A stretch of DNA of 64,000 nucleotides from positions 1 to 64,000 of the forward strand of contig NZ_FMVQ01000009.1 in assembly GCF_900102495.1 (NCBI RefSeq), written 5' to 3'. The position numbers and the translations under genes were made by a program. The notes below the pieces were generated by a model, which ran no database searches, had not been told where the DNA came from, and saw nothing but the letters and a program-made list of their open reading frames with translations. Position 1 is the first letter of the stretch. The number at the start of each line of letters is the position of its first letter. The stretch is from Nitrosospira sp. Nl5. GTDB taxonomy: Bacteria > Pseudomonadota > Gammaproteobacteria > Burkholderiales > Nitrosomonadaceae. Positions 1-64,000 of the stretch are shown here, one piece after another.

Positions 1-81
1 ATCACCCGCTACTCCAACCTGACCGACGTCATCTGGAACAACCAGAGCAAAGTCATCTTGAACAACCGGATCGTCCCCTAA
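1..81 (+). CDS. C-terminal end of an unidentified protein (cut by window start)
   Basis: Frame 1 is open from the first base to a TAA stop and encodes 26 residues ending in NNRIVP. A strong hairpin terminator follows 35 bases later, which supports this being a genuine gene end. The residues are polar and Asn-rich, without a recognisable motif. The family cannot be named from this fragment. Confidence 0.5.
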   Translation: MTRYSNLTDVIWNNQSKVILNNRIVP

Positions 82-115
82 ACGGCACATCCTGAAAGCG
101 AGAGACTGACTCGAC

Positions 116-156
116 ACAACGCCCCACCCCTTTACGGGGGTGGGGCGTTGTCTTTT
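116..156 (+). terminator. Rho-independent terminator
   Basis: A perfect 15-bp stem (ACAACGCCCCACCCC pairs with GGGGTGGGGCGTTGT) with a 6-base loop TTTACG is followed by CTTTT on the + strand. It ends the partial gene at the window start. No T-run follows on the minus strand, so it should not serve ftsK, which converges on it from the other side. Confidence 0.9.
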
Positions 157-275
157 AAGTCAAAGGGTATCACTAAGAACGGCTGGGATTGCCATCACGC
201 AAGGGGTCAAAGGGACAAAATCTCATATACAACGCAAAAGCCGGTCTTCACGGGCGATCTTATTGGGAATTGAAA

Positions 276-2573
276 TTACTCATTCCGCGCCGGAACCAGC
301 ACCTCTCGATTGCCATTGGTTTGCATGGCCGAGACGAGACCGGCGCGTTCCATCTCCTCAATCAGCCGCGCCGCACGATTATAACCAATGCGCAGATGCC
401 GCTGCACCAGCGAGATCGAGGCACGACGAGACTTGAGCACGACCGCGACTGCTTCATCGTATAAGGGATCAGCCTCGCCATTCTCCTGCCCGGCCATGCT
501 GTTGCTGTTGCTTTCGCTCGCCCCGCTTTCTTCTTCAATCGAATTCAGCACCCCATCCACATAACGCGGCTCCCCATGCTCCTTGAGGTACTCCACTACC
601 CGGTGCACTTCCTGATCAGCGACAAACGCGCCATGCACCCGTTGCGGATAGCCACTGCCGGGAGGCAGGTAAAGCATATCTCCCTGGCCCAGCAGCGCTT
701 CCGCTCCCATCTGATCGAGGATGGTGCGCGAGTCCACTTTGCTCGATACCTGAAACGCCACCCGCGTCGGAATATTGGCCTTGATAAGGCCGGTAATCAC
801 ATCCACTGAAGGCCGCTGCGTGGCGAGCAGCAAATGCACCCCTGCGGCACGGGCTTTCTGCGCGAGCCTTGCGATCAATTCCTCGACTTTCTTGCCCACC
901 ACCATCATCAAGTCCGCAAGTTCATCAATTACCACGACAATCAGCGGCATCTCCTCCAGGGGTTCCGGCGCGTCCGGTGTCAGGCTGAAGGGGTTGGTAA
1001 GCGGCGTCTCATTCTTAATCGCGTCGCGGATTTTTTGATTGTAACCACCAAGATTGCGTACCCCCAGCGAGGACATCAACTTATAACGCCGCTCCATTTC
1101 CGCCACGCACCAGCGCAGTGCGCTCGCGGCCTGCCGCATGTCCGTCACGACCGGCGCCAGCAGATGCGGAATGCCTTCATACACCGACAATTCAAGCATT
1201 TTCGGATCCACCAGAATCAGGCGCACTTGTTCAGGCGTAGCTTTGTAGATGAGACTCAGGATCATGGCATTGATTGCCACCGACTTGCCTGATCCTGTCG
1301 TCCCTGCCACCAGTACATGCGGCATTCTTCCCAGGTCGGCTACCACCGGATGTCCGCCGATGTCCTTGCCTAGCGCAATGGTCAGCGGTGACGCCATGTC
1401 GGCATAAGCTTGCGAACTAAGGATTTCAGACAGGCGTACCACCTGCCGTTTGGGATTGGGAATTTCCAGCCCCATGCTGGTCTTGCCGGGAATGGTTTCC
1501 ACCACGCGTATGCTCACGACCGATAGCGATCGTGCCAGGTCTTTCACCAGATTAAGAATCTGGTTGCCCTTTACGCCTACGGCAGGCTCGATTTCGTAGC
1601 GGGTAATGACCGGACCGGGATATGCCGCCACCACCTTGACTTCCACTCCAAAATCGATCAGTTTGCGCTCGATCAGGCGGGACGTGAATTCAAGCGTGTC
1701 CATCGACAACATTTCCACGTCCTTCGCCGGCTCGTCCAGCAAATGCAATGGCGGCAAGGGTGAATCAGGCAAATCGACGAATAGTGGCGTCTGCTTCTCT
1801 TTGGTTACGCGCGGCGACTTGAGAATGACGGTGGCTGGCGGTTCGATATGCAAAGGCGGATTTTCTTCGAAACGCTTTTTCCCGATCTCAACCAGTTCAT
1901 CACGTTTAATTGCCAAAACCGCCCCTGCTCGCCGATCCTGCCAATCTTCCCAGCTGCGCCTGGCAAACACCAGACTCCCCTCGATCATCGACCCCAGCTT
2001 CTCGACAAAGCGCAGCCACGACAGACCGGTGAACAAGCTGAAACCGATTGCCATCAATATCAGCAGCGTCAAAGTTGCGCCGGTAAAACCCAGCATCTGC
2101 GACAGATTTTCGCTGAGTATCTTACCCAGCACCCCTCCCGGGGCCTGTGGCAGCATCATTTTGAGCGTATACAACCGCAGCGCTTCAAACCCGCTGCTCG
2201 CAACCAGCAATACCAGGAAACCAACGGCCGATACGAACAACGGGCGGCGATCGAATATGCCTCCTTCGATGCGGTGGTAAGTCCATGACACCAGATAGAG
2301 GAAAAACAGCATCCACCACCATGCGGAAATACCAAATAAATACAGCAGCAAGTCCGCCAGCCACGCACCCGCAATCCCCCCGGGATTGCGTGGCGGACTG
2401 TCCCCGCTGTGCGTCCAGCCAGGATCGGCACGATCGTAGCCATAAAATATCAGCACCAGATAAAGCACCACGCCTAATAGCGCCAGTCCGCCGGATTCGC
2501 GCAATAGCCTCACGATCCTGGTCGGCAGCGGGTTGGAGCTTTTTTTGGCCATTGGCTTGTTGACAAAGCTCAT
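276..2573 (-). CDS. ftsK: DNA translocase FtsK
   Basis: Septum-anchored, ATP-driven DNA pump that clears chromosome termini from the closing septum and activates XerCD recombination at dif. The 765 residues show several hydrophobic helices in the first ~190 positions (FtsK 4TM region), a short linker, and a RecA-like motor with Walker [10 protein letters not shown] at 423-431 and an acidic Walker B segment ([12 protein letters not shown]) near 545. The last ~65 residues form the winged-helix gamma domain that reads KOPS. The linker is short, so this resembles compact FtsK/SpoIIIE forms rather than the long E. coli protein. The ATG used is the first in frame; Met8 (MAKKSS) is an equally possible start, and neither has a clear Shine-Dalgarno. 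Confidence 0.97.
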
Positions 2574-2776
2574 GGATAGTATCGGGAGAATAGGAAAAAG
2601 CGGTAAGCCGGATTATATAGAGTTAAAGCGGGGGTAAAAAGCAAAACTCCCCTGCGGGCAACCTTGGCAGCTATCGGATACGAAGTTTGCGGATGATTGG
2701 AAAAATCGCGCCCCATCAATGCGAGTACGAATGAAATTCCATTACTTGCGGGCAAATACAATCACCTGCCCGGCCA

Positions 2777-4078
2777 TCAACGAAGTTTTTCGTCCAGGAT
2801 TTCGATCCAATGATCAACTGGCAACGATGTACCGCTTCGCACGTGCATGAGGCAACCGATGTTGGCGGTAGCGATTCGGGCAGGGCGACCGGATTCCAGC
2901 GCCGCGACTTTATTTTCCAATAGCTGCTGCGACAGTTCCGGCTGAAGGATGGAGTAGGTTCCCGCCGAACCGCAGCAAAGATGCGCGTCCGGCACAACAG
3001 TCAGCTCAAAACCCGCGGCAATCAGAATTTTCTCGGCTACGCCACGAATCCGCATCCCGTGCTGCAGAGTACAGGGGGAATGGAACGCGAGTTTTGTTTT
3101 ATTTGCGTCGAATGGCGACCTGTCGAGAAGAGGACCCAGTATCGCGGCTTCCGCTTCGAGAACTTCGCTGATATCTTTCGTTAATTCCGAAATACGTGCC
3201 GCTTTTTCCGCATAGGCCGCATCATGGCGCAACAAATGGCCGTATTCCTTCACAGTTACGCCGCAACCACTGGCGGTCATGACGATGGCTTCCACCCCTT
3301 CCGCTCCTTCCATCGCTTTCCTTCCTTCTGTGGTCTCCGGCACCTTTCCAACATATGGCCACCAGGCATCCACATTGCGGCGCATGTAATCCAATCCTTC
3401 CTGATGGGCATTGAGATGGTACGAAACCGCACCGCAGCAACCTGCATTTTCCGCTCTGATAAGGGATATACCGATTTTATCCAGTACGCGCGCGGCGGCG
3501 GCATTGGTATTGGGCGCAAGCGCCGGTTGCACGCAGCCATCAAGGACGAGCATCTTGCGGGTGTGGCGCGCCGAGGGCCATGCTTCCGTGGATTTCGTTT
3601 CCGTTATTCGTTGCGCGGGTGGCGGTATCGAGCCCTTCAGGCTGCCCCGAAGTAACGGCCGAATGCCCCGTCCCAGCTTCAGCAACGATGCGAACACACC
3701 AGGATTGGGTAACGCTTGACGCAGGGCATACCGCCTGGCGCCAGCAGTTATGCTGCGGCCTACCTTTTTTTCGACGATCCCGCGACCGATATCCACCAGT
3801 CGTCCGTAGCGCACACCAGACGGACAAACGGTCTCACAGGCGCGGCAAGTGAGGCAACGGTCGAGATGCAGTTGCGTTTTTTGCGTAACCGGTTCACCTT
3901 CCAGCACTTGCTTCATCAGGTAAATACGTCCGCGCGGACTATCCAGCTCATCCCCCAGGAGCTGGTAAGTCGGGCAAGTGGCAAGGCAGAAACCGCAATG
4001 AACGCAAGCGCGTATTATTTCCTCGGCTTCCAGTCCTTCGGGAGAATCCTTAACAAAGTCGGCGAGCTTGGTTTGCAT
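2777..4078 (-). CDS. glcF: Glycolate oxidase iron-sulfur subunit GlcF
   Basis: Electron-transfer subunit of membrane-associated glycolate dehydrogenase (GlcDEF), passing electrons from the flavin subunits toward the quinone pool. Two ferredoxin-type 4Fe-4S motifs are visible: Cys25/28/31/35 and Cys75/78/81/85. Two cysteine-rich CCG domains follow (GCCGAVSYH and LCCGSAGTY segments). Length 433 aa, slightly above the ~407 aa of E. coli GlcF. It is the last gene of the glxR-glcD-glcE-glcF cluster, starting 4 bases after the glcE stop, so it is almost certainly cotranscribed and translationally linked. Confidence 0.95.
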   Translation of the reverse strand: MQTKLADFVKDSPEGLEAEEIIRACVHCGFCLATCPTYQLLGDELDSPRGRIYLMKQVLEGEPVTQKTQLHLDRCLTCRACETVCPSGVRYGRLVDIGRGIVEKKVGRSITAGARRYALRQALPNPGVFASLLKLGRGIRPLLRGSLKGSIPPPAQRITETKSTEAWPSARHTRKMLVLDGCVQPALAPNTNAAAARVLDKIGISLIRAENAGCCGAVSYHLNAHQEGLDYMRRNVDAWWPYVGKVPETTEGRKAMEGAEGVEAIVMTASGCGVTVKEYGHLLRHDAAYAEKAARISELTKDISEVLEAEAAILGPLLDRSPFDANKTKLAFHSPCTLQHGMRIRGVAEKILIAAGFELTVVPDAHLCCGSAGTYSILQPELSQQLLENKVAALESGRPARIATANIGCLMHVRSGTSLPVDHWIEILDEKLR

Positions 4079-4082
4079 TACC

Positions 4083-5174
4083 TTATAATTCCGGATACAT
4101 CCGGCCAGGATTGAGTATTCCCATCGGGTCGAATTTTTCCTTTAAACGCTGATGAATTTTCATCACTTCCGGCGCGAGGGGATGAAAAACGGTAGCGCAT
4201 AAGTCGGGGCTGCGAAAAAGCGTGGCGTGGCCGCCAGCGTTCGCCGCTCCCCCACGCACGGCTTTCGCATCCACATCAGCATCGCTTGCATACCAGCGCA
4301 ACGCTCCACCCCACTCGATCAATTGCTTTCCAGGCAGTGATAGCGGCGGCGTAGTCGATTTTATGGATAAGCGCCAAAGAGATTTTTGAGACTGAAAAAA
4401 TGCGTGCGTCTGTTCACGCACCGATTCCCAGAAAGACACCCCTTCGACTATCTCTTCTCCGCCAAGTTTCGCATGCGCTGCACGTACCGCGGGTTCAGCC
4501 CCCGAGAGCCTGAAGGTGAGTTCATCATTGCAGAAACAGGTTGCCGAAACCGGCAGCGGTTTACCTGCCCAGAGATTCATCTTGCTGATCGCTTCGGCTT
4601 CTTTCATTGACATGCGCAGCGTCATTTCCATTGCCGGTAGCGGTAATACCTTGAGCGAAACCTCCAGCAACAAACCTAGCGTCCCCATCGAACCCGTCAT
4701 CAAACGCGAGACATCGTACCCCGCGACATTTTTCATGACCTGCCCGCCAAAACTCAAGTCATCTCCCCTGCCATCGAGCATGCGCACCCCCAGTACAAAG
4801 TCGCGCACTGCACCGGCGAATGCGCGACGGGGGCCGGACAGGCCGGTGGCGACGCAGCCGCCGAGCGTGGCGGCAGAACCGAAATGCGGTGGTTCGAACG
4901 CCAGCATCTGGTCATGCTTGCGTAATTCCATTTCCAGTTCGGTCAAGAGCGTACCGGCACGAACAGTCACCACCAGTTCAGTTGGCTCATAATCCACGAT
5001 ACCGGCGTAAGCGGTAGCATCAAGAATGCGGCAGTCCTTTTGCCCGGCTATACGGCTGCCATAGAAATCCTTGCTGCCTCCGCTTCGTATGCGTAATGGC
5101 GATTTATGTCCGGCGGCAGCGCGGATGATGTCGGCAAAATGGTCGATAATGTCGGAAGGGCGCGGATCAATCAA
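4083..5174 (-). CDS. glcE: Glycolate oxidase FAD-binding subunit GlcE
   Basis: Second flavin-binding subunit of glycolate dehydrogenase. It has an FAD-binding PCMH fold: LRIRSGGSKDFYG near the N terminus, then ELVVTVRAGT, GPRRAFAGAVRDFVLG and VMKNVAGYDVSRLM, all typical of GlcE. I chose a TTG start (363 aa) 5 bases after the glcD stop because E. coli GlcE is 350 aa. The in-frame ATG at 5246 would add 24 residues that merely re-read the 3' end of glcD out of frame. The C terminus GILNPGRMYP is the usual end of the FAD-linked oxidase family. Start choice is the main uncertainty. Confidence 0.92.
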   Translation of the reverse strand: MIDPRPSDIIDHFADIIRAAAGHKSPLRIRSGGSKDFYGSRIAGQKDCRILDATAYAGIVDYEPTELVVTVRAGTLLTELEMELRKHDQMLAFEPPHFGSAATLGGCVATGLSGPRRAFAGAVRDFVLGVRMLDGRGDDLSFGGQVMKNVAGYDVSRLMTGSMGTLGLLLEVSLKVLPLPAMEMTLRMSMKEAEAISKMNLWAGKPLPVSATCFCNDELTFRLSGAEPAVRAAHAKLGGEEIVEGVSFWESVREQTHAFFQSQKSLWRLSIKSTTPPLSLPGKQLIEWGGALRWYASDADVDAKAVRGGAANAGGHATLFRSPDLCATVFHPLAPEVMKIHQRLKEKFDPMGILNPGRMYPEL

Positions 5175-5178
5175 TCTT

Positions 5179-6633
5179 TCAAAACCTCGGCAACTCCGCA
5201 AATTTCTCTTCGCCCCGATGCACATGCATTGCGCCATGTTCGGCACAGCGGCGCAAAGTGGGAACGGCCTTTCCGGGATTCAAGAGGCCATCGGGATCAA
5301 ACGCCGCTTTTACAGCATGGAACGTTTCGAGCTCCTTTGTCTTGAATTGTGAGCACATCTGGTTAATTTTTTCGATGCCCACTCCATGCTCGCCGGTAAT
5401 GGTTCCACCAGCCTCAATGCACATTTGCAGGATTTTTGCGCCAAATTCCTCGGTTAATTCAAGCTCTCCGGGCCGGTTGGCATCGTAAAGAATCAGGGGA
5501 TGCAAATTCCCATCGCCCGCATGGAAGACATTCATGCAACGCAGCCCATATTCAGCGGAGAGCGCTTCAATACCGGACAATACGTTCGCAAGACGCTTGC
5601 GCGGAATGGTGCCGTCCATGCAGTAGTAATCGGGGGAGACGCGGCCAGCTGCCGGAAATGCGGCTTTGCGTCCGGCCCAGAATCTGAGCCGTTCGGCTTC
5701 ATCATGGGATGTCCTGATTTCGGCCGCTCCGCTCTTGTTCATGATCTCATTAATACGCTGGATTTCTTCCGCGACTTCCTCCACCGCACCGTCGGATTCG
5801 CATAATAAAATCGCGGCCGCATCAAGGTTGTAGCCCGCATGGACGTACTCTTCCACTGCGTGAGTGGTGATTTTATCCATCATTTCCATGCCTGCGGGAA
5901 TAATTCCCGCCCCGATCACATTCGCCACCGCGTCTCCCGCCTTGCGGATGTCATCAAACGCCGCCATGACCACTTGGGCTTTTTCCGGCCTGGGCGTGAG
6001 CTTTACGGTTACTTCGGTAACAACACCCAGCATGCCTTCGCTGCCCGTCATGAGCGCCAGCAGATCGTAGCCCGGGGAGTCCATGCCCTCGCCGCCGATT
6101 TCGAGAATTTTGCCATCGATGGTTACGACCCGCAGTTTGAGGATATTGTGCACGGTGAGCCCATACTTCAGGCAGTGGACGCCTCCCGAATTCTCTGCAA
6201 CGTTGCCGCCGATGGAGCAGGCAATCTGCGAAGAAGGGTCAGGAGCATAATACAGGCCATAGGGTACCGCCGCTTCGCTGATGGCAAGGTTACGCACACC
6301 CGGCTGCACGCGGGCCGTGCGTGCGGCGGGATCGACATCAAGGATGCGTTTCAATTTGGCGAGCGACAATAGAACACCCTCTGCGTGGGGCAGCGCGCCG
6401 CCGGACAAACCCGTCCCCGCGCCGCGTGCCACGACCGGAATTTTCGCCGCATGACATATCCTTAGGATCTCGGCCACCTCGTTTTCGGTTTGCGGCAGTG
6501 CCACGATCATCGGCGTTTGCCGATATGCCGATAATCCATCGCATTCATAAGGCCGCAGGTCTTCGGTCTCATGGAGCACCGCCTCGGTTGGCAGGAAAGT
6601 ACGCAGCTTGGTAACCAGTTCAAATGAATTCAT
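5179..6633 (-). CDS. glcD: Glycolate oxidase catalytic subunit GlcD
   Basis: FAD-linked dehydrogenase oxidising glycolate to glyoxylate. At 484 aa it matches the usual length. Visible features: PCMH-type FAD-binding motif VPVVARGAGTGLSGGALP around 70-87, GGNVAENSGGVHCLKYG near 145, GEHGVGIEK near 430, and the terminal DGLLNPGK motif. It lies 34 bases after glxR and just before glcE, so the four genes look like one operon. In an autotroph the likely substrate is glycolate formed from 2-phosphoglycolate by RubisCO oxygenation; that role is inferred from context. Confidence 0.96.
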   Translation of the reverse strand: MNSFELVTKLRTFLPTEAVLHETEDLRPYECDGLSAYRQTPMIVALPQTENEVAEILRICHAAKIPVVARGAGTGLSGGALPHAEGVLLSLAKLKRILDVDPAARTARVQPGVRNLAISEAAVPYGLYYAPDPSSQIACSIGGNVAENSGGVHCLKYGLTVHNILKLRVVTIDGKILEIGGEGMDSPGYDLLALMTGSEGMLGVVTEVTVKLTPRPEKAQVVMAAFDDIRKAGDAVANVIGAGIIPAGMEMMDKITTHAVEEYVHAGYNLDAAAILLCESDGAVEEVAEEIQRINEIMNKSGAAEIRTSHDEAERLRFWAGRKAAFPAAGRVSPDYYCMDGTIPRKRLANVLSGIEALSAEYGLRCMNVFHAGDGNLHPLILYDANRPGELELTEEFGAKILQMCIEAGGTITGEHGVGIEKINQMCSQFKTKELETFHAVKAAFDPDGLLNPGKAVPTLRRCAEHGAMHVHRGEEKFAELPRF

Positions 6634-6667
6634 AATTCAAAGCCCAAATTGCTCAGCTTACTTCAGT

Positions 6668-7570
6668 TTATTGGATTTCGTGATTTGCCAATTTCTCGAG
6701 GATCCGTACCACCGCTGAACTATCCTGCTTCGCGCCGCCGTGAGCGATGCATGCGTTGAATAATTCCTGAGTAGCGGCGGTGTTGGGCAAACTCACGCCC
6801 AATGCGCGCCCACCGGAAAGGGCAAGGCTTAAATCCTTCTGATGCAGGTCAATGCGAAATCCCGGCTCGAACGTCCGCTTGATCATGCGCTCACCGTGAA
6901 CCTCCAGAACGCGCGACGAGGCAAACCCGCCCATCAAGGCCTCGCGCACCTTGACTGGATCGGCGCCTGCCTTGGATGCAAACAGCAACGCCTCGCCGAC
7001 CGCCTCAATGGTGAGCGCAACAATAATCTGGTTGGCAATCTTGCAAGTCTGACCGGCGCCATTGCTCCCGATCAACGTGATGCTTTTACCCAGCAATTCG
7101 AGAACAGGTTTCACCCTTTCAAATACTGTTTTCGTGGCCCCCACCATAATGGTAAGGGTAGCGTTCTTCGCACCGATATCACCGCCCGACACGGGCGCGT
7201 CCACGTAATCACAACCCAGCTGGTTAATCCTGGCGGCAAATACTCTGGTTTCCATGGGAGAAATAGAGCTCATGTCCACTACAATCCTGCGTTCACTCGT
7301 CCCGGCATTCAAGTCAGTCCGCAAGCCATGGACCAAGCCATTCTCCCCAAACAGCACCCGTTCCACGTCCGGCGTATCGGGTAGCATGGTGAAAATAATA
7401 TCGGCGTTTTCTGCCACTTCACTGGGTGAAGAACAGGCCTTGCCACCCTGCCCAAGTAATTCTTGGGGCACACCGCTACGGGAATGCAGAAATAACGCAT
7501 GCCCGCCTTTGATAAGATTTCCGGCCATCGGCTTGCCCATGATTCCCAGGCCGATAAAACCAATATTCAT
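6668..7570 (-). CDS. glxR: 2-hydroxy-3-oxopropionate (tartronate semialdehyde) reductase
   Basis: NAD(P)-dependent 3-hydroxyacid dehydrogenase family enzyme reducing tartronate semialdehyde to D-glycerate. The dinucleotide motif GFIGLGIMGKPMAGNL is at the N terminus, the substrate motif VDAPVSGGDIGAKNATL lies near 120, and the catalytic Lys is in GAGQTCKIANQ near 170. I chose the ATG giving MNIGFIGLG (300 aa), with GAGGA 11 bases upstream; a GTG six codons earlier is also open. As first gene of the glycolate cluster it points to glycolate, glyoxylate, tartronate semialdehyde, then glycerate. Glyoxylate carboligase is not in the window. Confidence 0.9.
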   Translation of the reverse strand: MNIGFIGLGIMGKPMAGNLIKGGHALFLHSRSGVPQELLGQGGKACSSPSEVAENADIIFTMLPDTPDVERVLFGENGLVHGLRTDLNAGTSERRIVVDMSSISPMETRVFAARINQLGCDYVDAPVSGGDIGAKNATLTIMVGATKTVFERVKPVLELLGKSITLIGSNGAGQTCKIANQIIVALTIEAVGEALLFASKAGADPVKVREALMGGFASSRVLEVHGERMIKRTFEPGFRIDLHQKDLSLALSGGRALGVSLPNTAATQELFNACIAHGGAKQDSSAVVRILEKLANHEIQ

Positions 7571-7690
7571 CAGGTTTTTGTTCCTCACACTACAGTAAAT
7601 TCCTTTCGCCTATCTCGTGATCGTCCCCGGTTCTTTATCGCGGTTCCGGATTCCCATTGCAGGCGGGAGAAGTATTGTTACATAACGGGT

Positions 7691-8746
7691 TCAAATAAAT
7701 AAACCAGCTGGCGGATCGCGGGTAGATACAGGACCTGCATGATGTGCTTTAAATGCATAAAATTTATCTCCAGGTATCAGGCTAATTGCCTGGATATCCT
7801 GATAACCCGCCTCACCAAGCTGATCGATCATTTCCTCCACGCTGGGCAATCTCCCACCCGTTGCAGTGGCGGCACCCCAAAGATTTAGAACCTCTATCCC
7901 CAGGTTCCCGCCCTGGCAGCAGGTGGTCAATAGCAGAAAACCATCGGTTTTAAGGAATTTCCTGATATGCCGCAAGAGAGAGACTCTTTCCATAACTGGG
8001 AAGTAATAAATGTTGTTGTAGAGCGTTACGATATCGAAATGCTCAGCGGAAGCTTTCTCCCTGATATCGCCGGCTTCTATCCTGACGCGATCCTGCAAGC
8101 CCCATTCCTGAATGTTGCGACGGGCCATATCAGCGACATTGGGCTGCAGCTCCAATCCGAGCGCTGAAAGGGACGGGTTTCTTGTTGCGATATACTTGAT
8201 GTAAAAACCAGAGCCGCAGCCGATTTCAAGCAGGCTGACAGCCTTGGAAACAGGAAAAGTCCGATCGATGGCTTCTGTCTGGAATGCCTCCAACGCCCGG
8301 GAAGACCGGGCAATCAATTCGCCATCCTGATCTTCAAGTCCCCAGAATTCTCCATTTCGCAGCTTCCCGGGAGTGTTCGAGATCAGTTTATAATGCAGGC
8401 CCGCCACTTCCTGGACCAGGGCCAACGCGGCATCGTTTTGCGGCAATGCCAGTTTCTTTGCCAAACCCTTCAGCGTATATCCCCGGATGCTCAATTCCAG
8501 AAAATCGAGCCGAATGCCCAATTGCAGCCAAGCCTTCAATGCTTCGCGTGCCTTTGCGTTCTTACAGTAAGTTTCCGCCAGTTTCTCAAATACCACCGGT
8601 TGCTCGGATAACAGGTCGAACAAGCCGTCATCCTTGGCGGCGGCAAGGTAAGAGAGTTTGTAGAAGGGTTTAAACAAAGCATTGATGCCGACGAAGGCAG
8701 AAAGCTGATCATTTTTGAACAACTTCAAGAACGGCTTGAGAAACAT
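7691..8746 (-). CDS. Class I SAM-dependent methyltransferase
   Basis: Predicted methyltransferase of 351 aa with unknown substrate. Residues ~1-150 form an all-helical N-terminal region of the type used for dimerisation or substrate binding in O-methyltransferases. The Rossmann core begins near 170 with the SAM-binding motif LLEIGCGSGFY, followed by an acidic strand end (LGLELQPN) and a GDIRE motif. Motif IV-like VTLYNNIYYFP lies near 250. It stands alone on the minus strand, not overlapping glxR or the TetR gene, so context does not give the substrate. Confidence 0.8.
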   Translation of the reverse strand: MFLKPFLKLFKNDQLSAFVGINALFKPFYKLSYLAAAKDDGLFDLLSEQPVVFEKLAETYCKNAKAREALKAWLQLGIRLDFLELSIRGYTLKGLAKKLALPQNDAALALVQEVAGLHYKLISNTPGKLRNGEFWGLEDQDGELIARSSRALEAFQTEAIDRTFPVSKAVSLLEIGCGSGFYIKYIATRNPSLSALGLELQPNVADMARRNIQEWGLQDRVRIEAGDIREKASAEHFDIVTLYNNIYYFPVMERVSLLRHIRKFLKTDGFLLLTTCCQGGNLGIEVLNLWGAATATGGRLPSVEEMIDQLGEAGYQDIQAISLIPGDKFYAFKAHHAGPVSTRDPPAGLFI

Positions 8747-8878
8747 TATGCCCCCTTGTGTTAAATTAGAACGCGTACTCTATATAATTTATGCAGCAGT
8801 TCGGCGTGCATGCTTTTCCACCCAGCCCCCTCCGGACCGGTTGCCTCGATTTGTTGCCAGTCGGCGGGAGAGAAGTCA

Positions 8879-9508
8879 CTATTCTGTTCCCAAGCCGTGC
8901 AGAAACAGCTCAAGCATGCGATCGAATTCGGCACTCAAGTCTAGTCCCGGTATGTTCAGCCAGCGCAGTAGCGTAGCAAGGTGAAGAAATTGCAGATAAT
9001 GGGCAAGCAATGCCGCATCCTGTCCTGAGCTGAACTCACCGCTCAACTGGCCGGCTGCAATGAGGTTGGCAAATACCGTGTTCAGCCCGCTTTGCCGCTC
9101 CGGGGCATCCCGCATTCCCACTTCGCCCAGGCAGAAACGTAGATAATGGGGCAGGTAGTCGCGATGGGATACCGACCAGCCGGCGGAGTGCCGGAAGAAT
9201 TCATGCAGGCGTTCGGTGATCGTCGGCCGTGTGTCGAGTTCCGCCAGCAGCGCCGGCAACTCATCGGCAAGCTCGCGGTGGAATCGATGGCGGAGCAGCG
9301 CTTCCTTAACTGGGAAGTGTTTGTACAGCGTTGCCTTTGCCACATCCGCCGCTTCGGCGATGGCTTCCATGGTCACTGCTTCGAATCCGTGGTCGCAGAA
9401 CAGGGTCCAGGCGGTATCGGCGAGATGATCGGCGGTCTGCTGTCGCTTGCGTTCTCGCCGACTTACATTGGCTACCCTTGAGATATTGCCGGAGAACGAG
9501 ACAGACAT
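8879..9508 (-). CDS. TetR/AcrR-family transcriptional regulator
   Basis: Repressor of 209 aa. An N-terminal TetR-type helix-turn-helix spans about residues 20-65 (TMEAIAEAADVAKATLYKHF is the recognition region). The remainder is a variable helical ligand-binding domain. It diverges from a glutathione S-transferase gene over a ~100-base spacer that holds a perfect 18-bp inverted repeat, the best candidate operator. Autorepression and control of the transferase are inferred from this arrangement. The ligand is unknown. Confidence 0.9.
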   Translation of the reverse strand: MSVSFSGNISRVANVSRRERKRQQTADHLADTAWTLFCDHGFEAVTMEAIAEAADVAKATLYKHFPVKEALLRHRFHRELADELPALLAELDTRPTITERLHEFFRHSAGWSVSHRDYLPHYLRFCLGEVGMRDAPERQSGLNTVFANLIAAGQLSGEFSSGQDAALLAHYLQFLHLATLLRWLNIPGLDLSAEFDRMLELFLHGLGTE

Positions 9509-9520
9509 GGCTCATTACAA

Positions 9521-9560
9521 ATTATTAAACGATGTATATAACTATACATCGTTTAATAAT
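9521..9560. promoter_or_regulatory. Perfect 18-bp inverted repeat, probable TetR operator
   Basis: ATTATTAAACGATGTATA is followed by the 4-base spacer TAAC and then the exact reverse complement TATACATCGTTTAATAAT. It begins 12 bases upstream of the tetR start codon and ends 50 bases before the transferase ATG, so binding could block both promoters. The T-rich outer arms may also overlap promoter -10 elements. No T-run follows the stem, so a transcription terminator is less likely. Confidence 0.85.
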
Positions 9561-9610
9561 ATTGTTCAAGCTGCTTGGGAATCTATGATTTTTGCTGGAG
9601 GAGCCTCACG

Positions 9611-10267
9611 ATGACCATCACCATTACCGCCTTTGAACGATCGCCCGATGGCGGCAAGGGGCTGGCGCGTGATACGCGCGTGCGCTGGGCACTTGAAGAA
9701 GTGGGCCAACCCTACGAGGTTCGCCTTGTTTCGTTCCGTGCGATGAAGGAACCCGCGCATCTGGCCCTTCATCCTTTCGGCCAGATTCCGACTTACGAGG
9801 AAGGCGATCTCGCCCTGTTCGAGACAGGAGCGATCGTGTTCCACATCGCAGAGCGCCATGGCGGCCTGTTGCCGGCCGATGCCAATGCGCGGGCGCGCGC
9901 GGTTACCTGGATGTTTGCCGCGGTTAATACGATAGAACCGCCGATCCTTGAACTCGCAACCGCCAATCTGCTGGAGGGCGACAAGCCTTGGAACAAGGAA
10001 CGCCTCCCTTTAGTCGAGGAGCGTGTCCGACATCGGCTGGACCAGCTTTCCGCTCGTCTGGGTGATGCCAGCTGGCTCGACGGTGCATTCAGCGCGGGCG
10101 ACCTGATGATGGTGTCGGTGCTGCTCAGGCTGAAATCATCCGGCATTCTGGACGAATATCCGACCCTGGCCGCCTATGTCGCCCGCGGCGAAGCGCGGCC
10201 CTCCTACAAGCGGGCTTTCGACGCTCAATTGGCAGTTTACACGGCAAGCCACCGACCGGTTGGTTGA
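9611..10267 (+). CDS. Glutathione S-transferase family protein
   Basis: Cytosolic GST-fold protein of 218 aa. The thioredoxin-like N-terminal domain (ITAFERSPDGGKGLARDTRVRW...) contains the cis-Pro segment FGQIPTY and the glutathione gamma-Glu contact motif ETGAIVFHIAE near 70. A helical C-terminal domain follows, with the N-capping type segment GAFSAGDLMM. The start ATG follows a strong GGAGGAG ribosome site. It is divergent from the TetR regulator and shares its palindromic operator, suggesting an inducible detoxification gene. The substrate is unknown. Confidence 0.9.
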   Translation: MTITITAFERSPDGGKGLARDTRVRWALEEVGQPYEVRLVSFRAMKEPAHLALHPFGQIPTYEEGDLALFETGAIVFHIAERHGGLLPADANARARAVTWMFAAVNTIEPPILELATANLLEGDKPWNKERLPLVEERVRHRLDQLSARLGDASWLDGAFSAGDLMMVSVLLRLKSSGILDEYPTLAAYVARGEARPSYKRAFDAQLAVYTASHRPVG

Positions 10268-10515
10268 TTGAGTTCCGTCCGGGGCTCGAAGTCGTCATCC
10301 GAGTTTTTTGTTCAGTTTATGGGTCCTGACCCTGGATCGTAAGATTCATTCATCCGATCAAAGTGCCGTATGCTACGCGCTCAATCCAACAAAGCTCCCC
10401 GGCGCCTTGGGAAGTAGGGATATCTCGCCTCAAAAGCTTGTCCAATAAACTTTTTAAGAGCCTCAAACTCAATTCGAAGTAATCTATCATTCGATAAATT
10501 CACGAGGAATCCAGA

Positions 10516-10677
10516 ATGACCGCAGTTCGACACGATACGCGTTATCTCACCTATCAGAAAACAATTGACAGCCCGCACCCCCGCGGCACCAGCTGGGGAG
10601 ACACGTGCGAGAAGTTTAACCAGTCCGGACGGGCTACGCTAAACACCGCTTCCGAAATGGCAAAGGTTTACGCATGA
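10516..10677 (+). CDS. 53-aa ORF, degenerate rubredoxin-like, coupled to rubredoxin reductase
   Basis: Short frame starting with ATG 6 bases after an AGGAA ribosome site and ending in TGA that overlaps the next gene's ATG (ATGA), a sign of translational coupling. Length equals a rubredoxin. My visual alignment to rubredoxins keeps Leu11, Tyr13, a GTxWxD block at 24-29, an aromatic at 34 for the usual Trp, and E-M at 47-48. The four metal-binding Cys positions read His6, Arg9, Gln36 and Arg39. In Pseudomonas, rubredoxin genes precede rubB, so the position fits. It may be a decayed rubredoxin or a metal-free relative; coding status is not proven. Confidence 0.5.
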   Translation: MTAVRHDTRYLTYQKTIDSPHPRGTSWGDTCEKFNQSGRATLNTASEMAKVYA

Positions 10678-11828
10678 GCCGGCAACCGGTTGTTATTATC
10701 GGCAGCGGGCTGGCGGGGTATACCGTGGCGCGTGAATTTCGCAAGCTGGACGCTGAAACACCAATCCAGCTCATTTCCGCGGATCACGGCGGCTTCTATT
10801 CCAAACCGATGCTCTCGAATGCCTTGGCTACCGGCAAGACGCCCGCGTCCATACTAAATGCCAACGCGGAGAAGATGGCGGAGCAATTGAAAATGACGAT
10901 TCGCCCGCATTCCCGGATAACCGCTATTGATCCCTCCAGTAAAACCGTTACCTTGCAGAGCGGAGAAAAATCTTCCTACAGCCAGCTCATCCTGGCCTTG
11001 GGTGCTGATCCGATCCGGCTGGCGCTGGAAGGCAATGGAACGGAAGCGATTCTGTCAGTCAATGATCTCGACGACTATCACCAGCTATGTACCGCATTGA
11101 AGGGAAAGAAGGACGTGACCATTCTCGGTGCAGGGCTGATCGGCTGTGAATTCGCCAATGATCTGGCTGTGGCTGGTTACCGGGTACGTGTAATCGATAT
11201 CAGCGTACAGCCCCTGGGGCGGCTCCTGCCGGAGGCCGCCGGCGCCTTCCTGCAGCGCAGGCTGGAGGCCATCGGCGTAGTTTTCCACTTGGGCGCGGCG
11301 ACCCAGTGCATCGAGCGAATTCACGAGAGCTTGCGCTTGACTCTTGCCAATAGTGAGATCATCCAGACAGATGTCGTACTCTCCGCTATCGGATTGCGCC
11401 CGCGCACCGCGCTGGCGGAAGCCGCCGGTATCGCGGTGAACCGCGGCATTGCCGTAAGCCGCTCATTACAAACCCGGTACTCGGATATTTATGCCCTAGG
11501 CGACTGCGCGGAGGTGGAGGGTAGGGTGCTGCCGTTCGTCATGCCTATCATGCATGCCGCGCGCGGCCTTGCGGCGACGCTTGCCCGCACCCCTACCTCG
11601 ATAAAATATCCCGCCATGCCCGTGCTGGTCAAGACACCTGCCTGTCCGACGGTGGTCTCACCTCCCGACCCGGGCAAGCCAGGCGAGTGGCATGTTGAGG
11701 AAAGTGAAGACAGCGTCAAAGCACTGTTTCAAAGTGCCGATGGAAAACTGCTCGGCTATGCGCTGCTGGGTACGGTAACCAAAGAGAAAAACTTGCTTGC
11801 CACGCAATTGCCGGCGGTAATGGAATAA
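10674..11828 (+). CDS. rubB: Rubredoxin reductase-type FAD/NAD(P)H oxidoreductase
   Basis: Pyridine nucleotide-disulfide oxidoreductase family flavoprotein of 384 aa, the same length as Pseudomonas rubredoxin-NAD+ reductase. FAD motif VVIIGSGLAGYTVAREFRKL is at 6-25, the NAD-binding motif VTILGAGLIGCEFANDLA near 145, and the second FAD motif IYALGDCAEV near 275. YSKPMLSNA and VKTPACPTVVSPP are characteristic of the RubB/AlkT subgroup. It would transfer electrons from NADH to a rubredoxin, but the ORF directly upstream lacks rubredoxin cysteines, so the partner may be encoded elsewhere. Confidence 0.85.
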   Translation: MSRQPVVIIGSGLAGYTVAREFRKLDAETPIQLISADHGGFYSKPMLSNALATGKTPASILNANAEKMAEQLKMTIRPHSRITAIDPSSKTVTLQSGEKSSYSQLILALGADPIRLALEGNGTEAILSVNDLDDYHQLCTALKGKKDVTILGAGLIGCEFANDLAVAGYRVRVIDISVQPLGRLLPEAAGAFLQRRLEAIGVVFHLGAATQCIERIHESLRLTLANSEIIQTDVVLSAIGLRPRTALAEAAGIAVNRGIAVSRSLQTRYSDIYALGDCAEVEGRVLPFVMPIMHAARGLAATLARTPTSIKYPAMPVLVKTPACPTVVSPPDPGKPGEWHVEESEDSVKALFQSADGKLLGYALLGTVTKEKNLLATQLPAVME

Positions 11829-12002
11829 GAAAGGGACTGATCCGTATCCACTGGCCCCACCTTCTCGGAAATCGCAAATAAAACAGGTGTAGCCGTAGAT
11901 CAGGATGCTGGAGCAGGCCGCATAATGCGCATATGGCAGGCCTGATATAAATTAGCGGCGACTGTTAATACCTTGGAAGGTCTTGTCCTATAGCGATTAC
12001 TC

Positions 12003-12515
12003 TTAGTAGCCCTTCGAGTCCATGCAAGAAGCGTAAGCGGCCTGGTACTGGGCATCGTGCGACTTGTTTTCGTTGAGTCCGTAGAGGCTTCCCCCCGCTG
12101 CGCCCGCTATACCGCCAATGGCGGCTCCTTTCCCTGCGCCGCTCCCTCCGCCGGCGATAGCGCCTCCAGCCGCGCCCACCGCTGCACCGATAGCAGCACC
12201 TAGTGCGGCATTCGTCAGCACCTCTTCCGTCTTGCTGTCAACTTGCTCATACGCATACTTGTTACATGCTTCCACGACGGACTGCGAGGGCTGCGCCGAG
12301 GACCGCCGGCGCTCTACCGGTGCGGCCTTCACGGTCGACACTGTCTTCTTCTCTTTCACAGGGACTTGTGCTTCACTAACTTGTGCTGCTTCAGGATCGG
12401 GCAATTCAGTCTTGGAGTCTTGCCCTGTAACAAGCATTGTGGCCGCTACGGTTGCGCCCACCAGCAGGATTCCAATCGTTGCAAGCTTCCAGGGATTAAG
12501 CGATTCGTTCGGCAC
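12003..12515 (-). CDS. Membrane-anchored glycine-zipper protein
   Basis: Predicted envelope protein of 170 aa. One N-terminal transmembrane segment (~11-30, ATIGILLVGATVAATMLV) precedes a charged linker, then a glycine-zipper region at ~100-145 with repeated GAAIGAAVGAAGG-type GxxxG packing. Cys near 83 and near the C terminus could form a disulfide. The start is GTG, with GGAG 7 bases upstream. Glycine zippers occur in envelope-stress and pore-like proteins; the specific function here is unknown. Confidence 0.75.
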   Translation of the reverse strand: MPNESLNPWKLATIGILLVGATVAATMLVTGQDSKTELPDPEAAQVSEAQVPVKEKKTVSTVKAAPVERRRSSAQPSQSVVEACNKYAYEQVDSKTEEVLTNAALGAAIGAAVGAAGGAIAGGGSGAGKGAAIGGIAGAAGGSLYGLNENKSHDAQYQAAYASCMDSKGY

Positions 12516-12600
12516 CTATATTCTCCCTCTTAAAGATACTTCGTTTACCGCTAGCGTCGACTTGCATCGCTCCGATTGGAGCCGTAATTCTCGCCGCGAC

Positions 12601-12972
12601 CTATTTGCGCTTATCATGACCGTGAGCCTTGCCACCGTGGTCTTTACCATGTCCGCGAGCCTTGCCGCCATGCTCCTTGCCATGACCCCGGGCTTCGCCC
12701 TCATCATGGTTCTTACCGTGGCCGCGGCCATGGCCATTCTGGCGTCTCAGCTCCGCACGATCCTGGCCCTTGGTTGCTCCACTGGACCATTTTGCATTCG
12801 AGTTCTCGCTTGCTTTCTGGCTCCTGTGATCAAGGGCCGCTCCACCGCGCCCCTCATTGCCGTCCCGGCCCATTTTGTCGTGATGCCCGGCGCCGCCTTC
12901 GCGCGCCAGCACGGGATTGCCATAACCAAGAACAACGCTCGCCAGCAATACCACCAGACCGAGTCTACGCAT
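12601..12972 (-). CDS. Secreted His/Gly/Lys-rich repeat protein
   Basis: Hypothetical exported protein of 123 aa. A signal peptide (MRRLGLVVLLASVVLG...VLA) is followed by a very polar chain. The C-terminal third repeats GHGKEHGGKARGHGKDHGGKA-like units, giving many His residues that could bind metal ions; this is inferred from composition only. I chose the second ATG because GAAGGAG lies 6 bases upstream of it, while the first ATG abuts that site. There are no Cys residues or recognisable domains. Confidence 0.65.
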   Translation of the reverse strand: MRRLGLVVLLASVVLGYGNPVLAREGGAGHHDKMGRDGNEGRGGAALDHRSQKASENSNAKWSSGATKGQDRAELRRQNGHGRGHGKNHDEGEARGHGKEHGGKARGHGKDHGGKAHGHDKRK

Positions 12973-13378
12973 GATCATCTCCTTCTATCGTTATTTCGGT
13001 ATTCAAAACGTATAGCGTATTGCGCCTGCCGGCATAAGGGCTAAATATGCATTAGCGATAGGGCTGCGATCAACCTTCGGCCCGAATCTTACAGATTGCA
13101 ATAGAAATAGCTATTGGACCAAAGTACACTTTTCATTGAGCATCGAATATGCATGCTGGAGGCATAGTTCTTAGCCGCGGCAAGGGACCGTTATCCTTGC
13201 AATAAAACAGAGTGACTCAGTTGCTTATAACGCGCTTCATTTCGCCATATTTGCATATTTAAGACACAACGCATCCTGGCAATAAAGTCGGATTAATCGC
13301 CAGCGGAGTTCATGAGCATGATGGACAACGAAACCAATAATCCCTACCGGCCCAGGTATAGCGGTCAAGCAATTTCCG
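12973..13378. other. Intergenic stretch with no identified gene
   Basis: About 400 bases between the His-rich secreted protein and the left IS end. The sequence is relatively AT-rich and I found no tRNA, clear terminator or convincing coding frame, apart from a short frame beginning at 13312 that runs into the IS end. It presumably carries the promoter of the His-rich gene. Confidence 0.5.
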
Positions 13379-13485
13379 CGTACCAGGCTGTGAAAAAACT
13401 CGCCTCAGATATCCCGATGAGCAAGAAGCGTGAAGGAATTTGGCAAAAACACCTGCTCATCCAAAGGATGGTCGCAAGGTGTTGA
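13312..13485 (+). pseudogene. Possible N-terminal remnant of a gene interrupted by the IS
   Basis: A 57-codon frame starts at ATG with GGAG four bases upstream. It encodes MSMMDNETNNPYRPRY..., then crosses the left terminal repeat of the adjacent IS and stops inside it. The NPYRP opening resembles the start of some small bacterial membrane proteins, but no domain is present. Either an insertion truncated a host gene or the frame is accidental; the evidence is thin. Confidence 0.25.
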
Positions 13486-14911
13486 GCCGCATGTGTACAC
13501 CTTGGATATTGATAACCCGCTTTAGGTTGTAGCTCAATGCGCTCAACGCCAGCTCCGCCTTTGCTTTCTTCAACCCCCGCAGCAGAAAGCGGGGACTCCC
13601 CATCATCCATTTGACGGTGCCAAAGGGATGTTCAACGACACTGCCTCTGCTTCATCCATATCGGGTTGCTTGTTACTCGCTGGTGCATTGCTTCCACCAC
13701 CTCTTCGTGGAAAGCTTCGCACCACCACACGCCGCCTGGATTTCGTGCATTGATCCTTGAGCGCACCGCCCCCACGGGCCCTAGTGGTTTAATCCTTCTT
13801 CTGCGCAACCAATGAAACGCTGGATCGGGTCAAGGTTGCGCCGGCCGGGCAACGCCAGCTGTCCGTTTTTGCATCGTAGGTGAACTCATCGCGGCTAAAG
13901 TGTCCCCTCCGCGCTTGTTGACAGCCCTTGGCCGCGGCACGATGGCAGTAATACCGCTTTGCTCGCATTTACTGCCTTGCTCCCCATTTGAACCGAATCC
14001 GCAACGACCGTCACGCTCCTGACCTGCAGTTCGTCCTTGCCCAAGGTTGCCCATCGGATGCAGTTGCCTGGAATCATTGCCTTCATTAGTGAGGTCAAAT
14101 GCCACAATCAGCTTGTGCCTGGCATCGACCGCCAGCTGGGCGTTATAGGCAACCTCGAAACCGTGATAAGGTGTACGCATCAATCTGGCCTCGGGCTCGG
14201 TTGCCACATGCGGCCTGATGCCTTGATCGGCCATTTCCTGCACGCGCCGCTGCCACATCCGGGCATACTGCCTGGCTGCTCCCAGGCTCATGCAGGTCGG
14301 CTTTATCCAGCGCCGTCAGATATTTGCCAATCTTCTGGTCAAGCGCTGCCATCTGTTCTGCCAGGCGTTTGGGCGTCACGACCGCTTACGGCTGGCTACC
14401 GCCTCGATCCTGGGGCCATCAATGGCCAGCAGTTCGCCGCCAAATAACTGCTGCCTACGACAGAAGCCAATAAATTCCCGGCATACGCCTACAATGGCTT
14501 GCGCATGGCCCCGGCGAAAGTCGGCTATGGTCTTGTAGGTCGGCGAAACACGGTTTACCAGCCACATCACTTCGATGTTGCGCCTCGTTTCCCGCGATCA
14601 TGCGGCTTGAGCGCACCCGGTTCAGATAACCGTATACGTACAGCTTCAGCAAATCGCCCGGCGCGTACGGCGAACGTCCCGTGGCCTCAGCAACGACCTC
14701 CTTGAACCCCAATTGGCCCAGATCAAGACTGTCCACAAACGCCTCGATCACTCGCACCGGATGATCTTGCGCAATCAATTCATCCAGTGATTCGGGAAAC
14801 AGCGTTATCTGATGGCGCGAAGGTCCGGTTATGTGAGTCACGATATTCCTTTGGCTTGTCGATGTCTCGTCAGTGTAATAACTGCAAAGACTTTTTTAAA
14901 GCCTATATACG
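13379..14911 (-). mobile_element. IS1182-family insertion sequence (defective)
   Basis: The element is bounded by imperfect inverted ends: 13379-13403 (core GGCTGTGAAAAAACTCGC) and, on the right, 14889-14911 (GACTTTTTTAAAGCC...TACG on the + strand). It contains a transposase gene broken by several frameshifts, so it should be immobile without help. A second, exact inverted copy of the left 25 bases occurs further right at 16276-16300. I could not identify target-site duplications. Confidence 0.7.
13457..14841 (-). pseudogene. IS1182-family transposase, frameshifted
   Basis: Reading the minus strand across several frames recovers a near full-length transposase. The N terminus is ITGPSRHQITLFPESLDELI and SPYAPGDLLKLYVYGYLNR. 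The middle carries VAYNAQLAVDARHKLIVAFD and later AVNKRGG. The C terminus (in a third frame) contains WMMGSPRFLLRGLKKAKAEL, NLKRVINIQG and ends NTLRPSFG. At least three frame changes separate these blocks, so the gene is dead. Its GTG start follows AAGGA. Confidence 0.85.
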
Positions 14912-15007
14912 AATATGACTATAGATACAGAATCTGGTTTGACAACATAAATTCCATCATCTAATTTGAAGCAATGGATGCTAAACGTCACCTTGCCGGA
15001 GGATAAG

Positions 15008-16174
15008 ATGATAGTCAGCTGTTGCTTCAAAGCCCGTAGCCTCATTCTGATCGGAGCCCTGGTTAGCGGCCTAGGCCCCGGTACTCTTGCATCCGCGCAG
15101 GAACGCTCCTTCTTTGTCGACCTCAACAGCAGGACAGTGACGGACCTTGGCAGTTTATACGGTAGAAATATCACTGCTACCGCCATAAACGATGCCGGTC
15201 AGTTGGCGGGATATCATTCTCTCAGGAACGGATTAAACCCTTTTAGTGCTTTCATCACCGGCCCTGATGGCATGGGAATGAGAGACCTTGGCAATTTAGG
15301 CGGTAAACTTCCTCAACCATATAGCAGTGCTTACGGCATCAACAATTCGGGGCAGGTAGCGGGAGATTCTTACACTGCTGAAGGCACTATCCATGCTTTC
15401 ATCACGGGCCCCGATGGGGTCGGCATGAGGGACCTTGGCACTTTAGAAGGCAGTGGAGAAGGCCATGCTACTGGCATCAACAATGCCGGGCAGGTGGTCG
15501 GATGGGCTTACACACCCGAGGGTTTCCCCCATGCCTTCATCACCGGCCCCAACGGAATGGGGATGAGGGACCTTGGTACGTTAGGCGGTAACATCACCTT
15601 TGCTACTCGCATCAACGATGTCGGCCAGGTGGTGGGAGAGTCTCAAACAGCTGAAGGCAATAGCCATGCCTTCATCACCGGTCCCGACGGGATGGGCATG
15701 AGGGACCTTGGCACGTTTGGCGATTTCAGCACCGCCTACGGCATCAACAATGCTGGGCAGGTGGTAGGAAGCTCTCGTTTTACGTCTGACGGCCTTATCC
15801 ATGCCTTCATCACCGGCCCCAATGACATGAGGATAAGAGACTTGGGCACCTTAGGCGGGGATTTCAGCGACGCTAGTGATATCAACGATGCGGGACAGGT
15901 AGTAGGACGCTCTACTCTCACGCCTGGAACAATTCCTAGTCCAGGCGCTTACCATGTCTTCATCACTGGCCCTAACGGGGAAGGCATGATGGATCTCAAT
16001 TCACTGATTGACCTGCCCGAGGGGGTAATTCTTACCAACGCTATTGATATTAATAACAATGGCCAAGTGATTGCTACGGGGATTCCCGAACCCGAAACCT
16101 ATGCCTTGATGCTGGCAGGGTTGGGCCTGATCGGGTTCATTGCGGGGCGCAAAAAGTCAGAAGTCCGAATTTAG
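15008..16174 (+). CDS. HAF-repeat exported protein with PEP-CTERM sorting signal
   Basis: Exported protein of 388 aa. An N-terminal signal peptide (CCFKARSLILIGALVSGLG) is followed by about six ~45-residue HAF-type repeats, each carrying variants of AFITGPDGMGMRDLGTLGG and INNAGQVVG. The last ~28 residues are a PEP-CTERM signal: Pro-Glu-Pro, a hydrophobic helix, then RKK, directing exosortase processing and surface delivery or secretion, often linked to exopolysaccharide. I chose the ATG with GGAGG 5 bases upstream; longer alternatives start at TTG. It lies between an IS and an orphan IS end, so it may have travelled with them. Confidence 0.88.
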   Translation: MIVSCCFKARSLILIGALVSGLGPGTLASAQERSFFVDLNSRTVTDLGSLYGRNITATAINDAGQLAGYHSLRNGLNPFSAFITGPDGMGMRDLGNLGGKLPQPYSSAYGINNSGQVAGDSYTAEGTIHAFITGPDGVGMRDLGTLEGSGEGHATGINNAGQVVGWAYTPEGFPHAFITGPNGMGMRDLGTLGGNITFATRINDVGQVVGESQTAEGNSHAFITGPDGMGMRDLGTFGDFSTAYGINNAGQVVGSSRFTSDGLIHAFITGPNDMRIRDLGTLGGDFSDASDINDAGQVVGRSTLTPGTIPSPGAYHVFITGPNGEGMMDLNSLIDLPEGVILTNAIDINNNGQVIATGIPEPETYALMLAGLGLIGFIAGRKKSEVRI

Positions 16175-16275
16175 CGTCAATCAAAAGTTTCAAGCGACCG
16201 CTAGCGCTTTGGCCCTGGATGGCCGGACTGGAAGTCCGGGAGCGCAAAGCCACTCGTGCTCTTTGGGGGTGTGAC

Positions 16276-16300
16276 GCGAGTTTTTTCACAGCCTGGTACG
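16276..16300. repeat. Orphan IS end, inverted copy of the left IS1182 terminus
   Basis: These 25 bases are the exact reverse complement of 13379-13403. There is no transposase next to them. They bracket, together with the left end of the IS, a 2.9-kb segment that includes the HAF-repeat PEP-CTERM gene. They could be the relic of a second IS copy or an alternative outer end. Confidence 0.75.
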
Positions 16301-16357
16301 TCGAAATAAGCGGCTATCGCCTCCCAGGACGCGCTTTAACTTTTAATCGAGGAAAGA

Positions 16358-16759
16358 TCAGTATCCGCCGGTTCCGGAGGGCGGTGTACGAGGGGTGCTT
16401 GAATCCTGGGGTGTGCTTGAACTATTAGAAGCACCTGGTTCCTTAGAAGTACTTGATCCCGCCCCTAAATCTCGCTTGGTTGAGCCAGGCCTTTGTTCTT
16501 GGGAAGAATCTCTTGATGGGTCCTTTTTACCCGGCATGTCCTGGCCGGGACTAGCGCCGCCTTGCATATTTCTTTGGGTCGGTAGAGCGTTTCCTCGATC
16601 GGATGGAAACTCCCCCGCCGGGGCGCCGCCTTGGCCCATACCACCTACTTGTCCGGGTCCGCCACGAATCTGGGCATGAACAACGCCAGCTATTCCAAAA
16701 ACCACTATGCCCGCAAGCAAGACTGATTGAGTACTTTTTAAGACAGGAATATGTTTCAT
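16358..16759 (-). CDS. Secreted low-complexity Pro/Ser/Gly-rich protein
   Basis: Hypothetical exported protein of 133 aa. A signal peptide (VLLAGIVVFGIAGVVHAQ) is followed by a disordered mature chain, Gly/Gln-rich first and Ser/Pro/Thr-rich later, ending TPPSGTGGY. There are no Cys residues and no known domain. The chosen ATG (MKHIPVLK) has CGAGGT about 6 bases upstream; the frame stays open further upstream but that part is Arg-rich and not signal-like. A structural or matrix role would be a guess. Confidence 0.6.
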   Translation of the reverse strand: MKHIPVLKSTQSVLLAGIVVFGIAGVVHAQIRGGPGQVGGMGQGGAPAGEFPSDRGNALPTQRNMQGGASPGQDMPGKKDPSRDSSQEQRPGSTKRDLGAGSSTSKEPGASNSSSTPQDSSTPRTPPSGTGGY

Positions 16760-17273
16760 GATATACCTCGTAGTAATTCGGCGAAATTGCTGAACTGAGA
16801 TGATACGCCGGTCACCAATTTGTTCCGTTCGTTGACGTACTGAAGCTTGATCGCTGCGAATACTCCGAAATTTTGCTCGCCGTCTCGCTACCATGAATCG
16901 CCGCGCCGATGCTTGGTGCTACCTCAGTACAAGGGGCAACGCTCCAGAACCCGTAAGGTTAGCGCACCGACCAATAGCTCAGGTATTTACCAGGCAGGCC
17001 TATCGCAAGCCCGCGCTCCTCTTACACCCTACGTTGTGTACACAATATTTGTGCGCACAACCATTTTGCCGCGGGGGCTATATAACCTATCTACTACACA
17101 AGGATAACGTCCTACCTGTAACTTCTTACAGCTACTCGTGGATTTTTAATTCTTGTACCCTGCCGGTGGGGAAAGCGCTGAATAAGAAGCTCATCAGCAG
17201 ACCGGCCGCTCCCAGCCATATTCGCTTTCAGATAGTTCATAAACCACAAATCTCTCAATCTTAAGGAGCGTGA
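16760..17273. other. Regulatory intergenic region before the catalase-LodA gene
   Basis: About 510 bases without a supported gene, serving divergent promoters. It contains two adjacent 12-bp palindromes (17034-17060), a TATATAA box-like sequence near 17080, and a small CTGTAA/TTACAG inverted repeat near 17115-17130. A + strand frame across this stretch has no ribosome site or recognisable protein features and was not accepted. Confidence 0.55.
17034..17060. promoter_or_regulatory. Tandem palindromes TTGTG-NN-CACAA, probable operator
   Basis: TTGTGTACACAA and TTGTGCGCACAA, each a perfect 12-bp palindrome, are separated by three bases (centres 15 bp apart). They lie about 215 bases upstream of the catalase-LodA start. 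Two equal half-site pairs in tandem strongly suggest binding by a dimeric repressor or activator; its identity is unknown and no regulator gene is adjacent. Confidence 0.65.
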
Positions 17274-20207
17274 ATGAGCCAGGACATGAAGCCGATTCCA
17301 GAGTGCTTTGATTCCAAAAACCAATCCACGGAACGCCTGACCGAAATGTTTGTAGGCATTGGGCAGGAAAATCGCATTAAACTGGGCCAGAATCCCGCTG
17401 AGCGAGCGGTATTTCGCAAGTTGCACGGCGTTGCCTCCGGTCGGCTGGTAATGGAACATAACGTTCCGGTCGATTTGAAGGTTGGCGTATTTGCCCACGA
17501 CAGCCTTACGGCCTGGGTACGCTTCTCCAGCGATACCACACCTACCTCACCTGATCTGGCTTCCACAGTGGGAATCGGCATCAAATTGTTTGGTGTGCCG
17601 GGACCAAAAGCATTAGGCGAGAATGGCGATACGGCCGATTTCATCATGCAGAATTTTCCGGTATTTTTTGTCGACAATGCCAGGGAGATGTGTGAGTTCA
17701 CCTATGCTGGGGTGGTTGCGCGCGATTATCCCGGTTATCTGAGAAAACATCCTAAAACCGCTGAAATTCTGGATCGCATGGAAAAAGTGGAAGGCAGTGT
17801 GTTAACCACCACTTACTGGGCGATTCTGCCGTTTAAATCCGGTGAAAAAGAATACGTCAAGTTTCGGCTGGACCCTGAAACGCCGCCGCAGAATGTACCC
17901 AACAATGCGGCCGACTACCTTGCGGTGGATCTGTGCCAGCGTCTTCTGACGCGAGAATACCGCTTTCGCTTCATGGTGCAGCGGCGCACCAATTCCGCCA
18001 ATATGCCTCTGGATGAAGCGACACAGGAATGGCCGGAGGAGGAAAGTCCTTTCGTGCATGTGGCCACCCTGATCTTGTCCCAACAGGATATTGCGACTCG
18101 CGGCCAAGCCGAGTATGGCCAGAGCCTGGCGTTCAACATCTGGCGCGTGCCGATGGAGCAGGCGCCGGTGGGCTCCATCGCCGAGGCGCGCAAAATGGCC
18201 TATGCAGCCGGGGCACATGCACGCCACGAGGCGAACGGCCAGCCATTGCAGGATCTGCCCGAACCGCGTGCAACAACAACGGCGGAAGCGCCGCCGGACA
18301 CGTGCGTAGTCAAAGCGGTGATTTACCCATCGATCGGAGTAGCCCGCGTGGGTTCGAGCAAGAATGAATGGTTTCTCGGGCCCGAGGTACCTAACCCGCC
18401 CCCGGCCGCACCCGGCTTCTATCGCGATGCGGACAAGAAACTGAAACGGCAGGGCGCGCGGTTTCGGCTCTACGGAGTCAATGCCAAGGGAAAAATTGTT
18501 CGCGAATTGACCGCGGGTGAGGCAAAAATTGAGTGGAGCGTGCAACTCGCCAATACGAAATCCGCGTGGTACGGTTTTCAGTTGGCACTCGACATTCCCG
18601 AAGCCGCAGCGGCTCCGCCGACTACTTTGCGCAATGCGAGCATTCCCGACCGCGACAAACTCGCGATCCGGCCAGGCGTAAAAAAGGTTTCCGGCAAAAA
18701 CGCACAGCCTCAGCGTTTCGATGACGGGAGATTCATGGGCAAGCCCGTATATCTGGGAGAGATTTTCAGCGATGAGCAAGGGCACCTGATCGTCTTGGGC
18801 GGACACGGTGAATCCGCGTCGTATGATGGGAGCCGCGCCATTACCTTCGCCAACAACGAGGGCTGGCATGACGATATCTCCGATGGTTCCGTCACTGCCA
18901 GCGTGACCTATCAGGGGCAAGCGCTAGCCGTGGTTCCCGCCTGGGTTATTGTCGCGCCGCCCAACTATGGGCCGCAACGAAAGTCGGTACGCACCATGTG
19001 GGATCTGATGCGCGATGTGGCAATCTCCGGTGGAATGCTGCCAATGCCGGTGCGGCCCAGCTTTAGCGCTGATATCCTGCCGTTGTTCGAAAGATTGAAT
19101 GGTTTGCAATGGGTGAATGCGGGCTTTGCCTCCGCATTTGGATGGAAGGGACTATTTGATCTAACCAGCCCGCAGGCGTTGGCGAGATTGTCTGATCCCA
19201 GCGTCGCAAATCTCGAATTGCGCCGCGCGATTGTCAAGCAATTCCGCAACGACGCGATCGACTCGTGGTCGCCCGATCCCTGGCCCTGGCTGTATGGCGA
19301 CGCCATGGCGATCCCACCTTCCCACACCGTGAATCAGAATACCGCCCTCACCGCAACCCAGTTAGCGATGCTGGCGCAATGGGCGATGGGCGATTTTACT
19401 GCAGATTATGATCCGGTGCGGACACTGCCCGCTACCATCGAGGCAGTGCCCCTGGCCGAGCAGGGTGATACGCTGACCCAGGCGGCACTCGAATTCTGCC
19501 TGGCCGATGCCTTTCATCCCGGCTGTGAAATGACTTGGCCGGTGCGCTCGATCACCCTGTATATGGCACCGTTCCGCTTTGCTCATGCCCCCGACGGCTG
19601 GGTACCGCCAAGCCTGGGCGAAATCCTTTCCAGCGATAGCGTGACCATTCCCGGCGGGCCGTTATATGGCCAGCAAGCCGGCGATATTACGCGCTGGATG
19701 GCGGTACCGTGGCAAACCGACACCGCCAGTTGCCGTTCCGGCTACGATAAGAGTTACGATCCTTACGTTCCCAGCTTCTGGCCGGCACGGGTGCCGAACC
19801 AGGTGCTGACGCGCCAGAATTACGACATCATAATGGATACGAAAGCCCCGCTGGGGGAGCGGCTGGCGGCATTTGCCAACCGGGCTGCATGGACGGCGCC
19901 GTTAGGCAGCACCAGCTATACCGATCAAATCAATAACATGATTCACCATTTTGATCATCTCGGAGTGGTCGAGACATACGACGGCCCGCCCGATCATGAG
20001 AATTTCCCCGGCAAGATGGAGGTGGAAGACCAGCACGTGCTCATCCACGATATGCCGCAGGCAACGGTGGCGCAGCACGAAATCAGGCGCCTGACGATAT
20101 CCGCTCCCTCTCCGCGCAGCAGTGCCCATCTTGGCATAGCGAGCGATTCACTTGATCTGACGTCAATTGAAAAGGTGCGGCGGTTTCCCAAAGGCATAAC
20201 AGGCTGA
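17274..20207 (+). CDS. Fusion: catalase-like (y4iL-type) domain plus LodA/GoxA-type quinoprotein oxidase
   Basis: The 977-residue protein has two parts. Residues ~15-325 match the y4iL-like catalase branch: FRKLHGVASGRLVM (candidate distal His51), AWVRFSS, GIGIKLFGVPG, DFIMQNFPVFFV, and SLAFNIWRVP followed by the final helix. Residues ~342-925 match LodA/GoxA oxidases: VIYPSIGVARVGSS, FLGPEVP, EWSVQLANTKSAWYGF, LVVLGGHG-like IVLGGHG, WHDDISDGSV, VIVAPPNYGP, then ALEFCLADAFHPGCEMTWP, PWQTD, and FWPARVPNQVL. This family builds cysteine tryptophylquinone from a Cys and a Trp; candidates here are Cys742 or Cys751 and Trp813 or Trp836, unassigned. LodA enzymes release H2O2, which the N-terminal domain could remove. 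There is no classical signal peptide. An AAGGAG ribosome site precedes the ATG. Confidence 0.85.
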   Translation: MSQDMKPIPECFDSKNQSTERLTEMFVGIGQENRIKLGQNPAERAVFRKLHGVASGRLVMEHNVPVDLKVGVFAHDSLTAWVRFSSDTTPTSPDLASTVGIGIKLFGVPGPKALGENGDTADFIMQNFPVFFVDNAREMCEFTYAGVVARDYPGYLRKHPKTAEILDRMEKVEGSVLTTTYWAILPFKSGEKEYVKFRLDPETPPQNVPNNAADYLAVDLCQRLLTREYRFRFMVQRRTNSANMPLDEATQEWPEEESPFVHVATLILSQQDIATRGQAEYGQSLAFNIWRVPMEQAPVGSIAEARKMAYAAGAHARHEANGQPLQDLPEPRATTTAEAPPDTCVVKAVIYPSIGVARVGSSKNEWFLGPEVPNPPPAAPGFYRDADKKLKRQGARFRLYGVNAKGKIVRELTAGEAKIEWSVQLANTKSAWYGFQLALDIPEAAAAPPTTLRNASIPDRDKLAIRPGVKKVSGKNAQPQRFDDGRFMGKPVYLGEIFSDEQGHLIVLGGHGESASYDGSRAITFANNEGWHDDISDGSVTASVTYQGQALAVVPAWVIVAPPNYGPQRKSVRTMWDLMRDVAISGGMLPMPVRPSFSADILPLFERLNGLQWVNAGFASAFGWKGLFDLTSPQALARLSDPSVANLELRRAIVKQFRNDAIDSWSPDPWPWLYGDAMAIPPSHTVNQNTALTATQLAMLAQWAMGDFTADYDPVRTLPATIEAVPLAEQGDTLTQAALEFCLADAFHPGCEMTWPVRSITLYMAPFRFAHAPDGWVPPSLGEILSSDSVTIPGGPLYGQQAGDITRWMAVPWQTDTASCRSGYDKSYDPYVPSFWPARVPNQVLTRQNYDIIMDTKAPLGERLAAFANRAAWTAPLGSTSYTDQINNMIHHFDHLGVVETYDGPPDHENFPGKMEVEDQHVLIHDMPQATVAQHEIRRLTISAPSPRSSAHLGIASDSLDLTSIEKVRRFPKGITG

Positions 20208-20217
20208 GATTAGGGAA

Positions 20218-21441
20218 ATGAGCGCATCCGCCCCCGTCATTACGGCGGATGCCGTAGTGGTGGGAGCAGGTCCGGCCGGAGCAGCCTTTGCCTTGAACCT
20301 CGCTCCTTTTCAGCGGGTACTGCTGCTGGAAAAACGTGCCGCGCCAGTCTTGCGGCCGGGCGAATCCCTACCGGGTGCCGCACGCCGCCTGTTGCATGAC
20401 ATGGGTTTGTGGGATGCTTTTTTGAATCAGGGGCACCGTCCCTGCCATCTTATCCGCAGTACCTGGGGCGGCAATGAAGTCCTGGAACAGGATGCGATGC
20501 GTGATCTGGATGGCCATGGATGGTATCTGGATCGGGCCCGTTTCGAGGGCTGGCTGCAGCACGTCGCCCAGGAGCGCGGTGCTGCCCTGTTGACGGAAGC
20601 GCGACTGCTGGCACTGACACGTACGCCCGACTCAAGCTGGCAGCTCAATATCCAAAGACAAGGCAAGCCGCTCACGGTTCGTGCCCGGCTGCTGGTTGAT
20701 GCAGCTGGCCGCAGTTCTTCGGTGACGAAGCGGCTCGGGGGCAAGCGCCGGGCACGGGATAAACTGGTGTGCGGTTGGCTGTATGGAAGGGATACAGGAC
20801 CAGACGGCGCCGATACCGGCATGAGCCATATTCATGCCGAAATGGGCGGCTGGTGGTATTCGTCGCCACTACCCGGCTCTGAAAAGAACCGTATTCTCGC
20901 ATTTTATACCGATGCCGATTTACCGCAAGCGGCGAGCGCGCATAACCGGGAGAACCTGGTGGCACGGCTTGCGGCAGTGCCAGAATTATGGAGGCAACTG
21001 AATACGGTTGACTTCACCGCAGGCCCGCAAGCCGGATTTTGCACAGCGCATAGCGCCAATCTGGACAGTGCGGCGGGTGATGGCTGGCTGGCGATTGGCG
21101 ATGCCGCGCTTGCCTTCGATCCGCTATCATCGCAAGGATTATTTAATTCCCTCTACACAGGCCTGGCAGGCGCTGAGGCAGCCCAGCAATTCCTTCAGGG
21201 CGCCTCCAATGCCCTGGCGGGCTACAACTCTCAATTGGCAAATATTCAGCATGCCTACCTCGCTCACCTTGAGGCGTGGTATGGGCAAGAGACTCGCTGG
21301 ATTGATCAGCCGTTCTGGCAACGACGCCAGGGCGGCAAGGTGAACAGCACCGGTGGCCTATCTTCAAATAATGCTGGCATGTCTAGTACAAAAAGCCCCG
21401 GCTTTAACGAGATGTTAGATGCTCACCGAGCAAAAAAGTAA
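20218..21441 (+). CDS. lodB: LodB/GoxB-type FAD-dependent maturation protein
   Basis: Flavoprotein of 407 aa in the tryptophan-halogenase/PHBH-like group. FAD motif VVVGAGPAGAAFALNL is at 13-28, RPGESLPG follows near 45, and WLAIGDAALAFDPLSSQG near 290 is the second FAD motif. LodB-type proteins are needed to form the tryptophylquinone cofactor of LodA-type oxidases. It starts 10 bases after the oxidase stop with AGGGA upstream, so it is cotranscribed. This pairing strongly supports the LodA assignment of the preceding fusion. Confidence 0.88.
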   Translation: MSASAPVITADAVVVGAGPAGAAFALNLAPFQRVLLLEKRAAPVLRPGESLPGAARRLLHDMGLWDAFLNQGHRPCHLIRSTWGGNEVLEQDAMRDLDGHGWYLDRARFEGWLQHVAQERGAALLTEARLLALTRTPDSSWQLNIQRQGKPLTVRARLLVDAAGRSSSVTKRLGGKRRARDKLVCGWLYGRDTGPDGADTGMSHIHAEMGGWWYSSPLPGSEKNRILAFYTDADLPQAASAHNRENLVARLAAVPELWRQLNTVDFTAGPQAGFCTAHSANLDSAAGDGWLAIGDAALAFDPLSSQGLFNSLYTGLAGAEAAQQFLQGASNALAGYNSQLANIQHAYLAHLEAWYGQETRWIDQPFWQRRQGGKVNSTGGLSSNNAGMSSTKSPGFNEMLDAHRAKK

Positions 21442-21804
21442 TTATTTAGACTGCCTCTCGAAATACGCAGCGGCGTCAAGAAGCGGCTGCGGATTACCGC
21501 CCTGGCGGGCAACAATTGACGCCGTCTCTTTATAATGCTTTGCCAGCGATCCCGCCTGCCGGAGATACAACGGTTCCTGCGCCTTTAGCTGCCTGTCATT
21601 TTCCTGCCGTATCTTTTTTCTGTTCTTCTCAACATTTGCTTGCTGAAGCCCCGCATTCACCTTTTCTCCGAAGGGCTGTGCCAACCCTGGTGCTTCTTCG
21701 GTGGCAGCATATACCAACCCCGGGGCTTCGGCGCCAATCGTAACTGCCACGGCAACGATCAGCAGGGCAAGGATGGTCCTGGTCGAGTGGATGCATTGTC
21801 CCAT
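21442..21804 (-). CDS. Small exported helical protein of unknown function
   Basis: Hypothetical protein of 120 aa. An N-terminal signal sequence (TILALLIVAVAVTIGAEA) precedes a charged, helical chain rich in Gln, Lys and Ala, with no Cys in the mature part. It converges on lodB with stop codons directly abutting (no spacer). The ATG has GAGGA 9 bases upstream. No domain is recognised; the function is unknown. Confidence 0.65.
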   Translation of the reverse strand: MGQCIHSTRTILALLIVAVAVTIGAEAPGLVYAATEEAPGLAQPFGEKVNAGLQQANVEKNRKKIRQENDRQLKAQEPLYLRQAGSLAKHYKETASIVARQGGNPQPLLDAAAYFERQSK

Positions 21805-21851
21805 TTAAAGATCCTCTTAATGTTTACTCTTTACCAAAGAACCAGGGGTAC

Positions 21852-23990
21852 TCAGTGAGCCAACCCCCGGTCGACCGAAAACGCGATGGAGTTGGTGTTT
21901 ACGGCGACGGGACGGAGAAATTGGCCCCCGTACAGGTCTCCACCGGAGAGACCTGTAACAAGAAGATTGGGTACGGCTTTATCTGCGGATAGCGTGACCT
22001 GATTGGTCGTGCGATTCCACGTCGCCTGAATAGCTGCCGATCTGGCGTTAAGACTTTCCTGGGTATAGTCGCCAATCAGATAATAGGGATAATTCTGGAC
22101 CGGCAGGTTAAACAGCCCCTCGTATTCTGCGAAGACAGCATTTAACCAGTCAAATTGAAGCGTATTACCGCTCTCATCATATCTAGCCAGATTCGACTGA
22201 TGGAAAAAATGCGGCCATTTATTAAAGGTCAGCATGTGCCGCAATGCGATATCAGCTTCGGCCATCAGAATTTCCGCATAATCCCGGGGGGTGCAGATAG
22301 CGCCGGGTATTTCACATGGATTTTGTCCCGCATCGACAAATCTGCCGTGAAGGATATAGTTGTACTCATCCCTCAACTGGAGCGGGTTTGTCACATTACA
22401 GTAAATATTGGTCGGCCAGCGCGGCAACAAAAGTCGATCCGTCCGGCTGCCATCCTCGTACTGAGCGATATACTGTTCAACGTTCTGACCTTTCTGGGAC
22501 GCATCGGCCCCAAGATAGTCAACGCCCGCGCTCGCGGCGGCCTCAAGGAATAAGGAATTGGCGCCTCCCGCATCAAACGCGATGTCGTCGGCTTGAACGT
22601 TGAACATGTCCGGGTGCAAAGAAGGATCATTGGTGCATTTTGGATCTTTCAGGCCGGAATGTTTGCCGGTTACGAGCACCCGGTTATTTTGGCTTTCCTC
22701 AGGGAGACCCAGAAGTCCCCAGACCATCCGATTCTTGGTGATTTCCGCCTGGATGGCCGCGATGGTAGTAAAGGTAGGGTAATCACAAGAGACACCTGGC
22801 GACTCCGGCACCTTATCCATATGGGGATGGCTATAGGTGTGGTTGATAAAGCGGAAATATGCTTTGTTAGCAACCACTGCCGCCACCAAGTCGTCCGTCA
22901 TGTTTGCAGCCGGTGTCGTTGCTGCCGGATCTACCACTGCGCCGGAACCGTTGAATGGAAAATCCAGCTTGAAAGTGCCTGCTATCGGATGGGCGGCAAG
23001 AAAGGCGACCTGTTTTCTCACCGCGTTGCTAATATCATCGCTGCTCAACCGATAGGTATTAGCAGGATTATCCCTCTTTAGCGCGGAATCCCATAGATTG
23101 TTGGCAATAAACAAATCATCCAAGTGGGCAGCCATATGGACACGCCGCCCCCCCACGAATACCCCTTGCGTCACCCAGTTAATGAACTCGTAGGCCAGAA
23201 CCTTAGAATGGAAGAGGAATGGTGCATGCGTAATCGTCGAGATCATCACTTCGCGTACCGGTGTAGCCTGGGAAGGCACCATGTATCGTATGATCGATAA
23301 CAACGCTTCACCATTCTGGGTTCTCAGCAGCGGCTCAACGCTTGGGACAGAACCATCCCGCAGGCTGCTCATATCATTTCGAGGAATGGCCGCGAAGGCA
23401 AAGTCCGTAATTGGAAGCGGTTTATCCTTGTTCACATACTCGAAAACTTCCTTGCTGTATCCGCCACGTACTGTCCATCGGGCGTCGTAGTCGGTTGAAC
23501 TGGATGAATAGACAAGGCCATAATCCAGGTAGACGCCATAAGGAGGCTCCGAGTCCCGATACGTGCCCGGCCATCCTGACAGCACCGCTTGACGAACGCC
23601 GAAGTCTTTCTGGTAATCGTGCAGGATGTCCCATTCCGCTGGTGTGAAGCTTGGAACCAGGTCAGAGTCCGTTATGATGACGCCATTATAGTTGCCGAGA
23701 CAGCCTGTATCCTTGGCTTTGCAGGCGGCTCCGGCCGGGGTAGAGGCGAGCATTGCAGCCGTTAAATCCTGTTTGCCGGCATTTAATACATCGTATCCCA
23801 CTCCCATTTCGTCAAGGACAGGCTTGATGTAGGCCAATCCCAGATCTTCCGCTATATCGCCCGTCGTGACGACTAATATCCTTAATTTGACGGCGTTGTC
23901 AGCAAATGCGGGAGCTGTCACACCGATTAAGGCCCACCATATTGTCATTGCAGCAAGCAGGAAGCATTTCCTGCTCACGTTCTTTCTCAT
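21852..23990 (-). CDS. Secreted Agd3-like (CE18-type) polysaccharide deacetylase
   Basis: Exported protein of 712 aa. Signal peptide at ~1-30 (WWALIGVTAPAFA). Residues ~35-280 look like the Agd3 N-terminal/carbohydrate-binding part (LRILVVTTGD, VIITDSDL, WPGTYRDSEPPYGVYLDYG). The NodB-like catalytic part has MAAHLDDLFI with Asp291/292 and NHTYSHPHMD with His384 and His388/390 as likely metal ligands. Agd3 proteins deacetylate galactosaminogalactan in fungi; bacterial homologues are less studied, and the substrate here is unknown. GGAGG lies 8 bases before the ATG. Its position beside the oxidase locus suggests a surface or biofilm role, which is inference. Confidence 0.7.
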   Translation of the reverse strand: MRKNVSRKCFLLAAMTIWWALIGVTAPAFADNAVKLRILVVTTGDIAEDLGLAYIKPVLDEMGVGYDVLNAGKQDLTAAMLASTPAGAACKAKDTGCLGNYNGVIITDSDLVPSFTPAEWDILHDYQKDFGVRQAVLSGWPGTYRDSEPPYGVYLDYGLVYSSSSTDYDARWTVRGGYSKEVFEYVNKDKPLPITDFAFAAIPRNDMSSLRDGSVPSVEPLLRTQNGEALLSIIRYMVPSQATPVREVMISTITHAPFLFHSKVLAYEFINWVTQGVFVGGRRVHMAAHLDDLFIANNLWDSALKRDNPANTYRLSSDDISNAVRKQVAFLAAHPIAGTFKLDFPFNGSGAVVDPAATTPAANMTDDLVAAVVANKAYFRFINHTYSHPHMDKVPESPGVSCDYPTFTTIAAIQAEITKNRMVWGLLGLPEESQNNRVLVTGKHSGLKDPKCTNDPSLHPDMFNVQADDIAFDAGGANSLFLEAAASAGVDYLGADASQKGQNVEQYIAQYEDGSRTDRLLLPRWPTNIYCNVTNPLQLRDEYNYILHGRFVDAGQNPCEIPGAICTPRDYAEILMAEADIALRHMLTFNKWPHFFHQSNLARYDESGNTLQFDWLNAVFAEYEGLFNLPVQNYPYYLIGDYTQESLNARSAAIQATWNRTTNQVTLSADKAVPNLLVTGLSGGDLYGGQFLRPVAVNTNSIAFSVDRGLAH

Positions 23991-24677
23991 GATAAAACCT
24001 CCGTTTTACGCTCTGACGCCCACGCAATTCGAGAAGGATAGACCGCACCTGGACCCTCCCTCGATGGGCCGGGTGCAGAAGACCCTGGCACAGCCGCTTG
24101 ACATTAACGCTCTTGACGCCTTCGGAGTTGACAAGCTGATCAAAGGTGGAAGCCACCTCTGTTTGTGGGAAAGCCATCAAGCAACTAGATGAGTCAAGAG
24201 ACGGTCGAGCGCGGGGACTGGGTGTGGGCGAGTCGCCGAAGGCGGCGCAACACACTTGGTGAGCTCCGCGTTTCATTACCCACGGGCAATGGCAACAGAA
24301 CTGGACAGGATGCTGGTTGCTACAGGGGGATTCAGGGGGAAATCCATAAAAACAAAATAAGCGGCTTTATGAGCCTGATCTGCCTGCTTTAGTGGCGCCC
24401 ATAGTGGCAGGAAAGCTCGTTACCTGCATTAGACCCTGTTAACGGCCTGGACGTGCCTTCAAACCATCGTTGCCGTTTTTCAGCTCGAAAGCTCTCGGAT
24501 TAAGGCGAGGAAGTACGTTTTTTCTGGGTCTCCCGGACAAAATTGCCAAGCATGGTATGGCATGCTCGACATTGTAATAAGGCAGATGAATCAAGTGTAA
24601 TAAAAGAAAGGGGCGATAAATTACGTCTGTAGTCCGATCGGAGATATGATGGACCGCAGAAAAGTTCGACTACACAT
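23991..24677. other. Long intergenic region, no gene identified
   Basis: About 690 bases upstream of the deacetylase gene. Short frames exist on both strands but none has a ribosome site plus recognisable protein features. A GC-rich hairpin (around CGCCGAAGGCGGCG, near 24230) is visible. I found no tRNA, IS or known riboswitch. It may hold the deacetylase promoter and a decayed gene. Confidence 0.45.
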
Positions 24678-24950
24678 TTAACGACTCCAAAGCCATAAGC
24701 GGTTTTGCTCCAGCTCAAGCTGTCTTTGCCGCCATTCGTTTTCTTGCTGTTGGATTTTCTGCTGGCGATCAAGCTGCTGCATTCGAGCATTATGTTCACT
24801 TTCGCGCTGCCTGGCCGCCTCTTCTATTCTTTGCGTCTCTGCTGTTCCCCGTTGTTGCTGCCACTCTTCCCCTATACTCCGGTTGCGGTCGTACGCGATG
24901 GCTTGGCTGGTCAGTGCGCATGCGGTTAAAGCCGCAAATAGAGCTTTCAC
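24678..24950 (-). CDS. Small exported Gln/Glu/Arg-rich coiled-coil protein
   Basis: Hypothetical protein of 90 aa. A short signal peptide (MKALFAALTACALTSQAIA) is followed by a highly charged helix with many Gln, Glu and Arg, likely a coiled coil. The start is GTG with GAGGT 7 bases upstream. It has no Cys in the mature chain and no known domain. The function is unknown. Confidence 0.6.
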   Translation of the reverse strand: MKALFAALTACALTSQAIAYDRNRSIGEEWQQQRGTAETQRIEEAARQRESEHNARMQQLDRQQKIQQQENEWRQRQLELEQNRLWLWSR

Positions 24951-25220
24951 TGTCTTACCTCTTTAAATGCAAACGCCGATCCTTTTTAGGTACCCTAATC
25001 GCCAGCTCGTTCAGCTGATCGTTTGAGTCCATGTTAGAAATGGAGATTATAAATTTGTGCGAAATACTGCGGACGGCAAATTGAGGCGGTACAGTTCAAA
25101 ATAGCACGACCGCTTTCGAGATCGGCAACAACAGTGGATATGCGATCCGAAGCCGGGGATACGTGCCGAAAGCTGTACAAGGTCTATAAGGATTAGGTAT
25201 GTACCGAACCCTAAAAACAA

Positions 25221-25248
25221 AAACACTTAGCTGATACGCTAAGTGTTT
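25221..25248 (-). terminator. Rho-independent terminator after tRNA-Lys
   Basis: The 11-bp stem AAACACTTAGC/GCTAAGTGTTT with a 6-base loop is followed on the minus strand by TTGTTTTT. It lies just downstream of the tRNA-Lys 3' end. A T-containing tail on the other strand means it may also work in the + direction. Confidence 0.85.
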
Positions 25249-25255
25249 GTTTTAT

Positions 25256-25331
25256 TGGTGGGTCGTGAGCGGATCGAACGCTCGACCTACGGATTAAGAG
25301 TCCGCTGCTCTACCAGCTGAGCTAACGACCC
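25256..25331 (-). tRNA. tRNA-Lys (anticodon CTT)
   Basis: A 76-base cloverleaf on the minus strand: acceptor GGGTCGT pairs with ACGACCC, discriminator A, encoded CCA end. The D arm is GCTCAGCTGGTAGAGC and the anticodon loop CTCTTAA gives anticodon CTT. The T loop TTCGATC is present. It is followed by a clear terminator, so it is a single-gene transcript. Confidence 0.95.
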
Positions 25332-25543
25332 GGATTTGAATGAACCGGAATTCTAAGAGAACGATGATGGACCGGGAGGACTGACGTCCGACCCTTCGTG
25401 TTGTAAATACTACCACATCCGCTCACAAATTCGAATGGTTAGATGCGATGAAAAGCTTCAGTTTGAGAATTGCAGCAGTAAGGTTTTGCATCCGCCGATA
25501 TTTAGCGCATCTATTGGATGCTGTCTATTCCTATCAACAGGAA

Positions 25544-26287
25544 TTAGCCTTCCGCCATAATCTCGTCCAATAGCGCACGCATGCGCCGCCAGTGCGAGCC
25601 TTCCCAAAACACCCGCTCACAGGCGTCGCACGTGCTGAAGCGTTCGAACCGTTCTCGCACATCTGGCGGTACACGCAGCTGAACCTGCGCCTTGTCAATC
25701 GCGCGCAAGGGCGTGTTGCATTCCAGGCATAACGTAAACGGGCGAGCGCTACGCCCTAGATCCAGCCGATTGAACATCTCGCCCAACTGTTGCGTCGACC
25801 TCAACGCGCGTACGTAGCAGCCGTGCGTAATAGAGCGGCGCTTGAGCAGTTCCCGGTCACGGGTGAGCACGATACGTTGGTCGCGTGCGGCGATTACCTC
25901 GATTTCCCTGTCCTGGAAGTTATTGTCGTAAAGGGTGTCGAATCCCGCCATGCGCAGCAGGTGCGCGAGCCCGCCGAGATGCGCATCGGCGATAAAGCGC
26001 GTCACGCGCAAAGGATAATCGCGCACGCGCAGCAGAGGCGTAATATCGAGCATCTCGAACCGGGGAAAGACAGCGACGCGGTCGCCGTCTTTCAATAGGC
26101 GGTCAAAACCCACCGATTCGCCGTTCACCAATACCAACTCCACCTCGGTATGCGGCACGCCGAGCGCCTCGATCATGTGCTTGGTAGTTGCCGCCCGCGC
26201 GCAGGAGCAGGCAAACTCGTTCCTGCGCTGCCCGGGAGCAAGAAAATCGTTCAATTCCTCGTAGAAGCGGAAGGTTGCGGTGACCAT
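25544..26287 (-). CDS. Mut7-C RNase domain protein with N-terminal ubiquitin-like domain
   Basis: Protein of ~247 aa. Residues ~1-80 form a ThiS/ubiquitin-like beta-grasp domain (Mut7-C ubiquitin: FRFYEELNDFL..., VLVNGESVGFDRLLKDGDRVAVFP). Residues ~90-240 form the Mut7-C domain, a PIN-like fold (FIADAHLGGLAHLLRMAGFDTLYDNNF, VLTRDRELLKRR) with a zinc-ribbon pair CLECNTPL and CDACERVFW. RNase activity is predicted from fold. I chose the start MVTATFRF; an earlier in-frame ATG would overlap the divergent pcm start. No strong ribosome site is visible. Confidence 0.85.
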   Translation of the reverse strand: MVTATFRFYEELNDFLAPGQRRNEFACSCARAATTKHMIEALGVPHTEVELVLVNGESVGFDRLLKDGDRVAVFPRFEMLDITPLLRVRDYPLRVTRFIADAHLGGLAHLLRMAGFDTLYDNNFQDREIEVIAARDQRIVLTRDRELLKRRSITHGCYVRALRSTQQLGEMFNRLDLGRSARPFTLCLECNTPLRAIDKAQVQLRVPPDVRERFERFSTCDACERVFWEGSHWRRMRALLDEIMAEG

Positions 26288-26332
26288 TGAGAAAGTGCCA
26301 GCATTCTGCTGAGAATTTGCTTTAATGAAGTC

Positions 26333-27046
26333 ATGAAACGCCACTTTGTCTTGTGCATGTTCCTCTACTTCTGTTGCGCTTTCCCATCATATGGCGGGGA
26401 ATTCGACGCGAAGCGCCATAAAATGGTGGAGGAGATACTGGCCGATATTGCCGCCAATAGGGAATCCGCTCCCGGTCCAGAGGTCATTGCGGCGGTGGGA
26501 AAGGTGGAGCGTCACCGTTTCGTGCCGGGCTGGCTGACCGCATTTGCCTATATCAATCGTCCTCTTCCCATCGGCCATGGACAAACGATTTCCCAACCTG
26601 TCATCGTAGCACTGATGACCGACTTGATAAACGTCAAGGCTGGCGACAAGGTCCTTGAAATCGGTACTGGCTCGGGCTACCAGGCAGCCGTTCTGGCGGA
26701 AATAGTCGAATCGGTTTACACCCTCGAAATTATCGAACCGCTGGGAAAAGAAGCGACCGAGCGACTGAAGTCGCTTGGCTACGACAATGTAAAGGTGAGG
26801 GTGGGCGACGGCTATTACGGCTGGCCGGAAGCGGCGCCGTTCGATGCCATTGTGGTAACGGCCGCTGCAAGCCATGTACCGCCACCTCTCATCAAACAGC
26901 TAAAGCCGGGAGGGCGTATGGTGATCCCGCTCGGCGCGCATTTCATGACACAGTATTTAATGCTGGTGGAGAAGCATATGGACGGGTCGGTGACCACCCG
27001 GCAAATTTTGCCGGTGGGTTTCGTTCCACTCACCGGCGGACATTAA
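26333..27046 (+). CDS. pcm: Protein-L-isoaspartate O-methyltransferase, exported form
   Basis: SAM-dependent repair enzyme that methylates L-isoaspartyl residues in damaged proteins. Length 237 aa. Motifs: GHGQTISQPVIVALMTDLI near 80, the SAM-binding motif VLEIGTGSGYQAAVLAEI near 108, VGDGYYGWPEAAPFDAIVVTAA near 155, and LKPGGRMVIPLG. An N-terminal hydrophobic segment (MKRHFVLCMFLYFCCAFPSYGG) suggests export to the periplasm, unlike cytosolic E. coli Pcm. It diverges from the Mut7-C gene over a very short spacer. Confidence 0.93.
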   Translation: MKRHFVLCMFLYFCCAFPSYGGEFDAKRHKMVEEILADIAANRESAPGPEVIAAVGKVERHRFVPGWLTAFAYINRPLPIGHGQTISQPVIVALMTDLINVKAGDKVLEIGTGSGYQAAVLAEIVESVYTLEIIEPLGKEATERLKSLGYDNVKVRVGDGYYGWPEAAPFDAIVVTAAASHVPPPLIKQLKPGGRMVIPLGAHFMTQYLMLVEKHMDGSVTTRQILPVGFVPLTGGH

Positions 27047-27050
27047 CTTG

Positions 27051-27174
27051 ATCCTAAATCCAGCAGCCGACCGCTTAGTTGTTGGTCGAGAACCATGATT
27101 CATCCAAGTTTTTATGTCACTTGACCTATACCTCTATGGTGCATTCGCCACAAGGCAACTGCCGGGTTTAGGAT
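27051..27174. repeat. MITE-like 124-bp element with inverted ends
   Basis: ATCCTAAATCCAGCAG at the left pairs with CTGCCGGGTTTAGGAT at the right (16 bp, two mismatches). The 92-base interior encodes nothing obvious. It fills the whole spacer between pcm and the next gene, and its right end runs into that gene's start codon. Short inverted-end elements of this size are typically non-autonomous transposon derivatives. Confidence 0.55.
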
Positions 27175-29584
27175 GACCGGTCCCCGCCCGCCATTTTTCG
27201 CCATTGGTCTGCTCTCCGGCTGTTTACTGGCGTATGAAGTGCTGCTGACACGCTTGTTCAGCATTGAGCTATGGCATCACTTCGCCTACCTGATCATCAG
27301 TGCGGCGATGCTGGGCTTTGGGGCAAGCGGCACGGCGCTCACCCTCCTGAAGGAAAAGTTCGCTCCGCACGTCGGCGCTGTGTATCTCACCGCGGTAACC
27401 GGAACGGCTTTGCTGATCCCCGGAGCGTTTCTGCTGGCGCAACAAATCCCATTCAATCCGCTCGAACTGCTGTGGGATCAAACCCAGGTCACCAAACTGC
27501 TCGTGGTTTATCTGCTGATGATGCTGCCCTTCTTTTGCGGCGGGCTGGGCATTGGTCTTATCCTGTGGCATTTCGGCAGGGACGCAGGCCGCATCTATGC
27601 CTTCGATATCCTGGGCGCGGGGGCCGGCAGCCTGGGTGTTATCGGCGTGCTGTTTCTCATGCCGGCCCACCAGGTACTGATGGTTCTCACGGCGTTGACG
27701 TTACTTGCTGCCGCCCTCGCTGCCGTCGAACTGGAGATGCGTCCGAAATGGCTGGCGAAGGCGTTTTTTGGGCTGGCTTTGCTGGCCGCCATAGTGCCGT
27801 CCGGCAACTGGCTGCAAGCACATCCCTCACCATACAAAGATTTAAGCCAGACCCTGAATATTCTCGGAACCCAAGTGGTCGACGAACGTTCCGGCCCGCT
27901 GGGGCAGATCACGGTGGTGGAAAACAGGCGTATCCCGTTCCGTCATGCTCCGGGAATGAGCCTTAACGCAACAGACGAACCGCCGCCCCAGCTGGCCGTA
28001 TTCGTGGATGGAAACGGTCCGGCGGTGATCACGCAATTTGACGGAAAGCTCGAACCGCTGACCTATCTCGGCCAACTTACTTCGGCGCTGCCTTATCAGA
28101 TATTGGAAAAGCCGCGTGTGCTGGTGCTGGGGGCAGGGGCCGGCAGTGATGTATTGCAGGCACTTTACCACGGCGCCATCACAATCGATGCGGTGGAGCT
28201 TGACGGTAACGTCATTGACCTGATCAGGCAACGTTTTCGTGATTTTGCCGGCGATCTATACAACCACCCGCAAGTGCATGTACATGAAGCCGAGGCGCGC
28301 GGCTTCGCCAGCACCAGGCACGAACGCTACGACCTGATCCAGGTAGCGCTGCTTGATTCATTCGGCGTTGCTTCTGCCGGGTTATACGGCTTGAGCGAAA
28401 GCTATCTCTACACAGTGGAGGCGCTCCAGACCTATATGAGCCGCCTCACTCCAGACGGTGTGTTGGCCGTCACACGGTGGCTCACTCTGCCGCCGCGCGA
28501 CACGTTGAAACTATTTGCCACGGCGGTGCTGGCGTTGGAGCGGGACGGCGTACCCAATCCTGCCGCACGGCTGGTGATGATAAGGGGCTGGAAGACTGTC
28601 ACGCTGCTGGTGAAGAACAGCGATTTCACGCCGATGGAAATCGCAGCGATCAAGGAGTTCAGCCGCACACGTTCTTTCGATCTTTCTTACTATCCGGGGA
28701 TGCGCGCTGAGGAGGCAAATCGTTACAACCTGCTGGCGCATCCCTATTTCTTCGAGGGAGCTATTGCGCTGCTTGGCTCCGGGCGGCAGGCGTTCCTTGA
28801 TCGATACAAGTTCTATATCGAGCCGGCGACTGATGACCAGCCGCATTTTTTCCGCTTCTTCAAATGGAACGCAGCCGCGGAGTTATTTGCCCTGCGCGAA
28901 CAGGGCGGGATGCCGCTTCTGGACTGGAGTTATCCGCTGCTGGTGGCGACGCTGATACAGGCATTTGCGGCAAGCGTTCTCCTGATCGTCGCACCGCTGG
29001 CCGTTTCGCGTTGCCGGCGCATGTTCCCTACCGTGTGGGTGGTCCTGTACTTTCTCGCCATCGGCCTGGCTTTCATGTTCATGGAAATCGCCTTTATCCA
29101 GAAATTTGTGCTATTTCTGGCTCACCCGCTATACGCCGTGGCAGTCGTATTGTCCGCATTTCTGGTGTTCGCTGCCGCAGGAAGCTGGCTTGCCGAGCGA
29201 TGGCAAAAGCGGACGGCGAGCGGCAAGCATGTCGTCATGGCGGTAATGGTAATCGGCGCCTTATCGCTACTCTATCTCGCCATCCTGCCGGGCCTGTTCC
29301 AGGCACTCATCCACTTGCCCGATGCGGCAAAGATAGCGATTTCGGTGGCGCTGATCGCGCCGTTGGCGGTGTGCATGGGCGTGCCTTTTCCTACAGGCAT
29401 CATGCGGCTGGCGCGCACGGCCCAGGAAACTATCCCTTGGGCATGGGCGATCAACGGTTTCGCTTCGGTGGTTGGTGCCGTCCTCGCCACCTTGCTGGCT
29501 ATTCACCTGGGTTTTGCCGCAGTGATCCTGTTGGCTGTGCTGATTTACGGGTTGGCGGCGGTCGCGTTGAGAGGGTTTGCTTGA
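27173..29584 (+). CDS. Polytopic spermidine synthase-like (methyltransferase-fold) membrane protein
   Basis: Integral membrane protein of 803 aa. About six hydrophobic helices occupy residues 1-220 and another seven or so 590-803. Between them lies a soluble spermidine synthase-like Rossmann domain (VLVLGAGAGSDVLQAL near 322, DAVELDGNVIDLI, YDLIQVALLDSFG). Some members transfer aminopropyl or methyl groups, but this subgroup has no assigned substrate. Motifs such as FMFMEIAFIQKF and GVPFPTGIMRLA in the C-terminal membrane part are typical of the family. No clear ribosome site; the ATG lies in the repeat end. Confidence 0.8.
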   Translation: MTGPRPPFFAIGLLSGCLLAYEVLLTRLFSIELWHHFAYLIISAAMLGFGASGTALTLLKEKFAPHVGAVYLTAVTGTALLIPGAFLLAQQIPFNPLELLWDQTQVTKLLVVYLLMMLPFFCGGLGIGLILWHFGRDAGRIYAFDILGAGAGSLGVIGVLFLMPAHQVLMVLTALTLLAAALAAVELEMRPKWLAKAFFGLALLAAIVPSGNWLQAHPSPYKDLSQTLNILGTQVVDERSGPLGQITVVENRRIPFRHAPGMSLNATDEPPPQLAVFVDGNGPAVITQFDGKLEPLTYLGQLTSALPYQILEKPRVLVLGAGAGSDVLQALYHGAITIDAVELDGNVIDLIRQRFRDFAGDLYNHPQVHVHEAEARGFASTRHERYDLIQVALLDSFGVASAGLYGLSESYLYTVEALQTYMSRLTPDGVLAVTRWLTLPPRDTLKLFATAVLALERDGVPNPAARLVMIRGWKTVTLLVKNSDFTPMEIAAIKEFSRTRSFDLSYYPGMRAEEANRYNLLAHPYFFEGAIALLGSGRQAFLDRYKFYIEPATDDQPHFFRFFKWNAAAELFALREQGGMPLLDWSYPLLVATLIQAFAASVLLIVAPLAVSRCRRMFPTVWVVLYFLAIGLAFMFMEIAFIQKFVLFLAHPLYAVAVVLSAFLVFAAAGSWLAERWQKRTASGKHVVMAVMVIGALSLLYLAILPGLFQALIHLPDAAKIAISVALIAPLAVCMGVPFPTGIMRLARTAQETIPWAWAINGFASVVGAVLATLLAIHLGFAAVILLAVLIYGLAAVALRGFA

Positions 29585-29870
29585 GCGAGCTACGGTGCCT
29601 GCGCTCTTTACTTCTATGGTAGCAGGGTAAAAGTAGGTTCCGCTGCGTAAAAAACTCATGAAATACGAATACCTTCCGTTATTTATCTGGAAAAGAATTT
29701 CTATGCGGCTGTTCCTTGCCACAAATATCCGTTTCGCCTTTTAGCCGCTGTGACGCGAGGATTTGGAAAAACTTGATTATCAGCAACTTATCTGAACAGG
29801 GGTGAAGTTACCCTGTAAGGCAAAATCACTACCATCTTAATTCCTATTGATAAGCGATAAGGAAGAAATC
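29585..29870. other. Intergenic region, no gene identified
   Basis: About 286 bases between the membrane protein and the recombinase gene. The sequence becomes AT-rich toward the recombinase. I see no hairpin terminator, tRNA or coding frame; a promoter for the recombinase is presumed. Confidence 0.4.
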
Positions 29871-30536
29871 ATGTTTGTCGGGTATGCGAGAACTTGTACG
29901 CAGGATCAAGCTGCGGGCCTTGAAGCACAATTCGCTGAACTTAAACGGGCAGGCTGCGCCAAGATATTTCTAGAACAAATGAATGCGGTTGACGTTGGCA
30001 AGGGAAAAGAACTAGAACTAGAACCAGAACTCGAATCGGCCATTGGTTATGTCCGCGAAGGAGATACGTTGATCGTGACAAAGATTGAGCGTCTTGCACA
30101 TTCTTTGCCCCATCTTTTACAGGTTATCGGCCGGCTTGAAAGACAAGGCGTGGCACTCCGCATCCTGAGCATGCAAATTAATACCAGCACTCCGAATGGG
30201 AAATTGATGTTATCGGTTATGGGCGCAATTGTGGAGTTCGAACGCGCCCTGATGCTTGAACGTCAATTAGATGGAATTGCAGCCTGGAACCAAGCTAGAC
30301 GATTTAAAGGAAGACGGTCAAGCGCAAGACCAAAGATTAACGGCGTTTCAAAGTCCGCCCCTCAAGGTTTGATATATCAGGCCGTTGCGGAACAGCCCGG
30401 TATGCGCATTGCCAGTGTCTTGCAACCGGTAGCGAAGCGCCCGCGACCCAATCTTGAGTTGTTGGACGCATGTCCCGGCCCATCGGTCACGTTCGAGGAA
30501 AGCGTCGCTGAGGGACGTGGGAATGTCTACAAATAA
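29871..30536 (+). CDS. Serine recombinase (resolvase/invertase) with altered active site
   Basis: Resolvase-family protein of 221 aa. The N-terminal catalytic fold is clear (GYARTCTQDQ, VREGDTLIVTKIERLAHS, NGKLMLSVMGAIVEFERALMLER). The nucleophile position in the usual YARxST motif is Cys9 instead of Ser, and the second active-site Arg (Arg71 of gamma-delta resolvase) is His77; Arg74 is retained. After ~145 the sequence lacks a convincing helix-turn-helix. The chosen ATG has AAGGAAG upstream. It is probably inactive as a recombinase, or a domesticated relic; no inverted target segment was found. Confidence 0.8.
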   Translation: MFVGYARTCTQDQAAGLEAQFAELKRAGCAKIFLEQMNAVDVGKGKELELEPELESAIGYVREGDTLIVTKIERLAHSLPHLLQVIGRLERQGVALRILSMQINTSTPNGKLMLSVMGAIVEFERALMLERQLDGIAAWNQARRFKGRRSSARPKINGVSKSAPQGLIYQAVAEQPGMRIASVLQPVAKRPRPNLELLDACPGPSVTFEESVAEGRGNVYK

Positions 30537-30807
30537 TCCTTGTAATCGTGCAAGCAAAAGGTATTAATGCGGAACAGGTCATTTGGACAAACCAAAGACC
30601 GATGTATTTTCAACTCCTTAACCGAGATTTCACTGCTTGGTTAGCCTGTACCCCGTCATGCTGAATTGGCGGTCAACCTAGCTAGTGCTCGAGTCTATTT
30701 GCTTGCAGTGTCATTCAGCACTAATATGGTGAATATAATGGGTACTCTAAACTTACTGTCGCATAATGAGGCCGCAAAGCGATTACAGATAGATTTAGAG
30801 GAAGGAG

Positions 30808-31671
30808 ATGAGCGTGCATTTCAACTTACGAACTGGCCGCCCCTCGGACGCGGAGGCCGCCGGGATGATCTGCTACGAAGCGTTCAAGACGATTTCCGGG
30901 CAACATAATTTCCCTCCGGATTTTCCCTCATCCGAGGCAGCGTCTGGCCTCTTGTCATCCTTGTTGTCCCGCCCCGATGTATACTCGGTAGTCGCCGAGA
31001 GCGAAGAGCGGATCGTGGGCAGCAACTTCCTGCTGGAAGATGCGGTCATTGCAGGTGTAGGTCCAATAACCGTCGCCCTGGACGTCCAAAACAGTACCAT
31101 CGGCCGGTGTCTGATGGAAAACGTATTGGATCGTGCCCGGCAGAAACGATTTGCAGGAGTACGCCTGGTGCAAGCTGCCTATCATAGTCGCTCCCTGTCC
31201 CTCTATACCAAGCTGGGATTTGACGTGCGGGAACCACTTGCGACCATGCAGGGGCCGCCGCTACGGCTCATCGTTCCCGGATATACCGTTCGTTCGGCGC
31301 GCGATGGCGATATGGATGCTTGCAATAGCCTCTGTCAGAACATCCATGGCCACGATCGAGGCCAGGAGTTGTATCATGCGATCCAGGAAGGTACCGGCAT
31401 CGTCGTCGAATACGCTGGCCGCATCACCGGCTACGCTACATTAATCGGCTTCTTTGGACATGCCGTGGGAGAAAACAATGAAGACCTCAAGGCCCTTATC
31501 GGGGCTGCGGACGCCTTTGCGGGACCAGGATTTCTCCTGCCCACACGCAACGGTGAACTGTTCCGCTGGTGCTTGCAGCACGGGCTTCGCGTCGTTCAGC
31601 CCATGACCTTGATGAGCCTCGGCCTCTACAACCAGCCCTCGGGCGCCTTCCTGCCCTCGATTCTCTTCTGA
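30808..31671 (+). CDS. GNAT-family N-acetyltransferase
   Basis: Protein of 287 aa. The first ~140 residues form a GNAT fold (LRTGRPSDAEAAGMICYEAF, VVAESEERIVGSNFL, then VQNSTIGRCLMENVLDRA and LYTKLGFDVREPL). Residues ~150-287 resemble a second, degenerate acetyltransferase-like half. The canonical Q/RxxGxG/A acetyl-CoA loop is weak (NSTIGRCL). GAGGA lies 5 bases before the ATG. The next gene starts 43 bases downstream in the same direction, suggesting an operon. The substrate is unknown. Confidence 0.8.
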   Translation: MSVHFNLRTGRPSDAEAAGMICYEAFKTISGQHNFPPDFPSSEAASGLLSSLLSRPDVYSVVAESEERIVGSNFLLEDAVIAGVGPITVALDVQNSTIGRCLMENVLDRARQKRFAGVRLVQAAYHSRSLSLYTKLGFDVREPLATMQGPPLRLIVPGYTVRSARDGDMDACNSLCQNIHGHDRGQELYHAIQEGTGIVVEYAGRITGYATLIGFFGHAVGENNEDLKALIGAADAFAGPGFLLPTRNGELFRWCLQHGLRVVQPMTLMSLGLYNQPSGAFLPSILF

Positions 31672-31714
31672 AGGTGGGGGCGAAACAGCGACGGTTAACC
31701 AGAAGGATCAGAAT

Positions 31715-32806
31715 ATGTCCGACCCTGCCATACAAGACCGCGCCGCGGGCGCCATCATGGGCGCCTTTATCGGGGATGCCTTAGGCCTTGGCCCACACTG
31801 GTACTACGATCTGGCAGCGCTTCGACGCGACTACGGTGACTGGATAACGACCTATACAGACCCCAAGCCCGGCCGCTACCATAGCGGTCTCAAGGCCGGT
31901 CAACTCTCCCAGGGGGGCGTCATTCTCCGGCTCATGCTGCGCTCGCTCGTCGAGCGCGGCGGCTATGATGAAGCGGATTTCTGCCGGCGCATGGATGAGG
32001 AAATCTTCCCGTTGCTCAACGGCATGCCTGTCAACGGACCGGGCGGGTACACCCAGCAATCGATTCGAGATGCTTGGCGCAAGCGTGTCCAGCAGAACCT
32101 GCCGTGGGGGCAAGCGGGAGGCCAGGCCGATACCACCGAAGCGATAGGGCGCACGCTCGCCCTGGCGGTTCGCTACGCCTTCCAGCCGGAGGAACTGGCA
32201 GCCTCAATCTCCAGCAATACACGCCTCACCCAGATCGACGATACCGTAGTTACCCTGACTGTCGCGTACGGGGCGGTGCTGGGTCTCCTGGTGCAGGGAC
32301 ACAAACTCAACAGGAGCCTTTCCGGCAAGCTCATGCGTTTGGCAAAAGCGGGAAAACTGCCTTTTCATACGATGGCGCATACCGACCTGCAGCCTCCACA
32401 GGAAGACCGTCCCCGGGACAGCGGACATTTCGTCTCTCCGGACGCCCTCCTCACGCCCTCGTATGTCGCCACAGCCGCGGTGGACCCGGAGATCCGGATA
32501 GAGCCCGCATGGAAAGTCTCCATCGTTTATGGCATGACATGCGCCATTTACCACCAGCTTCCCGCAGCCTATCATCTCACTGCCCGCTTTCCGAACGATT
32601 TTGAATCGGCTGTGCTCCACGCAATAAATGGCGGCGGCGAAAACCAGGCGCGCGCCATGTTGGCCGGTGCGCTCGTCGGCGCACAAGTCGGGCTATCGGG
32701 AATACCCCGACGCTTCCTAGACGGCCTGGACGAAGCTGAAACGCTTCAGCGATTTGCGATGGATGTGGCCTCAAAAGTGAGCGAGTCAATACCTGGACTT
32801 GGCTAG
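31715..32806 (+). CDS. ADP-ribosylglycohydrolase-family protein, crystallin-J1 type
   Basis: Protein of 363 aa with the all-helical ADP-ribosylglycohydrolase fold. AIMGAFIGDALGLGPHWYYD is the N-terminal family motif and INGGGENQARAMLAGALVGAQVG the C-terminal one. The metal-binding TDDT motif of DraG/ARH enzymes reads LSQGG here, and GGDxDT reads GGENQA, so classical Mg-dependent hydrolysis is doubtful; this matches the J1-crystallin-like subgroup. AAGGA lies 8 bases before the ATG. It follows the GNAT gene closely, implying a shared transcript. Confidence 0.82.
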   Translation: MSDPAIQDRAAGAIMGAFIGDALGLGPHWYYDLAALRRDYGDWITTYTDPKPGRYHSGLKAGQLSQGGVILRLMLRSLVERGGYDEADFCRRMDEEIFPLLNGMPVNGPGGYTQQSIRDAWRKRVQQNLPWGQAGGQADTTEAIGRTLALAVRYAFQPEELAASISSNTRLTQIDDTVVTLTVAYGAVLGLLVQGHKLNRSLSGKLMRLAKAGKLPFHTMAHTDLQPPQEDRPRDSGHFVSPDALLTPSYVATAAVDPEIRIEPAWKVSIVYGMTCAIYHQLPAAYHLTARFPNDFESAVLHAINGGGENQARAMLAGALVGAQVGLSGIPRRFLDGLDEAETLQRFAMDVASKVSESIPGLG

Positions 32807-32961
32807 AACGCCCTTGGAGCTATTACTGGGGACACATCTCATGAACAAGGATCAATGGAGTCCGACCTATAGATTTACTAAAGATTTCGCAACCTTTATC
32901 AAACCGGGTAACCCCGCCTTTAGCAAGGCCCTACTGTCAGATTAAATCGAAACTACTACAA

Positions 32962-33258
32962 ATGATAATCAAACATGATTCTGTACGCCTTGCCATGATT
33001 GTTCTGGCAATTTTTGGCTTGGCTCTGGTCGCTGGTCCAGTGCTTGCTGCATCGGAAGCCGTTACGCCATGGGAAACTCCGAATGAAAATTGGTGCCAGG
33101 TCACCTCCTTCTGGTCGGGTTGGATTCTTCTGATGGGTGTCGTAATTAGTGGCTTTACCTTGATATTTGACAGTGAAACCTCTCGGCGTATCCGCTATGT
33201 CACAATCGTAGCTTGCGGACTTGCGTTGGCTAACATGATTATCTGTTTATTCCTCTAA
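32962..33258 (+). CDS. Small membrane protein of unknown function
   Basis: Hypothetical 98-aa protein with an N-terminal signal or TM segment (LAMIVLAIFGLALVAGPVLA), a short polar stretch with one Cys (ENWCQVTSFWSG), and two more hydrophobic helices (WILLMGVVISGFTLIF and VTIVACGLALANMIICLFL). No clear ribosome site precedes the ATG. It lies between repeats of the CAATCGAGTCTGACC type, suggesting a recently rearranged region. Confidence 0.5.
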   Translation: MIIKHDSVRLAMIVLAIFGLALVAGPVLAASEAVTPWETPNENWCQVTSFWSGWILLMGVVISGFTLIFDSETSRRIRYVTIVACGLALANMIICLFL

Positions 33259-33268
33259 GCTAAAGAAT

Positions 33269-33287
33269 CAATCGAGTCTGACCCTAT
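33269..33287. repeat. 19-bp repeat, copy 1
   Basis: CAATCGAGTCTGACCCTAT occurs here and identically at 34252-34270, with a diverged form at about 32853. Such sequences resemble ends of transposon or REP-like elements. The two exact copies bracket cspA and the IS3 remnant. Confidence 0.7.
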
Positions 33288-33436
33288 CGATCTCCATATA
33301 AGCAGACGCTCTGGGTCACTATATCCTCTCTGTAGGTACGGTAGCGAACATATTCTTCGCCTAAAGATTGGCAAAATGCGTCAGCCCTGAAAACGGAGGC
33401 TCTTTTTTAACTGATATATATAGGAAGGAAGAAAAA

Positions 33437-33640
33437 ATGGCAATTGGCACAGTAAAATGGTTCAATGATTCAAAAGGCTTTGGCTTCATTACCCCTGATG
33501 ACGGCAGTGAGGATTTATTCGCGCACTTCTCGGCAATCGGCATGTCTGGATTCAAAACGCTCAAAGAAGGTCAAAAAGTAACGTTTGAGGTTACGCAGGG
33601 TCCGAAGGGCAAGCAAGCATCAAACATTCAATCTACGTAA
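33437..33640 (+). CDS. cspA: Cold-shock domain protein
   Basis: Single-stranded nucleic-acid-binding protein of 67 aa that melts RNA structure. The OB-fold carries both RNP motifs, KGFGFI (RNP1) and DLFAHF (RNP2). The GC/AT-mixed leader of ~150 bases and the GGAAGGAAG ribosome site 7 bases before the ATG fit csp genes, whose leaders often regulate translation with temperature. It lies between two exact 19-bp repeats. Which csp paralogue this is cannot be told. Confidence 0.92.
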
Positions 33641-33798
33641 GATTTCATGTGAGGCGGACAAACCACCCGTGTAGCATTAGGAAATTGTCTACTCTGCATG
33701 CTACTCGATTGGCTGGTGGTCGCTCAGATTACCGAGAGTGCTTGAAATAACTCAAAGTTCGAGCAATTATCCCGTAACATGTGCGCCCAAATGGCTGG

Positions 33799-33831
33799 CA
33801 TTCCGGCGGGAGATTTCCCTCCGCCGGAATG
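33799..33831. repeat. Perfect 11-bp inverted repeat
   Basis: CATTCCGGCGG and CCGCCGGAATG flank an 11-base loop just beyond the 3' end of the IS3 transposase remnant. Without a T-run it is not a standard terminator. It may be part of the element's end or a REP-like hairpin. Confidence 0.6.
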
Positions 33832-33841
33832 ATTGTAGCGG

Positions 33842-34250
33842 TCAAACAATTTCAGACATCGAGACAGATGGTGTTGCTGCCATCTTCCATTCGTAAGCGG
33901 CAGGCAGCAGATAGCGCAATTTCGAGTGAAGCCTGACAGTATTATAGAGCTTACGATGTATTCGGTAATATCGCGTTTCCCCTCGCTATGATTGGCATAA
34001 TCACGTTGCCATACACGCTCTATTTTCAAATTCAGAAAGAAGCGCTCCATCACGGCGTTGTCCCAACAATTCCCCTTACAGCTCATGCAACAACGAATGC
34101 CGTGGCGCGTGCGCACATAAGTAATCCGATACCCACGCAAGATTCGGTGCGGCCGCCTCGAACTTTCGATCCAGCAGGTTTCCGCTACCGGCAGGTCATG
34201 TCCGCTATCGGTGGTGTGAACAAATTTGCGTTTCCAGCCGGCAATAAGGA
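33842..34250 (-). pseudogene. IS3-family transposase OrfB, C-terminal remnant
   Basis: The minus strand encodes the C-terminal part of an IS3 DDE transposase: HTTDSGHDL, RHGIRCCMSCKGNCWDNAVME, FFLNLKIERVWQRDYANHSEG, then after a frame change RLHSKLRYLLPAAYEWKMA and SMSEIV stop. The catalytic Glu lies in the VMERFF segment; the upstream domain is missing. Frameshift and truncation make it non-functional. Confidence 0.85.
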
Positions 34251-34251
34251 C

Positions 34252-34270
34252 CAATCGAGTCTGACCCTAT
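34252..34270. repeat. 19-bp repeat, copy 2
   Basis: Identical in sequence and orientation to 33269-33287. It sits at the outer edge of the IS3 remnant. Together they delimit a 1-kb segment that may have been inserted or duplicated as a unit. Confidence 0.7.
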
Positions 34271-34278
34271 TGATTTTT

Positions 34279-34646
34279 TTAAATCTGATACGTCACTTCA
34301 CGGGTGGAAAAACGGGCACTGAACCATTTTTCCCACTTCGCTGCCCTCCACATCAGATCCACCCGGTATGCAGCGTTGAGATGGGACATGTATGAGTGGT
34401 AATTGGATACCCTCGTCCATAAGTCGCCTTGGTCTTTGCGAATATGCGTGCGGATGCGCCCAGGTAGGTGGTATTGAACTGCATCGGGCCGATATCGTAG
34501 GTGTCGTTCGAGTTTCGCACCCATTGTTCCGGCTTGCCCCCCTCCTTCTCTGCCACGGCCAGAAAGATGTTCGCAGACACTTCATATTTAATGGCTGCTT
34601 GAATAGAGCGGACAATGCGCTCCTTAATCTGGGGCGGCAGATCCAT
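34279..34646 (-). pseudogene. Lytic transglycosylase fragment (conjugation-type)
   Basis: The minus strand holds IKYEVSANIFLAVAEKEGG and NDTYDIGPMQFNTTYL, the lysozyme-like SLT motif with its probable catalytic Glu. After a frame change and internal deletion it continues DLWTRVSNYHS and MWRAAKWEKWF, the usual C-terminal part. Such proteins (TrbN/VirB1-like) open peptidoglycan for conjugation machinery. Here it is deleted and frameshifted, so it is a relic of a mobile element. Confidence 0.7.
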
Positions 34647-34890
34647 CTCCGAAACACAAGTCGGAAAGTGACTGCTTCGACTTGGTTCCGAAGGGCTGGC
34701 CTTTCTCTGGCGCGTCGATCTCAGCCCGGCGGATCCTGTGTTGCTGCTTGGATGCGGTAAGAACTGTGAGGGTATCACCATCCGATATTCCTACGACGTG
34801 TCCAACGAATGTCTCAGCTTGTGCAAAGGGCAGATAGAAGCTTAATAGCGCGATGATTGTGAATAGTAATGCAGAGTTAAACTGAGACAT
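34624..34890 (-). pseudogene. Truncated exported thermonuclease (SNase-like)
   Basis: It starts with a signal peptide ([18 protein letters not shown]) followed by [38 protein letters not shown], the opening of a staphylococcal-nuclease fold including its Arg and Asp region. The chain stops after 88 residues where the family needs ~140. Its end runs out of frame into the transglycosylase fragment, which shows a deletion joined the two genes. Confidence 0.75.
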
Positions 34891-34972
34891 TTCGAGCGGG
34901 AATAAGATGGGGTTGACCTAGAAGCATCCAAACATACTCGCGATGCCCATGCCTCGTTTAATGCTTCCCCGC

Positions 34973-35971
34973 CTAGAGGTCGGTGGGAAGTCGTAGAGGG
35001 AGACTGTTGCCATCGATACTGCCGGCAACGCCTTTCTCAAAATCCGAGTAAGTTGTCCCGCTAGGCGTTTTCCACCTGTCACGTCCATTGATTGAATAAC
35101 CCACCACCACCGCCGCCGCCTGGGAAGGGCTTCCAAAGAGCTGATCGCGCGCAAATTTGAGTTTTACTCCATTTTCCACCAATACCCCGGACGTTATCAG
35201 GCGAGCGCGAAGAGCACGATAGCTGCCGGAAAGACTACTTTGAACAATAGGCGCCGCTTCGGAATTCGCAAGGATCACCAAACCTTCATCTGTCCTTACC
35301 GCTGTCGCTATAATGTTGCTAACGGTTAGTTGAAACATTTGTGACCGCAGTGAGGAGTCTTGTCCCACCGTTCCTGGAGGAGGAAGGTTCCGCATCGGAA
35401 GCGGTGTTGCAACCGTTGCCATGTGTTGGGTTTCCACCGTACGAACAAGTAGGGGTTCGAGAACGCGATGACCCAACACACCTAAGAGCGTACGGACTCC
35501 ATTAATGAACTCTTCCATGGCATCACGGGCCGCTCGAGGTAGGGCAGGGAGCTGAGGAGATGCTGAGTTTTCGATCGCGTGACGTCCTGCCGCATTAGCC
35601 AACCCAACCAATCGGGCCTCCAAGTAACGGACATGCCCTTTTGTCAAATTGTCGTCCTTGCTTGTAAAAATAACTAGCTCTGTCCAAAATTCTTTTCCGT
35701 TTGTGCCTTTAATGTGAGAGCTAAGACGATCAAGTACAATTTCAGCTTCACCTATATACACCGCATCCTGACCCGATTCCTCATTCTGCCCAAAGAGGAA
35801 GTAGACACCTGGGCGCTTGGCTTCGCTCCACTCTCTGAGTTCAGGAAAACGAGCTCTTGGGCAGGCGATAGCTTGGCCGGTCCAATTAGAAATTTCGCCG
35901 TGTCGGATCCCGGTCACGCTGCCGTCAGCCAGATAAATCTGAATACTCTTACCAAGCGTCACGTGGTTCAC
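34973..35971 (-). CDS. GIY-YIG nuclease family protein with DUF4357
   Basis: Protein of 332 aa. The GIY-YIG-type core is near 53-130: GVYFLFGQNEESGQDAVYIGEAE, then RLSSHIKG and YLEARLVGLA (probable catalytic Glu). The last ~60 residues carry the DUF4357 signature RDRWKTPSGTTYSDFEKG. The start is GTG with GGGAG about 6 bases upstream. Base composition looks lower in GC than flanking core genes. It sits beside an EVE-HNH gene in a decayed island, suggesting a restriction or defence role, not proven. Confidence 0.8.
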   Translation of the reverse strand: MNHVTLGKSIQIYLADGSVTGIRHGEISNWTGQAIACPRARFPELREWSEAKRPGVYFLFGQNEESGQDAVYIGEAEIVLDRLSSHIKGTNGKEFWTELVIFTSKDDNLTKGHVRYLEARLVGLANAAGRHAIENSASPQLPALPRAARDAMEEFINGVRTLLGVLGHRVLEPLLVRTVETQHMATVATPLPMRNLPPPGTVGQDSSLRSQMFQLTVSNIIATAVRTDEGLVILANSEAAPIVQSSLSGSYRALRARLITSGVLVENGVKLKFARDQLFGSPSQAAAVVVGYSINGRDRWKTPSGTTYSDFEKGVAGSIDGNSLPLRLPTDL

Positions 35972-36105
35972 GTGGTGCTCCCTTTAGTTCGTTAGTGATT
36001 GGGCGATCAACGACGTGTATTCCGGGGGCCGCAGGCACCAGACATAAGAGTAGATTTATCGTGTGAGGAAACATGTTTCCCTTTGGCGCCCAAGAAATTG
36101 TAGCG

Positions 36106-36627
36106 TTAGTGCTTGAGTACAGAGCCTCTATGATAAGCGAGAAATTTCGCTTGTTCGTTATTAAAGGAACCGACATTCAGGTTTTCCCCGATGCCCCACC
36201 GAAATAAGAGATCACGGTCGAGTTTGTCTGAAATAATCAAGTGACCATCGTCTGCAAAAGAGATTTTCCCTTTGTCGAAAAGATGGTCGACGTGAGGGGC
36301 TAGTAGTAAGCCGTTACAGCCGTTTAATTTTTCATCATCGGTTGAATCTTTCCATGGCTTAATGTGGCTAGCTCTCAAGTAAGTGGGATCCGTGACGCCT
36401 GTAACACGGCAGCGGTCCTCATTTAGTCGAACATTGGCTCTGAAAACCCCTTGGCCACACCGGGATTTTATAAGCTGGTTCCTAGTCGTACTGTCAATGT
36501 TTGTCCGGCCCCTGATTCCTTGCTCCAGCTTATCCGTCGCGAGCTGGGATGAATCGGCGACATCTTGGAGTAATGGAAGGGCGCTAGCGTATTCGTTACC
36601 GATTAGCTGCATGAGAACCGTGGCCAT
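36106..36627 (-). pseudogene. HNH nuclease half of a split EVE-HNH gene
   Basis: The 173 residues include the HNH_2-type motif CRVTGVTDPTYLRASHIKPW, NGLLLAPHVDHLFDKGKISF. In intact relatives an EVE domain precedes this in the same chain. Here its frame opens 24 bases before the EVE frame closes, consistent with a one-base deletion near 36620-36635. The ATG MATVLM lacks an obvious ribosome site, so it may not be translated separately. Intact EVE-HNH proteins are type IV restriction-like enzymes acting on modified DNA. Confidence 0.75.
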
Positions 36628-37037
36628 TGGAGGGGCACCTTAGCTAAATAGACTGAGTGAAGACCGTTGCCGCTATTTTGCAAAGGGGAATATTTAGCAG
36701 GAAGATGAGGCCGTATTAGTTCGATATGTGTCTTAGGATGGATTTGGTTTGTCAATTCTTTGAATTCCACATTAACGAGCCATCCTTCTTCAGCCCAATT
36801 GATACCGGTCTTGCCGAAGCCCGGTTTGGAAGCGGTTTCGGCTGCTGCTAATGCGATCCCAACAGCTTTGATATGGGTGTTGCAAAAGGAAAAGATAATG
36901 TCGCCCGGCGCGACCTCCCTCATGTATTCATAAAATGGATTTTTTGCTCCGTCGGCCCTTGTTTTAGGTGACCAGAGAAAACCTCCTGGAACCTCCCTCT
37001 TATAGGTCTGATTTTGATTTACCCACCAATATTGCAT
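36603..37037 (-). pseudogene. EVE-domain half of a split EVE-HNH gene
   Basis: The 144 residues form a PUA-like EVE domain: MQYWWVNQNQTYK at the start, FLWSPK, YMREVAPGDIIFSF, KAVGIA, LPAKYSPLQNSGNG, SVYLAKVP. EVE domains read modified bases. GAGG lies 6 bases before the ATG. The frame ends VPLQWPRFSCS while the neighbouring frame reads P-MATVLMQLIG, the expected continuation into the HNH part. The gene may be inactivated, or the frameshift may be a sequencing error. Confidence 0.8.
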
Positions 37038-37291
37038 ACTAATCCTCAACAGCCGAGTTAACTCGTTCTCTCAAATAGACTCCCTAGCGATTCTGCCGCT
37101 ATTTTGTGTACTTCCATATTGGACAAAAGTACGACCTAGTGGCCCCTCGAAGCTGCTCGCGAGAAAGGCAGTCTACCCCGTGAATTGAACTTGTATTGGC
37201 GCCAGGAGCTGAGTTTCCGTCAAAAAAGAATCAGATTCAGCGACGAGGAAGTGCGTGAAGTGGAGAGACCGGGCAGTTGATGAAGACGGGG

Positions 37292-37996
37292 CTAGCCGAA
37301 GGGCGTAGCGCGTGGAATAGGTGCCGCTATACCCATCAATTGCGCGAAGCAATCCCCTATAGCCTTCGGCTCAGTAAGGGTAGGATAGTGCTTCCTGTTA
37401 GGGGGCGGGACTGCGCCACGCAGGTCAGCAGACGGATCACGTTGTGCTCTACCCGTGGCTATGGCATAACGAAAAACTTGCCCGCAATTCTGGTGAACAC
37501 GATGCGCAGTATCTATCGCGCCTCGGTCCTCAACACGACGCAACACTCCCAGCAGTTCTGGGGCAGTTATCTCGCCGATAGGACGCCTACCTATCCACGG
37601 GAATACATCAACTTCCAGCCGTCTAATCACCTTGCTCGAGTGTGTATCAGCCCAGTTAGGGGCGTGTTTCATAAACCACTCACGGACAACAATTTCAAAA
37701 CTGCTTTCTGTCAGCGCCACGTTTGCCGCTTTTTGCGCCTTCTTCACTGCGCCAGGGTCTGCACCATTTGCGATCAGCTTGCGCGCAACTTCGCGCGGTC
37801 CCGCGCGTCCGACAAGGTTATGTCTGGATATACCCCCAAAGCCAAGACCTTTTCTACCCCTGCAAACCTATATTTCAAGCGGCCAGTATCTGGCGCCGTT
37901 AGGTTGCACCAGTAAATATAAACCCCCTCCGTCCGAGAGCTTCTGAGATTTGTCCGTCATTTTTGCTTTTCTCACTTGCAAGTCGGTAAGGGGCAT
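37292..37996 (-). pseudogene. P4-type tyrosine integrase, frameshifted and truncated
   Basis: From its ATG the minus strand reads MPLTDLQVRKAKMTDKSQKL and GGGLYLLVQPNGARYW, the DUF4102 arm-binding domain, then shifts frame (FAGVEKVLALGVYPDITLSDARDRA), then shifts again to FEIVVREWFMKHAPNWADTH, EVDVFPWIGRRPIGEITAPELL and PTLTEPKAIG, the core-binding domain. Only scraps of the catalytic domain follow (ALRLAP, PG), decaying toward ~37200. It reads away from the 3' end of tRNA-Ala(CGC), the usual layout for integration into a tRNA gene. Confidence 0.88.
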
Positions 37997-38019
37997 GTTT
38001 AGGTCCTTTCAAGTTGTTT

Positions 38020-38066
38020 GGGGGTATTGCTTCTAGTCAATACGGCACATACCCCCAACGATACCC
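38020..38066. promoter_or_regulatory. Putative integrase arm-type sites (GGGGGTAT repeats)
   Basis: ATACCCCC occurs at 38047-38054 and 38059-38066, 12 bases apart, with the inverted form GGGGGTAT at 38020-38027. They lie between the integrase start and the tRNA 3' end, where arm-binding sites of P4-type integrases are expected. The assignment is by position and repetition only. Confidence 0.5.
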
Positions 38067-38118
38067 CCGTATGAGGGTAGATTGCAATACATTTTCTGGG
38101 ACATCTTTGGACAAGAAA

Positions 38119-38148
38119 AAACCCGCATTGGCGCATTCATGCGGGTTT
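38119..38148 (-). terminator. Rho-independent terminator after tRNA-Ala
   Basis: AAACCCGCAT pairs with ATGCGGGTTT around a 10-base loop. On the minus strand it is followed by TTTCTTG. It lies ~35 bases beyond the tRNA-Ala 3' end and would end that transcript. Confidence 0.8.
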
Positions 38149-38182
38149 CAAGGATGGTATCGGACTTCTTTGGAGTGGTTAG

Positions 38183-38258
<76 letters not shown>

Positions 38259-38386
38259 GATTGTTACGCGTTATTTTATAACAAAAACGGCGGCATTATA
38301 TTAAGGTTAGCCGAGAAGCGGTAATGGACCCGCAATTTCGCCAAGTATTTCAGTGAACGTCGCGGCACGAAGGAGACCCAACCCCT

Positions 38387-39286
38387 TCAAACCCAGTCCT
38401 TTCCGATCAGAAAATCAGTATAAAGCTTATCTTCCCTGGTTTCTGCATCAGGCTTCCAGTCATAACGCCACTTCACAACAGGCGGCAGCGACATCAGGAT
38501 GGATTCGGTGCGTCCGCCCGATTGCAAGCCGAACAAGGTGCCACGATCCCATACCAGGTTGAACTCCACGTAGCGCCCGCGACGGTATGCCTGGAAATCA
38601 CGCTCCCGTTCGCCATAAGGCGTATTAAGACGCCGCTCCAGAAGCGGCACATAGGCGGGCAGGAAATGGTCGCCGACGCTTTTGGTCAGGTTGAAACAGG
38701 AATCAAAATCCGGTTTGCTCAAATCGTCAAAGAAGATGCCGCCGATCCCGCGCGGCTCCTTGCGGTGCTTCAGGTAAAAATACTCATCGCACCATTTCTT
38801 GAAACGGGGGTGATAGCCGCCACCGAACGGTTGCAATGCATTTTTGCAGGTCTGGTGAAAGTGTATGGCGTCCTCTTCAAACCCGTAATAGGGGGTCAAA
38901 TCCATTCCGCCGCCAAACCACCATACCGGCTCGGCACCTGCTTTATGTGCTTCCAGAAAACGTACATTCAGGTGCACCGTCGGTACATACGGGTTGCGGG
39001 GGTGCAGCACGAGCGATACGCCCATTGCCTCGAATGAGCGTCCCGATAATTCGGGCCGGGCCGCAGTGGCCGAGGCGGGCAGTCCACCGCCGAATACATG
39101 CGAGTAATTCACGCCGCCGCGCTCAAGCACACTGCCCTCTTCCATGACGCAGCTTAATCCACCGCCGCCTTCCGGGCGCTCCCATTTGTCGCGGCGAAAA
39201 CGTTTGCTGTCTATCTCTTCAAGGCGCTCGACGATACGTTCCTGGAGCCCGGTGAAAAATTCTTTGACTTGTTGTGCTGTGCTCAT
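38387..39286 (-). CDS. hemF: Oxygen-dependent coproporphyrinogen III oxidase
   Basis: Aerobic haem-pathway enzyme converting coproporphyrinogen III to protoporphyrinogen IX. The chosen ATG gives 299 aa, exactly the E. coli HemF length, with GGGAG 6 bases upstream. Conserved segments: [59 protein letters not shown] and [12 protein letters not shown]. It lies downstream of purD on the same strand. An oxygen-independent-type homologue (hemW) occurs at the window end. Confidence 0.97.
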
Positions 39287-39329
39287 GCGAGCTCCCGGCT
39301 TATGGAGGGTAACAGGATTATCTATCAAG

Positions 39330-40643
39330 CTACTTCCGGTGTTTATTGATCGCCCAATGCCCAATGTCATGTCGCATCTGGCAACCGTCGAAGTGAATCT
39401 GATCTGCGATTTCGTAGGCGCGGCGCTGGGCAAATTTAACGCCGTCCGCCAAAGCGGTTACGCATAGCACACGCCCCCCCGCTGTTACGATTTCCTCACG
39501 GTTTTCGTCATCAAGGGCGGTGCCCGCATGAAATACGTAAAAATCTTTTTCCGGCGCCGCCATGGACGGGAGTTCCGACAAGCCGTGGATCACGTCTCCC
39601 TTGCGCGGCGAATCGGGATACCCATGGGCTGCCAATACCACACCCAGGGCGGTACGGCGGTCCCATTCGGCCTCTACCTTGTCCAGGGTTCCGTTTACCG
39701 CATGTTCCATCAGTGTTACAAGATTGCTTTTGAGGCGGGCCATGATGACCTCGGTTTCTGGATCACCCATGCGGCAGTTGAACTCCAGCACCTTGATACC
39801 GCCGTCGGGCGCTATCATCAAGCCGGCGTAGAGAAAACCGGTATAGCTTTCGCCTTCTTTTTCCATGCCGTTCATCGCTGCATGGATGACTTCGCGCATT
39901 ATCCTGGCGTGCAGCTTGGGCGTAATTACCGGCGCGGGGGAATATGCGCCCATTCCGCCAGTGTTAGGGCCCTGGTCGCCGTCTTTCAGGCGCTTGTGGT
40001 CCTGGCTGGTGGCAAGCGGCAAGACATGGCGGCCATCGGCCATGGCGATGAAGCTCGCTTCCTCACCTTCCAGAAACTCTTCGATCACGACCCGCGCTCC
40101 GGCATTACCCAACTGGTTTTCAACCAGCATCGCGTCCACTGCCGCATGAGCTTCCGCCAGGGTTGTCGCGACCACTACACCCTTGCCTCCAGCCAGCCCG
40201 TCGGCCTTGATGACAATCGGCGCGCCCTGCTGATCCAGGTAATGGTGGGCTTCGGCAGGGGAATCGAAGGTGGCATACGCGGCGGTGGGAATGCCATGGC
40301 GCGTCATGAAAGCCTTGGAAAAATCCTTCGACGTTTCCAGTTGCGCAGCTTGCCTGGTTGGGCCGAAAATTTTCTGGCCCGCCGCCCGGAAAGCATCCAC
40401 GACGCCTCCCGCCAGAGGCGCTTCCGGCCCGACGATTGTGAACGCGATGGACTCCTTCCTGGCAAATTCCACCAGTTCCGGAATCGCCGTGATGGGAAGG
40501 TTCTCAAGACCATCTTCAAGCGAGGTGCCGGCGTTGCCGGGAGCGACAAATATGGTGATGGGGCGCATGACGCGCGACGACTGAAGGAGTTTCCACGCCA
40601 AGGCGTGTTCTCTGCCACCGCTGCCGATTACAAGTAATTTCAT
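39330..40643 (-). CDS. purD: Phosphoribosylamine-glycine ligase
   Basis: Second step of de novo purine synthesis: ATP-dependent joining of glycine to phosphoribosylamine. 437 aa, ATP-grasp enzyme. N-terminal motif [19 protein letters not shown]-grasp segments [12 protein letters not shown] near 150 and [12 protein letters not shown] near 230, metal-binding [10 protein letters not shown] near 290. It sits between purH and hemF on the minus strand, so purH and purD probably share a transcript. Confidence 0.97.
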
Positions 40644-40719
40644 ATCAGGGATCTGTACTCACAAAGGCGCGAATAAAATCGCGATTAATATATTGGAAAA
40701 GGATAGTTCCTGGGGCTAT

Positions 40720-42276
40720 TCAATGCCTGAAGTGCCGCACGCCGGTCAACACCATCGCTACGCCCTGCTCATCCGCAGCGGCGATAACTTCCTGGTCGCG
40801 TACGCTGCCGCCGGGTTGAATGACCGCCTTGGCGCCGGCCCGCACGACGATATCCAGCCCATCGCGGAATGGAAAAAATGCATCCGAGGCAACCACCGAA
40901 CCGGCAAGGGCAAGCCCTGCATTCTGTGCTTTGATCGATGCAATGCGGGCGCTATCCACCCGGCTCATTTGCCCTGCGCCGACACCCAGAATCTGGCCGT
41001 TTGCGCAATAAACAATGGCGTTGGATTTGACGAATTTCGCCACACGCCAGGCAAACAGCAAGTCCTGCAATTGTTGCGGCGTCGGCTGTACCTTGGTGAC
41101 CACTTTCAGTTGTGCGGCAGTGACGTTGAGATTGTCCGGCGTTTGCACCAGGAGCCCGCCACCGACGCGCTTGAAGTCGAAAGCATTACCTCCCGTCTGC
41201 AACGGTAGGGTCAGCACGCGCACGCTTGTTTTCCGGGCAAGAACCTGTTTTGCTTCGTCCGTTAATTCCGGCGCGATAATCACCTCGACAAACTGTTTAA
41301 TCACCGCTTCCGCCGCAGCGCCATCCAGCGCGCGATTGAAAGCAATGATGCCGCCGAAAGCAGAAGTTGGATCAGTGCCGAATGCCAGGGCGTATGCGGC
41401 GAGTGGCGTACTGGCAACGGCCACGCCGCAGGGGTTGGCATGCTTGACGATGACACAGGCAGGCAAATCAAAGGTCTTGACGCACTCCCACGCCGCGTCC
41501 GCATCGGCAATGTTGTTGTATGACAGCTCCTTGCCCTGCAGTTGGGTATAGCTGGACAGACTGCCAGGGACGGCTGCCAGTTCACGATAGAAGGATGCGC
41601 GCTGATGGGGATTTTCACCGTAACGCAAATGCTGGGCGATATCGAAAGCAAGGTTGAGACGCTCGGGAAAAGCCTGGCGCTGCCCTTCTGAATCTAGCGA
41701 GGTCAGATAATTACTGATTGCCCCATCGTAGGCGGCGGTATGCGAGAAGGCCTTGCGGGCGAGCTGGAAACGGAATTCTTGCCCCACCGCCCCGGCTGAT
41801 TTCATTTCGGCCAGTAGCGGACCATAATCTTCCGGATCGGTAACAACCGCCACACTTTTATAATTCTTTGCCGCCGCTCGCACCATGGCCGGTCCGCCGA
41901 TGTCGATGTTTTCGATGGCCTCTTCCAGGCTGCAATCAGAACGGGCCACCGTCTGGCTGAAGGGGTAAAGATTCACCACCACCAGGTCGATAGCGGGAAT
42001 TCCCGTCTTTTGCATGGCTGCCATGTGTTCAGGCGAATCCTTTCGCGCCAGAATCCCGGCGTGAATTTTTGGATGCAGCGTTTTGACGCGCCCATCGAGC
42101 ATTTCAGGAAAACCGGTGTAGTCGCCTACTTCGGTAACGGTGAGGCCGGCATCCTTTAGCAATCTGGCGGTACCGCCAGTGGAAAGAATGGCTACCCCAA
42201 GCCCGCGCAACTCGCGTGCAAATTCGACAAGGCCGGTTTTATCGGAAACACTTAGCAGGGCTTGTTTAATGGTCAT
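40720..42276 (-). CDS. purH: Bifunctional AICAR transformylase / IMP cyclohydrolase
   Basis: Performs the last two steps to IMP. 518 aa. Residues 1-~145 are the MGS-like cyclohydrolase domain ([45 protein letters not shown]). The rest is the formyltransferase domain ([75 protein letters not shown]). It precedes purD. Fis is encoded upstream on the same strand. Confidence 0.98.
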
Positions 42277-42383
42277 TTTTATTGGAGTTGAATAACTTGG
42301 GGTGGGCCATCGCCGCCGCTTCAGCCTCTTCTGCTTGGGCTATCTGGCTACTTGGTGAATTTGGGCTTATTGGGCGGCCAGGA

Positions 42384-42626
42384 CTATTTAATCTGATACT
42401 GCTTCAGTTTATTACGAAGCGTATTGCGATTAATGCCGAGCAACTCGGCGGCGCGTGTCTGATTGCCCTGGGCGTGGTTCATTACCAGCTCGATCAACGG
42501 CTTCTCCACGCTGCGTATTACCATATCATAAATGGGATGGGGCTTCTCACCGTCCAGATCGTTGAAATAACCTTCTACGGCTTGACGTACGCAACGGGCG
42601 ATTTCGTTCTCGTTAATGATGCTCAT
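42384..42626 (-). CDS. fis: Nucleoid protein Fis
   Basis: Small homodimeric DNA-bending protein of 80 aa that activates rRNA promoters and shapes the nucleoid. The C-terminal helix-turn-helix reads GNQTRAAELLGINRNTLRNKLKQY, almost identical across Fis proteins. Its ATG overlaps the dusB stop (ATGA), the conserved dusB-fis coupling seen in proteobacteria. It lacks the long N-terminal beta-hairpin arm of enterobacterial Fis, like other beta-proteobacterial forms. Confidence 0.95.
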   Translation of the reverse strand: MSIINENEIARCVRQAVEGYFNDLDGEKPHPIYDMVIRSVEKPLIELVMNHAQGNQTRAAELLGINRNTLRNKLKQYQIK

Positions 42627-43636
42627 GCGACCAACTCCTCAGGCTCAACGTAAGTCAAGCGCCGGCCGTAGCCGGCAAGCTCACTGAAAAATTCGTTAAC
42701 CGCCGACAGTTGCTGGTCAGTGGTTTGCAACTGGTTCATTGCATGCCGAAACACGGCGGAGCCGACCAGCCCCTTGGTGTACCATGAGATGTGCTTGCGG
42801 GCAATACGCACGCCGGAATATTCGCCGTAGAAATCGTACAGTTCATGCAGATGCTTGATGAGAACACGGTGAATCTCGGTGACTTCCGGCAGCTGGAGAT
42901 GAGCGCCGGTGGCCAGGTAATGGCTGATCTCGCGGAATATCCATGGCCGTCCCTGCGCGGCACGGCCGATCATGACGGCGTCGGCCCCGGTATAGTCGAG
43001 TACCTGCTTTACTTTTTCAGGCGTGGTGATATCACCGTTAGCGATAACCGGAATTTTTACCGCAGCCTTTACCGCTGCGATGGTGTCATATTCCGCCTGG
43101 CCGGTATAAGCGCAAGCGCGGGTCCGCCCATGAATCGCCAATGCCTGGATGCCCGCGCTTTCGGCAATATGGGCAATGGCAAGCGCATTCCGGTGCTGCG
43201 TATCCCAACCGGTGCGTATTTTCAGAGTGACGGGTACGCTTACCGCGTTTACCACTGCATCAAGTATCCTTCCCACCAGCGGTTGGTCCTGCAGCAAGGC
43301 GGAGCCCGCCATCACGTTGCAGATTTTCTTGGCCGGACAACCCATGTTGATATCAATGATCTGCGCCCCTTGCGCAACATTGTAGCAGGCAGCTTCAGCC
43401 ATCATCGCCGGGTCAGCACCCGCGATCTGTACCGAAATTGGATCGACTTCCCCTTCATGGTTGGCACGGCGCCGGGTTTTTTCAGAGCCCCACAACAATG
43501 AGTTGCTTGAAACCATTTCCGACACCGCCATGCCCGCGCCCATGCTCTTGCACAACTGCCGGAAAGGACGGTCCGTTACCCCCGCCATGGGGGCAACGAT
43601 AAGGTTGTTTTTGAGAATATGAGGACCGATCCGCAT
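42623..43636 (-). CDS. dusB: tRNA-dihydrouridine synthase B
   Basis: FMN-dependent enzyme reducing U17 in the tRNA D-loop. 337 aa TIM barrel. Motifs: IVAPMAGVTDRPFR at the N terminus, INMGCPAKKICNVMAGSALLQ with the catalytic Cys near 100, VTLKIRTGWD, IHGRTRACAYTG, VIANGDITTPEK and GADAVMIGRAAQGRPW. The DusB-type C terminus is present. Translationally coupled to fis. Confidence 0.97.
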   Translation of the reverse strand: MRIGPHILKNNLIVAPMAGVTDRPFRQLCKSMGAGMAVSEMVSSNSLLWGSEKTRRRANHEGEVDPISVQIAGADPAMMAEAACYNVAQGAQIIDINMGCPAKKICNVMAGSALLQDQPLVGRILDAVVNAVSVPVTLKIRTGWDTQHRNALAIAHIAESAGIQALAIHGRTRACAYTGQAEYDTIAAVKAAVKIPVIANGDITTPEKVKQVLDYTGADAVMIGRAAQGRPWIFREISHYLATGAHLQLPEVTEIHRVLIKHLHELYDFYGEYSGVRIARKHISWYTKGLVGSAVFRHAMNQLQTTDQQLSAVNEFFSELAGYGRRLTYVEPEELVA

Positions 43637-43899
43637 GATTCGCTTTGAGTGGTTAGGACTAGCGCGCCGGGGCGAAGGACAAGAACGCCTGTAATTTTAT
43701 CAGGCTATTGAAATTCGCGTAGCGTTTAGAGGCATCCGCGATAGCGTATCTTTATGTTCCGGCAAAGGATAGATGTAAGATTTTACAGGTGACAGCAACG
43801 CATATTTACTGCTACACGTACCGTTGAGGGAAAATCCCTGCAAGAAAACTCTTTTGATTCGCATCCGATTTGCTTCAGGTTTAAGCAGTATTTTACCGG
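43637..43899. other. Intergenic region between ubiH and dusB, nothing identified
   Basis: About 260 bases. AT-rich toward the ubiH side. No hairpin terminator with a T-run, tRNA or coding frame with a ribosome site was found. It should hold the dusB-fis promoter. Confidence 0.4.
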
Positions 43900-45171
43900 T
43901 CAACCTCTTGCGCCGAACATCATGCGGCGCGCGACGAAACGCTTGGCCTGCGGCAGGCAATCCAGTGCGCTTAGCCCTATGCTTCGCACGCTCCCCAACA
44001 CAGGATAGTCATTGGAAAAAAGTTTTACCAGCGAATCGGTGAACAGGCGTCCCGCTCCGCTGTCCACCCGGCGCTTGTGGCGATACCTCGCGAGCATTGC
44101 TGGCGTACCTGTCTCAGTCGGGGATGCGATAATTTCCTCCGCCAGCTCCCACGCATCACGCAGCCCCAGGTTGAATCCTTGTCCCGCAACCGGATGCAAG
44201 GTTTGTGCGGCGTTACCCACTAATGCGATGCGGCAGGCTGTAATGGGGGTGGTGTATTTAAGCGCGAGCGGGAAGCCGGAACGCTTGCCGGCCTTGATGA
44301 ATTTGCCGAGACGGTCGCCGAAGTGATCATGCAACCGGACAAGAAAGGCCGCGTCGTCCAAAGCAAGGATTTCCTGCGCCGCTGAAGGAGAAACAGTCCA
44401 TACAAGGGCAAAATCTTCGCCGGAAGGTAATAACGCCACTGGGCCGTCTGGGGTAAAGCGCTCATAAGCCACGCCACCTCCAAGACGCTGGAATTCTTTA
44501 CCCGCTGATCTGGCAGTTTTCGATGGACGCGCTACAGCGCCGCGCTTCATGGATGCTTTCTCCGATGCCGTTGATGGCATGTTCGCAGCGTGCTCACTTT
44601 TGATACGCGCAACCACCGCCCATTGCTGGTAGTCATGCACGTGCTGGGTGACTCCTTCGATTTGCGCGGTGAGACGGCCGCCATCCGCTACTACCAGCAG
44701 CTTTGCCGTTGCTTTTTTTGTTAGTTCAGCATGCTGAAATTCTATCTGCCCGATCCTTGCGCTGGTTTTCAGCCGGGTTACCTGGGCTCCGGTCAAATAG
44801 TCGGCGCCACTGTGTTGCAGCGCCTCATGCATGCACCGAAACACGTCATGGTGATTCATTACGTAGCCCAAAGCAGGCACACCCATATTGTCAGCGGTCA
44901 ACACGGTTCGGCCGAAACCACCACGATTCGAGATATGAATGGTCGTAATGGGAGTAATGTCCGGCAGGGCCTTCCATACACCCAGATACTCCAGAATGAT
45001 TCGGCTGCCGTGGGACAATGCCAACGGACGGGAGTCTTCCGTTTTTTCGGGCAGCCCACGCGCTTCCAGCAGCAGCACGGATGTGCCGCTGTTGCGCAAT
45101 GCCAGTGCCAGCGCCATGCCTACCGGCCCACCGCCAATGATGATAATGTCGTAATCGTAAGGAGCAGTCAT
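43900..45171 (-). CDS. ubiH: Ubiquinone-biosynthesis flavin hydroxylase (UbiH-like)
   Basis: Ring hydroxylase of ubiquinone synthesis, FAD- and O2-dependent. 423 aa. FAD motif DIIIIGGGPVGMALALALRNSG near 8-29, the DSRPLALSHGS motif, and LVGNAAQTLHPVAGQGFNLGLRD near 330. The GN in place of GD in this motif also occurs in UbiH. In E. coli pepP lies directly upstream of ubiH; here pepP is separated only by a small membrane-protein gene, which favours UbiH over UbiF/UbiI. An inserted segment near 190-225 (ASEKASMKRGAVARPSK) is unusual. Confidence 0.85.
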   Translation of the reverse strand: MTAPYDYDIIIIGGGPVGMALALALRNSGTSVLLLEARGLPEKTEDSRPLALSHGSRIILEYLGVWKALPDITPITTIHISNRGGFGRTVLTADNMGVPALGYVMNHHDVFRCMHEALQHSGADYLTGAQVTRLKTSARIGQIEFQHAELTKKATAKLLVVADGGRLTAQIEGVTQHVHDYQQWAVVARIKSEHAANMPSTASEKASMKRGAVARPSKTARSAGKEFQRLGGGVAYERFTPDGPVALLPSGEDFALVWTVSPSAAQEILALDDAAFLVRLHDHFGDRLGKFIKAGKRSGFPLALKYTTPITACRIALVGNAAQTLHPVAGQGFNLGLRDAWELAEEIIASPTETGTPAMLARYRHKRRVDSGAGRLFTDSLVKLFSNDYPVLGSVRSIGLSALDCLPQAKRFVARRMMFGARG

Positions 45172-45217
45172 AATGCCTTAGCTGACGGCGCGAGGATCAA
45201 ATACTTTTGCGTTTGCC

Positions 45218-45550
45218 TCATTTGTCGTTCGGCTTGTCAGTTTTCTCTTCAATAATTTCGGCATCCTCGATAACGGCATATTCTCCCTCCTCCGCTTCCG
45301 CGGATTTGCGCAATTTACGGCGCAGCCACCATAACCGAAACGTAAGACCAATGGCGGCAACAGCGAACAAGGCAAGAAAAGCGGTAAAGAAGAAAATGCC
45401 TAGCACCGCCATGATGATAAATAAAGGAACGAGGACAAGGTAGGTTGCCCAACGGCCAGCGGAAGAAACATGTACGAACTCTTCTTCCGGAGCGCCTGTT
45501 TCCTTATTCCGGGATATGCGTCGTATGATTATTTTTCTGTTCTCGTCCAT
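45218..45550 (-). CDS. Small two-helix membrane protein
   Basis: Hypothetical protein of 110 aa between pepP and ubiH. Two hydrophobic helices at ~32-50 and ~52-72 (YLVLVPLFIIMAVLGIFFF, TAFLALFAVAAIGLTF) are flanked by a basic and a strongly acidic end (AEAEEGEYAVIEDAEIIEEK). Its ATG overlaps the pepP stop (TAATG), implying translational coupling. The function is unknown. Confidence 0.75.
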   Translation of the reverse strand: MDENRKIIIRRISRNKETGAPEEEFVHVSSAGRWATYLVLVPLFIIMAVLGIFFFTAFLALFAVAAIGLTFRLWWLRRKLRKSAEAEEGEYAVIEDAEIIEEKTDKPNDK

Positions 45551-46875
45551 TATCCTAAATCTTGCCGGTCTTGCATCAATTCTTCGATCTCCGCCACGGT
45601 CTTGGGAGCAGCCGACGTCAATACTTCACAGCCGGCCTCTGTTACCAGTACATCATCCTCGATGCGCACACCGATATTCCAGAAATGGCGGGGAACGTTA
45701 TCCGCCGGACGGACGTAGCAACCCGGTTCCACTGTCAAAGTCATTCCGGGTTGCAGCGGACGCCATTCTCCGTCGCGCTTGTATTCGCCCGCGTCGTGCA
45801 CGTCCAGCCCCAGCCAGTGGCCGGTGCGGTGCATGTAAAAACGCTTGTAGTCTTCCGATTGCATGACCGTATCTACACTGCCGTGGCACAGACCAAGATC
45901 AATAAAGCCCTGGGCCAGCACCCGCAGCGCCGCTTCATGCGGCGCATCCCAGCGATTCCCCGGCCCTACCGCGCTGATCGCCGCCGCTTGTGCGGATAGC
46001 ACCAGTTGATACAAATCCCTTTGCGCCGGACTGAATTTCCCGTTCACCGGGAACGTGCGCGTAATGTCGGCAGCATAACCATCCAATTCGCAGCCGGCAT
46101 CGATCAATAACAGGTCGCCGTCATTCAGCCTCGAATTGTTTTCGACATAATGCAATACGCAGGCGTTAGCGCCACCCGCGACGATGGACGTATAGGCAGG
46201 CGCTTGGGCGCCATGGCGGCGAAACTCGTGCAGCAATTCGGCTTCCACTTCATATTCATTCACGCCAGGCCGGGTCTTTTGCATTGCGCGGCGATGGGCG
46301 CCGCTTGAAATCTCTGCCGCGCGGCGCATGACTTGAAGCTCTTCCGGGCTTTTGAACAAGCGCATCTCATCCAGCAGAAGCCGGATGTCAAAAATACCGC
46401 CCGGCGCGCTGACTCCGCTGCGCGTCTGCTGGCGTATCTGGTTGATCCAGCCGGTCACCCGTATGTCCCATTCCGTGGCGTGCCCCATCGCGCAATATAC
46501 AGCCGACTGGTCGGTCATCAACTCAGGCAGCATTTCGTCCAGCTTGAGAATGGAATAGGCCTCGTCAAAACCGAATGCTTCCCGCGCTGCCTCGGGGCCA
46601 TAACGAAAGCCTTCCCAGATTTCCCGCTCCACGTCTTTGTCTCGGCAGAACAGGATATGTTTTGATGCACCCCCGTCCACTCCTGCCACTACCACCAGTA
46701 CCGCCTCCGGCTCACCGAAGCCGGTCAGGTAATAAAAATAGCTGTCGAAGCGATAGGGATAATACGCGTCCCGATTCCGCACCCGTTCCGGTGCGGTCGG
46801 AATGATGGCAATACCCTTTTGCATCTGGGATGCCAGATGCCGGCGCCGCTCAATGAAGGATTCGATTGGGATCAT
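45550..46875 (-). CDS. pepP: Xaa-Pro aminopeptidase
   Basis: Metallopeptidase removing N-terminal residues before proline. 441 aa, matching E. coli PepP. The pita-bread fold ligands are visible: LLIDAGCELDGYAADITRTFP (Asp pair), HRTGHWLGLDVHDAG (His), TVEPGCYV (Glu) and GVRIEDDVLVTEAG (Glu). First gene of a pepP-membrane protein-ubiH cluster. Confidence 0.96.
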   Translation of the reverse strand: MIPIESFIERRRHLASQMQKGIAIIPTAPERVRNRDAYYPYRFDSYFYYLTGFGEPEAVLVVVAGVDGGASKHILFCRDKDVEREIWEGFRYGPEAAREAFGFDEAYSILKLDEMLPELMTDQSAVYCAMGHATEWDIRVTGWINQIRQQTRSGVSAPGGIFDIRLLLDEMRLFKSPEELQVMRRAAEISSGAHRRAMQKTRPGVNEYEVEAELLHEFRRHGAQAPAYTSIVAGGANACVLHYVENNSRLNDGDLLLIDAGCELDGYAADITRTFPVNGKFSPAQRDLYQLVLSAQAAAISAVGPGNRWDAPHEAALRVLAQGFIDLGLCHGSVDTVMQSEDYKRFYMHRTGHWLGLDVHDAGEYKRDGEWRPLQPGMTLTVEPGCYVRPADNVPRHFWNIGVRIEDDVLVTEAGCEVLTSAAPKTVAEIEELMQDRQDLG

Positions 46876-46963
46876 GAAGGAAGATTTTTACAGTATTTGC
46901 GGCATAAAGCAAAGGCGGCACGACGTAAATATCCACTAACCATGGTCAAGTGCTGTCGCGATA

Positions 46964-47701
46964 CTAGCGCGTAGGCGCTGTATGCGCCTCGGTGTTATTA
47001 AGGGTGGCGAGTCGAAGATCGAGTAGACGCAGGCGCTCCGGAGTGCCCACATCCATCCATACCCCCCGGTAATGGTCACCGCTAACTTTTTCTGCCGCAA
47101 TTGCCTTGCGCAGCAGGGGCGCGAGCTTTGCCACCGACCCCGGCAAAACATCCTTGAAAAACTCCGGCTGGTAAACACCGATTCCGCTAAATGTAAGGCT
47201 GTTTTTTCCCGAAGGAGCAACCCTGCCGGAATCGAGCATAAAGTCTCCATCGGGATGATGGGCCGGGTTATCCACCAGCACAAGATGCGCAAGATCCTCA
47301 TCCGGCTTCGCTTGCAGGCGCCCCAGCACCGGCAACAGGGTGGAAAAATCGAATTCGCAATAAATGTCGGCGTTGACTGTCAGAAACGGCTGTGACGCAT
47401 GATTATTTCTCGATCCACATTCCAAAATGGGTAGGGCCTGGGCAATACCACCAGCGGTTTCCAGTGCCGCCGGTTCAGGCGAATAATCAATGTGGATACC
47501 GTAACCTTCACCATTGCCCAGCGCGGCCTCGATCATCTTCCCCAAGTGGGCGTGGTTAATGACAATTTCGACAAAGCCCGCCCGTGCAAGATTTTCCAGG
47601 TGATATTCAATCAGCGATTTGCCTCCGGCGCGCAGCAGAGGCTTGGGCAACGTGTCGGTCAACGGCCGCATGCGCTCGCCGCGCCCGGCGGCCAGGATCA
47701 T
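46964..47701 (-). CDS. murU: N-acetylmuramate alpha-1-phosphate uridylyltransferase
   Basis: Sugar nucleotidyltransferase of 245 aa using UTP to make UDP-MurNAc in peptidoglycan recycling. The signature MILAAGRGERMRPLTDTLPKPLL opens the chain; LTVNADIYCEFDF holds the metal-binding Asp, and GVWMDVGTPERLRLL closes it. I chose the ATG with AAGG 4 bases upstream; a longer frame would overlap amgK. It follows amgK by 19 bases, so both work in the anhydro-MurNAc salvage route that bypasses MurA. Confidence 0.93.
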   Translation of the reverse strand: MILAAGRGERMRPLTDTLPKPLLRAGGKSLIEYHLENLARAGFVEIVINHAHLGKMIEAALGNGEGYGIHIDYSPEPAALETAGGIAQALPILECGSRNNHASQPFLTVNADIYCEFDFSTLLPVLGRLQAKPDEDLAHLVLVDNPAHHPDGDFMLDSGRVAPSGKNSLTFSGIGVYQPEFFKDVLPGSVAKLAPLLRKAIAAEKVSGDHYRGVWMDVGTPERLRLLDLRLATLNNTEAHTAPTR

Positions 47702-47720
47702 GACCTTGAACGGTACCGCT

Positions 47721-48734
47721 TTAGAAGGTGTAGCCAATTTTCGATTCCGGCGACGTGTTTTCCAGCGCATCCAGCAGCGCCAGCAGAGGATGAAGCTCGG
47801 GGTAGCGGTCGCATGCCTTGCGCAAGTATTCCATTACCAGCGGCATATTCATGAGATAAGCCGTTTTGCCGTCGCGGTGAGACAGGCGCGCGAATATTCC
47901 CAATACTTTAATATGACGTTGTACACCCATCCATTCAAAGTCACGGTAAAAATCGGTGAAATCGGCAGCAACCGGTAGGCCAAGTTTCCGCGCTTTCTCC
48001 CAATAGCGTATGATCCAATCCAGTACACGTTCCTCGTCCCAGCGAATATAGGCGTCCTTGAACAGCGATACCAGATCGTAGGTAATAGGGCCATAAACCG
48101 CGTCTTGAAAATCGACAATTCCGGGATTGGGGGTCGTAACCATAAGATTACGCGAATGGTAGTCGCGATGCACGAACACGCCAGGTTGAGCAAGGTTGTT
48201 TTGCACAATCCGTTTGAAAACCCCGTCGAGCTCTGCTTTCTGTTTTGCATCAAGCGCGACCTGCAAATGCCTGGCCAGATACCAGTCCGGAAACAGGTTC
48301 AGCTCTCTCAGCAGCAGCGCTTCATCGTAATCCGGCAACACACCGGCTCGGCTCGGCAACTGGATGCTGAGAAGCGCCTCAATCGCGTCACGATACAAAT
48401 GATCTGCCCTTCCCGGATCATCGTTCAGCGCCTGGAGATAGGTCATGTTTCCGAGATCGGAGAGCAGCAAGAAACCTTGCGCCAGATCCTGTCCCAGTAC
48501 GGCAGGCACATGCGCTCCTGCCGCACCGAATAGCTCAGCGACGCGCAGGAAAGGCGTGCAATCCTCCTGCTGCGGCGGTGCATCCATTGCGATTAATGTC
48601 TTTTCGGCCCCCTCGCTGAAGGTCAGGCGAAAATAACGGCGAAAACTCGCATCGGCGGAAGCAGGTGACAATGTAAAATGCTTGCCGGGAAGCTGTGCCT
48701 GGAGCCAGCCGTTCAGAAGTTGCAAACGTTCCAT
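47721..48734 (-). CDS. amgK: N-acetylmuramate/N-acetylglucosamine 1-kinase
   Basis: Anomeric sugar kinase of the APH fold, 337 aa. It phosphorylates MurNAc or GlcNAc at C1 for MurU. Kinase motifs: LIAMDAPPQQED, LLLSDLGNMTYL, the catalytic loop FVHRDYHSRNLMV near 200 and the metal-binding IVDFQDAVYGPITYD. The start has CGGAG 5 bases upstream. It is divergent from ubiK and cotranscribed with murU. Confidence 0.93.
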   Translation of the reverse strand: MERLQLLNGWLQAQLPGKHFTLSPASADASFRRYFRLTFSEGAEKTLIAMDAPPQQEDCTPFLRVAELFGAAGAHVPAVLGQDLAQGFLLLSDLGNMTYLQALNDDPGRADHLYRDAIEALLSIQLPSRAGVLPDYDEALLLRELNLFPDWYLARHLQVALDAKQKAELDGVFKRIVQNNLAQPGVFVHRDYHSRNLMVTTPNPGIVDFQDAVYGPITYDLVSLFKDAYIRWDEERVLDWIIRYWEKARKLGLPVAADFTDFYRDFEWMGVQRHIKVLGIFARLSHRDGKTAYLMNMPLVMEYLRKACDRYPELHPLLALLDALENTSPESKIGYTF

Positions 48735-48836
48735 GTCACTCCGCTGATTGCCTAATTGCCCGAAGTATGAGATTTTATCATGCGCGCACCACTCCTCATT
48801 CGCCTGGATGATGGAGCAGAAACCACGGAGGAAATC

Positions 48837-49139
48837 ATGCTTAACCAAAAGGTACTAGACGAAGTCGTAACCAAGGTCAATGAATTGCTCGCGCAGAGCC
48901 CAGTTAAGGATGTGGAGAAGAATCTGCGGATTATGCTCGCTGGAATCTTTACCCGGCTTGATTTGGTTACACGCGAAGAGTTCGAAGTGCAGCAGGAGGT
49001 ACTGAAACGCACACGCGAAAAATTAATTGGCTTGGAAACAAGGGTGGCGGAATTGGAAAAATCAGGGAAACTGGAAGTGTCTCCGGAGGTCCTGGATGTC
49101 CCGCCGGAGACCTTGGATGATCTATCGGAAACGGAATAG
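48837..49139 (+). CDS. ubiK: Ubiquinone biosynthesis accessory factor UbiK
   Basis: Small coiled-coil protein (100 aa) of the BMFP family, which helps the aerobic Ubi complex with lipid substrates. VLDEVVTKVNELLAQSPVKDVEKNLRIML is an amphipathic helix, then a C-terminal coiled coil TREEFEVQQEVLKRTREKL, ETRVAELE. It starts at an ATG 4 bases after GGAGG. The acidic C-terminal tail (SPEVLDVPPETLDDLSETE) extends beyond most homologues. Confidence 0.9.
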   Translation: MLNQKVLDEVVTKVNELLAQSPVKDVEKNLRIMLAGIFTRLDLVTREEFEVQQEVLKRTREKLIGLETRVAELEKSGKLEVSPEVLDVPPETLDDLSETE

Positions 49140-49258
49140 CGCGAACATTTCTGGATCGCTCCGGATAGCCGATGTCATTCTTACACCTATACAAAAAAAC
49201 ACTCGGCTGTCTCTGCATGTATTCGTGTTGGTTCCTTCCCGGCTGAGAAGTTTCTCGC

Positions 49259-50779
49259 ATGCCGCTAGCTATTCTTTATAGCCGCGCCATCACGGGCATG
49301 GAATCGCCGCTGGTTACGGTGGAAGTTCATATCGCCAATGGACTGCCCAGTTTCACCATCGTCGGGTTGCCGGAAGCGGAAGTGAAGGAAAGTAAAGACC
49401 GGGTACGGGCGGCACTGCAAAACGCGCAATTTGAATTTCCCGCACGGCGTATCACCGTCAACCTCGCTCCCGCCGACTTACCCAAGGAAAGCGGGCGCTT
49501 CGATCTGCCGATCGCGCTGGGCATACTGGCGGCGACCGGCCAGATTCCCCTGGACAAGCTTGACCAATACGAATGGGCGGGCGAACTTGCCCTGACTGGA
49601 GAATTGCGCGCGATACGTGGAGCCTTGGCGATGACTTACGGCGCATCGCGCTCCGGCCGCAGTTTCGTACTGCCGCAGCAAAACGCCGCCGAAGCCGCAT
49701 TGGTCAGGGAAGCGTCAGTTTATCCAGCAACCTCGTTGTTGCAGATTTGTGCACACCTTGCCGGGCGCGAGCCCTTGCAGCTCTATATCGTCAACGGCGA
49801 GACGAGCGCGGAAAGAGACACCGAAACCAGCACGCCCCATTATCCCGGCATGGAAGAAGTAAAAGGCCAGGGGCACGCCAAGCGCGCATTGGAAATCGCA
49901 GCGGCAGGAAATCATAGCGTGCTGATGGTGGGCCCGCCCGGTACGGGCAAATCGATGCTGGCGGCGCGATTTCCCGGCATTCTGCCATCCATGACGGAAG
50001 ATGAGGCGCTTGAATCCGCCGCAATGCAATCCCTCAGCAGTGGAGGCTTCAACATTGCCAACTGGAAACGCCGCCCCTATCGCTCACCTCATCACACCGC
50101 CTCCGGCGTTGCGCTGGTGGGGGGCGGCAGCAATCCCCGCCCCGGCGAGATTTCGCTGGCGATGAATGGCGTCCTGTTTCTCGACGAATTACCGGAGTTT
50201 GATCGCAAGGTGCTGGAAGTCCTGCGTGAACCGCTGGAGTCGGGACGCATCACGATATCACGCGCGGCGCGCCAAGCAGACTTCCCTGCCCGGTTCCAGC
50301 TGATCGCGGCGATGAACCCCTGCCCCTGCGGCTACCTTGGACACTACAGCGGAAAATGCCATTGTACTCCGGACCAGGTGGCGCGCTATCGCGGCAAAAT
50401 TTCCGGCCCCCTGCTTGATCGCATCGATATACAGATCGAGGTACCGGCCGCGCCGCAGGAAGATTTGATGCGCCAGATCCAAGGCGAATCAAGCAGCACG
50501 GTCAGGCAACGTGTCGAGACAGGCTATCAACGGCAATTGGCACGTCAGGGCAAAGCCAACTCTCTTTTAACGGTCAAGGACATCGACAAATATTGCGTGC
50601 CGGATACGTTGGGGGAAAACCTGCTGAAACAGGCTATCAGCCGCCTGAATTTTTCCGCGCGGGCTTATCATCGCGTGTTGAAATTGGCGCGCACTATCGC
50701 CGACCTGGCAGCAAGCAACGGCATAACCGCAACCCATATCGCCGAAGCGGTGCAGTACCGGAAGCTGGACAGAAATTAG
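49259..50779 (+). CDS. comM: YifB/ComM Mg-chelatase-like AAA+ ATPase
   Basis: Hexameric helicase promoting branch migration during natural transformation. 506 aa. N-terminal LonC-like domain (VEVHIANGLPSFTIVGLPEAEVKESKDRVRAAL), then the AAA+ core with Walker A GPPGTGKS near 226-233, Walker B VLFLDELPEFDR near 305, sensor and arginine finger region, zinc-type CPCGYLGHYSGKCHCTPDQ near 355, and the C-terminal ARAYHRVLKLARTIADL segment. It follows ubiK as in many beta-proteobacteria. Confidence 0.96.
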   Translation: MPLAILYSRAITGMESPLVTVEVHIANGLPSFTIVGLPEAEVKESKDRVRAALQNAQFEFPARRITVNLAPADLPKESGRFDLPIALGILAATGQIPLDKLDQYEWAGELALTGELRAIRGALAMTYGASRSGRSFVLPQQNAAEAALVREASVYPATSLLQICAHLAGREPLQLYIVNGETSAERDTETSTPHYPGMEEVKGQGHAKRALEIAAAGNHSVLMVGPPGTGKSMLAARFPGILPSMTEDEALESAAMQSLSSGGFNIANWKRRPYRSPHHTASGVALVGGGSNPRPGEISLAMNGVLFLDELPEFDRKVLEVLREPLESGRITISRAARQADFPARFQLIAAMNPCPCGYLGHYSGKCHCTPDQVARYRGKISGPLLDRIDIQIEVPAAPQEDLMRQIQGESSSTVRQRVETGYQRQLARQGKANSLLTVKDIDKYCVPDTLGENLLKQAISRLNFSARAYHRVLKLARTIADLAASNGITATHIAEAVQYRKLDRN

Positions 50780-50856
50780 CATGCAAATTTGTATGACGAT
50801 TTGTAGTAAAGCCTCTCAGTTAGCACAAACCCTATCCCAATTATCAAGAGAAAGGT

Positions 50857-52794
50857 ATGCCAAACAATAGAACTGCTGAGCAAGCTGCTGAATCATATGA
50901 CGTAGTAATTGTGGGCGGCGGGATCGCCGGCTTGTATTGTTGCCACGAACTGATCAAGAAGCGTGAGTCTCTCAAAATTAACAGCATTCTCCTTCTCGAA
51001 GCTTCAGACCGTTTCGGAGGCCGCATAGAAACCTGGTCGTTGCTGAGAACTGACGAGAAGAATGGAGAAGCCATCGGCTTTGACGATACCTGGGACCCGT
51101 GCAACTGGGATTTTAGCAGCGGGCAGCCTGATCCTCTTAAACCACAGGGTGATAAGCAATCTCCCTTTAGAGTTCCCGCGGAAAACCAATCAATAACAGG
51201 AAACGAAAAAGATGCTGAAAAGCCGTCCCAAATCGAATATTTTCGTGCCGAATTCGGGCCCATGAGAATTGAGCCGCGCCATCAGCCTTTACTGCATGCG
51301 CTGCTCAACGAACTGGAAATCAGGGAACCCGTGCCGGGCGAAGAGGAAAGCCTGGACGACTTAATACCGTTCTCTTCCTATGCCTCGGAGGATCCGATGG
51401 AACCCCGATTTACCCTTCGAGAAGAGGAGGCGAAACAAAAAACGCCGTTTGACTTAATGATTCTGGCCCTCAGGCGCATCTTCGAGCTTGTCGACCTCGA
51501 TAATACAGAGACACCATGGAAGACTCCTGCAGCCAATGAACAGTGGCGGAATTTAAAGGAAGAAGCATTCTTTTATCGCCATTACTGGAAAGGCGAGTTG
51601 CTCGAATGGATTCACAATATTACTGACGAAGACCTGGACGTCATCCGAAAAACCGCAAGCTTCAGAGGCCAACCGCTGTGGAACCTGGGTTTCTGGAACG
51701 TTCTCAGTGAAGTATTAAGCCATTACGCTGTGGTCAAGATAAGGGACTGGGGAAGCTACTATCACTTTGTACATGAAAATTTGAATGCTGCGGAGTGGAT
51801 TATTTTTTGGCTTAGAGCAATTCGAAGCACGGGGTCACTTCGCGGCATTCGCGGAGGAATGAGCCGGATCATCTGGAAACTCCTGGAGAGGCTTTATAAA
51901 GAAAGAAAAAACAATCCTTCACTGTGTATTCGGAAAGATAGGAAGGTGCTGGATGTTCAATCGGTTGAAGGCGAAATCCGTGTCGTGGTCGAGAATGAGA
52001 AAGAAGCCATCAAGGCCGGCAGAGTGATCTTTGCTTTGCCCAAGCGCCCGCTCGAACAAATGTTCTGGAACGGAAAGCCGCCGCAAGGAAGCCTCAAAGA
52101 GGCGCTCAACGCCGTGGCGTGCCTTCCGCTGTTAAAGTGCTTCTTTGTTATCGAAAGGCCATGGTGGGAAGACAACAGGCCTCTTAACCGCTATGCCGCG
52201 GATATCCCTACACGAGAGCTGCTCTATGTAAAAAGTAATGATCGGACAAAGGGGCTGATCATGGTCTACACCGATCGTCCGGCAATTACATTCTGGTCCG
52301 ATTATCTGAGGACCTTTGAGTACAATCATGATCAACCCGAGCAGGCGCTATCGGAGAATCCGCAACTTGAAAGCCAGGAAACCGCCAAAACGTGGTTGTT
52401 GAAGGTGGAAACCTCGCCGCCAAGTGCATCCCAGGAAAACCGGATTATCGTGAAAGAGCCGGGTTATCCGCGATTGTGGCAGCGTTTTGTGCAGTTTGCC
52501 CGAGACTACGAGCACCATGATTTTACCCAGGACCGTCTCCTCGCCTGCGGTATTCGGGACTGGGGCAAGAGTCCTTTTGGGGCGGCGGCTCACGGATGGC
52601 TGCCCGGTATAATGTCCTGGAAACACATTGAGTTCCTGGAGGCGTTTTCCCTGAATCAAGATGCTTCCGGAATGAAGAATATCCACGTCTGCGGCGAAGC
52701 ATTTTCTGATTACCAAGGTTTCATAGAAGGTTCGCTTCGATCAGCAAGACGTGTTCTGCGTGTTATTGAAAAACAAGCGGAGTCAAACGGTTGA
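50857..52794 (+). CDS. Flavin-containing amine oxidase family protein
   Basis: Predicted flavoprotein of 645 aa of the monoamine-oxidase fold. FAD-binding motif DVVIVGGGIAGLYCCHEL at 16-33, ASDRFGGRIET near 50, and the C-terminal FAD contact IHVCGEAFSDYQGFIEGSLRSARRVL. It is about 150 residues longer than typical MAO-like enzymes, with acidic insertions near 75-200. Substrate could be an amine or amino acid; unknown. AGAAAGG lies 5 bases upstream of the ATG. There is no signal peptide. It lies between comM and metH, probably with its own promoter. Confidence 0.8.
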   Translation: MPNNRTAEQAAESYDVVIVGGGIAGLYCCHELIKKRESLKINSILLLEASDRFGGRIETWSLLRTDEKNGEAIGFDDTWDPCNWDFSSGQPDPLKPQGDKQSPFRVPAENQSITGNEKDAEKPSQIEYFRAEFGPMRIEPRHQPLLHALLNELEIREPVPGEEESLDDLIPFSSYASEDPMEPRFTLREEEAKQKTPFDLMILALRRIFELVDLDNTETPWKTPAANEQWRNLKEEAFFYRHYWKGELLEWIHNITDEDLDVIRKTASFRGQPLWNLGFWNVLSEVLSHYAVVKIRDWGSYYHFVHENLNAAEWIIFWLRAIRSTGSLRGIRGGMSRIIWKLLERLYKERKNNPSLCIRKDRKVLDVQSVEGEIRVVVENEKEAIKAGRVIFALPKRPLEQMFWNGKPPQGSLKEALNAVACLPLLKCFFVIERPWWEDNRPLNRYAADIPTRELLYVKSNDRTKGLIMVYTDRPAITFWSDYLRTFEYNHDQPEQALSENPQLESQETAKTWLLKVETSPPSASQENRIIVKEPGYPRLWQRFVQFARDYEHHDFTQDRLLACGIRDWGKSPFGAAAHGWLPGIMSWKHIEFLEAFSLNQDASGMKNIHVCGEAFSDYQGFIEGSLRSARRVLRVIEKQAESNG

Positions 52795-53043
52795 AGGAAA
52801 TTGGAGTGCGGCTGCCTTCCCCTTATTTAATCGGAACCTTCTATCAAAACGCTTCCATCTTGAGACAACACATAGTTAATTGACATAAAATATCTGCCAG
52901 ATATTTTCCTCTTCATCGAAATTCTGTATCAACGGGCTGGATAGAACCAGGACGAGCACTGCTATTCCGGCAAACCGTGAGTTGAGGCAAAACTCCGGTA
53001 GCGGCATGATAGAATCCAGCGTCCACCGAAACCCAGCCCAGCC

Positions 53044-56000
53044 ATGAACCAACACCCCCGCGCCACCTTGCTGCACGACCTGCTTGCCCGACGCATCCTG
53101 ATGCTCGACGGAGCCATGGGCACAATGATCCAGAGCCACAAGCTCAACGAAGCAGATTATCGTGGAACGCGTTTTGCCGATTTTCCGCACGATCTCAAGG
53201 GCAACAACGATCTTCTGACACTCACCCAGCCGCAGATTATCCATTCCATCCACACCGGCTATCTGGAGGCAGGTGCGGACATTATCGAAACCAATACCTT
53301 CAATTCCACCGCTGCTTCAATGGGCGATTACCACATGCAGGATCTGGTATACGAACTTAACTTTGCCGCAGCGAAACTGGCGCGGGAAGCAGCGCAAGCG
53401 ATGGAAGCAAAAACTCCGGATAAGCCCCGCTTCGTCGCGGGAGTTCTTGGGCCGACCACCAAGACTGCCTCGATCTCGCCGGATGTAAATGATCCGGGGT
53501 TTCGCGGCATCACCTTTGATCAGCTGGTGGCGGATTATTCCGAATCCATTCGCGGCCTGATCGACGGTGGCGCCGATATCCTGCTGGTGGAAACCATATT
53601 CGATACGCTCAATGCAAAGGCTGCGCTGTTTGCCGTCGATCAATATTTTGAGACCCACGGTGTAAGCCTTCCACTCATGATTTCTGCGACCATTACCGAC
53701 GCTTCCGGACGGACACTCTCCGGGCAGACACCGGAGGCCTTCTGGAATTCTGTCAGTAATGCGCGCCCGTTATCAGTGGGACTTAACTGCGCGTTGGGAG
53801 CGGAACTGATGCGTCCCTACATTGAAGAACTTTCCAGGGTTGCTGGCGTGTTTGTCAGCGCCCATCCCAATGCCGGCCTGCCCAACCCGCTGGCGGAAAC
53901 CGGCTATGACGAGTCGCCCGAATATACGGCAAGTCTGATCAAGGGATTTGCGCAATCGGGTTTTGTCAATATCGTGGGTGGCTGCTGCGGTACCACCCCC
54001 GCGCACATCAAGGCGATCGCTGACGCGGTAAGCGATATTGCGCCTCGCATCGTTCCCGATATTCCAAAGAAGCTGCGGCTGTCGGGTCTTGAGCCTCTTA
54101 ATATTGGCGATGACTCGCTCTTCGTCAACGTAGGGGAGCGAACCAATGTCACCGGCTCAAAAGCCTTCGCCCGTTTGATACTGGGCAACAATTACCCGGA
54201 GGCCCTGAGTGTTGCCCGCAGCCAGGTGGAAAATGGCGCGCAGATCATCGACATCAACATGGATGAGGCGATGCTCGATTCGCAGAAGGCGATGGTGACA
54301 TTCCTGAATCTTATCGCTGCCGAACCCGATATCAGCCGTGTACCGGTCATGATAGATTCGAGCAAATGGTCGGTCATCGAGGCTGGGCTGAAATGCGTGC
54401 AAGGCAAGGCTGTGATCAACTCCATCAGCATGAAGGAGGGCAAAGCGGAGTTCATTGAACATGCGAAACTTGCCCGCCGTTATGGTGCGGCGGTAATCGT
54501 GATGGCTTTCGATGAACTGGGCCAGGCCGACACGCAGGCGCGCAAAGTGGAGATTTGCACGCATTGTTATCACGTACTTGTTAACGAAGTAGGTTTCCCG
54601 CCTGAAGACATCATTTTCGATCCAAACATTTTCGCGGTCGCCACCGGCATCGAGGAACATAATAATTACGGCGTTGATTTCATCGAGGCCACTCGCATCA
54701 TCAAGCAAACTCTGCCCCATGCCAAGGTGAGCGGAGGAGTGTCGAATGTATCGTTTTCTTTTCGCGGCAACGAACCGGTCCGTGAAGCAATCCACACCGC
54801 CTTCCTTTATCACGCGATCCGGGCCGGCATGACGATGGGTATCGTCAATGCGGGACAACTGGGCGTTTATTCCGATATTCCCGAGGACCTGCTGGAACGG
54901 GTCGAGGACGTGCTGCTCAATCGTCCACCCAAAGGAGACGGAGATGCCACCGCCACCGAGCGGCTGGTGGAGTTCGCCGAGAGCTTCAAGGGGCAAAGCA
55001 AGGAGAACGTCGAAGATCTTTCATGGCGCAGCGAGCCGATCCAGCAACGCCTGACGCATGCGCTGGTCAGGGGTATCACCACCTATATCATCGAAGATAC
55101 CGAAGCGGCACGGCTCGAAATAAGTAATCAGGGCGGGCGTCCGATCCAGGTGATCGAAGGCCCGCTTATGAATGGCATGAACGTGGTGGGCGATCTATTC
55201 GGCTCCGGCAAGATGTTTTTGCCCCAAGTGGTCAAGTCGGCACGGGTGATGAAGCAAGCGGTGGCGCATCTGCTGCCGTACATTGAGGCGGAAAAGAAGT
55301 TGTCGGGCGATTCCAGGCCCAAGGGCAAGATTGTCATTGCTACAGTCAAGGGCGATGTTCATGATATCGGCAAGAACATCGTTACCGTCGTACTCCAGTG
55401 CAATAATTACGCGGTAGTGAACATGGGCGTAATGGTCCCGTGCGCACAGATTCTCGACATGGCGCGGCGCGAGCAGGCGGACATGATCGGCCTGTCTGGA
55501 TTGATCACGCCTTCGCTGGAGGAAATGGCGCATGTGGCGAAGGAAATGCAGCGCGAGGGTTTTACCATTCCTCTATTGATTGGCGGCGCAACCACTTCGC
55601 GCGTGCACACAGCCGTGAAGGTTGCGCCGCATTACAGCGGTGTTACCGTATGGGTGCCGGATGCGAGTCGCGCTGTGGGCGTATGCAGCAAACTGTTGTC
55701 GCAGGATTTGCGCGCGGATTACGTGCGGAATCTCCAGGAAGAGTACGAGAAAGTCCGCACCCAGCATAAAAACAAGAAAGGACCGTCGCCGATGCTGACC
55801 ATTGCGGAAGCAAGAAATAACGCGTTTAAAACCGATTGGGAGAACTATAGCCCGCCGCAGCCGGATTTCGTCGGGGTAAGATCTTTAAGGAATTACCCGC
55901 TTGAAAAGATAGTACCCTATATCGACTGGACGCCATTCTTTCAGGCATGGGAATTGTCGGGACGTTATCCGGCAATTCTTGAAGACGAGGTGGTGGGCGA

Positions 56001-56775
56001 GGCTGCCAGTACGCTGTTCCGCGACGCCCAGGCCATGCTGAAAAAAATTGTCGAGCAGAAATGGCTCGGCGCCAATGCCGTATTCGGCCTGTTTCCCGCA
56101 AATACGGTGAATTGCGACGATATCGAAATTTATGCCGATAAAGGCCGCACCCGGCTAGCCATGACGTTCCATAATCTGCGACAGCAGACCATGAAACCAG
56201 AGGGACGCCCGAATCTATGCCTGGCCGACTTTATCGCACCCAAGGAAACGGGGCTGCGCGACACAATCGGTGCATTCGCGGTTACCGCCGGCCTCGGCAT
56301 CGATGCACGAATAAGGGCTTTTGAAGAAACGCATGACGATTACAGCGCCATTATATTGAAAGCGCTTGCCGATCGCCTGGCGGAAGCTTTCGCCGAGCAC
56401 ATGCACTGGCGGGTACGACGTGAATTCTGGGGATTTGTGAAAGATGAGAACCTGAGTAATGAGCAGCTTGTCGCTGAAGAATACCGCGGCATCCGTCCCG
56501 CACCGGGCTACCCGGCCTGTCCCGACCACACCGAGAAGGGCCCGTTGTTTGAACTACTGAAAGCTCCGGAAAATGCCGGAATCATCGTGACTGAATCCTA
56601 CGCCATGGTGCCTACCGCCGCGGTATCTGGCTTCTATTTTTCCCATCCCCAAGCTGATTATTTCGCTATAGGCAAGATAAACAAGGACCAGGTGGAAGAT
56701 TATGCGAAGCGCAAAGGCTGGACGCTGGAGGAGACAGAAAAATGGCTGGCGCCAGTATTGGCATATGAACGATAG
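53044..56775 (+). CDS. metH: Cobalamin-dependent methionine synthase
   Basis: Transfers methyl from 5-methyl-THF to homocysteine via cobalamin. 1243 aa, near the E. coli length (1227). Homocysteine domain with Zn ligands ([12 protein letters not shown] near 312-323); pterin domain [15 protein letters not shown] near 360; cobalamin domain with [10 protein letters not shown] near 770 (His lower ligand) and [18 protein letters not shown]-terminal SAM reactivation domain with [12 protein letters not shown] near 1149. No cobalamin or SAH riboswitch is recognisable in the 250-base leader. Confidence 0.98.
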
Positions 56776-56804
56776 AAGATGCAGGACTAACGAAAACGGT
56801 TGAA

Positions 56805-58949
56805 TCAACCCTTCATACGGCTGATTTTCGCGACTTCCGGAATACGCCTCAAACCGCGCATAACTTGTGCAAGATGATAGCGGTTGCGGACTTGCAACAT
56901 GAAAGTCATGGTGGTATATGCGCCATCTCCCTCCATCGCCACATTGTCGATGTTGGAACCGGCCTCGGCGATCACAGCCGCCACCCTTGCCAACACGCCG
57001 CGCTGATTGGCGACCATCATTTTGATGCTGACTTCGAAATGGCGGGTAATCCCTTTACCCCACGCCACATCCAGCCAATTGTCCGAACTGCCGCGGCTTT
57101 TGGAGGCTACCGGACAATCGCGGATATGAATCACCAACCCTTGATCCTTCTTGATGAAGCCGACGATGGAATCTCCGGGAATCGGACGGCAGCATTTCGC
57201 AAATTGGACCGCCATGCCCTCGGTGCCGAGTATCGTGATGACGTCGCTAACTCCATTTGTACCCGAAGCCGACTCTCCCGGTAGTACCAGTCGCCTCGCT
57301 ATGACTGCCGGCAAGTGCTTGCCTAATCCCATGTCCGCCAATAAATCTTTTTTGGACTTGGCGCCGCTCTCGCGTGCCAGTTTTTCCCACTGCAGCTCGC
57401 TTATCGTTTGCGGATCAACCTTGAGCGACATCAAGGCTTGATTCAGCAGGCGCTCCCCCAGTCTGGCCGACTCTTCGTATTGCATGGTCTTGAGAAAACG
57501 GCGAATATGCGTGCGCGCCTTTCCGGTAACCACGTAGTTAAGCCAGGCGGGGTTGGGTTTTGCGTGCGACGCGGTAACAATCTCGACGCGATCGCCGCTC
57601 CTGAGACTGGTGCGCAGTGGAGCGCTCTCGCCATTTATTTTCGCAGCCACACAGCAGTCGCCGATATCGGTATGCACCGCATAGGCGAAATCAACAGCTG
57701 TCGCACCTTTTGGGAGGGCCAATATTTTGCCTTGGGGCGTAAATACGTAGACTTCGCCAGGAAACAGGTCAACCTTGAGATGTTCCAGAAATTCCAGAGA
57801 ATCAGTGGAATCGCTCAGCGTCTCCAGCAGGCTCTGCAGCCACTGGTGCGTTTTCATATGCAGATCATTAAGATCGGCATCGGTACTCTTATAGAGCCAG
57901 TGCGAGGCGACGCCAGCTTCTGCGATTCGATGCATGTCGGCGGTCCTGATTTGCACTTCTATGGGGGTACCATACGGCCCCCATAGTGTGTTATGCAAGG
58001 ACTGGTAACCGTTTGCCTTCGGAATCGCGATATAGTCCTTGAATTTTCCGGGAATGGGGTTATACAGGCTGTGCAATGCTCCCAGCGCGATGTAACAAGA
58101 GGGCACATCCTTGACGATGACGCGAAAGCCGTAAATATCGAGTACCTCGGAAAATGTAAGATGTTTCTCCGCCATCTTCTTGTAGATACTGTAAAGCTGT
58201 TTTTCACGGCCGGTCACTTCCGCATCCAGCCCCGCTGCCTGCAAACGCTGCTTGATCGCATCAAGGATTTTAGTCACCACTTCGCGGCGATTTCCACGCG
58301 CCGCCTTGGTGGCATTAGTCAGAACCCTGTAGCGCGTAGGAAAAAGATAGCGGAAGCTGAGCTCCTGTAACTCCTGGTAGATATTGTTAAGGCCTAGGCG
58401 GTTGGCAATGGGGGCATAAATTTCCATGGTTTCACGGGCGATGCGGCGCCGCTTCTCCGGCCGCATCGCCTCCAGCGTACGCATGTTGTGCAACCGGTCC
58501 GCCAGTTTGATAAGTATGACACGAACATCTCGCGCCATTGCCAGGAGCATCTTGCGAAAATTCTCCGCTTGCGCGTCCGCATGGGTCTGAAACTCGATCT
58601 TGTCAAGTTTTGAAACGCCATCCACCAGTTCCGCCACTGGCTTGCCAAACCGATTACTGATCTCCGCCTTGGAGACATGGGTGTCTTCCATCACATCGTG
58701 TAACAGCGCGGCGGTCAGCGTTTGCGTATCGAGGCGTAACTTGCCAAGTATGCTGGCTACCGCCAACGGGTGAGAAATGTAAGGTTCGCCGGATTGCCGG
58801 AATTGCCCGGAATGCGCGCTTTGGCTGAAAAGGTAGACGTTCTGAAGCTCAGAAACATCCTCCGGCTTGAGGTAGCTGGATAGTTCGTTGAATAGGAAAT
58901 CCGCCTCGGGCAAGGTAGCAGAGGAAGCCGGCAGACCTCGTGCTTGCAT
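56805..58949 (-). CDS. spoT: Bifunctional (p)ppGpp synthetase/hydrolase
   Basis: Stringent-response enzyme of 714 aa. N-terminal HD hydrolase with ISHPLAVA (His60) and LLHDVMEDT (His84-Asp85); synthetase domain with KFKDYIAIPKANGYQSLHNT and IEVQIRTADMHRIAEAG; TGS domain near 405-465 (EVYVFTPQGKILALPKGATA); C-terminal ACT domain (ANQRGVLARVAAVIAEAGSN). The intact HD motif means it can hydrolyse, so SpoT/Rel-type rather than RelA. Order gmk-rpoZ-spoT matches E. coli. It converges with metH. Confidence 0.95.
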   Translation of the reverse strand: MQARGLPASSATLPEADFLFNELSSYLKPEDVSELQNVYLFSQSAHSGQFRQSGEPYISHPLAVASILGKLRLDTQTLTAALLHDVMEDTHVSKAEISNRFGKPVAELVDGVSKLDKIEFQTHADAQAENFRKMLLAMARDVRVILIKLADRLHNMRTLEAMRPEKRRRIARETMEIYAPIANRLGLNNIYQELQELSFRYLFPTRYRVLTNATKAARGNRREVVTKILDAIKQRLQAAGLDAEVTGREKQLYSIYKKMAEKHLTFSEVLDIYGFRVIVKDVPSCYIALGALHSLYNPIPGKFKDYIAIPKANGYQSLHNTLWGPYGTPIEVQIRTADMHRIAEAGVASHWLYKSTDADLNDLHMKTHQWLQSLLETLSDSTDSLEFLEHLKVDLFPGEVYVFTPQGKILALPKGATAVDFAYAVHTDIGDCCVAAKINGESAPLRTSLRSGDRVEIVTASHAKPNPAWLNYVVTGKARTHIRRFLKTMQYEESARLGERLLNQALMSLKVDPQTISELQWEKLARESGAKSKKDLLADMGLGKHLPAVIARRLVLPGESASGTNGVSDVITILGTEGMAVQFAKCCRPIPGDSIVGFIKKDQGLVIHIRDCPVASKSRGSSDNWLDVAWGKGITRHFEVSIKMMVANQRGVLARVAAVIAEAGSNIDNVAMEGDGAYTTMTFMLQVRNRYHLAQVMRGLRRIPEVAKISRMKG

Positions 58950-59091
58950 CGTAATTTCCTTTATTCTCTGTGATAAGCCCCTGCTGGATAGGCTCTCGGG
59001 ATGGAAACGCTCATAACACCTATTAGATACCTTATGTCGGCAAATGAATCCAACCCAGGCTTTTTATTTTAGATGTGCCTTTTTGGTAAAA

Positions 59092-59298
59092 TCAAAGGGG
59101 ACCTACATTTAGAATTTCCATACCCACTTTTCCCTGGGCCACTTCGCGCAACGCGATGACAGTAGGCTTATCCCGCGCGGCCTCCACCATAGGGGCGCCA
59201 CCGATCGAAAGCTGTCTTGCCCGAATGGTTGCGGCCAGTGTCATATCAAAACGGTTGGGAATTTTTTTCAAACAATCGTCAACAGTAATGCGTGCCAT
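59092..59298 (-). CDS. rpoZ: RNA polymerase omega subunit
   Basis: 68-aa subunit that assists folding and assembly of the beta' subunit and binds ppGpp. The canonical start [20 protein letters not shown] and the [20 protein letters not shown] segments are clear. GGGAA lies 8 bases upstream of the chosen ATG; an earlier in-frame start would add 21 atypical residues. Located between gmk and spoT. Confidence 0.95.
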
Positions 59299-59425
59299 AA
59301 TATTGTTCCCGGTAAAGTGTGTCAGAAGTTGCGGTACAAAATGCTCAAAAAGGATTTGCAATCCAGCAAAGAGTAACCGAAGGAACCGTCAAGGTAGGCG
59401 GATGTGTGGAGACCGTCCCAAACCG

Positions 59426-60052
59426 TTATAAAACAGGGATTCTGCCGAGTTGTGTGATCAGGTTATGGTGACGCCCACGTTGGCTCGTCATTCTCAAACG
59501 CTCAGCTTGTACGATACAGGCCAGTTCCTGCAGTGCCTTGTCCAGCTTCTCATTTATGATAACATAATCATATTCGCTCAAATGGCCGATCTCCTCACGG
59601 GCGGCGGCCAGACGCCGCGCAATCGCTTCCGCGCTATCCTGCGCCCGCTGCCTTAAGCGGGTTTCAAGCGTCTCCAATGATGGCGGCAAAACAAAAATTC
59701 CCACTGCTTTGGGAAAGTTTCTGCGTACCTGTTGCGCGCCCTGGCTGTCAATTTCCAGCAGGATGTCCCGCCCGGACATGATGGTTTCGTTTATCCATTT
59801 TTGCGACGTGCCGTACAGATTTCCGTAAACTTCCGCGCTTTCCAGAAATTCGTTCTGGTCCAATTTCTGTTCGAAAATTTCCCGGCTTATGAAATGGTAA
59901 TCGCGCCCGTCCACTTCTTCGGGGCGCGGAGCCCGGGAGGTGTATGAAACAGACAGGCTCAGATCGATGCCAGTCTGAAGCAAGGCCTTAACCAGACTGG
60001 TTTTTCCTGCCCCTGACGGAGCGCTGACGATAAATAAGTTGCCGGGCATCAT
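59426..60052 (-). CDS. gmk: Guanylate kinase
   Basis: Phosphorylates GMP to GDP. 208 aa. P-loop LFIVSAPSGAGKTSLVKAL at 6-24; GMP-binding SVSYTSRAPRPEEVDGRDYHFI; and ILLEIDSQGAQQVR; lid residues RLRQRAQDS. It heads the gmk-rpoZ-spoT order. Confidence 0.97.
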   Translation of the reverse strand: MMPGNLFIVSAPSGAGKTSLVKALLQTGIDLSLSVSYTSRAPRPEEVDGRDYHFISREIFEQKLDQNEFLESAEVYGNLYGTSQKWINETIMSGRDILLEIDSQGAQQVRRNFPKAVGIFVLPPSLETLETRLRQRAQDSAEAIARRLAAAREEIGHLSEYDYVIINEKLDKALQELACIVQAERLRMTSQRGRHHNLITQLGRIPVL

Positions 60053-60098
60053 TTTTCAGTAGCGTTTTTCAAAGTGTAGCCTGGCCCTCTAATTCATT

Positions 60099-60530
60099 CT
60101 AGCGGGACTGAACCCAACGCACGATATCCTGTGCCGACATGGCGCCTGACTGTCGCGCCACCTCGCGCCCGCCCTTGAAAAGGGCCAGAGTAGGAATGCT
60201 GCGGATGCTGTATTGGGTACCTAGCGCTGGCTCAGCCTCGGTGTTCACCTTGGCCAGACGCGTGTGCGGCTCTAGCATGCCTGTCGCCTGGACGAACGCC
60301 GGCGCCATCATCTTGCAGGGCCCGCACCAGGGCGCCCAGAAATCCACTAATATCGGGACGTCATTGCGTTCGAGGTATCTGGCAAAAGTAGCGGCGGTTA
60401 GCTCGACCGGATGACCGGTAAACAACGGCTTGTGGCATTGTCCGCAATTAGGTTGCTGGTCGAGCCGCGCCGTTGGTACGCGATTGACAGCGTGACAGCG
60501 GGGGCAGACAAGATGCAAGGAATCGCTCAT
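60099..60530 (-). CDS. trxC: Thioredoxin 2
   Basis: Protein disulfide reductase of 143 aa. An N-terminal zinc-binding segment with two CxxC pairs (CPRC near 9-12, CGQC near 29-32) precedes the thioredoxin fold with active-site WCGPC near 68-72 and the cis-Pro segment RSIPTLALF. The extra zinc domain identifies Trx2, which is tied to oxidative-stress response. It lies just upstream of gmk on the same strand. Confidence 0.95.
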   Translation of the reverse strand: MSDSLHLVCPRCHAVNRVPTARLDQQPNCGQCHKPLFTGHPVELTAATFARYLERNDVPILVDFWAPWCGPCKMMAPAFVQATGMLEPHTRLAKVNTEAEPALGTQYSIRSIPTLALFKGGREVARQSGAMSAQDIVRWVQSR

Positions 60531-60806
60531 GAAAGTTTCCCTGTCTGATGAGAACAGGAAAAGATTCTACTCCATCTTTTAATCTTGCGAGTACTGCGCT
60601 TGGTTTGCTCTTGCGCGCCAGAGGAACGATACTCTCCTGGTATTGCAGCATGGGGCGCGAACCATCAATACAACCGCCGGGCTAGGAGGCCAGGCGACTG
60701 TCAGCGCTACGAGCCCTTTTCGGGTTACTCTATTATTGAAAATACTGCGGGCAACCGAGGTTTAGAGTAGCGATCTCACATTAATTCCGGGACTGCTCTC
60801 CTGAAG
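60531..60806. other. Intergenic region, no gene identified
   Basis: About 275 bases between trxC and yicC. A weak inverted repeat around GAGCCC/GGGTTACTC near 60711 is visible without a T-run. No supported coding frame or RNA gene. Confidence 0.4.
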
Positions 60807-61673
60807 CTATTCGATATTCTGCACCTGCTCGCGCATCTGCTCGATCAGTACCTTGAGTTCCATGGATACTCTCGACACTTCCGCATCCACCGATTTGGAG
60901 CCTATCGTGTTGGCTTCCCGATTGAGTTCCTGCATCAAAAAATCCATGCGTTTGCCGATTGCCCCCCCGCTGGACAAAACCCGCTCCACTTCGTCCAGAT
61001 GAGTCTGCAAGCGCGACAACTCCTCATCTACATCGATCTTGCTGGCGAATAAGGACAACTCCTGGCGGATGCGGTCATCGTCGTGATTTATCATGGCTTC
61101 CTGCAACCGGGACCTGACTTTTTCCTGGAAAGCCATCAGCAATGCGGGAATACGCGGCGAAATCTCCGCCGTCAGGCGGCGCATCCTGTCAAGACGCTCG
61201 AGGAGTACGGCTTTAAGCTTTTCGCCTTCGCGCGCCCGCGCCGCCGCAAATTCATCCAGGGCGGCATGCAGCAGTTCCATGCAGGGGTCGCGCAAATCCT
61301 GTGTCGGCAGCGAACCCGCGCCCAATATTCCAGGCCAGCGGAGAATGTCCGCCACTTCCAGACCGCGTGCTTCGGGTAGCGCCACTCTGATTGTACGGTC
61401 CAATTCCAGCAATTTCTGTAACAGGTTGGCATTGATCTGCTGCGGATCTTCCTCCCCTGCGTACCGGAAAAAGCTTAAACGGCAATCTATCTTTCCTCGG
61501 TTCAACCGGGCTGTCAGCAGTTCGCGCATCGCCGCCTCCAGCAAGCGAAGCTCGTCAGGCAGACGAAACTGGATGTCAAGGTAACGGTTATTGACGGAGC
61601 GTAGCTCCAGGTTGAGTGAACCGCTCGGCAATTCCTTTGTAACCACCGCATAACCGGTCATGCTGTAGATCAT
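60807..61673 (-). CDS. yicC: YicC/YloC-family endoribonuclease
   Basis: 288 aa. N-terminal MIYSMTGYAVVTKEL and ELRSVNNRYLDIQFRLP are the family signature; the C terminus carries HLDEVERVLSSGGAIGKRMDFLMQELNREANTIGSKS. YicC-type proteins have been shown to be RNases in E. coli and B. subtilis. It diverges from rph, and gmk lies nearby, matching the frequent yicC-gmk neighbourhood. Confidence 0.94.
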   Translation of the reverse strand: MIYSMTGYAVVTKELPSGSLNLELRSVNNRYLDIQFRLPDELRLLEAAMRELLTARLNRGKIDCRLSFFRYAGEEDPQQINANLLQKLLELDRTIRVALPEARGLEVADILRWPGILGAGSLPTQDLRDPCMELLHAALDEFAAARAREGEKLKAVLLERLDRMRRLTAEISPRIPALLMAFQEKVRSRLQEAMINHDDDRIRQELSLFASKIDVDEELSRLQTHLDEVERVLSSGGAIGKRMDFLMQELNREANTIGSKSVDAEVSRVSMELKVLIEQMREQVQNIE

Positions 61674-61853
61674 GCTAACTTAACCACCGACAAGTCCTTA
61701 ATACGTTAAAATATGGGCCACTTCATCATCGCGGATTATGCCACAACGCATCAGGCACACAATCCTTGCTGACAGTCCTGGCAGATTTTGCTTGATGTGC
61801 CTTACGGCACAAGCTCTGCCTTCATTCGTTATCCTTAAGACTGATCAATAGCC

Positions 61854-62573
61854 ATGCGCCCCAGCAATCGCACTCCAACTCAACTCCGCTCCGTTGAAAT
61901 CACTCGCCATTACACCCGGTACGCTGAGGGCGCGGTGTTGATCGCGTGCGGCGACACCAAGGTATTGTGTACGGCCAGTGTTGATGAAAAAGTGCCGCCT
62001 TTTCTCAGAGGCAAGGGCCAAGGCTGGCTCACTGCCGAATATGGCATGCTGCCGCGTTCCACTCATGAACGGATGCAGCGCGAAGCAGCCAAGGGTAAGC
62101 AATCCGGCCGCACCATGGAAATCCAGCGCCTGATTGGGCGCGCATTACGTTCCGTAGTGGATCTGACAAAGCTTGGCGAGCGCACCATCCAGATTGACTG
62201 CGATGTTATCCAGGCCGATGGCGGCACGCGTACCGCGAGCATCACGGGCGCATTTGTGGCTCTACATGATGCTGTAGATAAGCTGCTGTACCGGCAATTG
62301 ATTCCCGCCACGCCGATATCCACTCATGTCGCCGCAGTCTCAGTCGGGGTATACGAGGGCGTTCCAGTGCTTGACCTGGATTATGTGGAAGATTCCTGCT
62401 GCGACACCGACATGAACGTCGTAATGACCGGCGATTCCGGCTTGGTGGAAGTGCAGGGCACCGCCGAAGGCGTCTCGTTTAGCCGGCAGGAGTTGAATGC
62501 CATGCTGGACCTGGCGCAGCGGGGAATACAGGAGTTGATCGGAATTCAGAAAACGGCGCTGTCAAAAAAATGA
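61854..62573 (+). CDS. rph: Ribonuclease PH
   Basis: Phosphorolytic 3' exoribonuclease that trims tRNA ends. 239 aa. [20 protein letters not shown] at the start, [60 protein letters not shown] and [14 protein letters not shown] are all family motifs. It overlaps rdgB by 4 bases (ATGA). Confidence 0.97.
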
Positions 62574-63178
62574 GCGTCAAAAAAATGCAGAAACTCGTTA
62601 TTGCCAGCAGCAACTCCGGTAAATTGCGGGAAATTCGTCACTTGCTTGAACCGTTGGGGATTGAGGTATTGCCGCAGTCCGCCTTCAATGTTCCGGAGGC
62701 GGAAGAGCCTTATTGCACCTTCGTCGAAAACGCTCTTGCCAAGGCGCGCCACGCCAGCAAATTGTGTGGATGGCCGGCGCTGGCGGATGATTCCGGGATA
62801 TGCGTGGATGCCTTGAACGGTGGACCGGGAATTTATTCGGCACGCTATGCGGGAGAGCCCAGATCGGATGAGCGAAATAATCAGAAGCTGGTCGAGGTGT
62901 TAAGGGACCAGCCCGACCGAAAGGCCCACTATTACTGCATCATTACCCTGGTGCGCCATGCCGATGACCCGCAGCCCATCATCGCCGACGGCGCGTGGCA
63001 CGGCGAGATCATTCTGGAGCCACGCGGTAAAGGCGGCTTCGGTTACGATCCTTATTTTTTTCTGCCGGGGCTGGGTAAAACCGCAGCCGAGCTTCCGATG
63101 GAGCAAAAAAATCGAATCAGCCACCGCGGCAAGGCACTGGCCCGACTCGTAGAGAGCATCAAGGAAGAGACATTTTGA
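62570..63178 (+). CDS. rdgB: XTP/dITP diphosphatase
   Basis: House-cleaning pyrophosphatase that removes non-canonical purine nucleotides. 202 aa. [15 protein letters not shown] at the N terminus, [25 protein letters not shown] near 68, [30 protein letters not shown] near 160, and ISHRGKAL. The ATG overlapping rph was used; Met6 (MQKLVIASS) is also possible. Confidence 0.96.
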
Positions 63179-63264
63179 CGGGATTGCCAGACAACTGGAA
63201 AGGTAAAACAGATTTCAATTACAGTTGAGCCGACGCCTTCTGTTTGCTGCATCTCAAATTGATC

Positions 63265-64000
63265 ATGACAACGATCATTTCCCCCGCATCCATACTGGGT
63301 TCCCAGTCTCCCAGACTGAAATCACTCCCTCCGCTGGGTCTTTATATCCATATCCCGTGGTGCATGAAGAAGTGCCCCTATTGCGATTTCAATTCTCACG
63401 AGGTGCGCGGCGGGGAAGGCAACGTACCGGAGGCCGAATACGTGGCGGCATTGATCCGCGATCTTGAAGCGGCGTTACCGCAGGTCTGGGGACGCAGAGT
63501 AACCAGTGTATTTTTTGGTGGCGGCACACCCAGCCTGTTTAGCGCCCGATCCATCGATGCAATTCTTGCTGCAGTGAGAGCTTTGCTGCCGCTGGAGCAC
63601 TTTGCCGAAATTACGTTGGAAGCCAATCCCGGAACCTTCGAGGTGAAAAAGTTCGCCGATTTCCGCGCCGCCGGGATCAATCGCCTGTCCATAGGTATTC
63701 AAAGCTTCAATCCCGGGCATCTTCAATCGCTGGGACGAATACACGACGACCGCGAAACGCATCGCGCAATTGAAATCGCCCAGAAGAATTTCGACAATGT
63801 GAATCTCGATCTGATGTATGCACTCCCGGATCAGACACTGGAGCAGGCCCGTAATGATATCGAGACGGCGGCCGCATACGGTGTCTCTCATATTTCCGCT
63901 TATCATCTGACATTGGAGCCTAATACGCTGTTTCACCGCTACCCGCCACCGTTGCCCGATGACGATCTATCGGCGGAAATGCAGATAATGATCGAGGAAA
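63265..64000 (+). CDS. hemW: Haem chaperone HemW / radical SAM coproporphyrinogen oxidase-like (3' end outside window)
   Basis: Frame runs open from its ATG to the last base (245 codons). The radical-SAM cysteine motif is PWCMKKCPYCDFNSH near 32-46. FGGGTPSLFSARSID, EANPGTFEVKKFADFRAAGINRLSIGIQSF and NVNLDLMYALPDQT follow, typical of HemW, which inserts haem rather than oxidising coproporphyrinogen. It follows rdgB as in other proteobacteria. The C terminus is cut off. Confidence 0.93.
   Translation, partial: MTTIISPASILGSQSPRLKSLPPLGLYIHIPWCMKKCPYCDFNSHEVRGGEGNVPEAEYVAALIRDLEAALPQVWGRRVTSVFFGGGTPSLFSARSIDAILAAVRALLPLEHFAEITLEANPGTFEVKKFADFRAAGINRLSIGIQSFNPGHLQSLGRIHDDRETHRAIEIAQKNFDNVNLDLMYALPDQTLEQARNDIETAAAYGVSHISAYHLTLEPNTLFHRYPPPLPDDDLSAEMQIMIEE

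Follow-up and report, generated by a model that had tools for sequence, protein, structure and literature searches.

What does a catalase-like domain do when it is joined, in one polypeptide, to an oxidase whose family releases hydrogen peroxide? The question is raised by a 64,000-nucleotide stretch of Nitrosospira sp. Nl5 (the window), in which a 977-codon frame starts with ATG, contains no internal stop and lies 5 bases downstream of the end of a Shine-Dalgarno-like AAGGAG (Table 1). A sequence-only reading of this DNA had described a y4iL-type catalase-like first third, a LodA/GoxA-like remainder and a LodB-like flavoprotein gene behind them, all of which our analysis confirmed. It had offered two meanings for the arrangement, namely an oxidase protected from its own peroxide or a cascade in which H2O2 is used on another substrate. 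The fusion indeed invites the first of these, a catalase-protected oxidase, yet the catalytic His is gone in 84 of 84 readable LodA-linked domains.

Table 1. Features of the fusion locus, in window coordinates. Linked, LodA-linked domains; unlinked, y4iL-type rows (best loci among the matches listed).
Feature	Position	Strand	Evidence
Shine-Dalgarno-like AAGGAG upstream of fusion gene	17263..17268	+	Read from sequence
Fusion gene, catalase-like domain and LodA-type CTQ oxidase, 977 aa	17274..20207	+	Open frame; Pfam; 81 loci with identical order
Catalase-like (y4iL-type) domain, about aa 15-322	17316..18239	+	Profile match to PDB catalases; fold match; hhalign to separate y4iL-type proteins
Phe47, place of catalases' catalytic distal His	17412..17414	+	Phe in 78/78 linked rows; His in 19/19 catalases
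Asp87, place of channel Val (human Val116)	17532..17534	+	Asp in 78/78 linked, 0/37 unlinked; Val in 19/19 catalases
Gln126, place of catalytic Asn (human Asn148, HPII Asn201)	17649..17651	+	Gln in 78/78 linked, 0/37 unlinked; Asn in 18/19 catalases
Arg306-x-x-x-Tyr310, catalases' proximal haem Arg and Tyr ligand	18189..18203	+	Invariant in 78/78 linked rows and 19/19 catalases
LodA-type oxidase part, aa 345-918	18306..20027	+	LodA_N, LodA_C; GoxA model aa 333-918; Foldseek best matches LodA and GoxA structures
His748 (GoxA His583 place)	19515..19517	+	Counted on GoxA alignment; invariant 75/75
Asp816 and Cys820 (GoxA Asp678 place; CTQ Cys, LodA Cys516, motif PWQxDxxxC)	19719..19733	+	Alignment, motif; invariant 75/75
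Trp836 (CTQ Trp, LodA Trp581 place, W before P)	19779..19781	+	Alignment, motif; invariant 75/75
lodB-like gene for a 407-aa flavoprotein (CTQ maturation)	20218..21441	+	GoxB/LodB models

A database search for the catalase-LodA architecture retrieved 81 further fused loci from six phyla. In all 81, taken from public contigs, both parts were matched within one open frame, as in the window, where neither a stop nor a frame change separates them; the 74 aligned loci share 51-75% identity with the window protein. This order, together with 21 proteins of the same architecture already in print (PMC4417212, in the portion available), leaves a negligible chance that mis-assembly or a chance frame united two unrelated genes, despite the weak Pfam catalase score, and we rejected such an artefact. 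Of the 209 relatives in the search, 129 lie outside the sample behind the fused set, which counts L074, whose first part is cut by a contig end, and L101, which is on the same contig as L034. A frame-broken fusion (L038, G234) and L181/L147 (G596, the same as or very near L102), which agree where they reach, were not counted.

The catalase part is genuine, though weak at the level of sequence. In the window protein it scored 18 bits with PF00199, below the cut-off of 25, and among 40 relatives of the N-domain the catalase match reached E <= 0.01 in 25. A profile built from 40 such domains nevertheless matched PDB catalases (3e4w, E 1.6e-10; 4qol, E 3.6e-7), and an AlphaFold model of aa 1-335 (pLDDT 89.6) gave Foldseek top matches that were catalases and catalase-related proteins (3e4y, E 5.2e-17, TM 0.72). 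Alignment by hhalign to nine separate-gene y4iL-type proteins (E 1.4e-56) places the domain with that family, whose label cd08152 is taken from PMC4417212; in a tree (below) it forms a branch of its own, apart from the 37 unlinked rows. At ~310 aa it is far shorter than the catalases matched.

Inspection of the haem site revealed that its proximal side is kept. Arg44, Arg83, Arg306, Tyr310 and Arg317 are invariant across 78 of 78 linked rows, and with all of these retained, haem b is expected; the N-domain very probably can still hold it. The distal side has been rewritten. Phe47, Asp87 and Gln126 were found in all 84 LodA-linked domains readable there (78 aligned rows and 6 further fused rows; 82 fused domains and 2 encoded by separate genes beside lodA), and none of the three occurs in any of the 37 unlinked y4iL-type rows that were best among the matches listed. 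At the distal His place those 37 rows have His (32), Asn (4) or Gln (1). Since hhalign of the N-domain directly to catalases begins past position 47, the Phe-for-His reading relies on the profile against PDB catalases, on residue alignments and on hhalign through y4iL-type proteins. The same change appears in the title of PDB entry 3hb6, 'Inactive mutant H54F of Proteus mirabilis catalase' (title only). Val116 is termed invariably conserved in the available text of PMC8773446, which also gives increased peroxidatic activity for Val116Ala in yeast catalase A. With distal His, Val and Asn replaced by Phe, Asp and Gln, the N-domain would not be expected to disproportionate H2O2, and in all likelihood it is not a canonical catalase. 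The earlier idea that the haem ligands persist held for proximal Tyr310 and the Args and failed for the distal catalytic residues. Of the structure prediction that the sequence-only reading had suggested, the N-domain came out catalase-like, and the full-length model is of low confidence at the quinone site (pLDDT < 50 over aa 809-839).

Of the unlinked rows, 36 are separate genes and the last, L132, is a y4iL domain joined to a haem peroxidase. Some rows are near copies of one another; for L191, L196, L197 and L199, which have a stop inside the match, the open frame alone was used. No LodA match was found near the unlinked genes within their stretches of 2.5-4.0 kb. The catalase comparison set consisted of all 19 complete catalase loci of host relatives, leaving out L174 (internal stop).

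The last two thirds of the protein, judged by sequence, belong to the group III kind of LodA-like proteins and have the cysteine tryptophylquinone (CTQ) and active-site residues. Pfam LodA_N matched aa 351-560 with 276.5 bits against a cut-off of 26.3, and LodA_C matched aa 684-836 with 136.3 bits against 25. The NCBIfam equivalogs for GoxA (430.7 of 750 bits) and LodA (165.7 of 600) both scored below cut-off, so the substrate of the fusion oxidase is not assignable from either enzyme. GoxA mutants of Asp678, His583 and Phe316 are named in PDB titles; at the Phe316 place, counted on the alignment, Phe525 is invariant in 75 of 75 rows. These 75 rows are the window and 74 loci. Left out of them were L074 (cut by its contig end), which lacks the distal half, and the near copies L085, L092, L097, L106, L107 and L111, which agree at every checked place.

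The lodB gene begins 10 bases downstream of the fusion gene and scored 248.4 and 213.2 bits with the GoxB and LodB maturase models, both below the equivalog cut-off of 400. Among the 81 fused loci, 76 have a LodB match downstream (in pieces only in L080 and L118), and the remaining 5 end shortly past lodA. A larger conserved operon was rejected: LodB apart, the commonest neighbour families reach 10 of the 81 loci, and those that do either consist of frames on the strand opposite lodB or belong to Tenacibaculum and its near relatives.

Trees were thinned by hand to 82, 76, 66 and 90 rows. In the 90-row tree, 53 linked rows split from the 37 unlinked rows (best among the matches listed) with branch support of 100/99, and N- and C-domain distances correlated across 66 rows (r 0.86; best of 200 permutations 0.09). 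A single fusion without losses was rejected; 67 fused rows at first formed one clade, which unfused plasmid copies then broke (4 changes). One unfused locus, L175, joins 22 fused rows (support 99/96). Around them lies a clade (100/99) with 52 rows, of which 50 are fused, and it also takes in a second unfused locus, L177, whose exact place is weak. Both lack the N-domain and keep CTQ residues and LodB, so the oxidase can dispense with the domain. In L210, the domain with Phe, Asp and Gln is a separate gene immediately 3' of lodA-lodB, a split operon that finds no mention in the accessible text of PMC4417212.

In this ammonia oxidiser the fusion-lodB pair looks horizontally acquired, as it is present in 1 of 61 sampled genomes of the family (Nitrosomonadaceae). 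Base composition is a weak sign of transfer, because the fusion (64.6% third-position G+C) resembles a neighbour gene (63.4%). A comparison for the empty site showed that 4 of 4 relatives match from about window position 21389-21442 rightwards, the left side not being found within 12 kb. The host genome also carries an ordinary catalase gene. No signal sequence was seen by eye in the fusion protein, and the enzyme is probably cytoplasmic.

What, then, would the haem domain do? Our best guess, by analogy with coral AOS-lipoxygenase, is that it processes peroxide or product. LodB would complete the CTQ cofactor and the oxidase would convert an amine or amino acid to an imine or aldehyde, NH3 and H2O2 (both steps taken from the family), and the N-domain haem would then use that H2O2 or rework the oxidase product. 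We hold this picture of a two-cofactor enzyme, with haem domain and CTQ oxidase acting in cis, tentatively, at somewhat short of an even chance. Loss of the distal His should lower peroxidase-type reactivity too, which counts against it, as does the absence of the domain from the close kin L175 and L177; Asp87 or Gln126 is a candidate stand-in. The Phe/Asp/Gln set is conserved across six phyla, even where the domain has its own gene behind lodA-lodB, and this points to chemistry for which no assay was found in print. It is unlikely that the linked domains form a distinct, unrecognised class of catalase-fold peroxidase or peroxygenase, with Asp87 (together with Gln126) as distal acid-base and H2O2 fed in cis; if true, this would be a self-fuelled peroxygenase with haem and a protein-derived quinone within one chain. 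The same loss of the distal catalytic residue in 84 of 84 readable domains, and the absence of the domain from some close kin that keep CTQ residues, would suit a non-catalytic role, with or without haem, as a scaffold, an oligomerisation part or a redox- or gas-sensing part tuning the oxidase. This is possible and on the doubtful side, because Asp87 and Gln126 are invariant across six phyla, a pattern more like an active site than a scaffold, and every haem anchor is kept.

Processing in cis may also be weighed against self-protection, in which the N-domain would be a working catalase that removes CTQ-made H2O2 with His51 replacing the distal His. The fold and haem anchors are catalase-like and all 78 linked rows have His51; however, 31 of the 37 unlinked rows (best among the matches listed) also have His51, 28 of these 31 alongside an ordinary distal His, and we therefore rejected it as a newly gained substitute. 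Given also the Phe at the distal His place in all linked rows, the titled inactivity of 3hb6 and the changed Val and Asn, the self-protected oxidase is decidedly unlikely. The catalase part probably does not act as an inbuilt safeguard, and of the two meanings first offered, the cascade is favoured. Very improbable is a maturation helper, in which the haem would assist CTQ formation as a built-in counterpart of di-haem MauG. MauG (methylamine dehydrogenase) is a haem protein that helps to make a related quinone cofactor, but the helpers named for LodA and GoxA are the flavoproteins LodB and GoxB (both from the available part of PMC7876137). A LodB match accompanies 76 of 81 fused loci, the other 5 ending too soon to tell, and the unfused L036, L149, L175 and L177 keep CTQ residues; we rejected MauG-like maturation on these grounds.

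The sequence-only reading gave no described example, whereas the two-part architecture has been in print since 2015. Campillo-Brocal et al. list 21 proteins with pfam00199 and cd08152 (y4iL-like) in their Table 3 (PMC4417212, available portion): these Group III LodA-like proteins of 963-1072 aa, uncharacterised in 2015, share the two-domain architecture and size seen here, LodB neighbours have been described for the family, and the fused proteins are reported not to be one subgroup, in agreement with our tree. What print seems not to describe is the distal rewrite common to LodA-linked domains: it has no mention in the same portion of that paper, and a literature search on the distal change gave no paper with a title on this family. 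LodA (lysine 6-oxidase) and GoxA (glycine oxidase) share LodA_N/LodA_C, the CTQ Cys and Trp, the active-site Asp and a LodB/GoxB partner with the fusion, and differ from it in having no catalase-like domain. The nearest relatives of the N-domain, the unlinked y4iL-type proteins, mostly have the distal His and lack Phe47, Asp87 and Gln126 (best 37 among the matches listed). Monofunctional haem catalases share the fold, proximal Tyr and haem Args with the N-domain, but none of their distal His, Val and Asn is kept here. In the coral AOS- and hydroperoxide lyase-lipoxygenases, as here, a catalase-fold haem domain lies N-terminal of a peroxide-making enzyme (PMC5617202, available portion, also for the cAOS residues below). 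The haem residues R64, R102 and R360 and the proximal Y353 of cAOS are the counterparts of Arg44, Arg83, Arg317 and Tyr310. The coral enzyme keeps distal His67 and Asn137 and has a lipoxygenase partner, whereas the fusion has Phe47 and Gln126 in those places and a LodA-type CTQ oxidase as its partner.

The sequence-only reading had described a catalase-like domain and a LodA-type oxidase in one frame with a LodB partner, and this observation held: the frame is open and a LodB/GoxB-type gene matches downstream (see table), and Pfam LodA_N (aa 351-560) and LodA_C (aa 684-836) scored well over their cut-offs. Pfam Catalase reached only 18 bits on the first third of the fusion, below its cut-off of 25. 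A profile of 40 related domains matched solved catalases (top match 3e4w, E 1.6e-10), and hhalign placed the N-terminal domain with nine separate y4iL-type proteins at E 1.4e-56. Structure prediction, a check proposed in the same reading, pointed the same way: an AlphaFold model of aa 1-335 (pLDDT 89.6, pTM 0.88) has a predicted catalase fold, with fold-search matches to 3e4y (E 5.2e-17, TM 0.72) and also to coral allene oxide synthase (cAOS, 1u5u).

Coordinates of the fusion, its neighbours and related genes at other loci
Feature	Position	Description
Transposase-like frames	13830-14841	Broken; located a few kb before the fusion gene; marginal DUF772 match in 14458-14841, none in 13833-14291
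HAF-repeat protein	14966-16174	PEP-CTERM sorting signal
Fusion gene	17274-20207	977 codons without internal stop; ATG start, AAGGAG ahead of it
Cys751 codon	19524-19526	FHPGC motif; Cys invariant in 75/75 fusions, Val in GoxA
lodB-like gene	20218-21441	LodB/GoxB-type flavoprotein by model match
Agd3-type polysaccharide deacetylase-like gene	21852-23990 (-)	Its stretch matches DNA in 20/23 genus genomes
Second, shorter LodA-like gene of the host genome	G000:C31 38766-39131 (L002)	528-aa frame; CTQ Cys/Trp present, active-site His replaced by Phe
LodA-like gene of genus member G010	L003:343-2424	857 bits against lysine 6-oxidase, far closer than the window's protein
Separate catalase-like gene	L210:7201-9105	About 290 residues beyond the domain; whole protein without Pfam match at E 0.01
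y4iL-type gene after a gene with RoxA-like cytochrome c match	L127:2-2445; L125:1429-3902	Separate genes, ends overlapping by 1 base
y4iL-type gene after a gene with marginal DyP-peroxidase match	L128:74-2418	Separate genes, 1-base overlap; 22.1 bits, cut-off 20
y4iL-type domain ahead of animal-type haem peroxidase domain	L132:868-3795	One frame

The spread of the architecture, which the sequence-only reading had wanted sought in databases, was followed with two peptide patterns, both within the LodA part, on contigs of 84,980 species. This search yielded 209 relatives. In the best 80 of these (ranked by match to the whole fusion) plus one locus from IMG/VR, both parts were matched in one frame in 81/81 loci. 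Their record titles place them in Pseudomonadota, Bacteroidota, Myxococcota, Actinomycetota, Cyanobacteriota and Acidobacteriota, with the last two represented by metagenome bins. A LodB match lies downstream in 76/81 loci (as fragments in L080 and L118), and the remaining five end shortly past lodA. Other neighbour families were each found in at most 10 of the 81 loci. LodA_C occurs in 10/369 sampled genomes of the class and 12/398 of the phylum, the majority unfused. The excerpted text of Campillo-Brocal et al. 2015 (PMC4417212) reports 21 LodA-like proteins, 963-1072 aa long, in which a pfam00199 domain matching cd08152 (y4iL) lies at the N-terminus. All are in group III, of which no member was characterised at the time, and fused proteins made up no separate subgroup there. 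The fusion is real and widespread, and as an architecture it was described before. Excerpts of PMC4699246 do not mention catalase, and no later paper with the fusion as its subject by title was found in the open-licence PMC literature.

Aligned residues suggest that the quinone part is intact. Phe525, His748 and Asp816 occupy, counted on a GoxA alignment, the places of GoxA Phe316, His583 and Asp678, all three of which appear as mutants in PDB titles. Cys820 (motif PWQxDxxxC) and Trp836 (motif WP) correspond to the motifs of LodA Cys516 and Trp581 (chain 3weu numbering), whose roles are given in PMC4417212, as excerpted. All five residues are invariant in 75/75 fusions. The fusion scores below the LodA and GoxA equivalog cut-offs, and therefore no substrate can be named. 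The full-length model has a pLDDT of 76.5 and is unreliable over aa 809-839.

For the catalase part, we aligned 78 LodA-linked domains (76 fused, 2 separate genes), 37 unlinked y4iL-type domains (best among the matches listed) and catalases from host-related genomes including the host's own (7 at first, then all 19 complete ones). Arg44, Arg83, Arg306, Tyr310 and Arg317 are invariant across linked rows and catalases and fall, compared with cAOS, at the places of the haem arginines and proximal Tyr (R64, R102, R360 and Y353 in excerpts of PMC5617202). The distal His of the R-x-x-H-x-K/R motif is His in 19/19 catalases and 32/37 unlinked domains (Asn in four, Gln in one) and Phe in 78/78 linked domains. 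Residue 87 is Val in 19/19 catalases and Asp in 78/78 linked and 0/37 unlinked domains (Glu in one); its place is presumably Val116 in human catalase numbering. Human Val116 is an invariably conserved, inner-channel residue, and Val116Ala in yeast catalase A raises peroxidatic activity (PMC8773446, excerpted). Residue 126 is Asn in 18/19 catalases and Gln in 78/78 linked and 0/37 unlinked domains (Asn in two), with Asn127 kept in 76/78 linked rows. We take the catalytic Asn to be the first of 'NN', at the place of residue 126. His128, Asn201 and Tyr415 are catalytic in HPII (PMC8699984, excerpted). Six further readable fused rows carry the same Phe, Asp and Gln, giving 84/84 linked. The Phe column is visible in direct alignments and, via the y4iL-type profile, in the hhalign comparison; direct hhalign of the domain to catalases stops short of it. 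We assume that His54 of Proteus mirabilis catalase is its distal His. Among the fold matches, PDB 3hb6 is titled 'Inactive mutant H54F of Proteus mirabilis catalase'. Judged by alignment, the catalase part keeps its haem anchors and has a rewritten distal side. The self-protected oxidase suggested in the sequence-only reading, in which a working catalase domain consumes the peroxide, is unlikely given His to Phe, Val to Asp and Asn to Gln in the linked rows.

Linkage extends beyond fusion. In L210 (genome G742), a lodA-like gene (796 aa) is followed by lodB and a separate 635-aa protein with the catalase-like domain first, which retains the Phe, Asp, Gln, Tyr and all the Args. In L178, on a Sinorhizobium medicae plasmid, the domain occupies its own 333-aa frame ahead of a lodA in pieces and may represent a decayed fusion. 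One branch of a 90-row tree (support 100/99) splits 53 linked from 37 unlinked domains, and a single clade of fused rows that excludes L176, L210 and L178 was not rejected in an AU test (p 0.085). N- and C-domain tree distances are concordant (r 0.86, 66 rows). A first LodA tree placed 67 fused rows in one clade, but its sample was drawn by querying with the fusion, and the single clade broke once plasmid copies were added: unfused L175 (LodA part 61% identical) groups with 22 fused rows (99/96), L175 and unfused L177 lie inside a clade with 100/99 support whose 52 rows include 50 fused ones, and a second fused protein, L176, falls outside it together with split L210. Fused and unfused states require 4 changes on this tree. 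No N-domain remnant was found in 9.9 kb around L175 and L177 (positive controls L176, L210 and L178). Both retain the cysteine tryptophylquinone (CTQ) residues and LodB within the fused clade, and the N-domain is therefore an add-on, losable or else joined more than once, that the quinone does not need.

The host genome encodes AmoA, and the host is therefore an ammonia oxidiser. Of 61 sampled family genomes (23 of them of the genus), one has a frame of sufficient length for the fusion. The nearest copies among loci aligned from the best 80 of 209 relatives are in Undibacterium and Pseudomonas (72-75% identical), and synteny with four relatives starts at the lodB end. The fusion and lodB have overall G+C contents of 57.5% and 59.2%, compared with 54.5% for the window, with unremarkable third positions. 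Horizontal gain of fusion and lodB is likely, an interpretation resting on distribution and synteny more than on composition. The host also has an ordinary catalase gene (L166). LodA_C matches occur in 16/23 genus genomes, mainly in frames of 520-600 aa.

Loci L127, L125 and L128 present another redox pairing of the y4iL-type catalase-like family.

The comparisons show the residues that form CTQ, a LodB gene, and a catalase fold with haem anchors and an altered distal site. We propose that the quinone part would oxidise an amine and release H2O2, and that the catalase-like domain would bind haem without acting as a canonical catalase. O-O cleavage normally requires a distal base. This base is the weak point of the mechanism, with Asp87 and Gln126 as candidates by position. 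What makes the fusion interesting is its conserved, atypical distal site, which can be tested. The haem of the catalase-like domain may use H2O2 or the imine/aldehyde product, by analogy with coral AOS-LOX, in which the catalase-fold allene oxide synthase is fused to a lipoxygenase.
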